From NCBI RefSeq assembly GCF_023028105.1, contig NZ_CP095491.1, positions 1,550,001-1,614,000 of the forward strand: DNA of 64,000 nt, written 5' to 3'. This document shows positions 1 through 64,000 of this stretch, one piece after another. The DNA comes from Halosolutus gelatinilyticus. Lineage in GTDB: Archaea; Halobacteriota; Halobacteria; Halobacteriales; Natrialbaceae. How positions within the stretch are numbered: the stretch's first letter is position 1; every line of letters starts with the position of its first letter. A program made the translations under genes and the position numbers. Below the pieces are notes generated by a model. The model was given only the letters and a program-made list of their open reading frames with translations. It had not been told where the DNA came from and did no database searches.

Positions 1-1395
1 CCCGTGAAGTTCGAACGCGAGGGTCGACGCGCCGAGGGCGGCTCCAAAACCGCCGACGCCGACCTCGTCCGCTCGGAACTCGCGGACACGGACGTCTCCT
101 TCGACGAACTCGTTCGAACCCTCGAGTTCCTCCGGGACCTCCGCGGGGAACTCGATCGGCGGGTGACGGCCCACCTCGATCGCCACTACCGGGGTTGGGA
201 GTCGAACCTGACCGATCTCGAAGACGAGGAGATCCCGCTTCGCGATCCGCGAGAGCCGGCCGAGGACGAGATCACCGAGTGGGCGAGAAACGCGGGCTAC
301 ACGGATGTCGACTGGATCCGCTCGGAGACGGTCGGCGCCGTCGTCGCGCGCATCCTGAACGAGGCCGAAGACGAAGATCGGACGCGCGCCGCGCCCGCCG
401 TCGGTCGCGTCCTCGGCGAGTGGTACCGCCGGGGCCACACCGACTACTTCCGGGAGATCGAACTCGAACGCACCTGGAACGAGACCGAACCCGCCGACTC
501 GTGGCGCCGCGCGTACACCGCCAGACTCGCCCTGCACAACTGCGTCCCGAGCGACGCGATCGGTGCGCGCCTCGACGCGTTCGGCGGCGGCATTCTGATG
601 AGCGCGACCCTCGAACCGATGGACGCCTTCACCGAGGTGACGGGACTCCGGTACCTGGCGCGCGAGGAGGACAGACCGGTCGTCGAGCGCCGCTACGGGT
701 TGCACTTTCCGGCGGAGAACCGCGAGAGTTTCGCCGTCGCCGCGCCCAAGTTCACCTACGACAACCGGGGGAGACCGGGAGACGACAACCCGACCCGCAC
801 GCACTACGCGGACGCGATCGCGAAGGTCGCCCGCCTCCCCGGGAACGTCCTCGTCGGCATGCCGAGCTATTCGGAAGCGGAGTGGGCCGCCGGCGTCCTC
901 GAGGATCGCGTCGACAAGCCGATCCTGCTCGACGCCGCGAGCGACGACGAGACGACCCGGTCGCTCAAAGCCGAGTTCTTCGCCGGCGACGGGAAGGTGC
1001 TCGTCACGAGCCTCCGGGGAACGCTCACCGAGGGCGTCGACTACAGCGGCGATCGCCTCGCGGCCGCCGTCGTCTGCGGCGTCCCGATCGTCAACACCTC
1101 CAGCCCCCGGACGAAGGCCGTCCGGCGGGCCTACGACGACGAGTTCGAGGACGGATTCACCTACGCGCTGACTATCCCCGCCGTCCGCAAAGCCCGGCAG
1201 GCGATCGGCCGGGTCATCCGCAGCCCCGAGGACGTCGGCGTTCGCGTCCTGCTCGACGAGCGCTACGCTCGCGACAGCTGGGATTCGGTTCGTCAGTTCT
1301 TCCCCGCGGACGACGAGTTTCAGCCGGTGAGCCCCGATATGCTGGAACACGGGCTCGATCGGTTCCGATCGCGGCTCGCGTCGCGCTCGTCGTAG
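1..1395 (+). CDS. XPD/Rad3-type ATP-dependent DNA helicase, C-terminal part (5' truncated by window edge)
   Basis: The reading frame is open from the first base, so this is the C-terminal part (about 465 codons) of a longer gene; the usual haloarchaeal length is roughly 700 residues or more. Superfamily 2 helicase C-terminal motifs are visible: GGILMSATLEPMDAF (motif III region), VLVTSLRGTLTEGVDY (motif V) and QAIGRVIRSPEDVGVRVLLDERYA-like motif VI with the QxxGRxxR core. The Walker A/B motifs and the Fe-S cluster cysteines lie outside the window and cannot be checked. The family unwinds DNA 5' to 3' in repair or replication-associated processes. The tail ends with a basic RFRSRLASRSS. Confidence 0.88.
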   Translation, partial: PVKFEREGRRAEGGSKTADADLVRSELADTDVSFDELVRTLEFLRDLRGELDRRVTAHLDRHYRGWESNLTDLEDEEIPLRDPREPAEDEITEWARNAGYTDVDWIRSETVGAVVARILNEAEDEDRTRAAPAVGRVLGEWYRRGHTDYFREIELERTWNETEPADSWRRAYTARLALHNCVPSDAIGARLDAFGGGILMSATLEPMDAFTEVTGLRYLAREEDRPVVERRYGLHFPAENRESFAVAAPKFTYDNRGRPGDDNPTRTHYADAIAKVARLPGNVLVGMPSYSEAEWAAGVLEDRVDKPILLDAASDDETTRSLKAEFFAGDGKVLVTSLRGTLTEGVDYSGDRLAAAVVCGVPIVNTSSPRTKAVRRAYDDEFEDGFTYALTIPAVRKARQAIGRVIRSPEDVGVRVLLDERYARDSWDSVRQFFPADDEFQPVSPDMLEHGLDRFRSRLASRSS

Positions 1396-1446
1396 CGAGT
1401 TGCGAGCCGCCGTCTCGCAGCCGCGATCCGCGGACCGTCGACGGAC

Positions 1447-2037
1447 TCAGTTTCGATCCGGCACTCGCTCTCGTCGCTCGACGCCCGCGCCGCCCGTGTC
1501 ACCGGCCGTCGATCGCGCCGTCCCGTCCTGAAGGCGGAGCTCGATCCGGCGCTCGAACTCGTCCTCAGATAGCTCGCCGTTCGCGTACTGCCGTTTCAGA
1601 TCGCCGAACGGATCGCTCGCGGCCGGTTCGGGGGTGTCGACTTCCGCGGCCGACGCGGCGGAATCGCGTCGTTTCGGGGATTCGGATTCTCGGCCGCTCG
1701 GGATCGCGCGCTCGTCGGTCCTCGAGCGCGGGTACGCGTCGGCCGACTCGATATTGCCGATGAGCGAGAGGTACACCGGCCAGAGGACCGCCAGCGAGAG
1801 GGCCAACGCCGGCAGTCCCAGCCCGAGGAGCGCGGGCAGCCAGAACAACGCGGCGAGCGATAGCCCCCACCGCGGGACTTCGAACAGGGCCAGCGCCAGC
1901 AGCCAGAGCCCGGACATCCCGGTCGTCGATCCGAGAAGCGTCCGCCCGAGCCACCCGTCGGGCGTGTACCGTTCGACGAGCGCGTGCCACCGCCCGAGGC
2001 GAGCGGGCCGGTCGAAACGCCGACTATCCCTATCCAT
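1447..2037 (-). CDS. SHOCT-domain membrane protein
   Basis: About 196 residues. Two or three hydrophobic segments follow a basic N-terminus (GLWLLALALF..., ALFWLPALLGLGLPALALSLAVLWPVYLSL). After an acidic linker, the motif DPFGDLKRQYANGELSEDEFERRI is a SHOCT domain, a short C-terminal helical module thought to mediate oligomerisation. I chose the ATG at 2037 because an AT-rich TATA-like element (2062-2073, reverse strand) lies 25-35 nt upstream, fitting a leaderless transcript; an upstream in-frame codon at 2055 would add only MFVRTR. The biological role is unknown. Its 3' end faces the helicase gene. Confidence 0.8.
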   Translation of the reverse strand: MDRDSRRFDRPARLGRWHALVERYTPDGWLGRTLLGSTTGMSGLWLLALALFEVPRWGLSLAALFWLPALLGLGLPALALSLAVLWPVYLSLIGNIESADAYPRSRTDERAIPSGRESESPKRRDSAASAAEVDTPEPAASDPFGDLKRQYANGELSEDEFERRIELRLQDGTARSTAGDTGGAGVERRERVPDRN

Positions 2038-2103
2038 ACGTGTTCGCACGAACACGCGACGAATAACTATAACGGCTTTGCCACGTTCTCCGGCGGTCCG
2101 CCG

Positions 2104-2583
2104 CTACCGACCCGGCCGGCCGGGGACGTCGGCGGCGCGCCGCTCGAGAATCCGGTCCGTGATCGCGCTGCTCGAGAGAAGCTCCGGGTCGTCGTCCCGC
2201 GGTTCGCGGGCGCTCGCCCGCTCGACGCGGCAATCGATCTCCCAGGAGTCGAGCATCGCCGCGACCTCGCGCTCGTCGTGGTGCTGGTCGTGGCCGAGCA
2301 CGAGCACGTCGGGATCGATCGCGCGGATCGGAATCGAGTAGTCCTCGGGGTGCCCGACTCGCGCGCGATCGACGACGTCGAGGGCCGCGACGAGGTCCCG
2401 GCGCTGTTCGTCCGGCACGATCGGAGCCGGTTTGTGGTCGATCGTCTCCGAGTTGGCGACGACGACGTGGAGTTCGTCGCCCATCGAGGCCGCTTCCTCG
2501 AGGTAGTGGACGTGGCCGGGGTGAAGGAGATCGAAGGTCCCCATGGCGACGACGCGAGTCGGTTCCCGCGCGTCTCGACTCAC
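2104..2583 (-). CDS. ribL: FAD synthase (archaeal RibL, FMN adenylyltransferase)
   Basis: 159 residues, typical of the archaeal RibL nucleotidyltransferase, which transfers AMP from ATP to FMN to make FAD. Cytidylyltransferase-like signatures are present: [21 protein letters not shown] carries the HxGH motif (HPGH), and the C-terminus has [12 protein letters not shown], the (I/L)SSSxxxxR-type phosphate-binding motif. It starts with GTG and overlaps the upstream gene by 4 nt (GTGA), so the two are translationally coupled. Confidence 0.9.
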
Positions 2584-2891
2584 TGCGACCCCCTCGCGCG
2601 CACGATCGTCGTCCGCGATCGATCGACGAACAGCGAATACAGCAGGACGGCGAAGCCGCCCGCCGTGATAGAACTCTGGACGGCGACGCCGAGGGCGACG
2701 TTGTCGGCGAGGAGGTGGATGGCGCCGCCGACGACCGAGCCGGCGACGATGCAGGTGAAGCCGAGCGCAAGCGCCCGGAGCGCCGGCGATCCGGTCCGCC
2801 GGAACGCGCGGTAGGCGAGCAGCGCGATGGCGCCGCCGGTCACGAGCGTCGCCGTGTTCCCGAGTGCGATGAGGATCGTGTATTCGTTCAT
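2580..2891 (-). CDS. Small three-helix membrane protein (DUF7521-like)
   Basis: 103 residues starting [20 protein letters not shown]. Three hydrophobic segments are visible (about residues 5-25, 40-60 and 66-88), with the arginine-rich loop [10 protein letters not shown] between the first two. It overlaps the RibL start by 4 nt. An in-frame GTG at 2957 would add a basic, non-hydrophobic extension; an interrupted palindrome (2977-2988) lies 20-30 nt in front of that GTG, so the upstream start cannot be fully excluded. The topology resembles haloarchaeal DUF7521 proteins, which often sit next to HTH regulators. The function is unknown. Confidence 0.7.
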
Positions 2892-3037
2892 GGCTCGTCG
2901 GTTCCGCCGATCGCCCGCCGTCGCTCTCGGGCGTGCGAGCGCGCGATCGGTCACCACTGAGTAGGCCTCGCGCGTCGTACTTTAGTACAGTTGCGGTTCT
3001 CGCGCGCGCAGAATCACCGGCGAACGGGTTCGGGTAG

Positions 3038-3361
3038 TTATCCGATCCGGGTCCGGGACCCCATCCGTCGACGGGGCCGAAGCGCAGCCTCGGTCGGCAC
3101 CACCCGAACGAGCGTGGACACCGGATCGTACGCCACGCGATCGGTCGGGGACTTCGCCGCGGTGAGCTTCCAGAAGCCGGGCGAGTCGAACCGCAGTCGA
3201 CACAGTCCGCGCGCGTCCGTTCTGGCCAATTTCGTTTCGGTTTCGACGAGCGCGTTCTCGACTGGTCGGCGTCGATTGTCGCGGACGCGAACGGTCACCG
3301 TCCCTCCGCTGGGGATCTCTCTCCGCCCGACGTCGATCCTAAGTTGGCGAGTAACTTGCAT
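3038..3361 (-). CDS. Small carboxypeptidase-regulatory-like (Ig-fold) protein
   Basis: 107 residues from the ATG at 3361. The sequence [16 protein letters not shown]...RPVENALVE...[21 protein letters not shown] reads as a single beta-sandwich repeat of the carboxypeptidase regulatory-like/Ig type: [GD]xPVxxAxV, then TDxxGxxxLxF, then GxWKLTA. There is no signal peptide, so it is probably cytoplasmic. Longer in-frame upstream sequence (to 3529) is low-complexity and arginine-rich and is not believed. The function is unknown; such modules often act as binding or spacer domains. Confidence 0.65.
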
Positions 3362-3485
3362 GCGAATACGTACCACGGGAGTCCGGAAAAGGACGCACTT
3401 GCGAGTTCCGGTAGTCCGATGACGGGTGTCCCCGCTCGTCGATCGACCGGTCGATCGGCAGTAAGCGATCGGTCGCCCCGCCGGC

Positions 3486-4595
3486 TCACCGCACGTCGAC
3501 GACGTGCGCGTCGTCGGGATCAAATCCAACCGTCACCGCGTCCCCGTCGGGTACGTCCGGAAGCTGGAGGACGGTCTCGGTCCCGTTCCACAGGCCGTTG
3601 ACCCGGACCGTCTCGCCGAGGAACTCGCAGGTCTCGACGGCGATCGTGATCCGGTTTCGATCGGCGGCCCGCGAGAGCGCCCCCGGCCGGACGCAGAAGG
3701 TGACGCGATCGGCTCGGCCCGGGAGCGCGGGTAGCTCGAAGGTCTTGCCGCTGACCTCGACGACGGAGTACTCCCCGCTGACTTCGACGGCGGAGCGATC
3801 GCCGTCGCCGCCGATCGCGGCCGCGTCGTCGCCGCGGTCTCGCACGTCGCCGTCGAAGACGTTGTTGTCGCCGACGAACTCGGCGACGAACCGGGTCGCC
3901 GGCTCGCGGTAGATATCCTGGGGCGTCGCGACCTGCTCGACGCGTCCGTCGTTCATGACCGCCACGCGATCGGAGATCGCGAGCGCTTCCTCCTGGTCGT
4001 GGGTGACGTAGACCGTCGTGATCCCGAGTTCGGTCTGGATCCGGGTCACCTGCCGGCGCAGCGACTCCCGGAGGCGGGCGTCGAGCGCGCTCATCGGCTC
4101 GTCAAGCAAGAGCAGCTCCGGTTGGGGCGCCAGCGCCCGAGCGAGCGCGACCCGCTGTTGCTGCCCGCCCGAGAGCTGGTCCGGGCTGCGATCGCCCATC
4201 CCGTCCAGGTCGACCAGGTCGAGCAACTCCGCGACGCGCTCGTCGGCGGTCGTCCCCGTCGGTGGCTCCCGGAAGCGCAGGCCGTAGCCGACGTTCTCGG
4301 CGACGGTCATGTGCGGAAAGAGCGCGTAGCTCTGGAAGACGACGCCGACGTTCCGGTCCTCCGGAGCGACGCCGGTCACCTCCGCCCCGTCGAAGCGGAC
4401 GTCCCCCGCCGTCGGCTCCTCGAAGCCGGCGATCGTCCGCAGCGTCGTCGTCTTCCCGCAGCCGGAGGGGCCGACGAGCGTGAAGAACTCCCCGTCTCGA
4501 ACGGCGAGGTCGACGTTCCGGAGGGCCACGGTCTCGGACGCTCCCCGTCCGCCTCCGTACCGCTTCGAGACGCTTTCGAGGCGGAGTTCGGTCAC
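3486..4595 (-). CDS. Thiamine-type ABC transporter ATP-binding protein
   Basis: 369 residues. Walker A is GPSGCGKTTTLR, the signature LSGGQQQRVALARAL, Walker B LLLLDEPMSALD and the H-loop VYVTHDQEEAL. A C-terminal extension of about 130 residues holds a TOBE-like domain (FELPALPGRADRVTFCVRPGAL, then TVGFDPDDAHVVDV), so it is longer than bacterial ThiQ. It starts with GTG, overlapping the permease stop codon by 4 nt. It is the last gene of the binding protein-permease-ATPase operon and energises the importer. Thiamine is inferred from the binding protein; related ATPases also serve iron or spermidine importers. Confidence 0.88.
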   Translation of the reverse strand: MTELRLESVSKRYGGGRGASETVALRNVDLAVRDGEFFTLVGPSGCGKTTTLRTIAGFEEPTAGDVRFDGAEVTGVAPEDRNVGVVFQSYALFPHMTVAENVGYGLRFREPPTGTTADERVAELLDLVDLDGMGDRSPDQLSGGQQQRVALARALAPQPELLLLDEPMSALDARLRESLRRQVTRIQTELGITTVYVTHDQEEALAISDRVAVMNDGRVEQVATPQDIYREPATRFVAEFVGDNNVFDGDVRDRGDDAAAIGGDGDRSAVEVSGEYSVVEVSGKTFELPALPGRADRVTFCVRPGALSRAADRNRITIAVETCEFLGETVRVNGLWNGTETVLQLPDVPDGDAVTVGFDPDDAHVVDVR

Positions 4596-6502
4596 CGTTC
4601 GACCCTCCCGCCGACCCGATCGACGACGACGAAACTCGCGGCGGTGACGACGAGCAGGAGCGTCCCCATGGCGATCGCGGGCCCCGACCGACGTCCGAGG
4701 TAGCGCTCGACGGCCACGGGCATGGTGTAGGTGTCGGCGCCGCCCGCCAAAATCACCGTCGAAGAGAACTCGCCGATCGAGATGGCGAAGGCGAAGGCGG
4801 CGCCGGCGACGATCCCGCTGGCGACGAGCGGGAGTTCGACGTCGACCAGCGCGCGGTAGCGGGAGGCGCCGAGCGCACGGGCCGACTCGACCATGGCCGG
4901 ATCGAGGGCGCCGAGCAGCGGCGAGACGTTTCGGGTGACGAACGGGTACGCCGCCACCGCGTGGGCGGCCACGATCGCGACGGGTCCCGTCACCTGGAGT
5001 CGCCAGCCGCCGGGTAGCGGAATCCCGAAGACGAGTCCCTGCAGGAGGCCGATCCCGAAGACGACCCCGCTGACCGCGAGGGGGAGCATCGCGAGCGCGT
5101 CGACGATCGTTCCCACGCGGCCCGCGCGCGCGGTCGACACCGAGAGGATCACGCCCATCGGCACCGCGATCGCGAGCGTCCCCAGGCCGAACAGCAGCGA
5201 GTTCCGGACGGCCGGGAACGGACGCGTCTGGAACGACTGGCCCTCGACCTGCCGTTCGAGCAGGAACGCGTAGTGGCGAAGCGTGAACCCGCTCCCGTCC
5301 GTGAAACTCCCGATCACGAGGCTCGCCATCGGGCCGACGAAGACCACCAGCGCGACGAGGCCGTAGCCGACGACGGCGAGTCGGCGCGGCGTCAGGGCCG
5401 TCCGCAGGTCCGGGAAGAGCGGCTCCTTCGGCGGCGGGGCGGCCGCCCGCGCCAGTCCCGATCGGGCCGACTCGTAGCGGAGGTAGGCGTAGGTCAGCCC
5501 CAGCGAGACGAGGGTCTCGAGGATCGCGAGGGTCGCGGCTTCGGCGTACGCGAGCCGTCGAATCCGATCGTAGATCCAGACCTCGACGGTCGCCAGCTGG
5601 AGCCCGCCCAGCGCGAGCACGATCGGGAACGTCATGAACGTGAAGACGAACGTCAGCAGCGCGCCCGTGAGGATCGCGGGGAAGAGCTGCGGCGCGATGA
5701 CGTCGAGAAACGCCCGTCGCGGGCTCGCGCCGAGACTGCGGGCGGTTTCGACGGTTCGCACGTCGACGGATTCCCAGGCGGCGACGGTGATCCGGGCGAC
5801 CAGCGGCGCGTTGTAGAAGGCGTGGGCGACGATCACGATCGCCAGCGGATTCCGCTCGATGAACGGGTAGGGGCCGAGCCCGACGAGCCCGAGCAGACCG
5901 TTGATCGTCCCCGTCTGCCCGAACGCGGCGTAGAAGCCGACCGCGACCATGATCCCGGGCAGCACGAACGGCAGGATCGTCAGCGATCGAAGCGTCCGCC
6001 GACCGCGAAACTCGTAGGTCGCGAGCACGTAGGCGGCGGGGAGGCCGAGTGCGACGCTGGCGATCGTCGAGAGCGCCGCCTGGTAGGCCGTAAAGCCGAA
6101 CAGCCCCAGCCGAACGCCGGGGGTCGTCACGCGGAGCCACGGGACCGGCAGCGCGACGTCCGATAGCGGGTACTCGATCGAGAGGGAGACGGAGACCGCC
6201 GCGAGCCAGCCGAAAACGGCGGTCGCGTGGCCCCCGATCGCCAGCGGATCCGAGAAGACGGCCGCCAGCGCGCCGACGTAGAACGGGTCGGTCAGCACCT
6301 CGCGAAACGCCGCGAGCGTCGGCACCCCGTCGACGACGACCGCGTCGACGAAAACGACGCCCACGGGGAGGTAGAGCATGACGACGAGGACGCCGATCGT
6401 CGCGATCCCGGCCAGGGCGAGCGCGCGGCGTTCGAACCAGGCCCGGCCGCCGGCGACGACCGCGGCCGCGGCGACGTCGGCGCGTCGATCCGCGCGGGTC
6501 AC
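4592..6502 (-). CDS. Thiamine-type ABC transporter permease (fused two-domain, ThiP-like)
   Basis: 636 residues with about 12 predicted membrane helices. Two copies of the permease EAA loop are visible: TVETARSLGASPRRAFLDVIAPQLF in the first half and MVESARALGASRYRALVDVELPLV in the second, each followed by G-rich helix text. One chain therefore supplies both halves of the channel, as in ThiP/FbpB. It starts with GTG 4 nt after the binding-protein stop and overlaps the ATPase start. An internal proline-rich linker (ARAAAPPPKEPLFPDL) separates the halves. Confidence 0.9.
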   Translation of the reverse strand: MTRADRRADVAAAAVVAGGRAWFERRALALAGIATIGVLVVMLYLPVGVVFVDAVVVDGVPTLAAFREVLTDPFYVGALAAVFSDPLAIGGHATAVFGWLAAVSVSLSIEYPLSDVALPVPWLRVTTPGVRLGLFGFTAYQAALSTIASVALGLPAAYVLATYEFRGRRTLRSLTILPFVLPGIMVAVGFYAAFGQTGTINGLLGLVGLGPYPFIERNPLAIVIVAHAFYNAPLVARITVAAWESVDVRTVETARSLGASPRRAFLDVIAPQLFPAILTGALLTFVFTFMTFPIVLALGGLQLATVEVWIYDRIRRLAYAEAATLAILETLVSLGLTYAYLRYESARSGLARAAAPPPKEPLFPDLRTALTPRRLAVVGYGLVALVVFVGPMASLVIGSFTDGSGFTLRHYAFLLERQVEGQSFQTRPFPAVRNSLLFGLGTLAIAVPMGVILSVSTARAGRVGTIVDALAMLPLAVSGVVFGIGLLQGLVFGIPLPGGWRLQVTGPVAIVAAHAVAAYPFVTRNVSPLLGALDPAMVESARALGASRYRALVDVELPLVASGIVAGAAFAFAISIGEFSSTVILAGGADTYTMPVAVERYLGRRSGPAIAMGTLLLVVTAASFVVVDRVGGRVER

Positions 6503-6506
6503 GGCG

Positions 6507-7631
6507 CTACTGGCTCGCGAACTCGCGCGCCCAGTCGTCGACCCACCCGTCGAGGTTGCCCCGGAGCCGATCGTACTCCATCGTCACGGCTTCCGGCGGT
6601 TCGTGGGCGTACCGGTCGAACTCGGGATCGAGTTCGACGTGCTCCGACGCGACCGCGGGGAACTGGACGTTTCGCTGGGCGATCTCGGCCTGGGCGTCGC
6701 TCGACAGGACGAAATTCACGAACTCGTAGGCGAGATCGATCTTCGTCGCGCGATCGAAGATCGCCATTCCCTCGGGATTCGCGTAGCCCTGGTCGTTCAG
6801 GAACGCGACCTGGTGGCGGCTCATGTCGTAGCCCTCGGCCGAGGCGAACACCTGATCGGTCGAGTACGAGACGATCATCGACCGCTGACCCTCCATGTAA
6901 GCGCCGTAGTACGACTCGTACCAGTCGTCGAGGACGCGAACGCCGTTGTCCGCGAGCTCGCGCCAGTAGTCGAGGTAGCCGTCCTCGCCGAAGGCGTCGA
7001 TCGTCCACAGCAGGAACGCCTGTCCGGGATCGGAGTTCTGGGCGTTCTGGGTGAGCAGCGCGTTCTCGTACGCGGGCGCGGTGAGATCGTCGAACGTCGT
7101 CGGTTCGTCGACCTCGGTCTCGTCGTAGACGAGGCTGATGTAGCCCGTGTCGTAGGGAAGCACGCGGCCGTGCGGGTCGCCCATCTCGAGGCCATTGCGG
7201 ATCCGATCGGCGCGCCCGATCCGATCGAGGTTGAGTTCGCGAAAGAGTCCGCCGTCGTCCAGCGCGTCGTCGATCCGGGCGAGGTCGTCGACGTTGACGC
7301 CGAGGTAGACGTCGGCGTCCAGGTCGGCCTCCTCCTGCTCGCGCCGGATGTAGTGGTTGAGCCCCGATTCCGGGACGGTCCACGTGAGCTCGGCGTCCGG
7401 ATGCGCCTCCTCGAACGCCTCCTTGAGCCACGTCCCGGCGGGGTTCTCGTCGTCGACCATCGACTCGTAGGTGGCGACGATCAACTCGCCGCTGAGATCC
7501 GGCTCTTCGGGTTCGGGATCCCCCGGTTCCGTGCCGTTTTCCGGACCGTCGTCTCCGTCGCGGGTCACGCAGCCGGCCAGTCCGGCGACCGCGCCGCCGC
7601 CGACCGCGCCGACGAACGTCCGTCGTTTCAT
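6507..7631 (-). CDS. Thiamine-type ABC transporter substrate-binding lipoprotein (ThiB/TbpA family)
   Basis: 374 residues. The N-terminus MKRRTFVGAVGGGAVAGLAGC combines a twin-arginine-like start with a lipobox (LAGC, Cys21), followed by an acidic D/E/P/G linker, so it should be exported and lipid-anchored. The body fits the thiamine-binding family: GELIVATYESMV, LDADVYLGVNVDDLARI, LPYDTGYISLVYDE, and YANPEGMAIFDRATK...AYEFVNFVLSSDAQ. The substrate is inferred from family resemblance; iron(III)-binding proteins are the nearest alternative. It is the first gene of the operon and has a TATA box directly upstream. Confidence 0.85.
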   Translation of the reverse strand: MKRRTFVGAVGGGAVAGLAGCVTRDGDDGPENGTEPGDPEPEEPDLSGELIVATYESMVDDENPAGTWLKEAFEEAHPDAELTWTVPESGLNHYIRREQEEADLDADVYLGVNVDDLARIDDALDDGGLFRELNLDRIGRADRIRNGLEMGDPHGRVLPYDTGYISLVYDETEVDEPTTFDDLTAPAYENALLTQNAQNSDPGQAFLLWTIDAFGEDGYLDYWRELADNGVRVLDDWYESYYGAYMEGQRSMIVSYSTDQVFASAEGYDMSRHQVAFLNDQGYANPEGMAIFDRATKIDLAYEFVNFVLSSDAQAEIAQRNVQFPAVASEHVELDPEFDRYAHEPPEAVTMEYDRLRGNLDGWVDDWAREFASQ

Positions 7632-7655
7632 TACACGGTTGTTACACTGCGTGGT

Positions 7656-7664
7656 CTTAAATAG
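7656..7664 (-). promoter_or_regulatory. TATA box of the thiamine-type ABC operon with adjacent palindrome
   Basis: Read on the minus strand this is CTATTTAAG, 25-33 nt before the ATG at 7631, fitting a leaderless or very short-leader transcript. The perfect 10-bp palindrome CGCGATCGCG (7665-7674) abuts it on the upstream side, where a regulator could act; such GATC-centred palindromes are common in this genome, so the assignment is weak. Confidence 0.55.
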
Positions 7665-7750
7665 CGCGATCGCGAAATTCGGGAGACTGAAGGCCCGTAT
7701 TCGACGGAATATGACGTTCGTCGCGGCGGACCGATCACCGATCCGAAGGG

Positions 7751-7756
7751 TTATTT
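7751..7756 (+). promoter_or_regulatory. TATA-like element of the AI-2E family gene
   Basis: TTATTT lies 28 nt before the GTG at 7779. It favours 7779 over the in-frame GTG at 7764, which would sit only 13 nt from the element. Confidence 0.5.
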
Positions 7757-7778
7757 CGCCCCGGTGAGACTCCCTCCT

Positions 7779-8927
7779 GTGACAGCGAACTCGATCGATC
7801 GCGGAAACGGGGGCGGGAGGTCCGCCGGAAACCGTCGGTACGTCCTCGCAGGCGTCGTCGCGTTGCTCGGAATCGTCACCGGGGGGATCCTCCTCGAAGT
7901 GCTCGGAACGATCCTGTTCGCGCTGACCGTCGCGTACGTCCTCGCACCCGTCCAGGGATGGCTCGCCAGGCACCGCTTCACGGAGTGGACGGCGGCGGTC
8001 GCCGCTACCCTCCTCGGCTTCGTCGCGGCCGTCGCCGTCTTCTCCCCGATCGTCGTCACCCTCTACTTCCGGCTGGAGGAGATCGTCGCCGTCGTCAGGG
8101 GACTCCCGGAATCGATCTCCGCCACGGCGCTGGGGGTGACGTACACGATCGAGTCCGGCGAGGTACAGTCGCTCGTCGTCGACTACGTGAACAGCGTCGC
8201 CTTCTCGTTCGCGTCGGCGCTGCCGGTGCTCGCGATCAAGTTCGCGCTGTTCGTCATCCTGCTGTTCGCCCTGTTGCTCAAGGGCGACGCCGCCGCCCGG
8301 GCCGCCATCGCCCCCGTTCCCCACGGCTACCGTGACGTCGTCTACGCGCTGGCCACGCGGGCGCGCGAGACGCTGTACGCGATCTACGTCCTGCAGCTGG
8401 CGACCTCGGTCGCGACCTTTCTCGTCGCCTACCCGCTGTTCTTCGCCCTCGGCTACGGCTACGACGCCGCGTTCACCCTCGCGATCGTCGCCGCCGTCCT
8501 GCAGTTCGTCCCGATCATCGGACCGAGCCTCCTCGTCGCCCCGATCGCGATCTACCAGGTCACCGTCGGCGACCTCGCCGCGGCGGCGCTGGTCGGCACC
8601 CTGGGGATCACCCTCGTCGCCTGGCTCCCCGACATCGTGGTCCGGCCCCGCCTCGCCCGCCGCTCGGCCGGCCTCCCGGGAAGCCTCTACTTCATCGGCT
8701 TCACCGGCGGGCTGTTCACGCTGGGCGCGATCGGCATCGTCGTCGGCCCGCTGATCGTCGCCGTCTTCGTCGAGTCGGTCGATCTGCTCGCCGACGAGGT
8801 GAACGGCGAGGTGACCCTCGCCGATCTCGCGGACGCGGGTCCCGACGGCTCGCCGAGCGAGTCGGGCGAGACCCTGTCGATGACAGCCGAAGAGTCGGAG
8901 TCGCAGCTGGCGGACGCCGGCGACTGA
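7779..8927 (+). CDS. AI-2E family transporter-like membrane protein
   Basis: About 382 residues from the GTG at 7779 (an in-frame GTG at 7764 adds five residues). It has about eight hydrophobic segments in the family's arrangement: an N-terminal pair, a central soluble stretch (LEEIVAVVRGLPESISATALGVTYTIESG) and a C-terminal helix block with LQFVPIIGPSLLVAPIAIYQ and GPLIVAVFVESVDLL, the most conserved family segment. The C-terminal tail is acidic. Family members export AI-2 or act as Na+/H+ antiporters; which activity this one has cannot be told from sequence. Confidence 0.85.
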   Translation: MTANSIDRGNGGGRSAGNRRYVLAGVVALLGIVTGGILLEVLGTILFALTVAYVLAPVQGWLARHRFTEWTAAVAATLLGFVAAVAVFSPIVVTLYFRLEEIVAVVRGLPESISATALGVTYTIESGEVQSLVVDYVNSVAFSFASALPVLAIKFALFVILLFALLLKGDAAARAAIAPVPHGYRDVVYALATRARETLYAIYVLQLATSVATFLVAYPLFFALGYGYDAAFTLAIVAAVLQFVPIIGPSLLVAPIAIYQVTVGDLAAAALVGTLGITLVAWLPDIVVRPRLARRSAGLPGSLYFIGFTGGLFTLGAIGIVVGPLIVAVFVESVDLLADEVNGEVTLADLADAGPDGSPSESGETLSMTAEESESQLADAGD

Positions 8928-9012
8928 CGGCCGGTCGATCGCCGACGGAACCCACGTCGCGTCCGGGTGTTGAACCACCGTCACTTTTCTTCCGTCCCGA
9001 CGTACCATCGCT

Positions 9013-9603
9013 ATGGTCACCGGACGGACCCTCATCAACGCCATCATCGGCGCGGTCGTCGGCGTCGTGCTCTCGTTCATCCCGTTTTCCACCGTCGTCG
9101 GGGGACTCGTCGCCGGCTTCCTCGAAGGCCCCGACGAGCGACGGGGCGCGATCGTCGGCGCGCTCGCGGGCATCATCACCTTCCTCCCGATCGCCGCCGG
9201 CGCGGTGCTCGTGCTCGGCTTCCTCGGCTTCGGGTTCGGCGTCGCGGCCGTCCCGATCGAGGGCTTCGCGATCGTGATGCTCTTCGTCTTCGTGGGCGCG
9301 GCCCTCGTCTTCCTCTACACCGTCGGCCTGTCGCTGCTGGGCGGCTACCTCGGCGCGTACCTCGCGCGGGAGTACCCGGAACAGCGCGCGCGAACGCGGG
9401 ACACGGTCGGCCTGTCGCCGGATCGGCCGGGATCGGTCGACCCGACGCGCCCGCCGCGAGCCTCGGAACCCGCGTCGGAGCGCGAATCCGAGTTCGGCGC
9501 GGGGACGTCGTGGGAACACGATCCAGAGGAGGACTCGACGTTTCCCGACGACGACTCCCGAGCGCGCGATCGCGACGCCGATCGGGATCGGGAGCGAACC
9601 TGA
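9013..9603 (+). CDS. DUF5518-type haloarchaeal membrane protein
   Basis: 196 residues. Four hydrophobic, glycine-rich segments fill the first 120 residues (LINAIIGAVVGVVLSFIPF, GAIVGALAGIITFLPIAAGAVLVLGFLGFGFG, FAIVMLFVFVGAALVFLYTVGLSLLGGYLGAYLA). They are followed by a 70-residue hydrophilic tail ending in repeated RDRDADRDRERT. The pattern is that of haloarchaeal DUF5518 proteins. The function is unknown. Confidence 0.75.
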   Translation: MVTGRTLINAIIGAVVGVVLSFIPFSTVVGGLVAGFLEGPDERRGAIVGALAGIITFLPIAAGAVLVLGFLGFGFGVAAVPIEGFAIVMLFVFVGAALVFLYTVGLSLLGGYLGAYLAREYPEQRARTRDTVGLSPDRPGSVDPTRPPRASEPASERESEFGAGTSWEHDPEEDSTFPDDDSRARDRDADRDRERT

Positions 9604-9635
9604 CGGATCCGCCTGCGATCGACGGCCGTCGGTCG

Positions 9636-10993
<1,358 letters not shown>

Positions 10994-10997
<4 letters not shown>

Positions 10998-11822
10998 CCA
11001 CCATCACCGCTGCGGCTCCCGTCGCCCACACTGCGCCGTTCGGAGGCGCCGTCGCCCACATCGCCGTTCTCCGCCTGGCCGCTCTCGCCGATCGCGTCGA
11101 CGTCGCCCGGTCTCTCGCCGGGTCGATCGCCGTCGAGTTCCTCGATTCGCTCGATCCGTCCGTCGAGCAGGCGGACGATCCGATCGGCGCGCTCGGCGAC
11201 GTGGCGCTCGTGGGTGACGACGATCATCGTCGTCCCGGCGGCGTGAAACTCCTCGAAGAGGTCGAGGATCGCCGCCTCGGTCTCCGTATCGAGATTGCCG
11301 GAGGGCTCGTCGGCCAGCACGATCGCGGGATCGTTCACCAGCGCGCGGGCGAGCGCGACCCGCTGGCGCTGCCCGCCCGAGAGTTCGTTCGGCATGTGGT
11401 CGACCCGATCGCCCAATCCCACGCGTTCGAGCAGGTCTCGAGCCCGATCGCGGCGTTCGTCGCGATCGGTACCCTGGAACAGTTGCGGGAGGGCGACGTT
11501 CTCCAGGGCGTTCAGTCGGGGCATGAGGTTGAACGTCTGGAAGACGAAGCCGACCTCGGAGCCGCGGAGGCTGGTTCGATCGCGATCCGTGAGGCCCGTC
11601 ACCTCGCGGCCGCCGACGACGATCTCGCCCTCGGTCGGCGTGTCGAGACAGCCCACGAGGTTCATCAGCGTCGACTTTCCGGAGCCGCTCGGTCCCATGA
11701 TCGCGGTGTACGACCCGCGGGGAATCTTCAGGTCCACCCCGTCTAAGGCCCGGACCGGCTCGCCGACGTGGTAGGTCTTGTGGACGTTCGACAGCGAAAC
11801 CGCCGTCTCCGAACTCGCCATG
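10994..11822 (-). CDS. MacB/LolD-type ABC transporter ATP-binding protein
   Basis: About 275 residues from MASSETAVSLSNVHKTY. Walker A is GPSGSGKSTLMNLVG, the signature LSGGQRQRVALARAL, Walker B IVLADEPSGNLD and the H-loop VVTHE. The DEPSGNLD wording is typical of the LolD/MacB/FtsE group. It is followed by an acidic, G/E/D-rich tail of about 50 residues. An alternative ATG at 11828 adds Met-Pro. It forms a two-gene operon with the permease. Confidence 0.9.
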
Positions 11823-12059
11823 GGCATGAGACCACGAACGCGTGGAAAAAGCTTCTTCCAACGACGCACTTCGCGATCACCTGCATCTAGTACCGAAACA
11901 GTAACGAACACCACGAAAGCCCCTGACCCTTTCAGCCCGCCCACTTCGGCCGATCGGCCATGCCACCGCGGGTAGGAATGAAAGTGGTTTTCGTGGTGTT
12001 GTGAACGGAGCCGTCCCACTCAGTACAGCACGAGCGTCGATTCGATCGTCGAGATGCAA

Positions 12060-12066
12060 CGTTTTT
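12060..12066 (+). promoter_or_regulatory. TATA-like element of rpiA
   Basis: CGTTTTT lies 26-32 nt before the ATG at 12092. The spacing decides this start over the in-frame codon at 12065. Confidence 0.45.
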
Positions 12067-12091
12067 GTCGTCGCCGCGCGCCCATCGAACC

Positions 12092-12799
12092 ATGAAGACC
12101 GAGGGTGGATCGGATGCGGCGAAACGCGGCGCCGGCGAACGCGCGGCCGAGGAGGTCGAGGACGGGTTCGTCGTCGGGCTTGGAACCGGCTCGACGACCG
12201 CATACGCGATCGAGACGATCGGACGCAGGGTCGACGATGGGCTCGCAGTGCAGGGCGTTCCGACCTCGTTTCAGTCCCGTCGGCTCGCGCTGGACGTCGG
12301 GATTCCGCTCACGAGCCTCGATGCGGTTGCGGGGATCGATCTCGCGATCGACGGCGCGGACGCGGTCGTCGACGACCCCGACTCAGCGGCGGACGGCGCG
12401 CTCGTCAAGGGCGGCGGTGCGGCGCACGCACGAGAGAAGATAGTAGATTCCACGGCCGATCGGTTCGTCGTCGTCGCCGATCCGTCCAAGCTGACGACCC
12501 GACTCGACCGATCGGTGCCGGTAGAAGTGCTGCCCGACGCGCACACCGTCGTCGCCGATCGGATCCGCGACCGCGGCGGCGAGCCGACGCTTCGGGCGGC
12601 CGAGCGCAAGGACGGTCCGGTCGTCACCGACAACGGCAACCTGGTGCTCGACTGCGAGTTCGGCGCGATCGAGGCGCCAACCGACCTGGCGACCGAGCTG
12701 TCGTCGATCGCGGGCGTCGTCGAGCACGGCCTGTTCGTCGGCCTCGCGGACGCGACGTACGTCGGCACCGACGACGGCGTCGACGTCCGCCGATACTGA
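12092..12799 (+). CDS. rpiA: Ribose-5-phosphate isomerase A
   Basis: 235 residues. RpiA interconverts ribose 5-phosphate and ribulose 5-phosphate. Signature segments are in order: [15 protein letters not shown] (phosphate loop), [25 protein letters not shown] (active-site DGAD), [16 protein letters not shown] (KGGGA with catalytic Lys), [11 protein letters not shown] and [13 protein letters not shown]. The length is normal. It ends 11 nt from the convergent zinc-ribbon gene. Confidence 0.95.
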
Positions 12800-12810
12800 G
12801 TTCGGCCCGG

Positions 12811-13062
12811 CTACAGGGTCTCCTGATAGCCGCAAACGGGGCAGTGCATCCCGCCGTCTTTGATCAGCAGGTAACTCCGCTGACAGCGAGCGCACGGGCT
12901 GCCGATCCCGACGCCGGTTTCTCGACCGACCGCTTCGATCGTCCGCCGAAGCTGCTGGTGCTGGCGTTCGATCGTCTCGAGTCGATCGGCGAGTGTGGCC
13001 AGCTGCGTCGCCGTTACCTGCCGCGACAGCCGTTTCGAACCGGCGTTTGAACGCGGTGTCAT
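12811..13062 (-). CDS. Small zinc-ribbon protein
   Basis: 83 residues. An N-terminal helix (ATLADRLETIERQHQQLRRTIEAVGRETG), probably a short coiled coil, is followed by a four-cysteine ribbon, CARC...CPVC (C-x2-C, 14 residues, C-x2-C), and the ending GYQETL. This is the common CPxCG-type haloarchaeal micro-protein arrangement. It may bind nucleic acid or protein; the function is unknown. Confidence 0.8.
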   Translation of the reverse strand: MTPRSNAGSKRLSRQVTATQLATLADRLETIERQHQQLRRTIEAVGRETGVGIGSPCARCQRSYLLIKDGGMHCPVCGYQETL

Positions 13063-13149
13063 GGCGAGGGGTACGCCGGGGACGGAAATAACGCTCTCTG
13101 TCCGGTACCTGTCGTGACAGGTCGGGCGATCCTCCGGCGAAACGGGCTA

Positions 13150-13593
13150 TTACCGCGCAGTGCGATCGGCCGCCGGTCGTTCTTCGGGGGTGATCTGGGG
13201 ATCCTCGGGGGCGTCGGCGCGCCGGGAGAGGGCGACGACGGTCAGGTAGAGTACCCCGAGCAGGCGAGCGGCCGGTTCGATCCACGGCTTCAACTCGAGG
13301 TCCTCGGTGTTCTCGTAGACGAACTCCTGGCTGAGCGTGATGATCGGACGGGGGACGAGCGCCAGGACGATCCCGGCGACGCCGAGCAGCGACCCGACGA
13401 GCCGCGAGCCGCCGCGACCGCGGACCAGTAGCCAGACGAACGCGAGCCCTTCGAGGCGGGCTCCCCAGAGCGCCCACGGTCGCAGTTGCGCTTCCTCCGG
13501 GTTCGCGAGCCCGATCCGCTCACAGGCGTCGATAACCGGTTGCGGCTTCGCGATCTCGACGAGCCCGAAGGTGATCAGCAGTTTGCGAAGCAT
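13150..13593 (-). CDS. Conserved haloarchaeal membrane protein
   Basis: 147 residues starting [22 protein letters not shown]. Three to four hydrophobic stretches ([47 protein letters not shown]) alternate with conserved-looking polar text ([40 protein letters not shown]). The two similar W/P/A-containing segments suggest an internal duplication of a helix-loop unit. The function is unknown. Confidence 0.7.
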
Positions 13594-13712
13594 ACCCTGA
13601 ATACGGAGACGATCGGCAAAAAACGCGGTCCTCGATTGCAGCGAGCGATCCGGACCGACGAAAAGACAGCTTTTCAACGGATTCGATCCATCGTTGCGGT
13701 GGAGACGATTCG

Positions 13713-14777
13713 ATGCCCGAGACTTCCGATCGGAAAGACGACCACATTCGCATCATTCGGGAGGAAGACGTCGAGACGACCGGCACCGGGTTCGCCGACG
13801 TCGAACTCGTTCACGAGGCGCTTCCCGAGATCCACCGCGACGAGATCGACACGACGACGACCCTGTTCGGGCGCGAACTGGCCGCGCCGATCGTCATCGA
13901 GAGCATGACCGGCGGCCACCCGAACACGACGAAGATCAACCGGGCGCTCGCCGAGGCCGCCCAGCGGACGAACGTCGCGATGGGCGTCGGCAGCCAGCGT
14001 GCGGGGCTCGAACTCGACGACGACGCGCTCCTCGAGTCCTACACCGTCGTCCGCGACGTCGCGCCCGACGCGTTCCTCTACGGCAACGTCGGCGCGGCCC
14101 AGCTGCTCGAGTACGACGTGGCCGACGTCGAGCGAGCCGTCGAGATGATCGACGCCGACGCGATGGCGATCCACCTGAACTTCTTACAGGAAGCGGTCCA
14201 GCCCGAGGGCGACGTCGACGCCCGCGGCTGTCTCGCCGCGATCGAACGTGTCGCGGCCGACCTCAGCGTTCCGGTCGTCGTCAAAGAGACCGGCAACGGA
14301 ATCTCTCGATCGACCGCGAAGCGACTCGCGGACGCCGGCGTCGACGCGATCGACGTCGCCGGCAAGGGCGGGACGACGTGGTCGGGCATCGAATCCTACC
14401 GGGCGGCCGCGGTCGGCGCCGACAGGCAGGAACGGATCGGCGCCCGGTTCCGGGCGTGGGGAATCCCGACGGTCGTCAGTACGCTCGAGGCGACCGCGGT
14501 CCACGACTGCGTGATCGCGAGCGGCGGGGTTCGGTCGGGACTCGACGTCGCGAAAGCGATCGCGCTCGGCGCACGCGCCGGGGGGCTCGCGAAGCCGTTC
14601 CTCGGACCGGCCGGCCGGGGAACCGAAGCGGTCGTCGACCTGATCGAGACGCTCGCGCTCGAGCTCAGGACCGCAATGTTCGTCACGGGGTCGGCGTCGA
14701 TCGCCGACCTTCGAGCGGTCGATCCCGTCGTTCTCGGGGGCACTCGACGATACCTCGACGAACGCGGCTCGCGATAG
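13713..14777 (+). CDS. fni: Type 2 isopentenyl-diphosphate delta-isomerase
   Basis: 354 residues. This FMN/NADPH-dependent enzyme interconverts IPP and DMAPP for archaeal isoprenoid lipids. Visible motifs are [30 protein letters not shown] (flavin site), [27 protein letters not shown] (substrate and Mg site), [22 protein letters not shown] and [19 protein letters not shown] (phosphate-binding barrel loops). The length matches the family. Confidence 0.95.
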
Positions 14778-14852
14778 GCGTCGCCAGACTATCTCTCGAT
14801 CGCGGTTCGGCCGTCATCATTCCTCGAAAAGGTTAATTCTTCCACAAAAGAG

Positions 14853-14861
14853 CTTAATATA
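14853..14861 (+). promoter_or_regulatory. TATA box of the acidic-repeat gene
   Basis: CTTAATATA lies 29-37 nt before the ATG at 14890, next to another A/T-rich stretch (14829-14849). It is one of the clearer TATA boxes in the window. Confidence 0.6.
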
Positions 14862-14889
14862 CGATGGTGCCTGTCGTGAGACGATAGAA

Positions 14890-15537
14890 ATGCGGGAGCC
14901 GCTGGAGGGAACGGACGTCTCGGGGAGGGGACAGACTGACGCGGCGGACTCGATCGAATCGCTCCTCGAATCGGAGGACACCGAGACCGTCGTCGAGAGA
15001 CTCAGCGAGAGCGGCACCCGATATCACGTCTCCGAGTCGAACGTCGACGACATCGTCGGATCGACCGCGTCGGCGGACGGCGATACCGACTCGGAATCGG
15101 TCGCGTTCGGCGGCGAACCGTCGCGAACCGTCTCTTCGGAGGGAATCGACGAGGTCTTCGAGAAACTCGAGGCGGAAGCCGCTGCCCGCGAGGAGGATCC
15201 GATCGCGGCGTCGCCGACCGTCGAACGGCGACCCGACGACTGGGAGTCTTCCCCGTTTGACGCGGCCGACCGCGACCCGGACTTCGACGAACTGAAGCGG
15301 GAGTACGGGTCGCTGTCCGGATCCGCGCCCGAGCGGACGATCTCGGACGAGAGCGTCGACGACATTCTCGCGCTCGTCTCCGACGACGCCGATCCGGACG
15401 CCGACGATCGGTCGTCGGGGCGAACCGACGGGGAGTCGATCCGGCCCGCCGATCCGGACGCGGCGATGTCCTCGCTCTTCGACGACGCGACGGTCTCCGG
15501 CGGACCGGAATCGATGGACGAGTCGATCCGAGAGTAA
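14890..15537 (+). CDS. Acidic hypothetical protein with three copies of a short motif
   Basis: 215 residues, extremely rich in D, E and S, with no membrane segment and no family I recognise. Three similar motifs stand out: HVSESNVDDIV (46-56), TVSSEGIDEVF (80-90) and TISDESVDDIL (150-160), consensus [HT]-[VI]-S-x-x-x-[VI]-D-[DE]-[VI]. The text between them looks disordered. That is the layout of a scaffold or adaptor that presents repeated linear motifs to a partner. It lies 112 nt downstream of fni with its own TATA box. Confidence 0.7.
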   Translation: MREPLEGTDVSGRGQTDAADSIESLLESEDTETVVERLSESGTRYHVSESNVDDIVGSTASADGDTDSESVAFGGEPSRTVSSEGIDEVFEKLEAEAAAREEDPIAASPTVERRPDDWESSPFDAADRDPDFDELKREYGSLSGSAPERTISDESVDDILALVSDDADPDADDRSSGRTDGESIRPADPDAAMSSLFDDATVSGGPESMDESIRE

Positions 15538-15689
15538 CGCCGCCCCGGCTCGATCGGCGCTGCGGACTCGCCGTCCGACTTTCTCGACCCCCGCGACCCC
15601 GTATCCGGGCGTCGCGCGATCCCGCGTCCGCGTTCGCTATCGTCGATCACCGCACGCGCCGACGAAGCCGCGGCTGGTCGCGCAGCGTC

Positions 15690-15699
15690 CGAAAAAATC
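15690..15699 (-). terminator. T-run terminator of the short histone-fold-like gene
   Basis: On the minus strand the sequence runs CGATTTTTTC with six T residues about 20 nt after the stop codon at 15717. T-runs are the usual archaeal termination signal. Confidence 0.5.
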
Positions 15700-15716
15700 G
15701 CAGTACGTGGCGTTCC

Positions 15717-15884
15717 TTACAGGTCGCGCGGCTGGACCGTCTTGCGATCGTTCGCTTCCGCACGTCGGGCGGCGTCCTTGAGCAGCTCGTCGACTTCCTC
15801 GTCGAGTGCATCGTAGAAATCCGAAGCGACGTTCTTGTCATCGAGCGCTTCCTTTACGGCGGCTTTGACGATAAGGTCTGCCAT
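15717..15884 (-). CDS. Short histone-fold-like protein (DUF1931-related), 55 residues
   Basis: The frame reads MADLIVKAAVKEALDDKNV, then ASDFYDALDEEVDELLKD, then AARRAEANDRKTVQPRDL and TAA. The last segment closely resembles the end of archaeal histone folds and DUF1931 proteins (A-x2-R-A-x-A-N-x-R-K-T-V-x-P-x-D-L), and the preceding helix would be the long alpha-2. At 55 residues it is shorter than a canonical histone (about 65-70) and far shorter than the two-fold DUF1931 proteins. It has a strong TATA box upstream and a T-run behind. DNA binding is inferred. Confidence 0.85.
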   Translation of the reverse strand: MADLIVKAAVKEALDDKNVASDFYDALDEEVDELLKDAARRAEANDRKTVQPRDL

Positions 15885-15910
15885 ACGATGTATCGATTCC
15901 GCTTACCCTA

Positions 15911-15917
15911 ATATAAA
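15911..15917 (-). promoter_or_regulatory. TATA box of the short histone-fold-like gene
   Basis: The minus strand reads TTTATAT, 27-33 nt before the ATG at 15884, with an A/C-rich BRE-like stretch upstream. It is an excellent haloarchaeal promoter match and implies a leaderless transcript. Confidence 0.7.
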
Positions 15918-16151
15918 GGTTGTGCTTATTCGGCGAAATACGGGGGTTGCAGCGCCCAATTCGTCCGTTTCGGGCGCCGGATCCACCGGAAAGTATATGT
16001 CTGATGAGCCGTCACCCGCGCGATCGATGCCGTCATTCGGTGAATTCCCGCTCGCGCGCGCTCCTATCGTCGCTCGGGCGCGGTTCGAACGCGGGAGTCA
16101 CTCGCGGATGCGGGTCGACGGATTCGAGTACGTTCGTCACCCAGGACGGGT

Positions 16152-16910
16152 ATGCGCGAACTCCTCGAGGCCGTCGCCGACGGCTCGCTGTCGCCGGCCC
16201 AGGCCGAGGCCGAACTCAGGGGGTACGTCACCGGCGACGCGGGTCGGTTCGACGCGGCCCGACAGCATCGTCGCGGCATTCCGGAGGCGATCTTCGCCGC
16301 GGGTAAGTCGGCCGAACAGGTCGTCGAACTCGCCGAAACCGCACTCGAAACGACGGAGCGGGCACTCGTTACGCGCGCCTCCGATCGACAGATCGAGGCG
16401 CTCGAGTCATCGATAGCGAACTCGTACCCCGACGCGATCGTCGATCGCCGCGGGACGACGGTCCACGTTCGGACCCCGGCGTACGATCCCCCGTCGCTCG
16501 ACGCGACGGTCGGCATCGCGACCGGCGGCACCGTCGACGGCCCGGTCGCGGACGAGGCCGAACTCGTCTGCGAGGACGCGGGGATCGCCGTCGATCGGGT
16601 CGACGACGTCGGGGTCGCGGCGCTCGATCGGATCCTGGACCAGCTCGATCGACTCCGCGAGGCGGACGTCCTCATCGTCTGCGCCGGCCGGGAGGGCGCC
16701 TTGCCGACGGTCGTCGCCGGGCTCGTGGACGTGCCGGTGATCGGAGTTCCCGTTTCCAGCGGGTACGGATTCGGCGGCGATGGCGAAGCCGCCCTCGCCG
16801 GGATGCTCCAGTCGTGTACGATCCTCTCGGTCGTCAACGTCGACGCCGGCTTCGTCGCCGGCGCCCAGGCGACCCTGATCGCCCGGACGATCGGCGCGGC
16901 TCGCGAGTGA
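16152..16910 (+). CDS. larB: Nickel pincer cofactor biosynthesis protein LarB
   Basis: 252 residues. LarB carboxylates and hydrolyses nicotinic acid adenine dinucleotide in the first step towards the nickel-pincer nucleotide cofactor of lactate racemase-type enzymes. The N-terminal half has the family's helical text (QHRRGIPEAIFAAGKSAEQVVEL). The C-terminal half is AIR-carboxylase-like: VGIATGGTVDGPVADEA, DVLIVCAGREGALPTVVAGLVDVPVIGVP, SGYGFGGDGEAALAGMLQSC. The length is normal. larC, larE and larA are not nearby. Confidence 0.9.
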   Translation: MRELLEAVADGSLSPAQAEAELRGYVTGDAGRFDAARQHRRGIPEAIFAAGKSAEQVVELAETALETTERALVTRASDRQIEALESSIANSYPDAIVDRRGTTVHVRTPAYDPPSLDATVGIATGGTVDGPVADEAELVCEDAGIAVDRVDDVGVAALDRILDQLDRLREADVLIVCAGREGALPTVVAGLVDVPVIGVPVSSGYGFGGDGEAALAGMLQSCTILSVVNVDAGFVAGAQATLIARTIGAARE

Positions 16911-16944
16911 CAGACTGCAAAAATATTCTTCTGATATCGAAACG

Positions 16945-16959
16945 CCAAACGGCGTTTGG
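16945..16959. promoter_or_regulatory. 15-bp operator-like palindrome upstream of the DUF7563-type gene
   Basis: CCAAACG-G-CGTTTGG is a perfect inverted repeat with 7-bp arms and a one-base centre. It ends 6 nt before the TATA box at 16966, over the BRE/upstream promoter region, where a bound dimer could repress or activate. An overlapping second repeat (AAACGCC...GGCGTTT, 16940-16957) shares the bases. Confidence 0.55.
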
Positions 16960-16965
16960 GAAAGC

Positions 16966-16973
16966 ATATTTAA
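16966..16973 (+). promoter_or_regulatory. TATA box of the DUF7563-type gene
   Basis: ATATTTAA lies 46-53 nt before the ATG at 17019, so the expected start of transcription is near 16996 and the leader is about 20 nt, unlike the leaderless neighbours. Confidence 0.6.
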
Positions 16974-16992
16974 CTATACACCCGGTAGATAC

Positions 16993-17018
16993 GGGTACCG
17001 GCTTGTGCCGGTGTACCC
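16993..17018 (+). repeat. Hairpin-forming inverted repeat touching the start codon
   Basis: GGGTA+CCGGC, loop TTGT, GCCGG, bulge TG, TACCC. It has ten base pairs with one 2-nt bulge and ends exactly one base before the ATG at 17019. It could act in RNA by masking the start region, or in DNA as a binding site around the transcription start. Confidence 0.5.
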
Positions 17019-17168
17019 ATGCCCACATGTGACCACTGCGGCGCGCACGTCTCCGAGCGCTTCGCGCGCGTCTTCGCCGACGAGCACGGCAGAATCCACG
17101 CGTGCACGAGCTGCTCGGCCAATGCTGGGATCGCGGAAGTAGCAAAAGAGCGCGCCCGCAGTACCTGA
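17019..17168 (+). CDS. DUF7563-type zinc-finger micro-protein, 49 residues
   Basis: The frame reads [49 protein letters not shown] and stop. Two C-x2-C pairs (CDHC and CTSC, 21 residues between the second and third Cys) form one zinc ribbon. The wording [15 protein letters not shown]...[11 protein letters not shown] fits the haloarchaeal DUF7563 group. It probably binds a nucleic acid or a protein partner; the function is unknown. Its promoter region is unusually structured (16940-17018). Confidence 0.8.
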
Positions 17169-17254
17169 CCGCCATCCCCGTGAACCGTCTGCAACGACCA
17201 CGCACTCCACTTCATCCGAGTCGCTTTTTACCCGTTCCACCGAACGGACGCCCG

Positions 17255-17521
17255 ATGTCCCGGTCCCGGAGCGACGGCGGCCACGTCGTCTACGTGCTCG
17301 AGTGCGCCGACGGCACTCTCTATACCGGTTACACGACCGATCTCGATCGACGGGTCGACGAACACAACGCGGGCGACGGAGCGAAGTACACCCGCGGTCG
17401 GATGCCGGTCGAACTTCGATATCACGAACGGTTCGAGACGCGATCGGCCGCGATGTCCCGCGAATACGAGATCAAGCAGCTGACGCGCTCGGCGAAAGAA
17501 CGGTTGCTCGACGGCGAGTAG
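17255..17521 (+). CDS. GIY-YIG domain nuclease-like protein
   Basis: 88 residues: [31 protein letters not shown] carries the GIY-YIG core (here VYV...YTG), followed by the conserved Arg in LDRRVDEHN, then [19 protein letters not shown] and [18 protein letters not shown] with the catalytic Glu of the family. The length is that of the YhbQ/UPF0213 subfamily of small stand-alone GIY-YIG proteins, some of which cut single-stranded DNA. A TTTTTA element about 28 nt upstream supports the ATG at 17255. Confidence 0.88.
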
Positions 17522-17558
17522 CGCGGTCGAATTCTGCGAGCACCGAGCGGCCCGCGAG

Positions 17559-18161
17559 TCAGTCGTCCGCCGCCGCTTCCGACTCCGATCGCGGCGAACT
17601 CACGTCCGGCTCGATGAACGCGTACTCGACGAGCATTCGACCGAGTTTCTCGACCCGCTTCTGAAGATTGGGATCGCGAAACCGGCGGCCGCCGATCGCG
17701 TCGGGGTCCGCCTCGAACTTTCCCGAGGCGTTCCGGAGGCCGACCTGATGGGGAAGCACCCAGCCGTGGACCCCGCGAACGGTGATCCGCAAGTGGTCGA
17801 GCGTCGAGCCGTAGCTGCCGCCGCCGGCGGTCGCCAGCAGACCGACGGTGGTGTCTTCGTACTCGTCGAACCCGCAGTAGTCGTGGAAGTTCTTCAACGC
17901 GCCCGAGTACGACCCGTGGTAGACCGGCGTTCCGAGCGCGATCGCATCCGCCTCGCGGGCCAGACGTTTGACTTCCTCGCCGTCGCCCTGATCGTCGACG
18001 TCGGGATCGTAGACGGGGAGGTCGTACTCGCGCAGATCGAGCATGCGAGTGTCGGCGCCGGCCTCCGCGGCGGCCCGGAGGACGTACCGTAGCGCCGTTC
18101 GGGTATAACTGTCTTCGCGCAGACTCCCGCTGACGGCGAGAACGGAGGGGGTGTCGCTCAT
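17559..18161 (-). CDS. NADPH-dependent FMN reductase family flavoprotein
   Basis: 200 residues with a flavodoxin-like fold: VLAVSGSLREDSYTRTALRYVL (FMN phosphate loop), DLREYDLPVYDPDVDDQGD, ADAIALGTPVYHGSYSGALKNFHDYCG (GTPxYxGSxSGxLKNxxD signature) and VGLLATAGGGSYG. The family reduces FMN or quinones with NAD(P)H. The ATG at 18161 is chosen because the preceding in-frame text is the antisense of the phosphohexomutase gene. Confidence 0.9.
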   Translation of the reverse strand: MSDTPSVLAVSGSLREDSYTRTALRYVLRAAAEAGADTRMLDLREYDLPVYDPDVDDQGDGEEVKRLAREADAIALGTPVYHGSYSGALKNFHDYCGFDEYEDTTVGLLATAGGGSYGSTLDHLRITVRGVHGWVLPHQVGLRNASGKFEADPDAIGGRRFRDPNLQKRVEKLGRMLVEYAFIEPDVSSPRSESEAAADD

Positions 18162-18269
18162 ACCCGGTATTGGGTCCTGATCAAGAAAACACCGTTGACT
18201 ACGAGTGTCGAGTCGCCCGACCGTGACCGAGGCCGTCGGTTTTTTCGGCTCCGCCGTAAAGGTGCGCGT

Positions 18270-19670
18270 ATGGACGCGATCTCGTTCGGAACGGACGGCT
18301 GGCGGGCGACGCTCGAGGAGTTCACCGCGCCGCGCGTTCGCGCGGTCGGCCAGGCCGTCGCGACGTACCTGCGGGACGAGGGGCGCGAGAGCCCCGTCGC
18401 GATCGGCTACGACGCTCGCGAAACCTCCCGCGGCTTCGCGGAGGAACTCGCCCGCGTGCTCTGTGCGAACGGCTTCGACGTGCTCATGTCCGAGCGCGAT
18501 CGTCCGACCCCCCTCTTTGCGCACGCGATCGTCGAGCGCGATCTGTCCGGGGCGCTCGTGATCACCGCCTCGCACAATCCGCCGGAGTACAACGGCGTGA
18601 AGTTCATCCCCGAGGACGGCGCGCCCGCGCTTCCGGCGGTGATGGACGCGATCGCCGATCGACTCGCCGACCCCGATCCGCTCCCCGAGGACGAGCACGG
18701 ATCGGTCTGCGAGGTCGATTTCGTCGAGCCGCACGCCGACGCCGCGCTCGCCCTCGTCGAGTCGATCACCGGCGGTGCGGACCTCTCCGACGCGGATCTG
18801 ACGATCGCGTACGACGCCATGCACGGCAGCGGCCGCGGGACGACGGACGCCCTGCTCGAACGCGTCGGCGTCTCGGTCGAGCGCCTGCGCTGCGAGCGCG
18901 ATCCCGACTTCGGCGGCGGCGCGCCCGAACCCGCACCCGAGAACCTCGCCGACCTCGCGGAGTACGTCGCCAGCGACGAGACCGACGCGGCCCTCGGCAT
19001 CGCCAACGACGGCGACGCCGATCGGATCGCCGTCGTCACGCCCGACCGGGGCTACCTCGACGAGAACCTCTTTTTCGCCGCGCTCTACGAGTTCCTGCTC
19101 GAGACCGACTCCGGGTCGGCGGTCCGGTCGGTCTCCACGACGTACCTGATCGATCGGATCGCCGAATCCCACGACGAACCCGTCCACGAGGTGCCGGTCG
19201 GCTTCAAGTGGGTCGCGAAGGCGATGGCCGACCACGACGCGCTGGTCGGCGGCGAGGAGTCGGGCGGGTTCACCGTCCGCGGCCACGTCCGGGAGAAAGA
19301 CGGCGTCCTGATGGCGCTGTTCGCGGCGGCGATGCACGCCGAGGAACCGCTCGACGATCGGGTCGATCGGCTGCTCGCCGAGTACGGAACCGTCGTCCAG
19401 GATAAGATCAGCGTGGCCTGTCCGGACGATCGGAAGGCGCGGGTGCTCGCCGACCTCGAAGACGAAATCCCCGATTCGGTCGCGGGGATCGACGTCAGGG
19501 ACGTGAACACGGCCGACGGGTTCAAACTCCTGCTCGACGACGGTTCGTGGGTGCTCGTCCGTCCCAGCGGCACCGAACCCGTGTTGCGCGTGTACGCCGA
19601 GGCGACCGACGAGGAGCGGGTTCGACGGCTGCTCGAGGCGGGCGAGGAGTTGATCGAGCCGCTCGTCTGA
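18270..19670 (+). CDS. Phosphoglucomutase/phosphomannomutase family protein
   Basis: 466 residues of the alpha-D-phosphohexomutase superfamily. Motifs are in order: ISFGTDGWRA, VITASHNPPEYNGVKF with the phosphorylated Ser of TASHNP, IANDGDADRIAVV (metal-binding DGDxDR), GGEESGGFTVRGH (sugar specificity loop) and VRPSGTEPVLRVYAE (phosphate-binding). The enzyme moves phosphate between C1 and C6 of glucose or mannose in sugar-nucleotide supply; which sugar is preferred cannot be told. The length is normal. Confidence 0.92.
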   Translation: MDAISFGTDGWRATLEEFTAPRVRAVGQAVATYLRDEGRESPVAIGYDARETSRGFAEELARVLCANGFDVLMSERDRPTPLFAHAIVERDLSGALVITASHNPPEYNGVKFIPEDGAPALPAVMDAIADRLADPDPLPEDEHGSVCEVDFVEPHADAALALVESITGGADLSDADLTIAYDAMHGSGRGTTDALLERVGVSVERLRCERDPDFGGGAPEPAPENLADLAEYVASDETDAALGIANDGDADRIAVVTPDRGYLDENLFFAALYEFLLETDSGSAVRSVSTTYLIDRIAESHDEPVHEVPVGFKWVAKAMADHDALVGGEESGGFTVRGHVREKDGVLMALFAAAMHAEEPLDDRVDRLLAEYGTVVQDKISVACPDDRKARVLADLEDEIPDSVAGIDVRDVNTADGFKLLLDDGSWVLVRPSGTEPVLRVYAEATDEERVRRLLEAGEELIEPLV

Positions 19671-19763
19671 TCTCGTTCGCCCTCGCCGGCGCCCTCCCGG
19701 ACGGCGCTTTTGGTTGCGTGCTCCGGGCCGTCCGTTATCCCCATCGGAGCACACTGTCCGCAC

Positions 19764-20132
19764 ATGGGTCGACGCAACGAGGACGCCGCCTACACCGAAC
19801 TGACGCCCGACTCCTGGCACCAGAACGACGAGGGCAACTACTACATCGACTGCCCGGAGTGCGGCTCCGCCGCCTCGCTCATGAACGTCGTCAAACACGG
19901 CCGTTGCAACGGCTATCTCGACCAACGGGAGGGCGAAACCGAACTGGACGAGGAGGAATTCGACTGCACCGCCAAACTCTGGTTCGAACTCGGCTACACG
20001 TCCGATCCCGACGCGGAGATGACCGAAGATACCGTCGGCGAGTCCGCCAGCGACGCGGAGACGGACGAGGGCGTCGGGGCCGAAGGCTCGCCGCCGGGTA
20101 CGGACGGCGCGGTCAGCGAAGAACAGCAGTAA
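19764..20132 (+). CDS. Conserved haloarchaeal zinc-binding hypothetical protein
   Basis: 122 residues. The first 80 are well structured: DSWHQNDEGNYYIDCPECGSAASLMNVVKHGRCNGYLD...FDCTAKLWFELGY, with cysteines in CPEC, RCNGY and DCTA that could hold one zinc ion. The last 40 residues are an acidic low-complexity tail. The ATG at 19764 follows a long GC-rich stretch and matches the start of the folded part. I do not recognise the family by name. Confidence 0.75.
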   Translation: MGRRNEDAAYTELTPDSWHQNDEGNYYIDCPECGSAASLMNVVKHGRCNGYLDQREGETELDEEEFDCTAKLWFELGYTSDPDAEMTEDTVGESASDAETDEGVGAEGSPPGTDGAVSEEQQ

Positions 20133-20148
20133 GACGCCTGTCGGCCGC

Positions 20149-20658
20149 TCAGTCTACTCTCTCGGCCGGAACGCCGGCGACCGTCGCCCCGGCCTCGACG
20201 TCCCTGCTGACGACCGACCCGGCGCCGACGACCGCCTCCTCGCCGATCGTGATATCGCCCAGTAGCGTCGCGTTCGCGCCGATCTGGACGCCGTCTTCGA
20301 CCGTCGGGTGGCGTTTGACCGGTTCGTTCGTGGCTCCGCCGAGCGTGACGCCGTGGTACATGTGCACGTCGTCGCCGACCTCGGCGGTTTCGCCGATGAC
20401 GACGCCCATTCCGTGGTCGATCGTTACCCGACGGCCGATCGATGCGCCGGGGTGGATCTCGACGCCAGTCAGCCACCGAACGACGTGCGAGAACAGCCGC
20501 GCGGCGAGGCGGATCTCTCGGTTCCACAGCCGGTGGGCGATCCGGTGGGCCCAGACGGCGTGGAGTCCGGGGTAGGCCAACAGGACTTCGAGCCGGCCCG
20601 TCGCGGCCGGATCGCGCTCGCACATCGCCGTGATGTCCTCGCGAACTCGCCGGATCAT
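20149..20658 (-). CDS. Serine O-acetyltransferase (EpsC/CysE-type)
   Basis: 169 residues. It makes O-acetylserine from serine and acetyl-CoA, the first step of cysteine synthesis. The N-terminal helices are [45 protein letters not shown]. The left-handed beta-helix follows: [44 protein letters not shown], with catalytic His and Asp in DHG and the acetyl-CoA loop. The length fits the short EpsC form. Sequence upstream of the ATG at 20658 is arginine-rich out-of-family text. No cysteine synthase gene is adjacent. Confidence 0.92.
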
Positions 20659-20911
20659 CGCTTCTCCGTCCCGATCGCGGGCGTCCGATCGACGTGCGAG
20701 GCCGGCCGCGGGGCTCCCGCGCGAGTCGTTCGGGGGTGGAAGAATCCGGAGGAGCCGCCTTCCGCCGACGGACAACAGCCGGCCACGGCGCGATCGAGTC
20801 GATTCCGGACGATGCACGCGGTGTGGCCGGTGCGTACCATAGTCGACACTACTCGCAGATCGCCTAAAAGAATTCGTCTCGCGGCGATGGGCGTCGCGTT
20901 CCGGCTCGCCG

Positions 20912-21580
20912 TCACTTGCCGCGATCGAGTCGGCTGCCGATCCGTTCCGGAAGGCCGGCCTCGTGGACGGCGGCCTTGACGGCCTCGATATCGTACTCGA
21001 CGCGGCGGGGTTCGACGGTCAGCGCGTCGAGATCGACCACGGCGTAGCCCGCGCGCGGATCGCCGTCGCGGGGCTGCCCGACGCTGCCGGGGTTGACCAC
21101 GATTCCCTCGCCGTATCGTTCGACGTGCTGGACGTGCGTGTGTCCCAGCACGAGCACGTCCTCGTCGCCGAGCAATCCGGCCGAGAACTCGTGCGGGCGG
21201 GTGTACCGCGTGTACCGATCCGGATCGTCCGGGTGGCCGTGGACGATCTTTAGCCGGCCGCCGTACTCGTAGCGCTCCTCGGGGAGGTCGGCGAGCCACC
21301 GGAGCTGCGCGTCCGAGAGGTGCTCGCGAGCGTGTTCGACGCCCGCCCGCGCCATCTCGTTGAATCGGAACGCGGTCCCCTCGACGACGGCCGCGTCGTG
21401 GTTTCCCATCACCGTCGGCACGTCCCGATCGCGGAGTTCGTCGACGCACGCGGCGGGCCAGGGGTTGTAGCCGACGACGTCGCCCGCGCAGACGAGGCCG
21501 TCGATCGGCGGCATGTCGTCGAGGACGGCCTCGAGGGCGACGCGATTGCCGTGGACGTCCGAGATGAGTCCGACCTTCAT
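20912..21580 (-). CDS. Calcineurin-like metallophosphoesterase (YfcE/MJ0936 type)
   Basis: 222 residues starting [12 protein letters not shown]. All metal-ligand motifs are visible: [15 protein letters not shown] (GDxxG), MGNHDAAV (GNHD), IVHGHPDD (GH) and [15 protein letters not shown] (GHTH), followed by [21 protein letters not shown]. This is the usual two-metal phosphodiesterase or phosphatase set; the in vivo substrate is unknown. Confidence 0.9.
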
Positions 21581-21697
21581 ACGCCCGGCTAACAGGCGCC
21601 AGCGGTATGTAGGTTGGCCGCGCTCGCGACGCCCGTTGCGACGGCCGGCGATTACCGGCACCTAATCCCTTTTAGCGCCGATCGACGTGTGTGTCGT

Positions 21698-22852
21698 ATG
21701 TCCACACCGACGGATCGAGTCCGCCGGGCGGACCGCTCGAGCATCCGCGTCATGTTCGATCTCGCGGAACGCCACGACGGCGACCTCGTTCGACTCGAGG
21801 TCGGCGAACCCGATTTCGACACGCCCCAACACGTCGTCGACGCGGCCGCGCGCGCCGCTCGCGAGGGCGAGACGCACTACACCTCGAACGCCGGCCTGCC
21901 GGCGTGTCGACGCGCGATCAGCGAAACGCTGGCCGCCGAGTTCGGCGTCCGATACGACCCCGACGAGATCGTCGTCACCGTCGGCGGGATGGAAGCGCTC
22001 CACCTGGCCGTCCTGGCGACGGTGTCTCCCGGCGAGGAACTCCTCGTTCCGGGCCCGACGTGGCCGAACTACGAGACGCAGGCGCTGCTCGCCGACGGCT
22101 CGTTCCGCGAGGTGCCGATGCCGGCCGAGTCCGGGTTCGCCCTCGAGGCCGACCGCGTCATCGACGCGATGGGTGACGACACGGGAGCGGTCGTGCTCAC
22201 GACGCCGTCGAACCCGACGGGTCGCGTCTTCGATCCGGCCGCGTGTCGCGCCGTCGTCGAGGCCGCCGCCGATCACGACGCGTACGTGATCGCCGACGAG
22301 GTGTACCTCGGGCTCACCTACGACGGCGCGGCCGAGGGGATCGCGGCGCACACCGGCCACCCCGACCACGTGGTGACCGTCGGCTCCTGTTCGAAGGCGT
22401 ACGCGATGACCGGCTGGCGACTCGGCTGGCTCGCGGGCGACGGCCACCTCGTCGACGAGGTGACGAAAGTTCGCGAAGCGACGACGGCTTGCGCCTCGAG
22501 TGTGGCTCAGCACGCCGCGATCGCGGCGCTCACGGGCCCGAAGGGACCGTTCGAGGAGATGCGTCGCGCTTTCCGCCGCCGACGCGACCTCGTCGTCGAT
22601 CGCGTCGCTGAGATCGACGGCCTCTCCTGTCCCCGGCCGGAGGGCGCGTTTTACGCGTTCCTCGATCCGGGCCTCGACGCGGACAGCCTCTCGGTCGCCA
22701 CGTACCTGCTGGAAGAGCACGGTGTCGTGCTCGCCCCCGGCGACGGCTTCGGCGAGACGGCCCCGGAACGCCTGCGACTGTCGTTCGCGAACTCCCTCGA
22801 TCGCCTCGACGAGGGCTTCGATCGGATCGAGGCCGGACTGCGGGCGTACTAA
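21698..22852 (+). CDS. Class I/II PLP-dependent aminotransferase (aspartate aminotransferase-like)
   Basis: 384 residues. VRLEVGEPDFDTPQHVVDAA and THYTSNAGLPACRRAI open the fold. TTPSNPTGRVF, YVIADEVYLGLTYDG and VTVGSCSKAYAMTGWRLGW (the Lys of SCSK binds PLP) form the active site, and RLRLSFANSLDRLDEGFDRI contains the substrate-binding Arg. A TTTTAG element 30 nt upstream supports the ATG at 21698. Substrate preference (aspartate, aromatic or alanine type) cannot be settled. Confidence 0.9.
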   Translation: MSTPTDRVRRADRSSIRVMFDLAERHDGDLVRLEVGEPDFDTPQHVVDAAARAAREGETHYTSNAGLPACRRAISETLAAEFGVRYDPDEIVVTVGGMEALHLAVLATVSPGEELLVPGPTWPNYETQALLADGSFREVPMPAESGFALEADRVIDAMGDDTGAVVLTTPSNPTGRVFDPAACRAVVEAAADHDAYVIADEVYLGLTYDGAAEGIAAHTGHPDHVVTVGSCSKAYAMTGWRLGWLAGDGHLVDEVTKVREATTACASSVAQHAAIAALTGPKGPFEEMRRAFRRRRDLVVDRVAEIDGLSCPRPEGAFYAFLDPGLDADSLSVATYLLEEHGVVLAPGDGFGETAPERLRLSFANSLDRLDEGFDRIEAGLRAY

Positions 22853-22896
22853 CCGACGCCCCCGAGCGATCCCGACCGATCGGCCGTCGCGTCCGG

Positions 22897-22911
22897 CGTT
22901 CTAAAAGAACG
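22897..22911. terminator. Symmetric terminator-like hairpin between convergent genes
   Basis: CGTTCT-AAA-AGAACG is a perfect 6-bp inverted repeat with a 3-nt centre. It sits between the end of the aminotransferase gene (22852, plus) and the end of purO (22929, minus), so it could end transcription from both sides. It is AT-rich for this genome. Confidence 0.45.
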
Positions 22912-22928
22912 TCCTCCTCGATCGCCGA

Positions 22929-23519
22929 TCAGTTCCCGTTCTCGATCGCCGTCTCGAATCCGTCGCCGGTCCGGATGACGCCGGCCGCACAGACCGCGTG
23001 CTCGAACTCGCGCTCGTAGGCCTCGCTCGCGGCGGCAGCGGCGCTCTCCGCGTCGAAGTCGATCGGCTCGGGCGCGTTCGACTCGTAGGTCGCGACGAGC
23101 GTCGGTTCGTCGACGGTCTCGACGAGCAGGGCGTCTTTCCGAACGGTGGCGATCAGCGCTTCGCCGCCGTCGTCGATCGTCGCCGCGATCCGGGGCGTGT
23201 CGTAGTCGTCCTTCTCGTAATCGAGCGCCAGCAGGCACTCCGCGAGCGCGTCGCGGGCCGGGTAGCCGAGTTCCAGCTTTTCGGCGATCGGGTCGACCTG
23301 CGACCCGTTCCCGAAGGCGACCGTTTCGCCGGTCGGGGTCTCGACCGCACGAAGGCAGTTGTAGGAGACGTAGGGGTTGTCCGTCTCCGGGGCGTCCTCG
23401 GTCGGACCGACCGTCAGCGCGTCCTCCCGATCGACGATCCGGCGGTTCGGGAACGATCGCGACGACACGCGGTAGGCGCCGACGTCGGGGCCAACGACGA
23501 CGAAGCGTCCAACGTACAT
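22929..23519 (-). CDS. purO: IMP cyclohydrolase, archaeal PurO type
   Basis: 196 residues. PurO closes the ring of FAICAR to make IMP, the last step of archaeal purine synthesis. Visible family text: [29 protein letters not shown] (active-site SRSFPNR), [35 protein letters not shown], and [18 protein letters not shown]. The length is normal and the protein is not fused to other purine enzymes. Confidence 0.93.
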
Positions 23520-23611
23520 ACGCGGGACTGCGCGAGAGAGGGGAAAAGGGGTGTCGGTTCCCGATCGGGCGGCCGGTATCGCCGGAACCGAGCGCGCTAC
23601 CGAGGTGAGGG

Positions 23612-23617
23612 TTTATA
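23612..23617 (+). promoter_or_regulatory. TATA box of the tandem-HNH gene
   Basis: TTTATA lies 26-31 nt before the GTG at 23643. This spacing is the main reason for choosing that GTG and implies a leaderless transcript. Confidence 0.65.
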
Positions 23618-23642
23618 CGGAATAGCGCGGCCCGACGAGGGT

Positions 23643-24437
23643 GTGACGACCGAAGCGGAGTGCATCGAGGCGTTACGGGAAGCTGCCGATCGGCTCGGCG
23701 AGTCGCCGACGAAGGCGCAGTACGAGGAGCTGGGATTGACGCCTGCGTCAGCGACGATCATTCGAACGTTCGGCCGTTGGAACGATGCGAAGAAGGCGGC
23801 GGGGCTAGATACGTCGCGTTCCACGGGGTCTCGTGTCGGACCGAAACCCGACGACGTCGAACTCCCCGAGGGGGCGTCTTGGGAGGAGTTCACCGTCGAT
23901 CAGCGGTGGCACTATCGAAACGTCGAGTGGAATACCGAACGATCGTTACGCCGCCGCGATCGGCATCGTTCCTGGCTCAATGACCAAAAACGGGAACGTG
24001 GGTGCTCACGATGTGGTTTCGACGTTGATTCGTGCCTCGACTTCCACCATCGTGATACAGCCACGAAAACGATGGCCGTCGGTCGAATGGTAACTTTCGG
24101 CTATGGGAAGGATGCGCTCCGTGAAGAGATCGATAAGTGTGACGTATTGTGCGCCAATTGCCACCGGAAAGCACACTACACCACTCCTGATCGCGAACGT
24201 CGTCGATGGGTCCACGAACGAAAACGGAACGCAGGGTGTGATCGATGTTCGGAGTCGGATCCGGCATGTCTGGACTTCCATCACACCGGTACCGAAAAAC
24301 GTGCGACGATCGCCGAACTGATCTCGGACGACCGATCGAAAGAGCGGATTCGTGCTGAAATCGACCGGTGTCAAGTTCTCTGTGCGAACTGCCATCGATT
24401 GGAGCACGGTGATCCGGCGACTGTAGATGGTGACTGA
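23643..24437 (+). CDS. Tandem-HNH protein with a homing-endonuclease-associated repeat
   Basis: 264 residues from GTG. Residues 7-56 (LREAADRLGESPTKAQYEEL...IIRTFGRWNDAKKAAGL) form one homing-endonuclease-associated HNH repeat, a helix-turn-helix-like DNA-binding module. Two HNH-type zinc modules follow, each C-x2-C-x6-C-LDFHH-x(29)-C-x3-C-AN-CH: C121/C124/C131, D133, H135-H136, C166/C170/C173-H174; and C199/C202/C209, D211, H213-H214, C243/C247/C250-H251. A basic stretch (RRRDRHRSW) precedes them. The codon use is less GC-rich than that of the neighbours, suggesting transfer. It may be a free-standing nuclease; target unknown. Confidence 0.85.
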   Translation: MTTEAECIEALREAADRLGESPTKAQYEELGLTPASATIIRTFGRWNDAKKAAGLDTSRSTGSRVGPKPDDVELPEGASWEEFTVDQRWHYRNVEWNTERSLRRRDRHRSWLNDQKRERGCSRCGFDVDSCLDFHHRDTATKTMAVGRMVTFGYGKDALREEIDKCDVLCANCHRKAHYTTPDRERRRWVHERKRNAGCDRCSESDPACLDFHHTGTEKRATIAELISDDRSKERIRAEIDRCQVLCANCHRLEHGDPATVDGD

Positions 24438-24520
24438 ATAGATTCACCAATTGATGGACAGACTGATGCTGACCGTCTGATGGGTCCGTCTCTCCACGGT
24501 AGATCGAGTTCGTAACACTC

Positions 24521-24526
24521 TAATAT
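24521..24526 (+). promoter_or_regulatory. Probable promoter element of tRNA-Gln
   Basis: TAATAT lies 57-62 nt before the mature tRNA, which would give a 5' leader of about 35 nt for RNase P to remove. Confidence 0.4.
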
Positions 24527-24582
24527 GGACACGCACTACAGACTGATACGACGTCGGTACTCGGAGCCGACGGAAACATGTC

Positions 24583-24655
24583 AGTCCATTGGGGTAGTGG
24601 CCAATCCTGAAGCCTTCTGGGGGCTTCGACCCTGGTTCGAATCCAGGATGGACTA
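24583..24655 (+). tRNA. tRNA-Gln (anticodon CTG)
   Basis: 73 nt that fold as a tRNA. The acceptor stem AGTCCAT pairs with ATGGACT, with discriminator A. The anticodon stem-loop is AAGCC-TTCTGGG-GGCTT, anticodon CTG, decoding CAG (Gln). A 4-nt variable loop follows, and the T arm is CCTGG-TTCGAAT-CCAGG. CCA is not encoded. No intron. The D arm pairs loosely (GGGT/ATCC with a neighbouring unpaired base). Confidence 0.95.
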
Positions 24656-24676
24656 CTTCCTTTCGTTATTTCATTT
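24656..24676 (+). terminator. T-rich terminator after tRNA-Gln
   Basis: Pyrimidine- and T-rich text (CTTCCTTTCGTTATTTCATTT) directly follows the tRNA, the usual archaeal terminator style and rare in this GC-rich window. Confidence 0.55.
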
Positions 24677-24785
24677 GGAACGCTTTCCCAGCGACAGCAA
24701 TCGATCTCCAGTCGAAACGAAGGGGTTCGTCCGTAATTGTCGTGGTATCAGAAACCATATTTCCGGCCTGCGCTAGAGGAGATAT

Positions 24786-25535
24786 ATGGATCGACGGACG
24801 TTCCTCACGATCAGTGGGGCGGCGACACTCGGCAGCGTTGCTGGCTGTCTCAGCGATGACGGGACCGAGACCGAGGCCGACGGATACGGGCCGAAACCGG
24901 ACACGGTACCCGAAGAGCGATCGATCGACACCAGCACGTACCGAACGCAGGTGTTCCAGGGCGTCGAGGTTCCGCTGGCGCCGATCAACGACGTCTTCTA
25001 CTGGTACCAGCGACGGGAAACGCGGGTGGCCGACGCGCGGCAATCCGCGCAGTACGAACGAGCACACATCGCCGGGGCACCGCTGAGCCCCGCTCCCGAC
25101 GGCGGCTCGAACGATCCGATCGAGGAGTGGTCCACGGACGAACGGATCGTCACCTACTGCGGCTGTCCGCACCACCTCTCCGGGTTGCGCGCCGCGTCGC
25201 TGATCAACGACGGGTACAAGGAGGTGTACGCGCTCGACGAAGGGTTCGGCGCGTGGATCGATCGCGGTTACCCGCTCCAGGGATCGGACGTCTCGGCGGA
25301 TCGGGCGACCTACACCATTCGGGGCCAGTCCGATGCCGCCTACGCCGGCGAGATGGTCATGCTCGAGCAGGTCGACGCGAAGCGGCACGAAGCAGCGCCG
25401 ATCGCCGACGACGGTTCGTACACGCTGCAGCTCCACTACGGGGGTTCGACCGATTCCCGATTCAGGGTCGAAGCGCCCGATTATACGACAGAGGGAACGC
25501 TCGAAGAGTTGACGAGCGGCACCGTTACGGCCTGA
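24786..25535 (+). CDS. Rhodanese-like exported lipoprotein
   Basis: 249 residues. MDRRTFLTISGAATLGSVAGC has twin arginines and a lipobox ending at Cys21, so it should be exported by Tat and lipid-anchored. Residues 75-165 form a rhodanese domain: RVADARQSAQYERAHIAGAPL, then ERIVTYCGCPHHLSGLRAASLINDGYKEVYALDEGFGAWIDRGYPL. The active-site loop begins at C125 and contains C127, H129 and H130, which is unusual. The last 80 residues are beta-rich and may bind a partner. GGAG (24778-24781) and a CATATTT element 26-32 nt upstream precede the ATG. Confidence 0.85.
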   Translation: MDRRTFLTISGAATLGSVAGCLSDDGTETEADGYGPKPDTVPEERSIDTSTYRTQVFQGVEVPLAPINDVFYWYQRRETRVADARQSAQYERAHIAGAPLSPAPDGGSNDPIEEWSTDERIVTYCGCPHHLSGLRAASLINDGYKEVYALDEGFGAWIDRGYPLQGSDVSADRATYTIRGQSDAAYAGEMVMLEQVDAKRHEAAPIADDGSYTLQLHYGGSTDSRFRVEAPDYTTEGTLEELTSGTVTA

Positions 25536-25564
25536 GTGCTACGGGTCGCGCACGAACTGCAACG

Positions 25565-26926
25565 TTACGAACCCGAGGTCTCGTACGCTCCCGATCGCTC
25601 GAGTTCGCCCCGTTTTCGGAGCACGTCCGGCGTTCGACAGATCCCCGGTGCCCCGGTCACCTGCGGCACGGTACAGTTGTTACAGCTCTCGCAGAGCGCG
25701 CGCGGGGTTTCGTCGCCGTCCGCAAGCAGTCGGGCGCCGAGTCGAGGTTCGGCGTAGAACGGCCGGGCCATCCCGACGGCGTCGCAGGCGGGTTGTGAGT
25801 CGGCTCCGGCGGCCCCGCCCGCGGATCCGTCTCCCAGTAGCCGATCGATCCGCCCGCGCTCCCGAATGCCGCCCTCCGCGAGGACAGGAATCGACACCTC
25901 GTCGCGAACCCGCCGACAGAAGTCCTCGTTCCACGCGGGCTCGAAGTCGTACTGCAGCGACTGGACCCTATTTCCGAGGGCGACGAGCCGCTTTCGCACT
26001 GAACCGCCGAACGCCGCGTCGTACTCCTCCTGCAGCGCCTCGTTCTCCCAGGCCCGATCGGGGTACTCGCCCCGGACGATGCTCATGTCCCAGACCACGG
26101 AGGTTTGGACGGGGACGACTGCGTCGTAGCCGATCTGTTCGAGTCGCCGGGCGATCTCGACGCCGTCATCGAGCGAGAGTTTTCGATCGACGATGGGCGC
26201 GGGCGGCGCGGGCGTCTCCGCGGGGATCTTGGTCATCAGCGGGACGTCGCCGGCTCGATCGCGGATCTCGTCGTGGACGAGCGCCAGAAACTCGAGTCGC
26301 GCCTCGGGTCCGCCGCCGAACTCGTCATCGCGCCGGTTGTAGAACGGCGAGAGGAACTGCTGGACGATGCCCATATTCGCGCCCGCAAGGTGGATGCCGT
26401 CGTAGCCCGCTTCGACGGCGGCGGCGGCCGCTCGCCCGAAGTCGGCCGCGAGGTCGTACACCTCGTCGGTCGGCATGACGTGCGGATCGTACGAGAGGAA
26501 GCCGACGCGATCGAGCGCCCGCAACTGCCAGGGCGGTTTCGACACGGCGAGTTGCTCGAGGTCCGGGTGCTCCCGCCGGTACTCGGCGTGCCAGGTCTCC
26601 ATGCTCCGGAGGCCGCCGTGCTCTAACTGGACGAAGATCCGACCGCCGTGATCGTGGATGCGATCGGTCAGCCGCGACAGCCGCGAGACGAACGCGGGAT
26701 CGTGGACGCGGGTCATCCCCGGCGCGGCGCAGCCGCCCTCGCCGCGGACGATCGTCGCCCCCTGGCAGATGAGGCCGACGCCGGACTCGGCGGCGGGTTC
26801 GAGGTCGTCGATCAGCACGTCGACCGCGTCGGGACCGTTGCCCGCGCACTCGAGCAGCGGCGCGCGGTAGAGCCGGTTGGGGACCGTGAGCCCGCCGATC
26901 TCCAGCGGGTCTTCGAGCGACGCCAT
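25565..26926 (-). CDS. Old yellow enzyme family NADH:flavin oxidoreductase
   Basis: 453 residues. TIM-barrel OYE text is present: LEIGGLTVPNRLYRAPLLECAG, GGRIFVQLEHGG, DFGRAAAAAVEAGYDGIHLAGANMGIVQQFLSPFYNRRDDEFGG (catalytic-loop region) and SIPVLAEGGIRERGRIDRLL (FMN phosphate site). Near the C-terminus a Cys cluster (CESCNNC, then C 12 residues later) resembles the 4Fe-4S binding site of 2,4-dienoyl-CoA reductase-type members, but the long C-terminal FAD/NADPH domain is absent. The substrate is unknown. ATG 26926 is chosen; an upstream in-frame start adds eight residues. Confidence 0.88.
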   Translation of the reverse strand: MASLEDPLEIGGLTVPNRLYRAPLLECAGNGPDAVDVLIDDLEPAAESGVGLICQGATIVRGEGGCAAPGMTRVHDPAFVSRLSRLTDRIHDHGGRIFVQLEHGGLRSMETWHAEYRREHPDLEQLAVSKPPWQLRALDRVGFLSYDPHVMPTDEVYDLAADFGRAAAAAVEAGYDGIHLAGANMGIVQQFLSPFYNRRDDEFGGGPEARLEFLALVHDEIRDRAGDVPLMTKIPAETPAPPAPIVDRKLSLDDGVEIARRLEQIGYDAVVPVQTSVVWDMSIVRGEYPDRAWENEALQEEYDAAFGGSVRKRLVALGNRVQSLQYDFEPAWNEDFCRRVRDEVSIPVLAEGGIRERGRIDRLLGDGSAGGAAGADSQPACDAVGMARPFYAEPRLGARLLADGDETPRALCESCNNCTVPQVTGAPGICRTPDVLRKRGELERSGAYETSGS

Positions 26927-27019
26927 AGCCGGGATTCGACGGGCGTGCACAAGAGCGTGGTGACGGACTACGGCGTCAGTGCGGCATCCGACGCGCGATC
27001 GGTGGCGATCGTCGGGCGA

Positions 27020-28063
27020 TCAGGGCGGCAACACGACCGCCCGGCCTTCGATCTCCCGATTTTCGAGCCGTTCCGCGACGGTGTTGATCTCGTCCAGATC
27101 GTACCGTTCGGTGTGCAACTCCACGTCGCCCCGATCGACGAGGGCGACGAGTTCCTGGAGTTCGGCGTACTTGCCCACGAGGGTCCCCTTGAACGAGAAT
27201 TCGCCGTTGACCAGCGCCTGGCAGGGTTCGTGGATGTGGCCGCCGTAGCCGATGACGTGGTGGTCGCCCCCGGCGGCGACGATGTCGGGAGCCATGCCCG
27301 TCGTTTCGTCGCCCCCGACGAAGTCGAGCACCTGCTGGGCGCCCTCGTCGTCGGTCAGGTCGCCGAGGACGGACTCGAGGTCCTCGTCCGCCGAGTTGAT
27401 CGTGTGCCGCGCGCCGAGTTCTTCGGCCAACTCGAGCGCCTCGTCCTTGATGTCGACGGCGACGACGTCCGCGGCGCTCATCGCGTCGACGCACTGGAGG
27501 CCGATGTGACCGAGGCCGCCGATGCCGATGAGGACGCACGTGTCGCCGGGGTTCAGTTCCCGGACGGCCTTCTTCGCCGCGTGGTAGGCCGTGATCCCGG
27601 CGTCGGCGTGCGGGGCGATCTCGGTCGGATCGACGCCGTCCGGAAGCGGGATCACCGCGCGCTCGTTCGTCCGCAGGTACTCGGCGAAACCGCCGTCGGT
27701 GGTGAGGCCGTTGAACGCGCTGTTCTCGCAGTACATGTCCTCGCCGAGCCGACAGGGGCGGCAGATGCCGCAAGTTTGAACGGGGTGACAGATCACCGGA
27801 TCGCCCTCCTCGACCAGCGTCACCTCCTCGCCGACCTCGGTGACGACGCCGGCGTTCTCGTGGCCGAGCGTCATCGGCAGGTCTTGGGGCGCGTACGCCT
27901 CCCACATCCCCTCGATGATGTGGTTGTCCGTCTGGCACCATCCCGCGCCCTCGACGTCGATGATGACGCCGTCGGAGCGATCGATTTCGGGCTGATCGAC
28001 GTCCTCGATCTGCAGCGCCTCGCTCATCTCGTCGGTGTACTCGTGGAGCCGGGCTGCTTGCAT
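27020..28063 (-). CDS. Zinc-dependent NAD(P)-linked alcohol dehydrogenase
   Basis: 347 residues of the medium-chain dehydrogenase family. Catalytic zinc site: GWCQTDNHIIEG and MTLGHENAGVVTEVG. Structural zinc site: CGICRPCRLGEDMYC with four cysteines. The nucleotide-binding fold is CVLIGIGGLGHIGLQCVDAM, and an acidic residue after the next strand (AVDIKD) points to NAD. The substrate is not predictable. A TATA-like GATAAAAA (28092-28099, minus strand TTTTTATC) lies 29-36 nt before the ATG. Confidence 0.92.
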   Translation of the reverse strand: MQAARLHEYTDEMSEALQIEDVDQPEIDRSDGVIIDVEGAGWCQTDNHIIEGMWEAYAPQDLPMTLGHENAGVVTEVGEEVTLVEEGDPVICHPVQTCGICRPCRLGEDMYCENSAFNGLTTDGGFAEYLRTNERAVIPLPDGVDPTEIAPHADAGITAYHAAKKAVRELNPGDTCVLIGIGGLGHIGLQCVDAMSAADVVAVDIKDEALELAEELGARHTINSADEDLESVLGDLTDDEGAQQVLDFVGGDETTGMAPDIVAAGGDHHVIGYGGHIHEPCQALVNGEFSFKGTLVGKYAELQELVALVDRGDVELHTERYDLDEINTVAERLENREIEGRAVVLPP

Positions 28064-28091
28064 AGTGGCACCTTATGGCACACCGCGCTCC

Positions 28092-28099
28092 GATAAAAA
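28092..28099 (-). promoter_or_regulatory. TATA box of the alcohol dehydrogenase gene
   Basis: The minus strand reads TTTTTATC, 29-36 nt upstream of the ATG at 28063, in an otherwise GC-rich region. Confidence 0.55.
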
Positions 28100-28197
28100 C
28101 CCCCTGCGGCGAACCCGGACCCGGCGGCCGCCGTTCCGTCGCACGAAACGCGGCCGATCCCTACTATTGATGTGGTCGCCGGTGGTGAGCGTGGGAT

Positions 28198-29058
28198 ATG
28201 GCGCCGGGGATACGGCGGGCGGTCGCTGAAGTGCGCGAGAACTACGACTCGATCGACTGGTGGCGAAACCGCGTCTTCGTACCGTACGTGGTCGGCACGC
28301 TGACCAGGCTCCATCCCGCGTATCCGGGATACGACGAGGCAGTTCGCGTCATGGACGAGGACTGGGACGCGCTCGTCGTGCTCGACGCCTGTCGCGCGGA
28401 CTTCTTCGAGTCGGTCGCCGACCTCGAGACGTTCGACGAGTACCGGCGCGTCGTGAGCCTCGGGAGCCACTCCAGCGAGTGGACGCGGCGCAACTTCCAG
28501 GGGCGGACGTTCGGAGACACGGTGTACGTGTCTGCGAACCCACACACGTCGCTCGTCGCCGGCGATTGTTTTCACGATATCGTCGAACTCTGGGAGGACG
28601 GGTTCGACGACGAGGCCGGCGTCGTCCTCCCCGAAACCGTCGTCGACGCCGCGATCGCGGCGAACGAGGAGTATCCGAACAAACGGCTCATCGTCCACTT
28701 CATGCAGCCACACGGCCCCTTCGTCGGGAGCGACGTCGAGGACCCCTCCGAGAACGAGGACGCACACTGGCGGGCGTACGCCGAGAATCTCGAATACGGG
28801 CTCTCCTCCGCCCTCGAGCTAGCCGAAGCGCTTCCCGGTAAAACGGTTCTCACGGCTGATCACGGTCGACTGTACTCGACGGGGCTCAAGCGCTCGCTCG
28901 GCCTCTACGCGCACAAAGCCCGGCTTCGATTCCCGGAGCTGGTCGTCGTTCCCTGGGCGGTGATCGACGGTGAGCGAAAGGTGGTCCGGGCGGGCGAAAC
29001 CTCGGACGCGTCCGGCGTCCGCGTTGAAGAGCGGTTACGGCAACTGGGCTACCGGTGA
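28198..29058 (+). CDS. Alkaline-phosphatase/sulfatase-fold hydrolase-like protein
   Basis: 286 residues. DWDALVVLDACRADFFESV is the entry strand of the alkaline phosphatase superfamily (Asp metal ligand, Cys or Ser/Thr nucleophile position). RRVVSLGSHSSEWTRRNF, KRLIVHFMQPHGPFVGS and KTVLTADHGRLYSTGL (the DHG metal site) complete the fold. Such short sulfatase-like proteins are frequent in haloarchaeal surface-glycan loci, but here no glycosyltransferases are adjacent. No signal peptide is visible. The substrate is unknown. Confidence 0.8.
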   Translation: MAPGIRRAVAEVRENYDSIDWWRNRVFVPYVVGTLTRLHPAYPGYDEAVRVMDEDWDALVVLDACRADFFESVADLETFDEYRRVVSLGSHSSEWTRRNFQGRTFGDTVYVSANPHTSLVAGDCFHDIVELWEDGFDDEAGVVLPETVVDAAIAANEEYPNKRLIVHFMQPHGPFVGSDVEDPSENEDAHWRAYAENLEYGLSSALELAEALPGKTVLTADHGRLYSTGLKRSLGLYAHKARLRFPELVVVPWAVIDGERKVVRAGETSDASGVRVEERLRQLGYR

Positions 29059-29115
29059 TCGCTCCAGTTGCGGTCTCCAAACGCGCGAGCCTCCGCGACG
29101 ATCGGCGCTCGCGGC

Positions 29116-29643
29116 TCACTTCTCGACCTCGAGCAAGGCGACCCGCTCCCGGACGAGCGTCGCGAGCGTCGCGTCGGTCGCCGCCCGTTCGGCGTCGGTG
29201 ACGTCGAAGAAGTCACGCAGCGTCTCCGCGTGGTCGCCCTCGATCGTCGGTTCGGTTCCGACGACCGCGTCCAGGGCTTCGAGGTCTTCCAGCGCGGCCG
29301 CCTCGTTCGCGCCGGCGTCTCCCTCTCCGTCGGCAGCGTCGGCGTCGACGAGGATCACCGCTCGATTCGGTCCCTCGGTGACGCCCATCTCGAGCGCCCG
29401 ATCGATCTGCCGGCGGCCGGCGGCGTACAGCAGGATCTCGACCGCGCGGTCGCGGGCGACGTTCTCGCCCCGGACGATCGCTCGATCGGCGAGGTCGACC
29501 GCCCGCTCGAGGTGGCGCCGATCGGCGACGTATCGCGCGTCGAACGCCTGTACCGTCACTCCGCGACGATCGCCGATCGCGCCGAGGTCGCGCACGAACG
29601 AGTCGAGGCCGTCGATTTCGAGTCGGCATTCGAGCAGCTCCAT
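29116..29643 (-). CDS. KEOPS complex subunit Cgi121
   Basis: 175 residues. Cgi121 is a small subunit of KEOPS, which makes the t6A base at position 37 of ANN-decoding tRNAs, and it binds the tRNA CCA end. Family text: VTVQAFDARYVADRRHLERAVDLADRAI, NVARDRAVEILLYAAGRRQIDRALEMGVTEGPNRAVILVD. A D/A/E/G-rich insert (about 103-115) is a halophile addition. Its ATG overlaps the Hel308 stop codon by one base, so the two are co-transcribed. Confidence 0.88.
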   Translation of the reverse strand: MELLECRLEIDGLDSFVRDLGAIGDRRGVTVQAFDARYVADRRHLERAVDLADRAIVRGENVARDRAVEILLYAAGRRQIDRALEMGVTEGPNRAVILVDADAADGEGDAGANEAAALEDLEALDAVVGTEPTIEGDHAETLRDFFDVTDAERAATDATLATLVRERVALLEVEK

Positions 29644-31991
29644 CAGAAGTCACCCAGGCTGGACTGGCTCTCGTCCGCCGCGGCGTTCGTCGCCCCGTCG
29701 TCGCCGTTCCCGCCGTCGGTGCTCGAACTCGCCGCGTCCGTCGACGCGTCCACCGCCGGCGAATCGCTCGGTTCGACGTCGTCCATCGACGGATCCTCGC
29801 GGCCGACGTTCTCGAGGATCGTCTCGGCCGTCTTCTTGCCCTTGAGCGCGCCGAGGATCACGCCCTTGTCCGCGGTCCGCAGATCGGCGGGCTCCTCGAT
29901 GCCGACCGCGTACAGCCGTCGGGCGCGCTTGCGGCCCACGCCGCTGACCGAGACGAGTTCGAGCAACTCCTCGTCCACGCCGTGTTCGACCCGCGCCCGC
30001 GCCTCGCGGACGGCAACGGTCCACTCGCTGCCGATCTCGTTCGCGAGCGATTCGGCCGCGCCGAGCAGCCACTCGGCGGTGTCGACCTTCCCGCGGAGGT
30101 CGCCGGGACCGATCTTGTACCGCTCCGTGATCGTATCCTCGTCCAGTTCGGTCGCCCAGTCCTCGAGGAGCTTCCCCGTCTTGAGCGCGGCGAGCCAGTC
30201 CTCGAACCGGTTGTCCTCGAACTCGCTCGGGGCGTCGCCCAGCAGTTCGTCTTCGCGCTCGTAGTAGAGTTCGCCGTACTTCTCGTCCTCGCCCGATCGC
30301 AGGTACAGCTGGTACATGTCCGGCGTGCGCGAGACGAGCTGGTAGCACCCGAGCGCGGTCGGACGCTCGTCGGCGTCTTCGAGGCCGTGGACGATCTCGG
30401 CGGCGCTCATCGGATCGAGGTAGAGTCGGGAGACGGTGTGGCCCAGGCTGGTCGCCTCCAGATCGGTCGTCCCCCCTTCGGCCATCTCGGCCGCGGAGGT
30501 GAACGCGCCGTCGCCGCCCGCGTCGCCCGCGTCGCGCTCGATGAAGTCGTTCGATTCGAGGTACTGCAGGACGCCGTCGGTCACGCGCTCGAGCCGCCCC
30601 GGTTCGGTCGACTGGCTCGCGTAAAGGGTCTCCTCGAGGAACTCGAGCAGCCCCTCGCGGGTGCGGGCGAACCCGGAGGCGATCGTCGCGAGCACGTGGG
30701 TCCGCAGGGCGGGTTCGGCGGCGAGTTTCGACCGGACGGGTTCGGCGTCGGCCCAGACGTAGCGATCGAACAGGTCCTCGTGGTCGTCGTGGCTCTTCGC
30801 GAGCAGGACGGCCTCGCCGTAGGGGTCGAGGCCGGGCCGTCCCGCTCGTCCCATCATCTGGTGGACTTCGAGGACGTCGAGCGGGGCCATCCCGCCCGCG
30901 GTCGGGTCGAAGCGTCGCCAGTCGCGGACGATCACGCGCCGGGCCGGGGTGTTCACTCCCGCCGCGAGCGTCGGGGTGGCGGCGATCACCTTCAGCAGGC
31001 GTTCGCGGAAGGCGTCCTCGACGAGCGATCGGTGCTCGCTCGCCAGGCCGGCGTGGTGGAACGCGGAGCCGCGCTCGATGCAGGCCGCAAGGTCCTCGCT
31101 CGTCTCCGTGTCGCTGACCGCCCGAATGTCCGCGGCGAGTTCGGCGAGGTCGTTGCGTTCCCCGCCGGTCAGTTCGCGGCTCGACACCTGCCCCAGTCGC
31201 CGCGCCGTCGCCTCGGCGTTCCGCCGGGAGTTGACGAACACGAGCGAGGAGCCGCCCTCCTGGAGGATGTCGCGGACGAGCGCGGACTCCTGCTTCTCCG
31301 ATCCCTCGACGGGGACCTCGCGGGTCGTGCCGTCGTCGAAGTGCAGCGCGTTCCCGTAGTGGACGCCCATCCGGAGGTCGATCGGTCGCCAGTCCGTGTC
31401 CACGAGTTCGGCGTCGAGCCAGTCGGCGATCTCGCCGGCGTTGCCGACCGTCGCCGAGAGCGCAACGACCTGCAGTTCGGGGTTCAACTGGCGCAACTTG
31501 GCGAGCGTGACTTCCAGCGTCGGTCCCCGGTTCGGGTCGTCGATCAGGTGAACCTCGTCGCTGACGACGCAGGTGAGATCCGAGAGCCAGTCGGCGCCGT
31601 TGCGCACGAGCGAGTCGACCTTCTCGCTGGTCGCCACGATGATGTCCTTCGTCGCGAGCCAGTCGCTGGTGCTCTCGTAGTTGCCGGTCGTGACGCCGAC
31701 CGTGACGCCAAACTCCTCGTAGGCCTCGAACTCGGCCTTTTTCTCGCTGGCGAGCGCGCGAAGGGGGACGATATACAGCGCCTTCCCGCCGCGTTCGATC
31801 GCCGACAGCATCGCGAGCGCGGCGATCATGGTCTTGCCGCTAGCGGTGGGGACCGCGGCGACCAGGTTCTCGCCGTCGGTCGCGCCGTCCTCGACCGCCT
31901 CGGCCTGGGGCGGGTAGAGCTCCTCGATCCCCTCGCGCTCGAAGTGCTCGATCGCGCCGGGCGGGAGCCCCGACAGCTCCTCGATATTCAT
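29643..31991 (-). CDS. hel308: Ski2-type DNA helicase Hel308
   Basis: 782 residues. This 3'-5' helicase acts at stalled forks. Motifs: Q-motif region [10 protein letters not shown], Walker [35 protein letters not shown] (DEVH), [34 protein letters not shown] and [20 protein letters not shown]. The C-terminal part has the winged-helix, ratchet and helix-hairpin-helix domains ([18 protein letters not shown]). An acidic S/D/A-rich tail ends with QSSLGDF, reminiscent of a PCNA-interacting motif (QxxLxxF). It is followed directly by cgi121. Confidence 0.95.
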
Positions 31992-32122
31992 TACCCGCAG
32001 TTGGCGCGTCCCGCGGTTTAAACTGTCGTCTCGGCGCGTTCGAACGTCCGTCGCTCGCGCCGATCGCACGCCGGACGTACTACGACCGGTGCCGACGGAT
32101 CGGTGCCGAGCGTCGGGGACGG

Positions 32123-32773
32123 TTATGCCGAGGCGCGTTTGCGCTCCCGTCTGTGGATCAGCAGATCGGCGCAGGTCTTGAAGAATGCCAGCGCGACGAT
32201 CGCACCCATCGGGTCTCGGGCGAACGAGGCCACACCCAGGCCGAAAAAGAGTGCCAGCGAGAGCGCCCAGAACCGAGGCGCTGGTTCGACCAGCAACGAC
32301 ACCGGGCCCCGTCGTTCGTACTCCCGGAAGCCGACGTACTCGTACCAGTACGAGAAGGCGTGGTAGCCGACGAGCCCGACAGCGGCGAGGGCGACGACGT
32401 CCGGGCTCGTCGGCTCCAGCACCGCCTCTTCGGCGAAGGGGACGACGAGGATAAACGCGCCCATGAAGAGCCAGAACCCTGTGTAGTTCAGGACGAGGGC
32501 GTTTGCGATCGTCCGGTTCGACCGTCCGACGTACGATCGGGGCGGCTCGCCGTGGATCTTCGTCCGTGACCGAACGTCCTCGGGATCGTCGACTCCCTCG
32601 GTCCGGAGGATCTTCGCCACGTAGACCGCTCCGACGACGCCGGTTTCCAGCCAGTAGACGATCAGGAGGGCGTGGGCCTGCCAGCCGTACCACCAGATCG
32701 CGCCCACCGACGCGAGGTTCGCGACGACGACGCCGACGAACGCCGACTGCGATCGCTTCCACGCCGAGCGCAC
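32123..32773 (-). CDS. DUF6498-type membrane protein
   Basis: 216 residues with about five membrane helices ([100 protein letters not shown]). The YWLETGVVG and [25 protein letters not shown] wording fits the DUF6498 family. It starts with GTG at 32773. The function is unknown. Confidence 0.82.
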
Positions 32774-32899
32774 ACCGGGGTGTACGCGCGGTACGATCTG
32801 TCAATGTACCGGTTCGTTACGCCCTCCAAGCCGCGGGCCGATCGAGCGACTGGGCGTGTGCGCCGATAGACCGATGGAGTCGGCGATCGAAGACGACGT

Positions 32900-33340
32900 A
32901 TGGTCGCCTCGGATCCCGACCACGTTCTCGTCCCCACGCTCGGCCGCCCACGTGAGGTCGAGGCCCTCGCGTACGCCCTCGAGACGTTTCCCGACGCCGA
33001 CGTAATCGTGCTCGCGGTGGTCACGCCGCTGGATGCACCGTTGAGCGAGGGTGGCGTGCTCGAGCGCGACGAGCAGCGAGCGGCGGCGGCCCGCGAGCGC
33101 GCGATCCGGCTCGTGGAGGGGGTCGACGATCAGTCGCCGGACGATCGGGTCCTGATCGAGACTGCTGCGGGGCGACCGGGAACGATCCTGCCGCGGTACG
33201 CGACCGACCACGACGTCGATCACGTCGTCATGTACGGACACGACGCTAGTTCGAAGAGCATCGTGCGACGGATTCTCGGCCGCAGCGTCGCGACCACGGT
33301 CGTCGAGCGGATCCCGCGTCCCGTGACCGTCCTCGAGTGA
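32900..33340 (+). CDS. UspA-type universal stress protein
   Basis: 146 residues, a single Usp domain: HVLVPTLGRPREVEALAYALETFPDADVIVLAVVTP at the N-terminus and AAGRPGTILPRYATDHDVDHVVMYGHDASSKSIVRRILGRSVATTVVERIPRPVTVLE at the C-terminus. The terminal loop resembles, but does not exactly match, the ATP-binding GxxGx9G(S/T) motif. The role is inferred from the family only. Confidence 0.88.
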   Translation: MVASDPDHVLVPTLGRPREVEALAYALETFPDADVIVLAVVTPLDAPLSEGGVLERDEQRAAAARERAIRLVEGVDDQSPDDRVLIETAAGRPGTILPRYATDHDVDHVVMYGHDASSKSIVRRILGRSVATTVVERIPRPVTVLE

Positions 33341-33387
33341 CGACCGCTAGTCCGGCCGTTCTCGGTCGATCGGGCCGGTATCCAGGG

Positions 33388-34593
33388 TCAGCCGCCGATC
33401 GCGAGCGCGAGCGCCCGGTAGAGTCCGTAGCCGACGACGGCTGAACTCCCCAGCGTCAGCAGCCAGAAGGTGATCGTGAACCCGATCTTGCGCCGAGAGA
33501 CGCCGGCCGACCCCGCGGCCAGTCCGCCGCCGATGACGCCGGAGAGGATGATGTTGTTGAGCGAGATCGGGATTCCGAGCGCGATCGCCAGCTGGGCGAT
33601 GACGAAGCCCGGCACGAGCGCGGCGATCGATCGGCGGACGCCGAGCTGGGCGTACTCCCGGGAGGTCGCCTGCAGGAGTCGCGGCGCGGCCATCCAGGCG
33701 CCGGCGAGGATGCCGGTGGCACCGATCGCGAGCAGGACGATTCCCGGCAGGCCGAGTCGGGTCCGGAACAGGTTCTCGAGCGGGCCGGTCGCGAGCCCGA
33801 CCTGCGAACCCCCCGACGAGAAGGCGACGATGCTGCCGAGCACGAGCAGGAACGAGCGGATGCCCCGCTCGACGGAGTCGAGGACGCGCATCCGGATCCA
33901 GACGAAAGCCAGGGCGCCGACGGTGATCGTCACGAGGATCGTCCCGAGGTCGACCCCGCCCACTAGTTCCGGCCCGCCGCCGAACTGGCGGGCGACGAAC
34001 CGCGCCACCGTGCCACGGCCGGCGGGATCCGGGATCACCCCGAGTCTGACGTTGGCGACGATTGCACCGACGGCGCCCGCGAGCAGCGGAACGCCGATCG
34101 TTTCGGGGACGTCGTCTCGGCGCAGGATGATCGCCGTCATGTACGCCAGCCCGCCGGACATGATCGGGACCAGTAGCCAGAAGGTGCCGAGTCGCCGGTA
34201 GGTGTCAATCGCGGGGTCGCCGCCGAGCGAGAGGCCGACGCCGACCATCGCGCCCGTCGTCGCGAACGCCGCGGGGATGGGGTATCGCGTGTAGATGCCG
34301 ACGGCCATGAACGTCGCCGCGGTCAGCAGCCCGGCGGTTGCAGCGAGGGGCGTGATCGTCACGCCGTCGATCAGGTCTGCCCCGATGGTCCTGGAGATAC
34401 TGCCGCCCTGCACGAGCGCCCCTGCCGCCGCGAGTAGACCGATGACGAACGCCGCCCGCATCGTCGAGATCGCGTTAGCCCCGATCGCGGGGGCGAACGG
34501 CGGCGAGTTGCTGTTCGCACCCAGCACCCACGCCATAAAGAGACACGTGAGAATCGCCGTCCCGATGAGACTCGCAGACGACAGTTCGACCAT
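33388..34593 (-). CDS. PiT-family inorganic phosphate transporter
   Basis: 401 residues with about ten membrane helices. The duplicated PiT signature is visible: GANSNSPPFAPAIGANAIS near the N-terminus and, in the second half, IVAFSSGGSQVGLATGPLENL. The C-terminus IPISLNNIILSGVIGGGLAAG is also typical. It should take up phosphate with H+ or Na+. No PhoU-like gene is next to it. Confidence 0.9.
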   Translation of the reverse strand: MVELSSASLIGTAILTCLFMAWVLGANSNSPPFAPAIGANAISTMRAAFVIGLLAAAGALVQGGSISRTIGADLIDGVTITPLAATAGLLTAATFMAVGIYTRYPIPAAFATTGAMVGVGLSLGGDPAIDTYRRLGTFWLLVPIMSGGLAYMTAIILRRDDVPETIGVPLLAGAVGAIVANVRLGVIPDPAGRGTVARFVARQFGGGPELVGGVDLGTILVTITVGALAFVWIRMRVLDSVERGIRSFLLVLGSIVAFSSGGSQVGLATGPLENLFRTRLGLPGIVLLAIGATGILAGAWMAAPRLLQATSREYAQLGVRRSIAALVPGFVIAQLAIALGIPISLNNIILSGVIGGGLAAGSAGVSRRKIGFTITFWLLTLGSSAVVGYGLYRALALAIGG

Positions 34594-34643
34594 CTCGTCC
34601 GCCGAGATTCAACGACGTGACCTAAAAGGGTACCTCCGAATTC

Positions 34644-35426
34644 CTACTCGTCCCGTCCGCTTCCGGGACCGCGCTTGTCTAGCACTGCTTTGTAGTGCGT
34701 CCCGTCTCCGGGCTGGGCCACGGATCGCACCGTCCACGGCGTCCCGATCGTCGCCTCGCGGAGCCGATCGGGCGAGCACAGCAGGAAGTGCATCGACGGG
34801 CCGACCTCGCGGACTCGGCTTTCGTCCGCCCGTTCCTCTTCGAACTCGAAGTGAAAACACCGGTGGGCGACGCCCTCCCGAGGGTCCGGCCGGTAGCCGA
34901 AGAACTCCTCGTCGAGCCGCGTCGGATCGTAGTTGTCGACCACCGCGATCCCGTCCTCGTCGGTGACGCGGGCGAACTCGGCGAGCAGGTCGCTGATCCC
35001 GGCTACCGAGGCGCCGAGGCCGAGTTGCGTGCCGACGCAGTGGACGGCGCCAAACCGGCTTCGATCGACCGCGAGGTCGAACATGTCCATCACGTGAACG
35101 TCCTCGACGCCGCGGTCGCGGGCCGCCCTGACCGCGTTCGGACTCGCATCGATCGCGGTCACGTCGACGCCGCGCTCCTGCCACCACAGCGCGTGCTGTC
35201 CGGCGCCGCAGCCGACGTCGAGGACGGGTTCGCGATCGGCCAGTCGATCGAGGAGCGCGATCGTCTCGTCGGCCCACTCCTCGGACGACCCGAAGTAGAA
35301 CTTCCGGACGTTGCCGTCCTGCACGTCGGCACCGTCCCGGTAACGCAGCGTCTCGAAGTCGCCGCGCTGGTGCGCGAGCATCGCTCGTCCGAGCGGGTCG
35401 GCACCGCGTCGCCTGTCGATCGCCAT
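34644..35426 (-). CDS. SAM-dependent methyltransferase
   Basis: 260 residues, class I Rossmann methyltransferase. Motif I is EPVLDVGCGAGQHALWWQERG, motif II VTAIDASPNAVRAARDRG, then FGAVHCVGTQLGLGASVAG and an acidic DNYDPT strand. The N-terminal KFYFGSSEEWADETIALLDRL is a family lead-in. The substrate is unknown. The ATG at 35426 sits about 25 nt behind a strong TATA box. Confidence 0.87.
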   Translation of the reverse strand: MAIDRRRGADPLGRAMLAHQRGDFETLRYRDGADVQDGNVRKFYFGSSEEWADETIALLDRLADREPVLDVGCGAGQHALWWQERGVDVTAIDASPNAVRAARDRGVEDVHVMDMFDLAVDRSRFGAVHCVGTQLGLGASVAGISDLLAEFARVTDEDGIAVVDNYDPTRLDEEFFGYRPDPREGVAHRCFHFEFEEERADESRVREVGPSMHFLLCSPDRLREATIGTPWTVRSVAQPGDGTHYKAVLDKRGPGSGRDE

Positions 35427-35449
35427 GCTCGAGTCGACGGTCGGGCCGA

Positions 35450-35459
35450 TAATAAAATT
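35450..35459 (-). promoter_or_regulatory. TATA box of the methyltransferase gene
   Basis: The minus strand reads AATTTTATTA, 24-33 nt upstream of the ATG at 35426. It is an AT island in a GC-rich background. Confidence 0.6.
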
Positions 35460-35604
35460 TGGATGATATGTGGTCACGTGTAACGTGTGACACATCATCA
35501 AATATCGTGGTTCGTTCGGCGAATCACCATCGACGCGCGGCGGCCCGGCGATTCCCGCGCCCAGTCCCGTCACTGCTTTAGGCGGCTGCTACCAACTTCG
35601 AGCC

Positions 35605-35850
35605 ATGAAAGTCGAATTCGACCGCGACACCTGCATCGGGATGTACCAGTGCGTCGCCGAGTGGAGCGAGTTCGAGAAGGACAAGGCGGCGGGGAAGGCC
35701 GTCTTGAACGACAGCGAGGAGGTCGAGGACGGCATCTTCGTCCGCGAGGTGCCCGAGGATGCGGAGTTGGATGCGAAGTTCGCCGCCCGGACCTGCCCCG
35801 TCGACGCGATCACGATCTACGACGATGATGGCGAGCAGTTGATCCCCTGA
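35605..35850 (+). CDS. 3Fe-4S-type ferredoxin
   Basis: 81 residues. The cysteine pattern C10-x5-C16 ... C64-P (CIGMYQC and RTCPVDAI) has three cysteines, as in 3Fe-4S ferredoxins, with Met13 where a fourth cluster cysteine could stand. The ferredoxins that feed electrons to bacterial P450s have this pattern. A halophile-type acidic insert lies between the cysteine groups. A P450 gene lies 0.77 kb downstream on the same strand. Confidence 0.9.
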   Translation: MKVEFDRDTCIGMYQCVAEWSEFEKDKAAGKAVLNDSEEVEDGIFVREVPEDAELDAKFAARTCPVDAITIYDDDGEQLIP

Positions 35851-35883
35851 CTTTCGGCGAGTCGGCGTTTTTCTGCACTCGAC

Positions 35884-36537
35884 TCAGCGTGCGATCGCCG
35901 CGTCGACCAGCGCGCGTTCGGCCGATCGAAGGAGCGTCGAGGCGGCGCTCTCGGAACAGCCGAGCTCGTCTGCGACCGCGGCGAGCGATCCGGTTCGTGG
36001 GACGTCGAAGTAGCCAAGTTCGCGCGCGGTTTCGAGGGCTTCGAACTGCCGGGCCGTGAGTCGCCCGGCCAGAGTCTCCGATCGCCGCTGGTGTTCGCTC
36101 ACGCGCCGAACGTCGATCTCGACGTCGTCCGGGAACCGATCGAGCAGCCGCGCCATCGCGTCGGATTCTCCGAGGACCGTGACGTGAGCGCGGTCCCGCC
36201 CCGTGTAGACGATCGGCGGAACGATCACCAGTCCCGGGACGTCGAACGTCCCCATGAACGAGGCGTCGGCCGCTCTGAGGTCCATTTCGACGTAACTGTA
36301 GAACGTCTCGTCGTCGACGTGCGTGAAGTCGTACCGGTGGATCACGTCGAGCTCGTCCGCTATCTCGCCGAGCACCTCGGCGTCCCCGACGACCAGCGAG
36401 AGGAATCGAACCGTCCCCGCGTCGGGATCGGTCTCCCAGGAGAGCAGTTCCTCGCGCCGGAGGGATTCGGTCGCGTCTTCGGACCCCGGCAGGCGCATCG
36501 ACGGCGGAAGTCCGACGGTGAGATCGGCCGATTGCAT
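35884..36537 (-). CDS. Bacterio-opsin activator-type HTH regulator
   Basis: 217 residues. The C-terminal HTH-10 domain reads LTARQFEALETARELGYFDVPRTGSLAAVADELGCSESAASTLLRSAERALVD, the hallmark of Bat-like halophile regulators. The N-terminal 150 residues form the family's sensor region (TVRFLSLVVGDAEVLGEIADEL...YSYVEMDL). It lies between the ferredoxin gene (convergent) and the P450 gene (divergent) and is a natural candidate to control one or both. ATG 36537 is used because the upstream in-frame ATG falls beyond the TATA box. Confidence 0.88.
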   Translation of the reverse strand: MQSADLTVGLPPSMRLPGSEDATESLRREELLSWETDPDAGTVRFLSLVVGDAEVLGEIADELDVIHRYDFTHVDDETFYSYVEMDLRAADASFMGTFDVPGLVIVPPIVYTGRDRAHVTVLGESDAMARLLDRFPDDVEIDVRRVSEHQRRSETLAGRLTARQFEALETARELGYFDVPRTGSLAAVADELGCSESAASTLLRSAERALVDAAIAR

Positions 36538-36553
36538 ACCGGCCGTTCGAGGG

Positions 36554-36562
36554 TTATTTATA
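36554..36562. promoter_or_regulatory. Shared AT-rich promoter core between the Bat-type regulator and P450 genes
   Basis: TTATTTATA (continuing AAAG) reads as a TATA box on the minus strand about 20-25 nt before the regulator ATG (36537). It is the only TATA-like element before the P450 ATG (36619), where it would give a leader of about 30 nt. Confidence 0.55.
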
Positions 36563-36618
36563 AAGAAGTTCACCGCTTCGGACGAACACCCACCTCGTCT
36601 CGCGCCGAATCGTGGTGT

Positions 36619-38115
36619 ATGAGCGATACCACACCGACGGAGACCCGGACAACCGACGGAGAATCGATTCCGTTGTCCGATCGGGGTCGCTCGCCAGCGG
36701 GCGAGTCGCGATCGGACGACGCCCCAGCATCACCGCCGGGTCCCCGCGGCCTCCCGGTGATCGGCAACACGCTGTCGTTCGCTCGGGATCCGCTCGACTT
36801 TCTCGACTCGATCGGCGAGTACGGCGATATCGTCGGCTACGAGGCGTTCGGCCGCGATCTCGTCGCCGTCTTCGATCCCGCCGTCGTCGAGGCGGTTCTC
36901 GTCTCCCGGAACGACGAATTTTGGCGCGGCGAGTTCGAAGGGGAGTTCGGCGACCTCATCGGCATCGAGGGCGTGGTCTTCGCGGACGGGGAGTGCTGGC
37001 GACGACAGCGTCGCCTGCTCCAGTCGTCGTTCACGCCGGATCGCGTCCGGTCGTACGCCGCCGACGTGGTCGACGAAACCGCGCAGATGGCCGACGGCTG
37101 GGCGGACGGCGAGGTCGTCGACGTCCGAGAGGCGCTGTCGACGCTCACCCTTCGCGTGCTCACCCGATCGCTGTTCGACGTGGAGATCGGGGGCGAGGAG
37201 CCACGCTCCTCGGGAACGGCGAGCGGCCCACGGCCGCGAGCGGGCGACCGCGCCGATCTGGTTCGGGCGTGGACCGACGCTATGAGACGCTACATCGACG
37301 CCGAACTCTTCGGCGCTCGCGCCGTGCTCCCCGCGTGGCTTCCGAGTCGGACCAAACGCGAGTTCGATCGCGCGACGGCCGACGTGAGCGACCTCGTCGA
37401 CGACCTGGTGGCGGAGCGGCGCCGCTCCGGTGCCGACGGCGACGACCTGCTGTCGATCCTCGCGACCGCCGAGTATCCGGACGGGTCGCGACTCTCCCCC
37501 GAGGAGATCCGCGATCAGCTGCTCACGTTCCTGCTCGCCGGCCACGAGACGACCGCGACCGCGCTCACCTATACGTGGTGGCTTCTCGCCGGCGACGAGG
37601 ACGCGCGGCGCGATCTCGATCGCGACGTCGAGGCCGTCTGCGGCGATCGCGATCCGACGGCTGCGGAGCTCCCCGACCTCTCCGTCGCGGAGGCCGCCTG
37701 TCGCGAAGCGATGCGCCTCTACCCGCCGTTTCCGTTCGTGCACCGCGAACCGCACGCGGCGTGTACGCTCGGCGGCTACCGGATCGAGCCCGGAACGACC
37801 GTTCAACTTGCCATGTCCAGCATTCACCGCGACGATCGCTGGTGGACCGACCCCGGCTCGTTTCGTCCCGAGCGCTGGCTCGACGCCGACGGATCGATCG
37901 CCGACGGCGGTGACCGGCCCGAGTACGCCTACTTCCCGTTCGGCGGCGGACCGCGTCACTGTCTCGGCATGCGTTTCGCAATGACCGAACTGAAGCTGTC
38001 GCTCGCCGCGATGACCCGGCGCGTCGCGTTCGAGCGCGTCACCGAATCGATCGACCCGACGGTCAAGATTTCGCTCGACCCCGGCCCCGTCGAGCTGCGG
38101 GTTCGAAAGCGGTAG
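36619..38115 (+). CDS. Cytochrome P450
   Basis: 498 residues. The first 35 are a disordered T/S/D/P stretch without a membrane anchor, so the enzyme is soluble. Then come PPGPRGLPVIGNTLSF, the C-helix WRRQRRLLQSSF, the I-helix AGHETTATAL (307-316), the K-helix EAMR (ExxR, 363-366), FRPERWLD and the heme-binding loop FGGGPRHCLG with Cys448. The family hydroxylates lipophilic substrates; the substrate here is unknown. The ferredoxin upstream is a plausible electron donor. Confidence 0.95.
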   Translation: MSDTTPTETRTTDGESIPLSDRGRSPAGESRSDDAPASPPGPRGLPVIGNTLSFARDPLDFLDSIGEYGDIVGYEAFGRDLVAVFDPAVVEAVLVSRNDEFWRGEFEGEFGDLIGIEGVVFADGECWRRQRRLLQSSFTPDRVRSYAADVVDETAQMADGWADGEVVDVREALSTLTLRVLTRSLFDVEIGGEEPRSSGTASGPRPRAGDRADLVRAWTDAMRRYIDAELFGARAVLPAWLPSRTKREFDRATADVSDLVDDLVAERRRSGADGDDLLSILATAEYPDGSRLSPEEIRDQLLTFLLAGHETTATALTYTWWLLAGDEDARRDLDRDVEAVCGDRDPTAAELPDLSVAEAACREAMRLYPPFPFVHREPHAACTLGGYRIEPGTTVQLAMSSIHRDDRWWTDPGSFRPERWLDADGSIADGGDRPEYAYFPFGGGPRHCLGMRFAMTELKLSLAAMTRRVAFERVTESIDPTVKISLDPGPVELRVRKR

Positions 38116-38176
38116 CTGGCTCGCCGCGTACTGGATGCAAAAAACGCGGGATCGGTCCGATCGCGACGGTCGGCGC

Positions 38177-39091
38177 TTACGAGATCTTCTCGTACTGTTC
38201 GGAGAGCTTCTCGGCGGCCTCGCCGAGCTGGTTGCGCTCGAACTCGGTGAGGTCCCACTCGACGACCTCCTCGACGCCGTTCGCGCCCAGTTTGACGGGG
38301 ACGCCGAACGCGGTGTCCTCGTGGCCGTACTCGCCGTCGAGTTTGACGCTGCAGGGCAGCACCTCGCCGGTATCGCGGAGGATCGCCTCGACGATGTGGC
38401 CGACGCCGGTCGCCGGACCCCACTCCGTGGCGCCTTTCTTCTCGATGACGTTCATCGCCGAGGTCTGGAGTTCGGAGAGCAGTTCCTCCTTCTCGTCGCC
38501 CGCGAACTCCAGATCCCGACCGTTCACGCGAACCTTCGAGAAGACGGGAACCTGGGCGTCGCCGTGCTCGCCGAGGATGGTCGCCTCGACGTTCTGCACC
38601 GGCGCGTCGTAACGCTGGGAGATGACGTAGCGGAACCGGGCGGAGTCGAGGCGGCCGCCGAAGCCGATCACCTTCTCGCGTGCGCGATCGCCAGCCTCGT
38701 AGAGGTGGCGGTTCAACAGGTCGACCGGGTTCGACGTGGTGACGGTGATGAAGTCGTCGTTGTGCTCCGCGAGCGAGGAACCGATGTCCTCCATGATCGG
38801 CGCGTTGTCGCCCGCGAGGTCGATCCGGGTCTGACCCGGCTGACGCGGAATGCCCGCCGTGATGACGACGACGTCCGATCCGGCGGTGTCCTCGTAGCCG
38901 CCCTGGCGGATCGTCGTGTTCGAGTCGTAGGCCGCGCCGTGGTTCGCGTCGGCGGCCTGTCCGATCGTGTCGTCTTCCTTGTCCGGGATGTCTACGAAGA
39001 CGAGTTCGTCCGCGATATCTCGAAGCGCGATGTTGTAGCCTGCGGCGGCTCCGACCGTTCCGGCCGCGCCGACCACGCTAACTTTCGTCAT
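38177..39091 (-). CDS. mdh: Malate dehydrogenase (LDH-like, haloarchaeal type)
   Basis: 304 residues, the length of the tetrameric haloarchaeal enzyme. It oxidises malate to oxaloacetate with NAD. Motifs: [27 protein letters not shown] (Asp selecting NAD), [15 protein letters not shown] (substrate-loop Arg), [26 protein letters not shown] and [18 protein letters not shown] with catalytic His in GEHGD. The ATG at 39091 has a TTAAAT element 29-34 nt upstream. Confidence 0.96.
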
Positions 39092-39119
39092 ACCACGTGA
39101 ATCTGTACCGTGCCGGGCG

Positions 39120-39125
39120 TTAAAT
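39120..39125 (-). promoter_or_regulatory. TATA-like element of mdh
   Basis: The minus strand reads ATTTAA, 29-34 nt before the ATG at 39091, as expected for a leaderless mRNA. Confidence 0.5.
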
Positions 39126-39283
39126 CCGTCGAATTCGGTACGCTTGCGCGAGAATGACGATAGATGATACGTCGATTGTCGAATCGTTTTCCTCGTCCTC
39201 TCGAATCGGTTCGCTCGATCGACGCGACCAAACGCGTTCGACGGACCGAACCGATCAAGGGGATTCGACGCGCCGCCTCGACC

Positions 39284-39742
39284 ATGAGCCTTCGCGTCAG
39301 CGTCGTCGGCGGCGGGATGATCACGGACGAGGAAACCGACCTCGCGGCCGCGATCGGCCGCGAACTCGGCGCACGCGGCCACGCGGTCGTCTGCGGCGGC
39401 CGCGGCGGGACGATGGCGGCGGTCTGTCGCGGAGCGAAAGCCGAAGGTGGAACGACGATTGGCATCCTCCCCGACGAATCCCGCGACGAGGCCAACGACT
39501 ACGTTGACACGGCGATCGCGACCGGCCTCGGTCACGCCAGGAACGCGCTGGTGCCGATGAACGGCGACGCGGTCATCGCGCTGGCCGGCGGTCACGGCAC
39601 GCTCACCGAGATCGGGTTCGCGGGGATCTACGATCGGCCGATCGTCGGCCTCGGTACCCACGAAGTTCCCGGCGTGGATACCGTCGAGACACCCGCGGAA
39701 GCGGTCGACGCGGTCGAGGCGGCGATCGATCGCGGGGAGTGA
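39284..39742 (+). CDS. TIGR00725-family (LOG/MoCo-carrier-like) protein
   Basis: 152 residues with a Rossmann-like fold of the lysine-decarboxylase-like/LOG superfamily: [65 protein letters not shown], and [19 protein letters not shown], which carries the GGxGTxxE motif. Relatives hydrolyse cytokinin-type ribotides or bind molybdenum cofactor; the activity here is unassigned. The start is chosen at the first Met of the conserved strand. Confidence 0.88.
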
Positions 39743-39808
39743 CGGACGCGAGGGCGCTCGAAGCCTCGGATCGACACCGCTTTTTCGCTTCGAACCCCTG
39801 CCTGGGGC

Positions 39809-40240
39809 ATGAGCGAGCGCCACGACGGGACCGATCCGTACATACTCAGGGAGGGGCTCCCTGACCCCGAGACGTTCGCCGCGCTGCGCGACGCCGCCGG
39901 GATGACGGCCCGATCGCCCGAGGGCGTCGAACGCGGTCTCCCCAACTCGCTGTACGGTGCGATCGCGGTCTACGAACCCGCCGACGAGGTCGTCGGCATG
40001 GGTCGGATCGTCGGCGACGATGGAATGGTCTATCAGATCTCGGATATGGCGGTCCATCCGGACCACCAGGGACGGGGCCTCGGCACGCGAATCATGGAGC
40101 TCCTCAAGTCGCACATCGAGGAGACGGCGCCGCCGGGGGCGTACGTCAATCTCATGGCCGACGTCGACGACTTCTACGAGCGGTTTGGCTACGAGGAAAC
40201 CCGACCCGCTTCGAAGGGGATGTACCGTCGAACCGAGTGA
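39809..40240 (+). CDS. GNAT-family N-acetyltransferase
   Basis: 143 residues. The acetyl-CoA-binding motif A is clear: [29 protein letters not shown] (Q/RxxGxG/A = QGRGLG), followed by [23 protein letters not shown], the usual GNAT closing strands. The substrate is unknown. Confidence 0.9.
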
Positions 40241-40371
40241 GCCGCGGCGATCGGCGTTCGGACCGGGCGTCCGATCGCTCGCCGGCACCGATCGTTCGCG
40301 GACTCCGATCGGCCCTCGGCGCCACCGTCTAATTCGTAGCTTTTTCGATAATCCGTCACCTCTAGGCGGAC

Positions 40372-41121
40372 ATGAGCGACTTCGACAAGGAAGCCGAGCG
40401 CGAGAAGCTTCGGAAGAAGTACGAGCGCGACAAGGCCGATCGGGAGGCCACCCAGCGGATGAGCGACCTCCTGCTGAAGGGCGCCACGATGACCAACATG
40501 CACTGTGGCACCTGCGGCGACCCGCTCTTCCAGGAGAACGAGACGACGTTCTGTCCCAGCTGTCACGGCACCGCCGAGGCAGTCGAGGGGACGGACCTCG
40601 AAGCCCGGCCGGCCGAGGGATCGATCGACGAAGACACGCCGAGCGACGACGCCGCGGCCGAGGACGCTGCCGACGGAGACAGGACGGCTGCCGAGGCTGA
40701 CGCTCGCGCCGACGAGTCCACGACCGACGATCGATCCGAGACGCCGACGCAGGCGGGTTCGTCCCTGTCGTCGGAATCGGTATCCGAACCCGATTCGGAC
40801 GCACGAACGGGTGCGGGCGACCCCGACGAGGACTCGATCGCGAGTTCGTCCCGAACGGTTCCCGATCGGGAACCCGAGACGTCGACGGATCGGCGCGATT
40901 CGGCGGTTCGATCGCGTACGAGCGCGATCGACGAGCCGTCGCGACCATCGACCTCGACGGCCCGATCGCGGAACGCCGACCTTGACGGCGCCCGCAAGTC
41001 GCTCGTCGCGGCCCTGGAGAAGTTCGCGGCCGAGGCGGCCGAGACCGACGATCCGCGGTACGCGAAGGAGTGCCTCGAAGCGGCCCGGGAGGCCGGCGAG
41101 GCGCTGTTGACGCTTCGGTAA
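40372..41121 (+). CDS. Autoantigen p27 (SSSCA1/ZNRD2)-type zinc-ribbon protein
   Basis: 249 residues. The N-terminal 65 residues match the archaeal/eukaryotic SSSCA1 family: [39 protein letters not shown], then a ribbon [10 protein letters not shown]...FCPSCHG with two C-x2-C pairs. The middle 120 residues are acidic and disordered (D/E/S/T/R). A C-terminal helical piece ([40 protein letters not shown]) follows. The role is not established. Confidence 0.85.
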
Positions 41122-41183
41122 TCTCCGGTCCGCATCGGATCGCCGGCGCCGGGATCGCGACGCGTTTCTTCTCCCGCTAAGTG

Positions 41184-41197
41184 TATAGATATAAATA
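41184..41197 (+). promoter_or_regulatory. TATA region of the PAP2 gene
   Basis: TATAGATATAAATA is one of the longest AT runs in the window. The ATG is at 41239, so a leader of 15-25 nt with GGGAG (41228-41232) as a Shine-Dalgarno-like site is expected, unlike the leaderless neighbours. Confidence 0.6.
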
Positions 41198-41238
41198 CGA
41201 ACCTGCTGGAGTATCTAGGAAAACCTGGGAGAGAACGA

Positions 41239-42096
41239 ATGCCTCTGCTAACCATGGTCGCCCTGACGGCCCTCGCCGTCCTCGCCAGCGTGACGATGAC
41301 GTGCGCCCTCTGTATCGATCGGCGTCAGCTCCGCCGAACCGTCGACGAGAGCGGTCGTCGACTCCGGGATGCCGCACCCTACCTCGGCCTCGCGGCGCTG
41401 ATCTTCCTGACGAAACGCGCGACCCACGGGTACAGCGTCCGGATTTCGCGGGCGATCGACTGGAACATCACGGACGAACTCTACGCCGCCGAAGGCGAGT
41501 TCGTCGCCACGCTGCAGGCGATCGTCCCGGAGGCGACGCTGGGATTCTTCTCGGTCATGTACATGTTCGGGTTTCCGTTCCTGCTGGTGGCGGCCCCGAT
41601 ACTCTACTTCGCGTTACCGTCCCAGCGGCATCTGAAAGCGCTGCTCGTCGCGTACGTGGGCAACTATTTCATCGGCGCGATCTGTTACACGCTGTTTATC
41701 GCGTACGGGCCCCGCAACCACCTGTCCACCGTCGACGGGTTGATGTACCGGGTCTACCCGCAGACCCAGGACATGACGGCGGCGATCTCGTCGAACACGG
41801 ACGTGTTCCCCTCGCTGCACACGTCGCTGGCGATCGTCGTCCTGCTGTTCGCGTGGCGGTCGCGCCGGGCGTACCCCCTGTGGTTCCCGATCGCCTCGGT
41901 GGTGAGTTTCGCCGTCGTCTTCTCGACGATGTACCTCGGCATCCACTGGGCGTTCGACGTCGTGGCGGGGATCGCGCTCGGCGTCGGAACCGTCTTCGCG
42001 GCCGAGCGAATCGTCGCCCGCGTCGAGGGTGACACCGATCGGGGTCCCGCCCGCGACGAGCGCGGCGACGGCATCTCCTCCGACGTCGGCGACTGA
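41239..42096 (+). CDS. PAP2-superfamily membrane phosphatase/phosphotransferase
   Basis: 285 residues with about six membrane helices. PAP2 motif C2 is FPSLHTSLAI (PSxH) and C3 is STMYLGIHWAFDVVAGI (SxxxGxHxxxD). A textbook C1 motif (KxxxxxxRP) is not obvious; GPRNHLSTVDG may replace it, as in the inositol-phosphorylceramide-synthase-like branch. It should dephosphorylate or transfer from a lipid phosphate. The C-terminal tail is acidic. Confidence 0.87.
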   Translation: MPLLTMVALTALAVLASVTMTCALCIDRRQLRRTVDESGRRLRDAAPYLGLAALIFLTKRATHGYSVRISRAIDWNITDELYAAEGEFVATLQAIVPEATLGFFSVMYMFGFPFLLVAAPILYFALPSQRHLKALLVAYVGNYFIGAICYTLFIAYGPRNHLSTVDGLMYRVYPQTQDMTAAISSNTDVFPSLHTSLAIVVLLFAWRSRRAYPLWFPIASVVSFAVVFSTMYLGIHWAFDVVAGIALGVGTVFAAERIVARVEGDTDRGPARDERGDGISSDVGD

Positions 42097-42120
42097 GCGT
42101 CGCCGCGAAACCGGTCGTCG

Positions 42121-44598
42121 CTAGCCGATGTACTCGCTACCGATCACGTCGCGAATCCGCTCGGCGGTCACCTGCCCGACGCCGTCAGCCTCCTGTAGCT
42201 CCCCTTCGGTCGCGATCATCACCGCCTCGACGGTGCCGAACTCTTCGAGCAGCGATCGCGCCGTCACGGGACCGATCTCGGCGATCGAGGAGACGACGTA
42301 CTCCTGCTGTTCGGCCAGCGTCTTCGACTGCTTCTCGCCGTGGACCGACACCTCCCGATCGCTCAACTCCTGTTCGCGGCCGGCGATCACCGCGAGCAGT
42401 TCGGTGGTGTCCGCCTCGTCCTCGGTTCGGAGGAGGCTCGCGCCGAAGTCGACCGCCAGGCTCGACAGCGCCCCGCGTACCGCGTTCGGGTGGACGTCCC
42501 GCTGTTCGTACAGCCCGTCGCCCTCGACGACCACGATCGGCCGCGAGTAGTGCCGTGCCATCGCGCCGACCTGCTCGAAGATCGATCGGTCGCTCCCGAC
42601 GAGCGAGTCGACGAAGTCCGCGACAGACTTGCGCTCGACGACGACCCGATCGGAGCAGACGTAGTCGCCCACGTCCAGCGTCTCGAGGCGAACCTCGATC
42701 TCCTCGCGACGCGAGAGGTCGCGAGCGATGTTGGCGTCCATCTCGCGCTGGTCGGCGACGATCTCGACCGCATCGCCCTCGGCGTGCGGGACGGGCGTCT
42801 CGACGTCCCCGTCATCCTCGACAGCTTCGCCGTCCTGGTCCGCTCCGTCGTTCGGTCCGCCGTCCACGTCGGTACCCGATTCCGAGTGAGAACTTCCGAA
42901 CTCCTGCAACCCGGGTTGATTCGAAACCCCCTCGTTTCCGCTGGAATACTCGTTTCCGTCGTGCGATTTCCCACCGTTGCTCTCTACTTCCGCTCCGGTA
43001 TCGAACGCGGCGAGCGACTGCTGGGCGGCGTCGAGTTCCTGCTCGATCTCGTCGGCCATCCCCTTCAGTTCGCGCAGTTCCGACTCCATCTCCTTCTCGC
43101 GGCGGCGGGAGATCCAGAAGTACGCCTCGTCGCGGGTGTCCTCGGCCATGAGGACGACGACGCGACCCTCGGACTGGCGGCCCGTCCGACCCTTGCGCTG
43201 GATCGATCGGATCGCTGTCGGAACGGGTTCGTAGAACAGGACGAGGTCGACCTCCGGCACGTCCAGGCCCTCCTCGGCGACGGACGTCGAGACGAGGACC
43301 TCGAACTCGCCGGCCCGGAAGTCGTCGAGCACTTCCTGTTGTTGCTTCTGGGTCATCCCGTCGGAGCCCTCGCGATCGCCCTGGCCGACGAACCGTTTCG
43401 CGTCGAAGCTCTCCGAGAGGAAGTCCGTCAGCGCCTCCGCCGTGTCGCGGGACTCGGTGAAGACGATGACGCGATCGCCGCCGTCGAGGCCCAGGGTCTC
43501 GGCGAGGAGCATCCGCGCCTTGCGGTACTTCGGGTGCAACTCGTCGAAGTTCTCGGCGTTTCGCATGGCCTCGCGAACCCGCGGGTCGGAGACCATTCGC
43601 TGGCTGGCCTTCGAGGCGCCGGACGATCGGGCCTGGTTGCGCTGGCGATCGAAGTACCGTCGCAGCGCCTCGACGCTCTGCGTTTCGACGAGGGTGACGG
43701 CCTGGCGGAGCTTCATCACCTCCGCGTGGACGGACATCCCCTTGAACCCCTCCGACTGGTCGTTGTTGATCAGTTGCTGGAGTTCCGCGCGCATCCGGTT
43801 CAAGTCCTTCTGGGACTGGTCGGGCTGAGTCGATTTGGCCACTCCGAGCTCTTTTAGCTTCTCCAGGCGGTCTTTGATCACCTCGTTCAGCGCGTCCCGG
43901 ATCTCCAGCACCTCGTCGGGGAGGTCGATGCGCTCCCACTCGACGTCGGTGTCGTGAGTGAACTCCGAGACGTCGGCGTCCTCCTCGGTCATCACCTCGA
44001 CTTCCTGGAGGCCGAGGTTTTCACAGACTTCGAGGATCGCCTCCTCGTCGCCGCCGGGGGAGGCCGACATGCCCGTCACGAGCGGCTCGCGGGCGTCGGC
44101 GTGGTAGCGCTCGGCGATGTAGTTGTACGCGTAGTCGCCGGTCGCTCGGTGACACTCGTCGAACGTGACGTGCGTGACGTCGGCCAGCGAGAGCCGGCTC
44201 CCCACCAGATCGTTCTCGATCACCTGCGGCGTGGCCATCACGACCGTCGCCTCGTCCCACAGTTCGGCCCGATCGTCCGGGCTGACGTCGCCCGTGAAGA
44301 CGACGATCTCCTCGTCCGAGATCTGCAACGCTTCGCGGTAGAAGTCCGCGTGCTGCTGGACGAGCGGCTTCGTGGGGGCGAGCATCAGCGACTTCCCGCC
44401 GACCTCGTCGAGGCGCCGCGCCGTCACGAGCAGGCTCACGGTCGTCTTCCCCAACCCCGTCGGAAGACAGACGAGCGTGTGGTGGTTCGCGGCCGTTCCG
44501 GCGAGTTTCAACTGGTAGAGTCGGCGCTCGAGGAAGTCGGGTGCGAGCAGCGGATGCTCGATCGTCGGCTGGCTCCCGTCCTCGTCCGTCGCTGCCAT
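42121..44598 (-). CDS. hef: Hef helicase-nuclease
   Basis: 825 residues, the archaeal XPF/FANCM-like protein that processes stalled forks. Helicase half: HHTLVCLPTGLGKTT (Walker A), VTFDECHRATGDYAY (DECH box), MSASPGG, DRVIVFTESRDTAEALTDF, VLVSTSVAEEGLDVPEVDLV and QRKGRTGRQ. A D/G/S-rich linker (about 535-610) follows. Nuclease half: LDVGDYVCSDRVVVERKSVADFVDSLVG with the ERKxxxD motif, then tandem HhH (EIGPVTARSLLEEFGTVEAV and ADGVGQVTAERIRDVI). All parts are intact. Confidence 0.96.
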   Translation of the reverse strand: MAATDEDGSQPTIEHPLLAPDFLERRLYQLKLAGTAANHHTLVCLPTGLGKTTVSLLVTARRLDEVGGKSLMLAPTKPLVQQHADFYREALQISDEEIVVFTGDVSPDDRAELWDEATVVMATPQVIENDLVGSRLSLADVTHVTFDECHRATGDYAYNYIAERYHADAREPLVTGMSASPGGDEEAILEVCENLGLQEVEVMTEEDADVSEFTHDTDVEWERIDLPDEVLEIRDALNEVIKDRLEKLKELGVAKSTQPDQSQKDLNRMRAELQQLINNDQSEGFKGMSVHAEVMKLRQAVTLVETQSVEALRRYFDRQRNQARSSGASKASQRMVSDPRVREAMRNAENFDELHPKYRKARMLLAETLGLDGGDRVIVFTESRDTAEALTDFLSESFDAKRFVGQGDREGSDGMTQKQQQEVLDDFRAGEFEVLVSTSVAEEGLDVPEVDLVLFYEPVPTAIRSIQRKGRTGRQSEGRVVVLMAEDTRDEAYFWISRRREKEMESELRELKGMADEIEQELDAAQQSLAAFDTGAEVESNGGKSHDGNEYSSGNEGVSNQPGLQEFGSSHSESGTDVDGGPNDGADQDGEAVEDDGDVETPVPHAEGDAVEIVADQREMDANIARDLSRREEIEVRLETLDVGDYVCSDRVVVERKSVADFVDSLVGSDRSIFEQVGAMARHYSRPIVVVEGDGLYEQRDVHPNAVRGALSSLAVDFGASLLRTEDEADTTELLAVIAGREQELSDREVSVHGEKQSKTLAEQQEYVVSSIAEIGPVTARSLLEEFGTVEAVMIATEGELQEADGVGQVTAERIRDVIGSEYIG

Positions 44599-44712
44599 TG
44601 CGGCAGGGTTCGAGAGCGCTCGGAATAAGGGTTCCCGTACCGCGGTGAAAGTACTATCACGATCGGTGACGGATCGGAGCGGCGGCCCCGCGAACGACCG
44701 CCGATCGCCGTA

Positions 44713-45140
44713 TTACCAGTCGCTGTACTCCGACAGCAGGGCCACTCGTTCCGATCGACCCAACCGCTCGTACGCCCGCGTTTCGTAGTCGAGCGAGAGG
44801 ACAGGAATACCAACCCCGTCGACGACCGTTCGGTGGTCGGTCACGTCGATCGGTTCCTCCCACGTGCCGTCGTTCCGGCGCTTCTGGAGCGCGCCCATGA
44901 TCTCGACCCGAACGCCGTCGAGATCGAGCGCCCCGAAGTGCGATCGGATCGCCGCCGACTCCGAGAACGAGACCGGTCGACGACCCGCTCCGAAAACGCG
45001 GCTTCGATCGCATACGCGCCCTCTTCGGTCGCCTGGCCGTCGATATCGTTCGGCGTCAGCGGAACGCCCTGGAGCGCGAAACTCGTGCTTCCGGTGAGCG
45101 CCCACGTCGCGTCGCAGTCGTCGTTCGCGTCGACGATCGT
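44713..45140 (-). pseudogene. Broken minimal nucleotidyltransferase gene (5' end lost, one-base frameshift)
   Basis: Two reading frames on the minus strand join into one protein. Upstream, from about 45137 to 44976: IVDANDDCDATWALTGSTSF, ALQGVPLTPNDID and AYAIEAAFSERVVD, carrying the GS...DxD core of a minimal nucleotidyltransferase. Downstream, from 44976 to the TAA at 44713: PVSFSESAAIRSHFGALDLDG, VRVEIMGALQKRRNDGTWEEP and VPVLSLDYETRAYERLGR-like text. The switch is explained by loss of one C (GACCCGG to GACCGG, near 44973-44976). No start codon exists upstream: the text becomes the antisense of a permease fragment. It is probably dead. Confidence 0.72.
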
Positions 45141-45143
45141 CGA
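45130..45143. repeat. 14-bp perfect palindrome at the junction of the two broken genes
   Basis: TCGACGATCGTCGA equals its own reverse complement. Homology to the nucleotidyltransferase ends and homology to the permease begins within it, so it marks the deletion joint. Confidence 0.6.
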
Positions 45144-45741
45144 GCGGCGAACGAGCGGTGCGCTCACCGTCGTCCTCGGGTTGCCGCTCTCCCGGCGCGA
45201 GGTCGTCCTCGGAACGTTCCTCGGCCGGAGCATCATCATTTCGACGGCGGTCGTCGCCTCGATGCTCGTCGCCGTGCCGGTCGGCCTGGTGCTGGGCGTG
45301 ACGGTCGACCCGACCAGACTCGTCGGTGTCGCGATAGTGCTTGCCCTGTTCGGCGTTACCTGTACCGCCCTCGCCGTCGCCATCTCGGCCGTCGTTCGAA
45401 CGACGACGCGGGCGACGGTCGCCGCGTTCGGGGTCTTCGTTCTCTGTTACTTCCAGCTGTGGGATTCGATCCCGCAGACCGCCCTGTACGTCCGGCACGG
45501 CTTTTCGTTCCCCGAGACGACGCCGGAGTGGGTACCGTTCGTGTCGGCGCTGAATCCGGTCGCCGCCTACACGCACCTGCTCTCGGGGCTGTTCCCCGAC
45601 CTCAACCCGGCGACGTTCGTCAGTCCGCCGTCAGAGCCGGCGGTCTATCAGGAACCGGCGTTCGCACTCGTCGTGCTCGGCGGGTGGATCGCCGCCGCGA
45701 TGGGGGTCGGTTACTGGCGGTTCCGGGCGACCGACCTCTAG
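45142..45741 (+). pseudogene. 5'-truncated ABC-2 type permease fragment
   Basis: About 200 codons: ERRTSGALTVVLGLPLSRREVVLGTFLGRS is the cytoplasmic loop that follows the second helix in NosY-like ABC-2 permeases. It is followed by four to five intact helices (IIISTAVVASMLVAVPVGLVLGV; IVLALFGVTCTALAVAISAVV; TVAAFGVFVLCYFQLW; FALVVLGGWIAAAMGVGYWRF) and a normal ending. The N-terminal 80-90 residues with the first helices are missing; the in-frame text upstream is the antisense of the nucleotidyltransferase fragment. No partner ATPase gene is near. It is likely a remnant. Confidence 0.7.
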
Positions 45742-45742
45742 C

Positions 45743-46333
45743 TCAGACGGGCCCGAACTCGATCGCAAGCCAGGCGAGCACGCCGGCGTAGATCGGGATC
45801 GTCAGGTTGTCGTCGACGATGTACTCGCCGATCGAGAGCGTCACGCCGTCGGCGATCGTCGCGCCGAGCGCGGCGGCGACGACGGCGAGGGGGTGCTCGG
45901 AGAGAAAGGGTGCGGCGAGCGCGGCGCTCACGACGAACATCGTGCCGAACACTTTCGGCCCCTTAAACCGCTTGAGCGTGTCGTCCGAGACCGCGCCGCT
46001 GATCGGGTCGCCGATCGCGAGCATCAACATTGCGGGGAGGGCGACCACGTCGGGAAAGAGCAGCACGACGATCGTCATGCTGACCATGTAGTAGCCGTAG
46101 CCGGCGAACTGGTCCTGTTCGTACTCCCGGGTCAGTTTGTCGTAGATCGACCAGTCGAGGCCGACGCGCAGTCGGAGGAACTCGAGACCGATCGCTCCGA
46201 GCGCGAGGACCACCATCAGAACCTGAAACCGTCGCCAGGTGAGACCGAGATCGAACCAGTTCGCGAGCAGATAGAGGGCGACCAGTCCAGATCCACTCGC
46301 GTGTACCAGTCGTCGCTTCAATTCGTCGGCCAT
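45743..46333 (-). CDS. Diacylglycerol/polyprenol kinase-like (CTP-dependent) membrane protein
   Basis: 196 residues, about six membrane helices. Family text of the dolichol kinase/phosphatidate cytidylyltransferase group: DELKRRLVHASGSGLVALYLL, then LMLAIGDPISGAVSD (GDPxSxxxG), GPKVFGTMFVVSAALAAPF and GATIADGVTLSIGEYIVDDNLTIPIYAGVLAWL. It probably phosphorylates a polyprenol or related lipid with CTP. The ATG at 46333 is chosen; the codon before it is GTG. Its stop lies 1 nt from the end of the permease remnant. Confidence 0.85.
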   Translation of the reverse strand: MADELKRRLVHASGSGLVALYLLANWFDLGLTWRRFQVLMVVLALGAIGLEFLRLRVGLDWSIYDKLTREYEQDQFAGYGYYMVSMTIVVLLFPDVVALPAMLMLAIGDPISGAVSDDTLKRFKGPKVFGTMFVVSAALAAPFLSEHPLAVVAAALGATIADGVTLSIGEYIVDDNLTIPIYAGVLAWLAIEFGPV

Positions 46334-46425
46334 CACCGAACATCTCGAAAGACGATCCCTTGAGTCCGTCGGTTACCGCTGGCGACGTTCGATCGGCGGG
46401 AGACCCCGTCACCGAGATCGAACCG

Positions 46426-46764
46426 TCACGCCCCCGGCGGCTCGACGACGACGGTTCCGTGGCTCGAAACGGTCACTCGACAGTCTTCGTACGAAAAATT
46501 CACTTCGATGGGTCCCTCCCGAGCCGACGTTACGAGGGCGGCGAGCGCCTCGGGATCGACGGTCGCGAAAAGCGGCGGCAGGGAGATCGGATCGCTGTTC
46601 GTGACGGTCGCCACTGTGTCGACGATCGCGACGACGATCGAATTCGAGTCGCCGTCCGCGTCGAACTGGGTGTGGAACGTTCCCGTGGTGGGATCGTAAC
46701 CCACGCTGTCATCACCGGACAACTGAACGGAGGTGGAATCGAAGTGGGTCGTGTACTCGCTCAT
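46426..46764 (-). CDS. HalOD1 output-domain protein
   Basis: 112 residues, one HalOD1 domain: SNSIVVAIVDTVATVTNSDPISLPPLFATVDPEALAALV and then IEVNFSYEDCRVTVSSHGTVVVEP. HalOD1 is a halophile-specific module thought to act as an output domain in signalling. It lies 47 nt behind the PAS-Bat regulator gene on the same strand and probably belongs to the same transcript. Confidence 0.9.
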   Translation of the reverse strand: MSEYTTHFDSTSVQLSGDDSVGYDPTTGTFHTQFDADGDSNSIVVAIVDTVATVTNSDPISLPPLFATVDPEALAALVTSAREGPIEVNFSYEDCRVTVSSHGTVVVEPPGA

Positions 46765-46811
46765 TGTCCCTCGGTACTCGAGTCGTCGTGGTAAGAGGGG
46801 ACGCTGACCAG

Positions 46812-47954
46812 TCAACGTGCATCAGCGCCGGACTTCTCGAAGAGGTGACGGAAGACGGTTCGTTGGGCCTTACGGAGGTGCTGGTTGAACGTCTGGCGCG
46901 TGACGCCGAACCGATCCGCGAGTTCGTCGCCGGTGCTGGTCCGCGGCGTGTCGAAGTAGCCGCCGAAGTACGCGGCGTCGAGCGCTGCGAACTGTCGATC
47001 GGTGAGCGCGTCTGCGACGACGTCGTACAACAGGTGTGGGGAGTAGACGAGTTCTTCGGATACCAGTTCGACGTCGGGGTGAAATCGCCGAATCCCGTCC
47101 GCGGCCAGCCGGGGATCGACGTCCCCCGGAAGCTCGCCGAGGAACCTGACTTCGTCGGGAGCGATGATGATTTCTCGGGGGCGGCCGCCGAACAGCGTGA
47201 ACACCTGCGCCACCGTCTCCGACTCCGCGTGGGCTTCGATTCGACTGTACCCCTCGATCGAACTGAGCAATCGGGCGTCGAGATAGTGGGGAACCTCTTC
47301 GACGGCGGTGACGAAGTCGCTCGCGGAGAGATCCGACGTCCCCATGTACTGGACCGCCGTTTCGTCCGGCAGCGAGACGACCGAGTCGACCTCGACCCGC
47401 GTCTCGCCGCCGTCGACGCGAAGCGACGGCGGGACCGCGGACTGGTCCGCGCGAAACTCGAGACGTCGGACGTGATCGCTGGTCAGCCGTTTTTCGCGTC
47501 GCTTCAAGGCCGTCACGTCCTCGAACGAGACGACGACGTACTCGACCGCTCCCGCCTCGTCCAGCACGGGCGCCGCGCTGGTCGACAGCCACCGCTCGGA
47601 TCCGTCCGGCAGTTCGATCCAGTGTTCGAATTCGTACTCGGGCTCGCCCGTTTCGAGGGCGCGCGTGACGGGATGTTGGTCCTCGGAAACGGGCGTCCCG
47701 TCGTCGTGGTAGATGGTCCACTCGGACGGGTCGTACGCTCGGCCGGTGAGCCGCTCGCGCGACAGGCCGAGCGTTTCCGACGCGCGCTCGTTCGCGAAGA
47801 CGATCGCTCCCGCCGGATTGACCACGACGGTGCTGCCCGGACTCGCGTCGAAGATGCGCCGAGCGACCGCTTCGGGGGGCGTGCCCGTGGGCCGGTCCGC
47901 AGGACGTTCGGCAGTCTCGTCGTCTCGAAGGTCACCCGGCATCGGGTCGGTCAT
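46812..47954 (-). CDS. PAS-domain bacterio-opsin activator-type regulator
   Basis: 380 residues. Residues about 30-150 form a PAS domain with PAC end: IFDASPGSTVVVNPAGAIVFANERASETLGLSRERLTG, then HWIELPDGSERWLSTSAAPVLDEAGAVEYVVVSFEDVTALKRRE. A Bat-type middle domain follows (RRLEFRADQSAVPPSLRV...). The C-terminal HTH-10 is LTDRQFAALDAAYFGGYFDTPRTSTGDELADRFGVTRQTFNQHLRKAQRTVF. It is a one-component sensor-regulator; the signal and targets are unknown. No nearby TATA box is obvious; a TTATTC element (48129-48135 region) is far upstream. Confidence 0.92.
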   Translation of the reverse strand: MTDPMPGDLRDDETAERPADRPTGTPPEAVARRIFDASPGSTVVVNPAGAIVFANERASETLGLSRERLTGRAYDPSEWTIYHDDGTPVSEDQHPVTRALETGEPEYEFEHWIELPDGSERWLSTSAAPVLDEAGAVEYVVVSFEDVTALKRREKRLTSDHVRRLEFRADQSAVPPSLRVDGGETRVEVDSVVSLPDETAVQYMGTSDLSASDFVTAVEEVPHYLDARLLSSIEGYSRIEAHAESETVAQVFTLFGGRPREIIIAPDEVRFLGELPGDVDPRLAADGIRRFHPDVELVSEELVYSPHLLYDVVADALTDRQFAALDAAYFGGYFDTPRTSTGDELADRFGVTRQTFNQHLRKAQRTVFRHLFEKSGADAR

Positions 47955-48188
47955 CGTCGCACCACCCGCCCGACACGGCGCCGATCGACTTCGAACCGAT
48001 CGCTGTCCCGACTCCGGTGCGTCGAGTGTCGTGCATCTACGCGAGCGATCCCGAACGCCGCTTCGGTGCGCCGATCGGACGACGGTCCATCGAACCGAGG
48101 GCGATCCATGTCACCGGTAGGCCGCCGACGAATAAGTGTGTTCCACCGGGAGCCGAACCGAACTGTCCCGGCTCCGATTGGGTGCTAC

Positions 48189-49184
48189 TCACTCGCTTGC
48201 GGTCGGTCGACGGCGCTCCTGGGGGAAGATGCGCTCCGGAAGGTACGCGGAGACGACCCAGTTCGGAGCGTTGACCGCTTCGCTGATTTTCAGATCGACC
48301 GCCGCCGAACACAGGATGTAGGCCTCGCTCCGCCGCAGTCCGCGCTCGTCGTGCAGGTGATCGACCATGTGTCGGACGGCCAGTCTGGCCGCCTCCATCA
48401 TGTCGTCGGCGATCCCCGTCGTCCCGTACATCTGCTCGTCCCGCCCGGTCGGCGTGAACGGGCCGGCGGTTTCGAACTGTGGCTGCTCGATCGATAGGTC
48501 CGAACGGACGTCGACCCGGAACGTGACCGTCATCGGCGCCTCGATGCCGGTCCCGCAGACCTCGCCGTCTCCTTGGGCGGCGTGGCAGTCGCCGATACTG
48601 AGCAGTGCGTCCGCGACCGCGACGGGAAGGTACAGCGTCGAGCCCGCCGTGAGGTGCTTGACGTCCATGTTTCCGCCGACCGACCGCGGCGGGAACGTGC
48701 TGTGAGCGCCGTCCGCCGCGGGTGCGACGCCGACGATGCCGGGGAACGGGTTCAGCGGAACCTCGATCCCGTTCACGAAGCGACCGACGTCGCCGTCGAG
48801 GTCCCAGACGTGGAGCGCCGGCTCCGGAAACTCGTCCGCCAGGATCCCGAGATCCATGGCCCCCGGAAGGACGGCCGTGTACCCCCAGCCTTCGTGCTCG
48901 ACGTCGAGCAGTTCGACCTGGAGGACGTCGCCCGGTCGAGCGCCGTCGACCGCGATCGGGCCGGTCAGCGCATGCACGGGGTCGATGTCCAGATCCGGAA
49001 CGTCCGCGGCCGTCGAGTCGGGATCGAGTTGCCCGTTCGTCGCGTCTCTGCACGACGCGCGAACGACATCGCCCGGTTCGATCGTCCGCACCGGCTCGAG
49101 CCCATTATCCCACGCGCTGTGAACGGTATCATCTTCGGCGTCGATCCGGTGATCCACCGCGTCGTCTCGCTTCTCACTCGACAT
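48189..49184 (-). CDS. Formamidase/acetamidase family amidase
   Basis: 331 residues. The FmdA/AmdA beta-rich fold is recognised from AWDNGLEPVRTIEPGDVVRASCRDA, LTGPIAVDGARPGDVLQVELLDVEHEGWG, NPFPGIVGVAPAADGAHSTFPPRSVGGNMDVKHLTAGSTLYLPVAV, LLSIGDCHAAQGDGEVCGTGIEAPMTV (GDxHAxQGDGEV signature) and SEAYILCSAAVDLKISEAVNAPNWVVSAYLP. It hydrolyses formamide or acetamide to ammonia plus acid. It is preceded by a TATA box and a GTACGTAC palindrome. Confidence 0.94.
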   Translation of the reverse strand: MSSEKRDDAVDHRIDAEDDTVHSAWDNGLEPVRTIEPGDVVRASCRDATNGQLDPDSTAADVPDLDIDPVHALTGPIAVDGARPGDVLQVELLDVEHEGWGYTAVLPGAMDLGILADEFPEPALHVWDLDGDVGRFVNGIEVPLNPFPGIVGVAPAADGAHSTFPPRSVGGNMDVKHLTAGSTLYLPVAVADALLSIGDCHAAQGDGEVCGTGIEAPMTVTFRVDVRSDLSIEQPQFETAGPFTPTGRDEQMYGTTGIADDMMEAARLAVRHMVDHLHDERGLRRSEAYILCSAAVDLKISEAVNAPNWVVSAYLPERIFPQERRRPTASE

Positions 49185-49208
49185 GTGATCGTGGTACGTA
49201 CGACGGCC

Positions 49209-49217
49209 GCGAAATAA
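49209..49217 (-). promoter_or_regulatory. TATA box of the formamidase gene, with GTACGTAC palindrome between it and the start
   Basis: The minus strand reads TTTTATTTC, 25-33 nt before the ATG at 49184. The 8-bp palindrome GTACGTAC (49194-49201) lies between the TATA box and the start codon, covering the expected transcription start. Confidence 0.55.
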
Positions 49218-49308
49218 AACGCTGCCCCCGTCGAGGAGCGGTGTCACCGACGGTCGAGGCGTCGTCAGGTTTCGCCCACTGATCGACCGAATGCGCGATC
49301 GTACCGAG

Positions 49309-49722
49309 TTACAGGCCGACGTTGATCGCGTAGGGCCACGGCGCGCTCGCGACGGCGAGGAACGCCAGCGCCCCGGCGGCGCCGTAAACGTTCTTCAGGA
49401 AGTGAGTCATCTCGTCTTGCGTCTCCTCCTCGTCGACCGCCCAGAAGTCGTGCATCGTGACCCCCGAGACGAGCAGGAAGACGGCTAGGGCGCCGGCGCC
49501 GATCGCCGGGAAGACGCCGAGGACGATCGAGAGGCCGCCGAAGACGAGCAGGCCGCCGCTCGCCAGCACAGCGGCGCGCGGCGCCGGAAGCCCCTTGAAC
49601 TCGGCGTAGTCGGCCATTGCGTCCGTATCCGTGAAGTGGTTCAGCCCCGTGAACGCGAGCACGCCGCCGAAGAGGACGCGGGCGAGCAGGAACGCGACGT
49701 CGGCGCCCGTGGGCCCGAACAT
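49309..49722 (-). CDS. DoxX family membrane protein
   Basis: 137 residues with four helices: FLLARVLFGGVLAFTGLNHFTDTDAMADYAEFKGLPAPRAAVLASGGLLVFGGLSIVLGVFPAIGAGALAVFLLVSGVTMHDFWAV is typical DoxX/DUF417-like text, ending with KNVYGAAGALAFLAVASAPWPYAI. DoxX proteins are linked to thiosulfate:quinone oxidation or redox homeostasis in some archaea; the role here is not shown. Confidence 0.88.
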   Translation of the reverse strand: MFGPTGADVAFLLARVLFGGVLAFTGLNHFTDTDAMADYAEFKGLPAPRAAVLASGGLLVFGGLSIVLGVFPAIGAGALAVFLLVSGVTMHDFWAVDEEETQDEMTHFLKNVYGAAGALAFLAVASAPWPYAINVGL

Positions 49723-49805
49723 CAGGCGCTCACTCCCGTTTCGAGGGTGTCTCTGCGCGATTCGATCCGTATCATTTCGATAGCTGGTTGCGTCACGTTA
49801 CGTCG

Positions 49806-49817
49806 TTCGAATTCGAA
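49806..49817. repeat. 12-bp palindrome in the glyS-doxX intergenic region
   Basis: TTCGAATTCGAA is a perfect palindrome in the 291-nt gap between glyS and doxX (both minus strand). CATATAGG-type AT-rich text (49818-49825) borders it. Short hairpins (CCCGG-ACAC-CCGGG near 49833) follow towards glyS. It may be an operator for doxX. Confidence 0.4.
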
Positions 49818-50013
49818 CCTATATGTCTGTTCCCGGACACCCGGGTTAGCGGGTGACGCCGTCGTCCCTCGAAATCCGTGAACGATTGCCCTAACTTTCC
49901 TGAGATGATTCCTGCGCTTAGTACGTCTCCGTGACAAGTGCCGGTCAAAACGGGTGTGCCGATCGGGGCTCGCACCGATCCGGACCCGCTGACGAAAACT
50001 GGGGCGTGGCGGA

Positions 50014-51786
50014 CTACAGATCCTCGAACGCGAACTCGCCGGCGCGAAGCGCCGACAGCGTCTCCGGCAGGTCCTCGATCGGGAGTCGCTTCTGGTCGGT
50101 CGAGTCGCGCTCGCGCACGGTGACGGCCTCGTCTTCGAGGCTTTCGTAATCCACCGTGACGCAGAACGGCGTGCCGACCTCGTCCTGGCGGCGGTAGCGG
50201 CGGCCGATGTTGCCCGAGTCGTCGTACGCGACCGACAGGCCGGCCTCGCGCAGTTCCGCGGCGATCGCCCGCGCCTCGTCTTCGAGGTCGCCGTCGCTTT
50301 GGAGCGGGAAGACGCCGACGAATGTGGGCGCGACCTCGGGATCGAGTTGCAGGAAGGTGCGCTCCTCGCCGTCGACCTCGTCCTCGCGGTAGGCGTGATG
50401 CAGGACCGTGTAGACGAGTCGATCGACGCCGAAGGAGGGTTCGACGACGTGGGGGACGACGTGCTCGCCCGCCTCCGTCCGTTCCTCGACGGCGAAGCCG
50501 GTTTTCTCGACGGGGAGTTCGTGAGTCTCGCCGTCGAGGTCGACGTCGACGGTGTCGCCGTCAAAGGCCGATCGATCGCGGGCCGCGAGCGCCTCGAGCT
50601 CCGACACGACGGCTTGGGCGTCGCCGCCGAACTCGGGACCCAGGTAGCTCATGTCGGGGTCGACCGCGGCGCGCTCGACCGTCTTCGGTTCGTCGTACTG
50701 CGTGAAGATCGTGAACCGATCGTCGGAGTGTTCGGCGTGCTTCGAGAGGTCGTAGTCGCTGCGGTAGGCGAAGCCGGCGAGTTCGATCCAGTTGCCGTCG
50801 ATCTCGCCCTCGGCGTCCCAGCAGTCCGCGGCGTAGTGGGCGCGCTCGCCCGAGAGGTGCTGGCGGAACCGGAACCGGTCCATGTCGACGCCGACCGACT
50901 CGTACCACGGCTTGGCGACGCCGAGGAAGTACGCGACCCACGGACTGCCAATGATCTCCTCCTCGACGGCCGCGCCGATCGTCGTCTGGATCTCCTCGCC
51001 GTCGTCGGCCTGCTGCTCGCTCGCGGGGTACAGCGTGACCTCGACGTCTTCGACCGCCGAGAGGTCGGGCTCGTCGGTTTCGGGATCGATGAAGTACTCG
51101 AGTTCGGCCTGAGTGAACTCGCGCGTGCGAATGATCGATCGGCGGGGGCTGATCTCGTTCCGATACGCGCGGCCGATCTGGGTGACGCCGAAGGGAAGCT
51201 GGTTGCGGGCGTACTCCTTCAGGCGCGGGAACTCGACGAAGATACCCTGGGCCGTCTCGGGGCGGAGGTAGCCGGGCTGGGAGTCGCCGGGGCCGATGTT
51301 CGTCGCGAACATGAGGTTGAACGCCTCGACGGCCTGGCCCGCGAGTCCCGCACCGCAGTTCGGGCAGACGAGTTCGTACTCGGCGATGACCTCCTCGACC
51401 TCGGGGATGGGGAGGCTCTCGGCGTCCTCGTACTCGGTGTTGTCCTCGACGACGTGGTCCGCGCGGTGGCTCTCGCCGCACTCCGGACACTCGACGAGCA
51501 TGTCGTCGAAGGTGTCCAGGTGGCCCGAGGCCTCGAAGACGGGTTCGGGCATGATCGTCGGGGCGTCGATCTCCATGTTGCCCTCGGCGACGGCGAACCG
51601 ATCGCGCCAGGCGTCCTCGACGTTGCCCTTCAGCGCGGCGCCCTGCGGACCGAAGGTGTAGAAGCCGCCGACGCCGCCGTAGGCGCCGCTGGACTGGAAG
51701 AAGTAGCCCCGCCGCTTGGCCAGTTCGACCAGTTTCTCGCTCGTCGCCTCGTCCGCGCTCCGCGGCGTCGTTCGTTGGTCACTCAT
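50014..51786 (-). CDS. glyS: Glycyl-tRNA synthetase
   Basis: 590 residues, the dimeric class II type of archaea and eukaryotes. Text: EKLVELAKRRGYFFQSSGAYGGVGGFYTFGPQGAALKGNVEDAW (motif 1 region), a zinc-like insert with CPECGESHRADH and CPNCGAGL, YLRPETAQGIFVEFPRLKEYARNQLPFGVTQIGRAYRNEISPRRSIIRTREFTQAE (motif 2), EPSFGVDRLVYTVLHHAY (motif 3) and an anticodon-binding domain at the C-terminus. It overlaps the upstream CBS gene's stop by 8 nt. Confidence 0.96.
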   Translation of the reverse strand: MSDQRTTPRSADEATSEKLVELAKRRGYFFQSSGAYGGVGGFYTFGPQGAALKGNVEDAWRDRFAVAEGNMEIDAPTIMPEPVFEASGHLDTFDDMLVECPECGESHRADHVVEDNTEYEDAESLPIPEVEEVIAEYELVCPNCGAGLAGQAVEAFNLMFATNIGPGDSQPGYLRPETAQGIFVEFPRLKEYARNQLPFGVTQIGRAYRNEISPRRSIIRTREFTQAELEYFIDPETDEPDLSAVEDVEVTLYPASEQQADDGEEIQTTIGAAVEEEIIGSPWVAYFLGVAKPWYESVGVDMDRFRFRQHLSGERAHYAADCWDAEGEIDGNWIELAGFAYRSDYDLSKHAEHSDDRFTIFTQYDEPKTVERAAVDPDMSYLGPEFGGDAQAVVSELEALAARDRSAFDGDTVDVDLDGETHELPVEKTGFAVEERTEAGEHVVPHVVEPSFGVDRLVYTVLHHAYREDEVDGEERTFLQLDPEVAPTFVGVFPLQSDGDLEDEARAIAAELREAGLSVAYDDSGNIGRRYRRQDEVGTPFCVTVDYESLEDEAVTVRERDSTDQKRLPIEDLPETLSALRAGEFAFEDL

Positions 51787-52630
51787 AGAGCGCCTCCAGG
51801 AGGTCGACGTCACAGACGATGCCGACCAGGTCCTCGCCCGTGACCATCGGAATCTGCTCGATGTCGTTGCTGATCATCCGCTGTGCGGCGTCCTGAATCG
51901 ACGTCTGGCTCGAGGCGGTCACCACATCGTCGCTCATGAACTCCCGAACCGGCTTGTTCGGGATCTCGATATCTCGCGTCGGGAGGTAGCGGCTGCCGAC
52001 GGCCTTGATCCCCTCCCAGGACCACTCGTCGTCCTGGTCGCCGAAGTTGTCGCCCGTCTCCTCCTCTCCCTCGACGATGCGCGCGACGTCGATGATGTCG
52101 ACCTCCGTCAGGACGCCGCTCATCCTGCCGTCGCCGTCCAGCGCGACCGTGTACGGGACGTTCGCGTAGGAGAGTTCTCGCTCGGCGACGGTCAGGGGCG
52201 CGCCCTCGTAGGTCGTGTTCACGTTCTCGCTGGCGTAGGCCTCGACGGTGCCGTCGGTCTCCTGATCGCCCGTCGCGATCGCGTGGATCACGTCCGTCAC
52301 CGTGACGATTCCCTCGAACTCCCCGTCCACGACGGGGACGCGGCGCGCGCCCTCCTCGACCATCAACCGCGCGAGGTCGTCGAGTGCCGTCTCGGCCGTG
52401 GTGGTCGGCACCTCCTCCATCAGCATCACTAACTGGTCCTCGTCGGGCTGGTCGATCAGGGTCTCCCGCGAGATCAGTCCTCTGTACTCGGGGCCGTCGC
52501 CGGTCGATTTGATGACCGGAACGGACGAGAACGACCGCTCTTGCAGGTACTCGAGGACGTCCGATCGGGTACCCGGCAGTTCGGCGGTCACCACGTCCTC
52601 GCGAGGTGTCATCGCGTCAGCTACGTTCAT
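51779..52630 (-). CDS. Four-CBS-domain protein
   Basis: 283 residues made of two CBS pairs: MNVADAMTPREDVVTAELPGTRSDVLEYLQERSFSSVPVI; TTTAETALDDLARLMVEEGARRVPVVDGEFEGIVTVTDVIHAI; PLTVAERELSYANVPYTVALDGDGRMSGVLTEVDII; VREFMSDDVVTASSQTSIQDAAQRMISNDIEQIPMVTGEDLVGIVCDVDLLEAL. CBS pairs bind adenosine nucleotides or SAM and act as sensors. It is translationally coupled to glyS. Longer in-frame upstream text beyond 52630 lies past the TATA box and is not believed. Confidence 0.92.
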   Translation of the reverse strand: MNVADAMTPREDVVTAELPGTRSDVLEYLQERSFSSVPVIKSTGDGPEYRGLISRETLIDQPDEDQLVMLMEEVPTTTAETALDDLARLMVEEGARRVPVVDGEFEGIVTVTDVIHAIATGDQETDGTVEAYASENVNTTYEGAPLTVAERELSYANVPYTVALDGDGRMSGVLTEVDIIDVARIVEGEEETGDNFGDQDDEWSWEGIKAVGSRYLPTRDIEIPNKPVREFMSDDVVTASSQTSIQDAAQRMISNDIEQIPMVTGEDLVGIVCDVDLLEALYE

Positions 52631-52655
52631 GTCTCCACGGTAGGGCGAAAATAAG

Positions 52656-52661
52656 TATAAA
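52656..52661 (-). promoter_or_regulatory. TATA box of the CBS-glyS operon
   Basis: The minus strand reads TTTATA (then CTTATT), 26-31 nt before the ATG at 52630. It fixes the start and implies a leaderless mRNA. Confidence 0.65.
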
Positions 52662-52924
52662 CCCAGTGCTTCGCGCGGCCGATCGCGTCGTGGACGAGAA
52701 ACGGGTCGGAGGACGAGCAGGGCGAATCCTCCAATGAGGCCCGACGCAGCGCCGATCGCGGGCGTGAGAGGCCGAGGATTGACGCAAACCACGGACGCCG
52801 ACAGCGCCAGGGAATCTCGTGGTATCCTCGACCGTTTCAGCCTCGAAAACGCGCAAATAGAGCCGTAACGCAACGACTGTCGATCGTCGACGCGTCGAGA
52901 TACGGGATAGTCCAATTCGACGAG

Positions 52925-52930
52925 TTTATA
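52925..52930 (+). promoter_or_regulatory. TATA box of the DUF7556-type gene
   Basis: TTTATA lies 25-30 nt before the ATG at 52955, supporting that start over the internal ATG at 52976. Confidence 0.6.
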
Positions 52931-52954
52931 TGTGGGTGGTAGTCAGTTACACAC

Positions 52955-53116
52955 ATGGTGCCAAACCCCCACACCATGTCCGCTGACGACACGGTCGTCG
53001 GCTCGATCGACGGGACGGATTCGAGCGCCGAGTACGTCATTGCCGATATCTCAGCAGACGGAGCGTGGCTTTCGATGGAAGCCGACGACGCGCCGACGCT
53101 CGTAGCCATGCGGTAA
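52955..53116 (+). CDS. Small acidic protein (DUF7556-type), 53 residues
   Basis: The frame reads MVPNPHTMSADDTVVGSIDG, TDSSAEYVIADISADGAWLS, MEADDAPTLVAMR and stop. The part from MSADD resembles the haloarchaeal DUF7556 micro-proteins (VIADxSxDGAWLxM). The TATA spacing points to the first ATG; the family pattern would also allow the second (52976). The function is unknown. Confidence 0.72.
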   Translation: MVPNPHTMSADDTVVGSIDGTDSSAEYVIADISADGAWLSMEADDAPTLVAMR

Positions 53117-53250
53117 GGGGGCGAGGGGAAGGGCCGGACGCGGGCGACTGCGGACGATCGCGGACGGACCCGCCGGGAACTGGACCGCCGGGCTGCCCGT
53201 TTCGCGGTTTCGGGATACGCTTTAGTACGACAACGGTGAGATCACGTCCC

Positions 53251-53766
53251 ATGGTGAGTTCTCGTCCGCGCAGTCGCGCGGGAACGAACGCGGACGACGG
53301 GTTCGGCCTCGGGGCCGACGATCGATCGATCGTCGCGACTGGCGCCGCCTCGCTCGTCCCGGCGGCGCTCGCTCGCCGTGCCGTCGCCGTCGCGATCGGG
53401 ACGGACAGGGATCGGTACGAGCGGGGCGAACCGGTCGAGATCACCGTCGACTTCAAGAATCGGTTGCCGGTCCCGATCGAAATCCCGACGCCCCGACAAC
53501 GCCGCTGGGGCTGGACGATCGACGGCGAACTCAAGGCGACCGACGAGCGCCGGTACACGCGGCCCCGACCGTCGGCGTTTCGCTTTCGCGCCGGCGAGCG
53601 CAAACGGGTCGCGTTCACCTGGCACGGTCGACTGGAGCGCGCGCGGGGCGGGACCCGCCGCGAGTCCGTCCTCCCCGATCCCGGCGAGTACGAGATCCGG
53701 GCGTTCGTCGCCACGCACGAGCGCCGGTACCGGGCGAGCGATTCGACGACGATCGAGATCGAGTAG
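53251..53766 (+). CDS. BsuPI-like Ig-fold protein
   Basis: 171 residues. After about 45 low-complexity residues comes a single beta-sandwich: AVAVAIGTDRDRYERGEPVEITVDFKNRLPVPIEIPTPRQRRWGWTIDG, FRFRAGERKRVAFTWHGRLE and PDPGEYEIRAFVATHERRYRASDSTTIEIE. The order resembles the intracellular proteinase inhibitor (BsuPI) domain. No signal peptide. The function is unknown. Confidence 0.75.
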   Translation: MVSSRPRSRAGTNADDGFGLGADDRSIVATGAASLVPAALARRAVAVAIGTDRDRYERGEPVEITVDFKNRLPVPIEIPTPRQRRWGWTIDGELKATDERRYTRPRPSAFRFRAGERKRVAFTWHGRLERARGGTRRESVLPDPGEYEIRAFVATHERRYRASDSTTIEIE

Positions 53767-53833
53767 CGCGGTCGGCGTCGGCCGACGCCGTCGACCCCGC
53801 GCGTTTATGCGGACCGGGGCGAAACTCCATTCG

Positions 53834-54604
53834 ATGACCGATGGATCGGACGAGAAGCGGGAAACGGCAGCCTCGTTCGGGGCCGCGACGGCGGAGTACC
53901 TCGCGAGCGACGTCCACCGGACCGGAGGAGATCTCGAGCGACTCGCCGAGTGGTGTCGGGACGCGGAGACGGCGCTCGACGTCGCGACGGGCGCCGGACA
54001 CACGGCCGGTGCTGTCGCCGCCGCCGCCGGCGTTCGGTCCGTCGTCGCCGCCGACGCGTCGCCGGCGATGGTCGAAACCGCCGTCACCGAGTTCGACGGG
54101 GTCGAAGGCGTCGTCGCCGACGCGGAGCGCCTGCCGTTCGACGCGGGCTCCTTCGACGCCGTCACCTGTCGGATCGCGGCTCACCACTTCCCCGATCCGC
54201 GGGCGTTCGTCGCGTCGGTCGCCCGCGTGATCCGACCGGGCGGGACGTTCGCGTTCGAGGACAACGTCGCGCCCGAACCGACCGACCTCGGCGAGTTCAT
54301 CGATCGCGTCGAACGGACGCGCGATCCGACGCACGTCGAATCGCACCCGACGGAGCGGTGGTGCGCGTGGCTCCGGGAGCACGGGTTCGCCGTCGAGACC
54401 GTCGAACACCGTAAAAAACGGCTCGAATTCGAGCCCTGGGTGCGGGCGCAGTCGCTCGATGCCGAACGCCGGGAGCGCGTCGAACGCGTGCTGTTGAACG
54501 CGCCCGAGGACGCGCGATCGTTCTTCGAGATTCGCGTCGAGAACGGTCGCGTTCGATCGTTCGCGAACTACAAGGCGTTGATCTGCTCCACGCGATCGGC
54601 GTGA
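53834..54604 (+). CDS. Class I SAM-dependent methyltransferase (UbiE/MenG-like)
   Basis: 256 residues. Motif I is ALDVATGAGHTAGAVAAAAG, motif II VVAADASPAMVETAV, then GVEGVVADAERLPFDAGSFDAVTCRIAAHHFPDPRAFVASVARVIRPGGTFAFEDNVAPE, closely resembling UbiE/Methyltransferase-11 proteins. The C-terminus CAWLREHGFAVETVEHRKKRLEFEPWVRAQSL completes the fold. The substrate is unknown. Confidence 0.9.
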   Translation: MTDGSDEKRETAASFGAATAEYLASDVHRTGGDLERLAEWCRDAETALDVATGAGHTAGAVAAAAGVRSVVAADASPAMVETAVTEFDGVEGVVADAERLPFDAGSFDAVTCRIAAHHFPDPRAFVASVARVIRPGGTFAFEDNVAPEPTDLGEFIDRVERTRDPTHVESHPTERWCAWLREHGFAVETVEHRKKRLEFEPWVRAQSLDAERRERVERVLLNAPEDARSFFEIRVENGRVRSFANYKALICSTRSA

Positions 54605-54776
54605 CCGCGTCCGGTTTGGATCGCCTCCCGTCGAGTTTCGAAGCGTCGGTCAGGTTCGAGTCGAAAAGCAGGGGCGGCCGACCGCCGGGATCGGCGCCCG
54701 CGTTCGATCCGCCGCAGATCTTCTTCGTCGAGCGAAGAACGGTCGGCATCCGCTCCGTCCAAATCTCGCCGTCCGA

Positions 54777-54932
54777 TCATCCGGTGAGGAAGCCGCCGGG
54801 CGCGACCTGCCGCTCCGGGCGGCCGGTTTCGCTCCGCTGGACGCCCGAGAACTCGGGCGAGTGCTCGATCGTTCGCTGTACTTTCGCGCCGATTCGGGTG
54901 TGGGCTGCCAGGATGGTCAGTGTCTTACTCAT
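54777..54932 (-). CDS. Possible small protein, 51 residues
   Basis: The frame reads MSKTLTILAAHTRIGAKVQR, TIEHSPEFSGVQRSETGRPE, RQVAPGGFLTG and stop. It has a plausible start (ATG 54932) with a TTAAG-containing TATA-like element (54957-54966 on the minus strand) 25-34 nt upstream. Its composition is protein-like, without the R-runs typical of shadow frames. I recognise no family. Confidence 0.45.
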   Translation of the reverse strand: MSKTLTILAAHTRIGAKVQRTIEHSPEFSGVQRSETGRPERQVAPGGFLTG

Positions 54933-55194
54933 ACACGAGTAAATAGTTGCCCGACCGCCTTAAGCATTTTTGCGATGATTCTCCACGTTGTGTAATGGTT
55001 GATAATCGATGAGTGAACGAGTCACACGAACGGTCAAAATCCCCGTCCCGAAACGACATTCGGTCGGGTTGACCGTTCGAGTTTTCGCGCGAAGCGGCCG
55101 ATATCGCGCGCGGATTCGACCCGTCGGACGCGAATTCGATCGCCGGCGATCGTCCTCTGCGTCGGCCACGACTCCCGCCGATCGCGGGTCCCGG

Positions 55195-56538
55195 CTATCG
55201 GTGGAGGTGACACGCCGCGAAGTGATCGCCGCTGCCGTACTCCGACTCGACGTGGTAGGCCGGCCGCTCGCGCGCGCAGATGCTCCGTTCGGCGAACGAC
55301 TCGAGGAGCAGGTCCGTCGCTTCTTCCCAGCCGACCTCGTCGGCCGCCGCCTCCTCCTCGCGGCGGTCGCGATCGGACGCGATCAACCCAATCGCGTCGT
55401 CGACGATCGCCCCCGGCTCGCCCCGGGGGAGGTCGCCGTCGAAGAACTCCGCTTTCACCTCGGCGGCCGGCATCGGCTCGAACGTCCGTCGCTTGACCGC
55501 CCGCATGAACGCCCGCGTCCGCTCCCACTCCTCGTCCGTCCAGTCGTACTCGCCGGGCGCGATCAGCCGCGGGCATCGCGTCCGGAACCGGCATCCGGAG
55601 GGCGGGTCGATCGGACTCGGCACCTCGCCCTCGAGCACGCCGCGCGCCCCCGTCGCTCGCGGATCGGGGACGGGGATCGATTCGAGCAGGGCGCGCGTGT
55701 ACGGGTGTTGGGGGTTCTCGAACACCTCCTCCGTCTCGGCGAGTTCGACGACGTGGCCGAGGTACATCACCGCGACCCGATCGGAGATCTGGCGGATCAC
55801 AGAGAGGTCGTGGGCGATGAAGAGGTAGGTGAGGCCGAACTCCTCCTGGAGTTCCTCCATCGTGTTCAGCACCTGCGCCTGGATGGAGACGTCGAGCGCG
55901 GAGACGGGTTCGTCGCAGACGACGAAGTCGGGGTCGACCGACAGCGCCCGCGCGAGGTTGATCCGCTGGCGCTGCCCCCCCGAAAAGGCGTGCGGGTACC
56001 GGTTGTAGTGGCGCGGATCGAGACCGACCTTCTCGAGCAGTTCCTTCGCCCGCGCCTCCCGGCCCTCGTCGTCGAACATCCCGTGGGCGCGCATCGGCTC
56101 CTCGATGATCTGACCGACCTTCATCCGCGGGTCCAGCGACGACTGCGGGTCCTGGAAGATCATCTGGATCTCCGATCGCTTCCGCCGGAGTTCCTCGCCG
56201 CTCAGTTCGGCCAGGTCCTCGCCCTTGAACCGGATCGTTCCGTCGGTCGGATCGAGCAGCCGAAGGATCGTTCGCCCGAGCGTGCTCTTCCCGCAGCCGG
56301 ACTCGCCGACGAGCCCCAGCGTCTCCCCCATCTCGATCTCGAAGGAGACGTCGTCGACGGCTTTCACGCGATCGATGCCGAAGCTCACCGGCGGGAACCG
56401 ATCGGATTCGACGTTGACCGACGCGAACAGGCCGGAGTCGGACTGGAAGTGCTTAGTGAGGCCGTCGACCTCGAGCAGCGTCTCGCCCGCATCGAGGTCC
56501 ATGTCGCCGAAGCCGATCGGGTCGTCCGGTTTACTCAC
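55195..56538 (-). CDS. Oligopeptide/dipeptide ABC transporter ATP-binding protein (OppF/DppF-type)
   Basis: About 447 residues from the GTG at 56538, which overlaps the preceding gene's stop; in-frame GTGs at 56547 and 56556 are alternatives. Walker [18 protein letters not shown], signature [16 protein letters not shown], Walker [18 protein letters not shown]-loop FIAHDLSVI. It ends with the oligopeptide-transporter C-terminal domain containing GCRFRTRCP and, far downstream, CAREREPAYH-like text. An acidic halophile insert makes it longer than bacterial OppF (about 330). Confidence 0.92.
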
Positions 56539-57790
56539 GGCGTTCACCCCCGTCACGATCGCGGTCCGTCGTCGGTCTCTCGTCCGCCGCGGCCCCGTCG
56601 GCTTCGGTTTCGGTATCCGAATCGGCCCCGCCGTCCGTCGACGCGGCGCCTTCCTCGACCGACGAGTCCGATTCGGAGCCCACCTCGGTCCCCGTCTCGC
56701 CGACTTTCGTCGCGGCCTCGTCGCCCGCCTCCAGCGGGACGCTCTCGTCGTAGCCCACGTCGAACGCCTCGTGTTTCACGCAGGCGGCGCGGTGGGGATG
56801 GCCGTCGGCCCGATCGACCTCCCGCGTCTCCGGGTGCACGCGCGTACAGACCTCCCTGGCGTCCGGGCAGCGTGGATGAAACCGACAGCCCGACGGCGGA
56901 TTGATCGCCTCCGGCATCACGCCCTCGATCGGCTCGAGGTCGGTCGCCCGATCGGGGCGGGGCATCGAGTTCAGCAGGGCTTCGGTGTAGGGGTGTTTGG
57001 TGTCGTAGAACAGCTCGTCCACCGGCGCCTGTTCGACGATCTCGCCGAGGTACATCACGTTCACCCGATCGCAGATCTCCGCGACGACGCCCATGTCGTG
57101 GGTGACCCAGATGAAGCTCGTGTCGTACCGCTTCTGAAGGTCGTCGACGAGGTCGATGATCTGCCCCTCGACGGTGACGTCTAACGCCGTCGTCGGCTCG
57201 TCGGCGATGATCAGGTTCGGCTCACAGGCCAGCGCCATCGCGATCAGCACCCGCTGGCGCATCCCGCCGGAGAACTGGTGGGGGTACTCCTCGTACCGTT
57301 CCTCGGGATCGGGGATGCCGACCTCGCGGAGCATGCCGATCGCCTCCGCTTTCGCCTCGTCTTTCGGCAGGTCCCGGTTGAGTTCGATGAACTCCCGGAG
57401 CTGGCCGCCCACGGTAAACACGGGATTGAGCGACTCCATCGGGTCCTGGAAGATCACCGCGATCTCCCGGCCCCGGATGCGATCGCGCATCTCGGACTCC
57501 GAGAGCATGTCCGGGTGCTCGCGCAACTCGCCGTCGGCGTCCTCTTCGAGGGCGAAGATCGTCTCGCCCTTGTACTCGATCGTGCCGCCGACGATCTCGC
57601 CGGGGCTCTCGACGAGCCGCAGCAGGCTCATCGAGGCGACGCTCTTGCCGGCGCCGCTCTCGCCGACGAGGCCGACGATCTCGCCCTCGTGGACCTCGAA
57701 CGAGATGCCGTCGACGGCGCGGACGGTGCCGCTCTCGGTGAAGAACTGGGTTTTGAGGTTTTCGACGCGGAGGAGTGGTTCGGAGCTCAT
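56531..57790 (-). CDS. Oligopeptide/dipeptide ABC transporter ATP-binding protein (OppD/DppD-type)
   Basis: 419 residues. Walker [18 protein letters not shown], signature [16 protein letters not shown], Walker [19 protein letters not shown] and H-loop WVTHDMGVV. The oligo_HPY-type end is [22 protein letters not shown]. An 80-residue acidic tail (E/D/S/G/T) follows. It couples with the OppF-type protein at the membrane permeases. Confidence 0.93.
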
Positions 57791-57799
57791 AGTAGCGTA

Positions 57800-58825
57800 T
57801 CAGTCCTCGATTCGCGGGTCCAGCGCGTCCTGCAGCCCGTCGCCGAACAGGTTAAAGCCCATGATGGTGACGAGGATCGCCGCGCCGGGCCAGATCGACA
57901 GCCAGATGTTCGAGTGCATGTACCGGCCGTGGGCGATCCGGAGCATCTCGCCCCAGTCGGGCGTCGGCGGCTGGGCGCCGTAGCCCAGAAACGAGAGGCC
58001 GGCGACGATCAGGATCGTCACGCCGATCTGGAGGGTCGCGTACACCATCACGGGCGCGAAGCTGTTCGGGATGACGTGCCTGCGGATGATCTCGCGGTCT
58101 TTCACGCCCGCCGCGCGGGCGGCTTCGATGTAGTCCATCTCGCGGACCGACAGCACGCGACTCCGGATGATCCGGGCGAACACCGGGATGAAGGTGATCC
58201 CGACGCCGATCACGGCGTAGCGGATGTCCGGGCTGCCGCCGCTGACGAAGACGATGAAGACGATGATCAGCACCAGCGGCGGGATCGCGTACAGCGTCTC
58301 GACGGCCCGCATCAGCGCGTCGTCGATGCGGCCGCCGTAATAGCCCGATACCGCGCCGACGATCGTGCCGCCGACGAGGCCGATCGCGGTCGAGAAGATG
58401 CCGACGCTGACCGACACCTTCGAGCCGTAGACGATACGGGTGAAGTAGTCCCGCCCCTGTGGATCGGTACCCAGCGGGTGCGAAAGCGTCCCGCCGTCGA
58501 CGAACGCCGGCGGCTGGTTCGGCGTGCCCTCCCCCGGCGGCGGAATTCTCGTCGGGTGGTCAAAGATCGGCAGCGCCTCCGCCACGGCGTAATCCGGCAT
58601 TGCGCCGAGCGTGAGCCGCGAGAGGTTGCTGTCGACGGCGACGAACGTCGCGGTGAGGAGGACGAGGGCGACGATAATGAGGCCGAAGAGTGCGGTCGTG
58701 TCCTGTGCGATCTTCGAGAGGGTGTACCGCCAGCCGACGCGGGTTTCGACCTCCTCGTCGGCCGTCTCTCCCTCCGAGCCGGCGCCCGGTTCCTGGTCGC
58801 CGAGTTGTGATTCGGTGGTAGCCAT
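57800..58825 (-). CDS. Oligopeptide/dipeptide ABC transporter permease (OppC/DppC-type)
   Basis: 341 residues, about six helices. After an acidic N-terminus and one helix (TTALFGLIIVALVLLTATFVAVD) come HPLGTDPQGRDYFTRIVYGSKVSVSVGIFSTAIG, the DppC signature, and the EAA loop YIEAARAAGVKDREIIRRHVIPNSFAPVMV, followed by LSFLGYGAQPPTPDWGEML. It pairs with the OppB-type permease 23 nt upstream. Confidence 0.93.
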   Translation of the reverse strand: MATTESQLGDQEPGAGSEGETADEEVETRVGWRYTLSKIAQDTTALFGLIIVALVLLTATFVAVDSNLSRLTLGAMPDYAVAEALPIFDHPTRIPPPGEGTPNQPPAFVDGGTLSHPLGTDPQGRDYFTRIVYGSKVSVSVGIFSTAIGLVGGTIVGAVSGYYGGRIDDALMRAVETLYAIPPLVLIIVFIVFVSGGSPDIRYAVIGVGITFIPVFARIIRSRVLSVREMDYIEAARAAGVKDREIIRRHVIPNSFAPVMVYATLQIGVTILIVAGLSFLGYGAQPPTPDWGEMLRIAHGRYMHSNIWLSIWPGAAILVTIMGFNLFGDGLQDALDPRIED

Positions 58826-58848
58826 CGGTTAGGTCCTCCGTGTCATCG

Positions 58849-59847
58849 TTACTCGCGCTCTCCGTAGGTTACCCGCGGATCGATGTACGCGTACGAGATG
58901 TCCGTGATGACGACGCCGACCACGAAGATGAACCCGAGCACCATCGTGATCCCCATCACGAGCTGGTAATCGAGCTGCTGGATCGACTCGATGAACAGCC
59001 GCCCCATCCCGTTGATCGCGAAGACCGTCTCGATCAGCACGGCGCCGCCGAGCGCGGTCGATAAGTTGAGGCCGACGATCGTGATAATCGGCAGCTGGGC
59101 CGATCGGAACGCGTGCTTGCGGAGGATCGTTCGCTCGGGGACCCCGTAAGCGCGGGCGAGCTTGACGTACTCCTCTTGCAGCGACTCGATCATCTGCGTT
59201 CGCTCGACGCGCATCAGCGTCGCCATCTGGAGCGTTCCCAGCGCGATCATCGGCAGTAACAAGTGCTTGATCGACGCGATCCAGAGCTGGATGTGGTTGT
59301 CGTACCCCGCTGCCTCCGGCGGTTGCCACGGGTATACCAGTCCCGCCGAGGGCAGAACGCCGAGCTCGACCGCGAAGACGATGATCAGCATGATCCCGAT
59401 CCAGAACGACGGCGTCGAGACGCCGATCAGCGCGACGATCCGCGAGACGTGATCCGACGGCTTGTTTCGGCGCTTCGCCGCGATCACGCCGAGGGGAATG
59501 GCCGTCACGAGCGCGAACGCGTACGCCGACAGCACCAGCAGCAGCGTCGGTCCGGCGCGTTCGAGCATGAGGTCGGCGACCGGCCGATCGCGGTGGATGC
59601 TGTGGCCGAGGTCGCCCTGCGCGAGTCCGGTCATGTAGTTCCAGTAGCGGACGTGGAGCGGTTGATCGAGCCCGTACCGCGCTTCGAGCGACCTGATGAG
59701 CTCCTCGTTGACCTGCTGGCCCTGGACCATCAGCTGGACGGGGTCGCCGGGCGCTAAGTTTACGAGGGCGAACGTGATCACGGAGATCCCGATCAGGACG
59801 GGGATCGCCTGTACGAGCCGGAAGGCGGTGTATCTGAGCAGTCCCAT
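58849..59847 (-). CDS. Oligopeptide/dipeptide ABC transporter permease (OppB/DppB-type)
   Basis: 332 residues. LLRYTAFRLVQAIPVLIGISVITFALVNLAPGDPVQLM is the DppB/OppB N-terminus. GYGLD-type text (ARYGLDQPLHVRYWNYMTGLAQGDLGHSI) follows, and the EAA-like loop is EYVKLARAYGVPERTILRKHAFRSAQLPIITIVG. It ends SYAYIDPRVTYG, all as in the family. First permease of the operon, 186 nt behind the binding-protein gene. Confidence 0.93.
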   Translation of the reverse strand: MGLLRYTAFRLVQAIPVLIGISVITFALVNLAPGDPVQLMVQGQQVNEELIRSLEARYGLDQPLHVRYWNYMTGLAQGDLGHSIHRDRPVADLMLERAGPTLLLVLSAYAFALVTAIPLGVIAAKRRNKPSDHVSRIVALIGVSTPSFWIGIMLIIVFAVELGVLPSAGLVYPWQPPEAAGYDNHIQLWIASIKHLLLPMIALGTLQMATLMRVERTQMIESLQEEYVKLARAYGVPERTILRKHAFRSAQLPIITIVGLNLSTALGGAVLIETVFAINGMGRLFIESIQQLDYQLVMGITMVLGFIFVVGVVITDISYAYIDPRVTYGERE

Positions 59848-60033
59848 GGTCGGTTGCGGTCGATGTGTGGTCGTCGGTCGTCGATCGCCTGCGGCCTCGG
59901 AGCCGCGGCGACGACCGCTGTTTTCGTCGCCGTCGCGATCGGCGCCGAACTCGCGGTTCCGATCGACGTCGCGGGTTCCGTCGCCGACGGCGAGCCGGAT
60001 CGGAGACTCGCCGCGGCGGTCCTCGGTCGGTCG

Positions 60034-61638
60034 TTACTGTTCCTCGATGGAGACGTTGGTCTCCTCCGAGACGAGCCGCGGGTTGTACGCGACTGCCGGG
60101 TGCGCTTGGACGTTCTGGACGTAGCTCTGGGCCGCCATCGTGTTGTGCGGCGAGTACGCCGGCAACACCGGCACCTGCTCGACGATCTCGTCGATGACGT
60201 TGATGTACAGCTCGCGGCGTTGCTCCTGATCGACGGTCTCACGGGCTTCGAGGATGTTGTCGTGGAAGTCGCCGCTCCCCTCGTAGAAGTGGCCCTGCGA
60301 GATGCCCTCGTTATCCTCGTGGAACAGGTTGTACAGGTAGACGTCCGGGTCGGGGCCGCCGGTCCAGCCCAGGATGTACATCTCGTAGTCGTCGGCGTTG
60401 CCGGTGACGTACGTCTCGCCGAGGGTCGCGAAGTCCAGACTCTGGACCTCCGCGTTGTACCCGAGTTCGTCCAGCCGGGAAGCGATCAACTCGCCCAACG
60501 CGATCCGAATGTCGTCCGGTGGGACGATGATCGTCGGGTTCCAGTCGTCCGGCGCGGCCCCGTCGAGCAGTTCCTGCGCCCGGTCCGGATCGTACCCCGG
60601 CGCCGTCTCGGCCCACTCGTCCATCGGGAACTCCCAGCCGAGGTTGTCGACGAGCGGCGGGATCGGTGACTCAAGCGGAATCGCGCTCTCCCCGAGGTTC
60701 TGGTTGACGAACTCGTCCAGCGAGAACGCGTGTGCGACCCCCCGTCGGACGTCCTGATCGGTCGTTCCGCCCTCGTTACAGTTGAATGCGACGTACATGT
60801 ACGAGGGGCTCTCGGTCCGGTACACCTCGACGCCGTTTTCGCTATCGAGGTTGTCCCAGTCATCCGGCGGGACGGTCGCGATCGCGTCCGTGTCGCCCGC
60901 GAGAATCTGGGAGACGCGGCCGGCGTCGTCCTCCGCCGCCTCGAAGCGGACGGACTCGAGCTCGGGCGTCGGTTCGTCCCAGTAGTCGCCCCAGCGTTCG
61001 ATCTCGACGTACTCGTCGGACGCCCACTCTTTGAACGTGAACGGCCCGGAGCCGACTGGATCGGTGTTGTACGCGTCGGGATCGTTCTGTCGGACCTCCG
61101 CGTTGACGATCGAGGAAACCAGCTGAAGCTCGGTGAACGCGCCGTACGGGTACGCGAGGTCGATCTGAGCGGTTTGCTCGTCGACCGGCTGGGTGTTCTC
61201 GACGTCGACCATCTCGTAGGTCGGCATGTTCTGGGTCTCCTCCTCGACCGGCGCGGTCAACGTGTGGACGACGTCCTCGGCGGTGACGGGATCGCCGTTG
61301 TGGAACGTCGCGCCGTCGACGAGTTCGACGATGTATCGCTGGCCGTCGCGTTCCTCTTCGGGCTCGCCGGCTGCGAGTTTCGGCTGGGGTTTGAGGGTGA
61401 AGTCGTACTCGTACAACCCGTCGAAGACGAGGTTGACGATCTGGGCGCTGTAAGCGTCGAACGTGACGACCGGATCGAAGTCGCCGTCGGGACTCACCTC
61501 CTGTGTGTAGTCGAGGTGTTGGCCGTCGGCACCCGGACCTCCGTCCCCACCGATACAGCCGCCGATCGCGGCTGCACTGACCGCTGCACCTGACGCAAGA
61601 AGCCGCCGTCGTGTGGCGGTGAGCTGATTGGGTCCCAT
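60034..61638 (-). CDS. Oligopeptide/dipeptide ABC transporter substrate-binding lipoprotein
   Basis: 534 residues, SBP family 5. MGPNQLTATRRRLLASGAAVSAAAIGGC has a twin-arginine motif and a lipobox ending in Cys, so it should be exported by Tat and anchored. Family text: FDAYSAQIVNLVFDGLYEYD, ATFHNGDPVTAEDVVHTL, DPVGSGPFTFKEW and DVRRGVAHAFSLDEFVNQNL. The ligand is a peptide or another small solute; nickel is less likely. First gene of the five-gene importer operon. Confidence 0.93.
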   Translation of the reverse strand: MGPNQLTATRRRLLASGAAVSAAAIGGCIGGDGGPGADGQHLDYTQEVSPDGDFDPVVTFDAYSAQIVNLVFDGLYEYDFTLKPQPKLAAGEPEEERDGQRYIVELVDGATFHNGDPVTAEDVVHTLTAPVEEETQNMPTYEMVDVENTQPVDEQTAQIDLAYPYGAFTELQLVSSIVNAEVRQNDPDAYNTDPVGSGPFTFKEWASDEYVEIERWGDYWDEPTPELESVRFEAAEDDAGRVSQILAGDTDAIATVPPDDWDNLDSENGVEVYRTESPSYMYVAFNCNEGGTTDQDVRRGVAHAFSLDEFVNQNLGESAIPLESPIPPLVDNLGWEFPMDEWAETAPGYDPDRAQELLDGAAPDDWNPTIIVPPDDIRIALGELIASRLDELGYNAEVQSLDFATLGETYVTGNADDYEMYILGWTGGPDPDVYLYNLFHEDNEGISQGHFYEGSGDFHDNILEARETVDQEQRRELYINVIDEIVEQVPVLPAYSPHNTMAAQSYVQNVQAHPAVAYNPRLVSEETNVSIEEQ

Positions 61639-61828
61639 CCTGCTATCTAGTCCCAATCGGCGTATTTTGGTATCGAGTGGGTACTGTTCGCAAAGCCATT
61701 CTTACCGTCCGATAATACTGTCAATACCGGCCAGAGCGCGCCGTTTTCGGGGCCCTGACCTGTACATTGATCGCATGGATCGCCCACGAACGGTGGTCTT
61801 TTTCTATCGGGGCACACAGATGGGTGAT

Positions 61829-62293
61829 ATGAACTATCGCGCGGTCGAGACCGAATCGGAGTACGTCGCTCGCCTCGAGACGGGCGCCGACTGGCGAGCC
61901 GAGATCGAGTCGCTCGCGAACGAAGTCGAGGCCGACGCCGCGTGGTTTACCGCGCTCGGTGCGGTCCAGGACGCCGAACTGTGGTTTTACGACCAGGACG
62001 ACTGCGAGTACTATCCGATCGAATTCGACGAGCCACTCGAGGTCGCCAGTTGCGTGGGCAACGTCTCGTGGCTGAACAGCGAGGAGCAAAGCTCCTCGAG
62101 CAGTCGGACGCAGTCCGACGACGACGATCGCTTCGCGCACACGCACGCGGTCCTCTCCGACGACGCGGGCACGACATACGCGGGCCACCTGAACGAGGCG
62201 ACGGTTTGGGCGGGCGAGGTGTACATGCGGGTCTTCGAGGAGGGCCTGGAACGCGAGTACGACGAGACCACCGAACTCGACCTCTGGCTCTGA
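61829..62293 (+). CDS. PPC (DUF296) domain DNA-binding protein
   Basis: About 154 residues from MNYRAVETESEYVARLETGADWRAEIESLANEVEADAAWFTALGAVQDAELWFYDQ, then FDEPLEVASCVGNVSWL, FAHTHAVLSDDAGTTYAGHLNEATVWAGEVYMRVF and TTELDLWL: the PPC/DUF296 fold (GxFxxxSLxGxxxxGG-like in plants). A low-complexity insert (about residues 88-104, SSSSSRTQSDDDD) splits the domain. An ATG at 61820 adds three residues. Its stop lies 1 nt before polC, so the two are co-transcribed. Confidence 0.88.
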   Translation: MNYRAVETESEYVARLETGADWRAEIESLANEVEADAAWFTALGAVQDAELWFYDQDDCEYYPIEFDEPLEVASCVGNVSWLNSEEQSSSSSRTQSDDDDRFAHTHAVLSDDAGTTYAGHLNEATVWAGEVYMRVFEEGLEREYDETTELDLWL

Positions 62294-62294
62294 C

Positions 62295-64000
62295 ATGCGC
62301 GAGGCAGACCGGCGGTACTTCGAACGCCTCGAATCCCAACTCGACGAGGCGTTCGACGTCGCCGAACGCGCGAAGGAGGGCAGCGCGGATCCGAAACCCG
62401 AGGTCGAGATTCCCGTCGCCAAGGACATGGCCGATCGGGTCGAGAACATCCTCGGGATCGAGGGGGTCGCCGAGCGCGTCCGCGAATTGGAAGGAGAAAT
62501 GTCCCGCGAGGAGGCCGCCCTCGAACTCGCGAAGGACTTCGCCGAGGGTCGGGTCGGCGACTACGAGACGAAAGCCGGCAAGGTCGAAGGCGCCGTTCGA
62601 ACCGCGGTCGCCCTGCTGACCGAGGGCGTCGTCGCCGCGCCGATCGAGGGGATCGACAAGGTCGAGATCGTAGAAAACGACGACGGAACGGAGTTCGTCA
62701 ACGTCTACTACGCCGGACCGATCCGTTCCGCGGGCGGGACCGCGCAGGCGCTGTCCGTGCTGGTCGCGGACTACACCCGCGCGCTCGTCGGCATCGAGCA
62801 GTACGACGCCCGCCAGGAGGAGATCGAACGCTACGCCGAGGAGGTCGCCCTCTACGACAAGGAGACCGGCCTGCAGTACACGCCCAAGGACAAGGAGACG
62901 AAGTTCATCGCCAAGCACATGCCGATCATGCTGGACGGCGAGGCGACGGGCGACGAGGAGGTCTCCGGCTTCCGCGACTTAGAACGGGTCGACACCAACA
63001 GCGCCCGCGGCGGGATGTGTCTCGTCATGGCCGAGGGGATCGCGCTCAAGGCGCCGAAGATCCAGCGCTACACTCGGAACTTAGACGAGATCGACTGGCC
63101 GTGGCTCCAGGATCTCATCGACGGCACCTACTACGACGACGCGGAAGACGACGCGGAGTCCGGCGACGACGCCGACGAGGACGAAGCGCCCGCCGAAACG
63201 GACGGGGAGGCCGAAGACGACGCGGAGTCGGCCGTCGAGTCCGAGGGGCCGCCGCGCGTCGGCGAATCGAAGAAATTCCTCCGGGACCTGATCGCCGGTC
63301 GGCCGGTCTTCTCGCATCCCTGCGCGGAGGGCGGCTTCCGTCTGCGCTACGGCCGGGCGCGCAACCACGGCTTCGCGACCGCGGGGGTCCATCCCGCCGC
63401 GATGCACCTGGTCGATGACTTCCTCGCGACGGGTACCCAGATCAAGACCGAGCGACCGGGGAAAGCGGCCGGCGTCGTCCCCGTCGACTCGATCGAGGGG
63501 CCGACCGTCAAACTCGCCAACGGCGACGTCCGGCGGATCGACGACCCCGAGAACGCCGTAGAGATCAGAAACGGCGTCGAGAAGATCTTGGACCTCGGCG
63601 AGTACCTCGTCAACTACGGCGAGTTCGTCGAGAACAACCACCCGCTCGCGCCCGCTTCCTACACCTACGAGTGGTGGGTCCAGGACCTCGACGCGGCCGG
63701 CGCGGACGTCCAGGCGCTCGAGGACGATCCGCACGTCAACCTCGAGTTTCCGCCCGCCGATCGCGCCCTCGAATGGGCCCGCGAGTACGACGCGCCCTTA
63801 CACCCCGAGTACACCTACCTCTGGCACGACATCTCCGTCGAGGCCTTCTGCGACCTCGCGGCGACCGTCGCCGACGGACGGATCGAGGACGGGGTCGACG
63901 GCGAGGGCACGACGCTCGTGCTCGACTACGCCGACGCCACCCGCGAGGCGCTCGAGGCGATCGTCATCGAACACCGCCAGCGCGAGGGCGAGGGCCGCAT
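62295..64000 (+). CDS. polC: DNA polymerase D large subunit DP2 (3' truncated by window edge)
   Basis: The first 568 codons of a gene of about 1,200-1,400 codons. MREADRRYFERLESQLDEAF and the conserved stretch YYAGPIRSAGGTAQALSVLVADYTRALVGI identify the euryarchaeal replicative DNA polymerase D catalytic subunit. SNSARGGMCLVMAEGIALKAPK-like text (TNSARGGMCLV), GESKKFLRDLIAGRPVFSHPCAEGGFRLRYGRARNHGFATAGVHPAAM and ERPGKAAGVVPVDSIEGPTVKL follow. An acidic insert (about 275-315) is a halophile addition. The catalytic aspartates and any intein lie beyond the window. Confidence 0.95.
   Translation, partial: MREADRRYFERLESQLDEAFDVAERAKEGSADPKPEVEIPVAKDMADRVENILGIEGVAERVRELEGEMSREEAALELAKDFAEGRVGDYETKAGKVEGAVRTAVALLTEGVVAAPIEGIDKVEIVENDDGTEFVNVYYAGPIRSAGGTAQALSVLVADYTRALVGIEQYDARQEEIERYAEEVALYDKETGLQYTPKDKETKFIAKHMPIMLDGEATGDEEVSGFRDLERVDTNSARGGMCLVMAEGIALKAPKIQRYTRNLDEIDWPWLQDLIDGTYYDDAEDDAESGDDADEDEAPAETDGEAEDDAESAVESEGPPRVGESKKFLRDLIAGRPVFSHPCAEGGFRLRYGRARNHGFATAGVHPAAMHLVDDFLATGTQIKTERPGKAAGVVPVDSIEGPTVKLANGDVRRIDDPENAVEIRNGVEKILDLGEYLVNYGEFVENNHPLAPASYTYEWWVQDLDAAGADVQALEDDPHVNLEFPPADRALEWAREYDAPLHPEYTYLWHDISVEAFCDLAATVADGRIEDGVDGEGTTLVLDYADATREALEAIVIEHRQREGEGR

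Follow-up and report, generated by a model that had tools for sequence, protein, structure and literature searches.

A probable 2.2-kb deletion joined the remnants of two divergent genes between Hef and a DolK-like gene in Halosolutus gelatinilyticus

Haloferax volcanii, which is without Ku, repairs breaks by microhomology-mediated end joining, and the products carry deletions (PMC7776575). The locus described here is likewise found in a haloarchaeal host and has two points joined without a repeat, but differs from end joining in H. volcanii (PMC7776575) in that no microhomology is visible against the available relatives, and in that we infer the event rather than observe it directly. The site also resembles prokaryotic pseudogenes that result from truncating deletions or frameshifts: 5´ ends are lost, a frameshift is present, the neighbours are conserved, and the orthologues are intact in relatives. 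Unlike the usual case, one joint breaks two genes here. One of the remnants corresponds to the C-terminal three quarters of the permease of an ABC-2 exporter pair (PF00005 ATPase and PF12679 permease), but the ATPase and the N-terminal part of the permease are absent.

The window is a stretch of 64 kb from the 3.9-Mb main contig (G000:C1:1550001-1614000). Two genomes from the same genus, G001 and G002, were used for comparison, and the corresponding locus in G002 is L028. The features of the site, with the evidence for each, are:

42121..44598, minus strand: Hef helicase/nuclease gene, intact, the conserved left-hand neighbour (open reading frame, profile match, tblastn).
44713..45123, minus strand: remnant nucleotidyltransferase (NTase) pseudogene of the PF10706 family, with the first 19 codons gone and a 1-nt frameshift near 44975 (PF10706 in two frames, tblastn).
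44975..44976, minus strand: position at which the NTase has lost 1 nt, GG versus GGG in L028 (window compared with L028 4960-4978, AGACCGGGTCGACGACCCG; frame switch).
45123..45124, no strand: probable deletion joint, NTase-derived to the left and permease-derived to the right, with approximately 2,225 bp missing (G002/L028 5115-7339; base-by-base match table with best breakpoint, BLAST blocks).
45124..45741, plus strand: remaining 3´ part of an ABC-2 permease gene (PF12679), keeping residues 75-279 out of 279 and free of internal stops (profile match, alignment to relatives).
45130..45143, no strand: 14-bp palindrome TCGACGATCGTCGA, ordinary permease codons and no junction element (perfect palindrome, alignment to relatives).
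45743..46336, minus strand: gene for a DolK-like membrane protein, intact, the conserved right-hand neighbour (DolK is a working label; no Pfam match).

The intact arrangement is seen in G002, where the order is Hef (minus), NTase (minus, PF10706), TspO (plus, PF03073), ABC ATPase (plus, PF00005), ABC-2 permease (plus, PF12679, 279 aa), DolK-like (minus), and GlyS (minus). NTase and permease are both whole in this genome and are already divergent neighbours, with TspO and ATPase between them, so that alignment to relatives did recover, as the original prediction proposed, complete copies of the two genes separated by extra DNA. The ATPase-permease pair also lies beside DolK in G016, G022, G029, G033, G009, G021, and G036 and at loci L041, L056, L058 (apparently the same genome as G021), L059, and L091. 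Since the pair with DolK thus recurs across other Natrialbaceae, it is most simply older than the genus of the window. Homologue searches with the DolK-like neighbour returned close relatives nearly all from the Natrialbaceae, and an NTase at the Hef-DolK interval was seen only in the genus of the window.

Compared with G002, the window locus is missing the first 19 codons of the NTase, the whole of TspO, the whole of the ATPase, and the first 74 codons of the permease. Alignment to intact relatives begins at residue 20 in the NTase and at residue 75 in the permease. Two divergent genes without their 5´ ends had been predicted, and this is what we find, but the joint is at 45123|45124 rather than at 45137 and 45142. 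Window position 45123 corresponds to L028 5114 and 45124 to L028 7340, flanks that are set apart by 2,225 bp in G002. The bases at 45118-45123 are NTase-type (matching 2/2 NTase relatives), and those at 45124-45125 are permease-type (11/11 permease relatives agree and 0/2 NTase). Both sides are gene-derived with no extra sequence at the joint, which would also fit an insertion element that was precisely excised. The parental flanks (NTase TCGTCG|AG; permease TTCT|TTCGC) share 0 bp, but G002 is approximately 20% divergent here and the true parents may have shared a few bases.

The missing DNA was sought throughout the window's genome. TspO gave no match in a whole-genome search, a result that is meaningful because the same query finds TspO in both G001 and G002. 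The permease N-terminus (first 83 residues) likewise gave no match in a whole-genome search, the positive control covering the TspO query only. For the ATPase, the search gave only paralogues, the best at 51–56% identity, whereas family orthologues are 71–82% identical to the G002 ATPase. The 2,225 extra bases of G002, not found elsewhere, speak for the predicted loss of a shared promoter region together with both 5´ ends in one deletion, but the loss was larger and extended to the TspO and ATPase genes.

We consider it very probable that one deletion of approximately 2.2 kb left this scar, with end joining as the likely route and a decaying stump on each side. The deletion would have fused NTase codon 20, in antisense, to permease codon 75, most likely when a broken chromosome was repaired by end joining that used little base pairing at the joint, or none. 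We infer a single event; more than one step, e.g. with TspO lost first, is possible.

An alternative route is recombination between repeats, with either the palindrome or a 13-bp direct repeat as the recombining sequence. The direct repeat, CGCGATCGTCGAG, stands in G002 near both breakpoints (at 5104 in the NTase and at 7348 in the permease), and the window palindrome includes part of it. A perfect 14-bp palindrome, TCGACGATCGTCGA, is indeed present at 45130-45143, but it adjoins the joint rather than coinciding with it, starting 6 bp to the right and lying wholly within permease coding sequence. Another genus reads TCGACGCTCGTCGA at this position, and locus L030 (G016), which has a full permease, carries the near-identical TTCGCGTCGACGCTCGTCGAG at the same codons without any deletion. 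The exact 14-mer occurs four times in the genome, and perfect palindromes of this length or longer are at the level of chance in the window (19 versus 16.6 ± 3.8 expected from first-order Markov simulations). The palindrome was for these reasons rejected as a recombination site. Recombination at the 13-mer would leave one copy and none of the permease sequence that lies 5´ of the copy in the permease, yet the window retains such sequence, TTCGCGTCGACG (45124-45135), as L030 does, together with the corresponding NTase bases. The 13-bp repeat is therefore not the joining site: one repeat copy exactly at the joint was sought and not found, the joint being 19 bp off the 13-mer. The idea that the 14-mer would flank the extra DNA is likewise not supported: the 14-mer is not a joint element, and the 13-bp repeat that does lie near the G002 breakpoints was not used. 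We thus give recombination between repeats very little credence. Displacement of the missing 5´ ends by inversion or translocation is the least credible of all: an inversion between two genes of the same orientation does also yield two 3´ remnants head to head, but NTase and permease are already divergent neighbours in G002, and TspO and the permease N-terminus are unmatched elsewhere in the genome.

It is also conceivable, but very unlikely, that homologous recombination with another lineage replaced the block from the permease stump onwards, making the joint the edge of this block. The right flank does recombine, as seen from the window DolK, which does not share a clade with the G001 and G002 proteins. 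Against this, the donor would need an identical permease truncation, and the DNA of the permease remnant is nearest to G002 (78.5% identity, compared with at most 75% for other loci that cover the whole remnant; support for the pairing in the DNA tree is only 70/92), so that a replaced block probably starts further to the right. A Natronorubrum-like donor, for which the DolK tree gave a hint and the permease DNA tree none, was rejected. Finally, the short permease could belong to a working, naturally short family, which we find hardly plausible. Its frame is open and without stops, and its branch and the G002 branch have similar dN/dS, but the other syntenic relatives are all full length except for one independent stump (L054), and the partner ATPase is gone.

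Returning to the deletion as the preferred reading, both stumps are probably decaying pseudogenes that have lost their function. In the NTase, the two halves of the PF10706 match are split over two reading frames, and in tblastn with the G001 NTase, residues 20–64 and 69–156 fall in different frames. With this 1-nt frameshift on top of the lost 5´ end, the NTase is, judged by sequence, a pseudogene twice over. It does not begin in mid-domain as was first thought, with only 19 codons gone and the PF10706 match starting at profile position 4 of 149. The frameshift near 44975 was missing from the original prediction. For the permease, a probable loss of function is indicated by the missing start, the missing N-terminal part, and the missing ATPase, and the window locus does not have the complete permease and ATPase of a functional ABC-2 exporter. 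The open frame and near-normal dN/dS count against such a loss, but are consistent with a fairly recent one. Relaxed selection on the stump was considered but not adopted: dN/dS is uninformative, with dN only slightly higher on the window branch (approximately 0.10) than on the G002 branch (approximately 0.08, with most outgroups). The site is a small case of ordinary gene decay in which a palindrome beside the joint can mislead, with little significance beyond annotation: gene callers may label the stumps as NTase and permease where the genome has in fact lost an exporter and the adjoining TspO.

Losses at the same interval recur in other Natrialbaceae. Between Hef and DolK, TspO stands alone in many genomes, and in others both TspO and the exporter are absent. 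In G001, TspO is kept and the ATPase and permease are absent from this place, and a gene for a PIN-domain (VapC-like) protein adjoins TspO. Natronorubrum halalkaliphilum (L054) has permease residues 174–279 only, a separate truncation, and in Halopiger djelfimassiliensis (L044:7091-7419) TspO survives between DolK and Hef only as a pseudogene of two short fragments, having lost an internal part. One could speculate that the TspO/ABC-2 exporter module has a loss hot spot here, with repeated and independent events selected for in some habitats, but we regard this as rather unlikely. Module losses were also counted by parsimony on the Hef tree, but we do not rely on this count, because many module-bearing loci have no full-length Hef within the stretch retrieved and so do not appear in the tree.

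Some further observations were made in the flanks and in relatives. The window DolK-like protein (45743-46336) is in a well-supported clade apart from G001 and G002, yet Hef groups all three; the two gene trees suggest that homologous recombination replaced the right-hand flank in one of the lineages. In L054 (7160-7660), a GACATCCTCCCCGC...hairpin sequence lies at approximately 160 bp from the permease stump and resembles the end of an IS200/IS605-type element; this IS-like end is not near the window joint. In G002 (L028:5419-5556), a VapC-like PIN protein is reduced to its 47 C-terminal residues; the protein is longer in G001 (L029:5754-6173) and is also present at the same place in L050 and L065.
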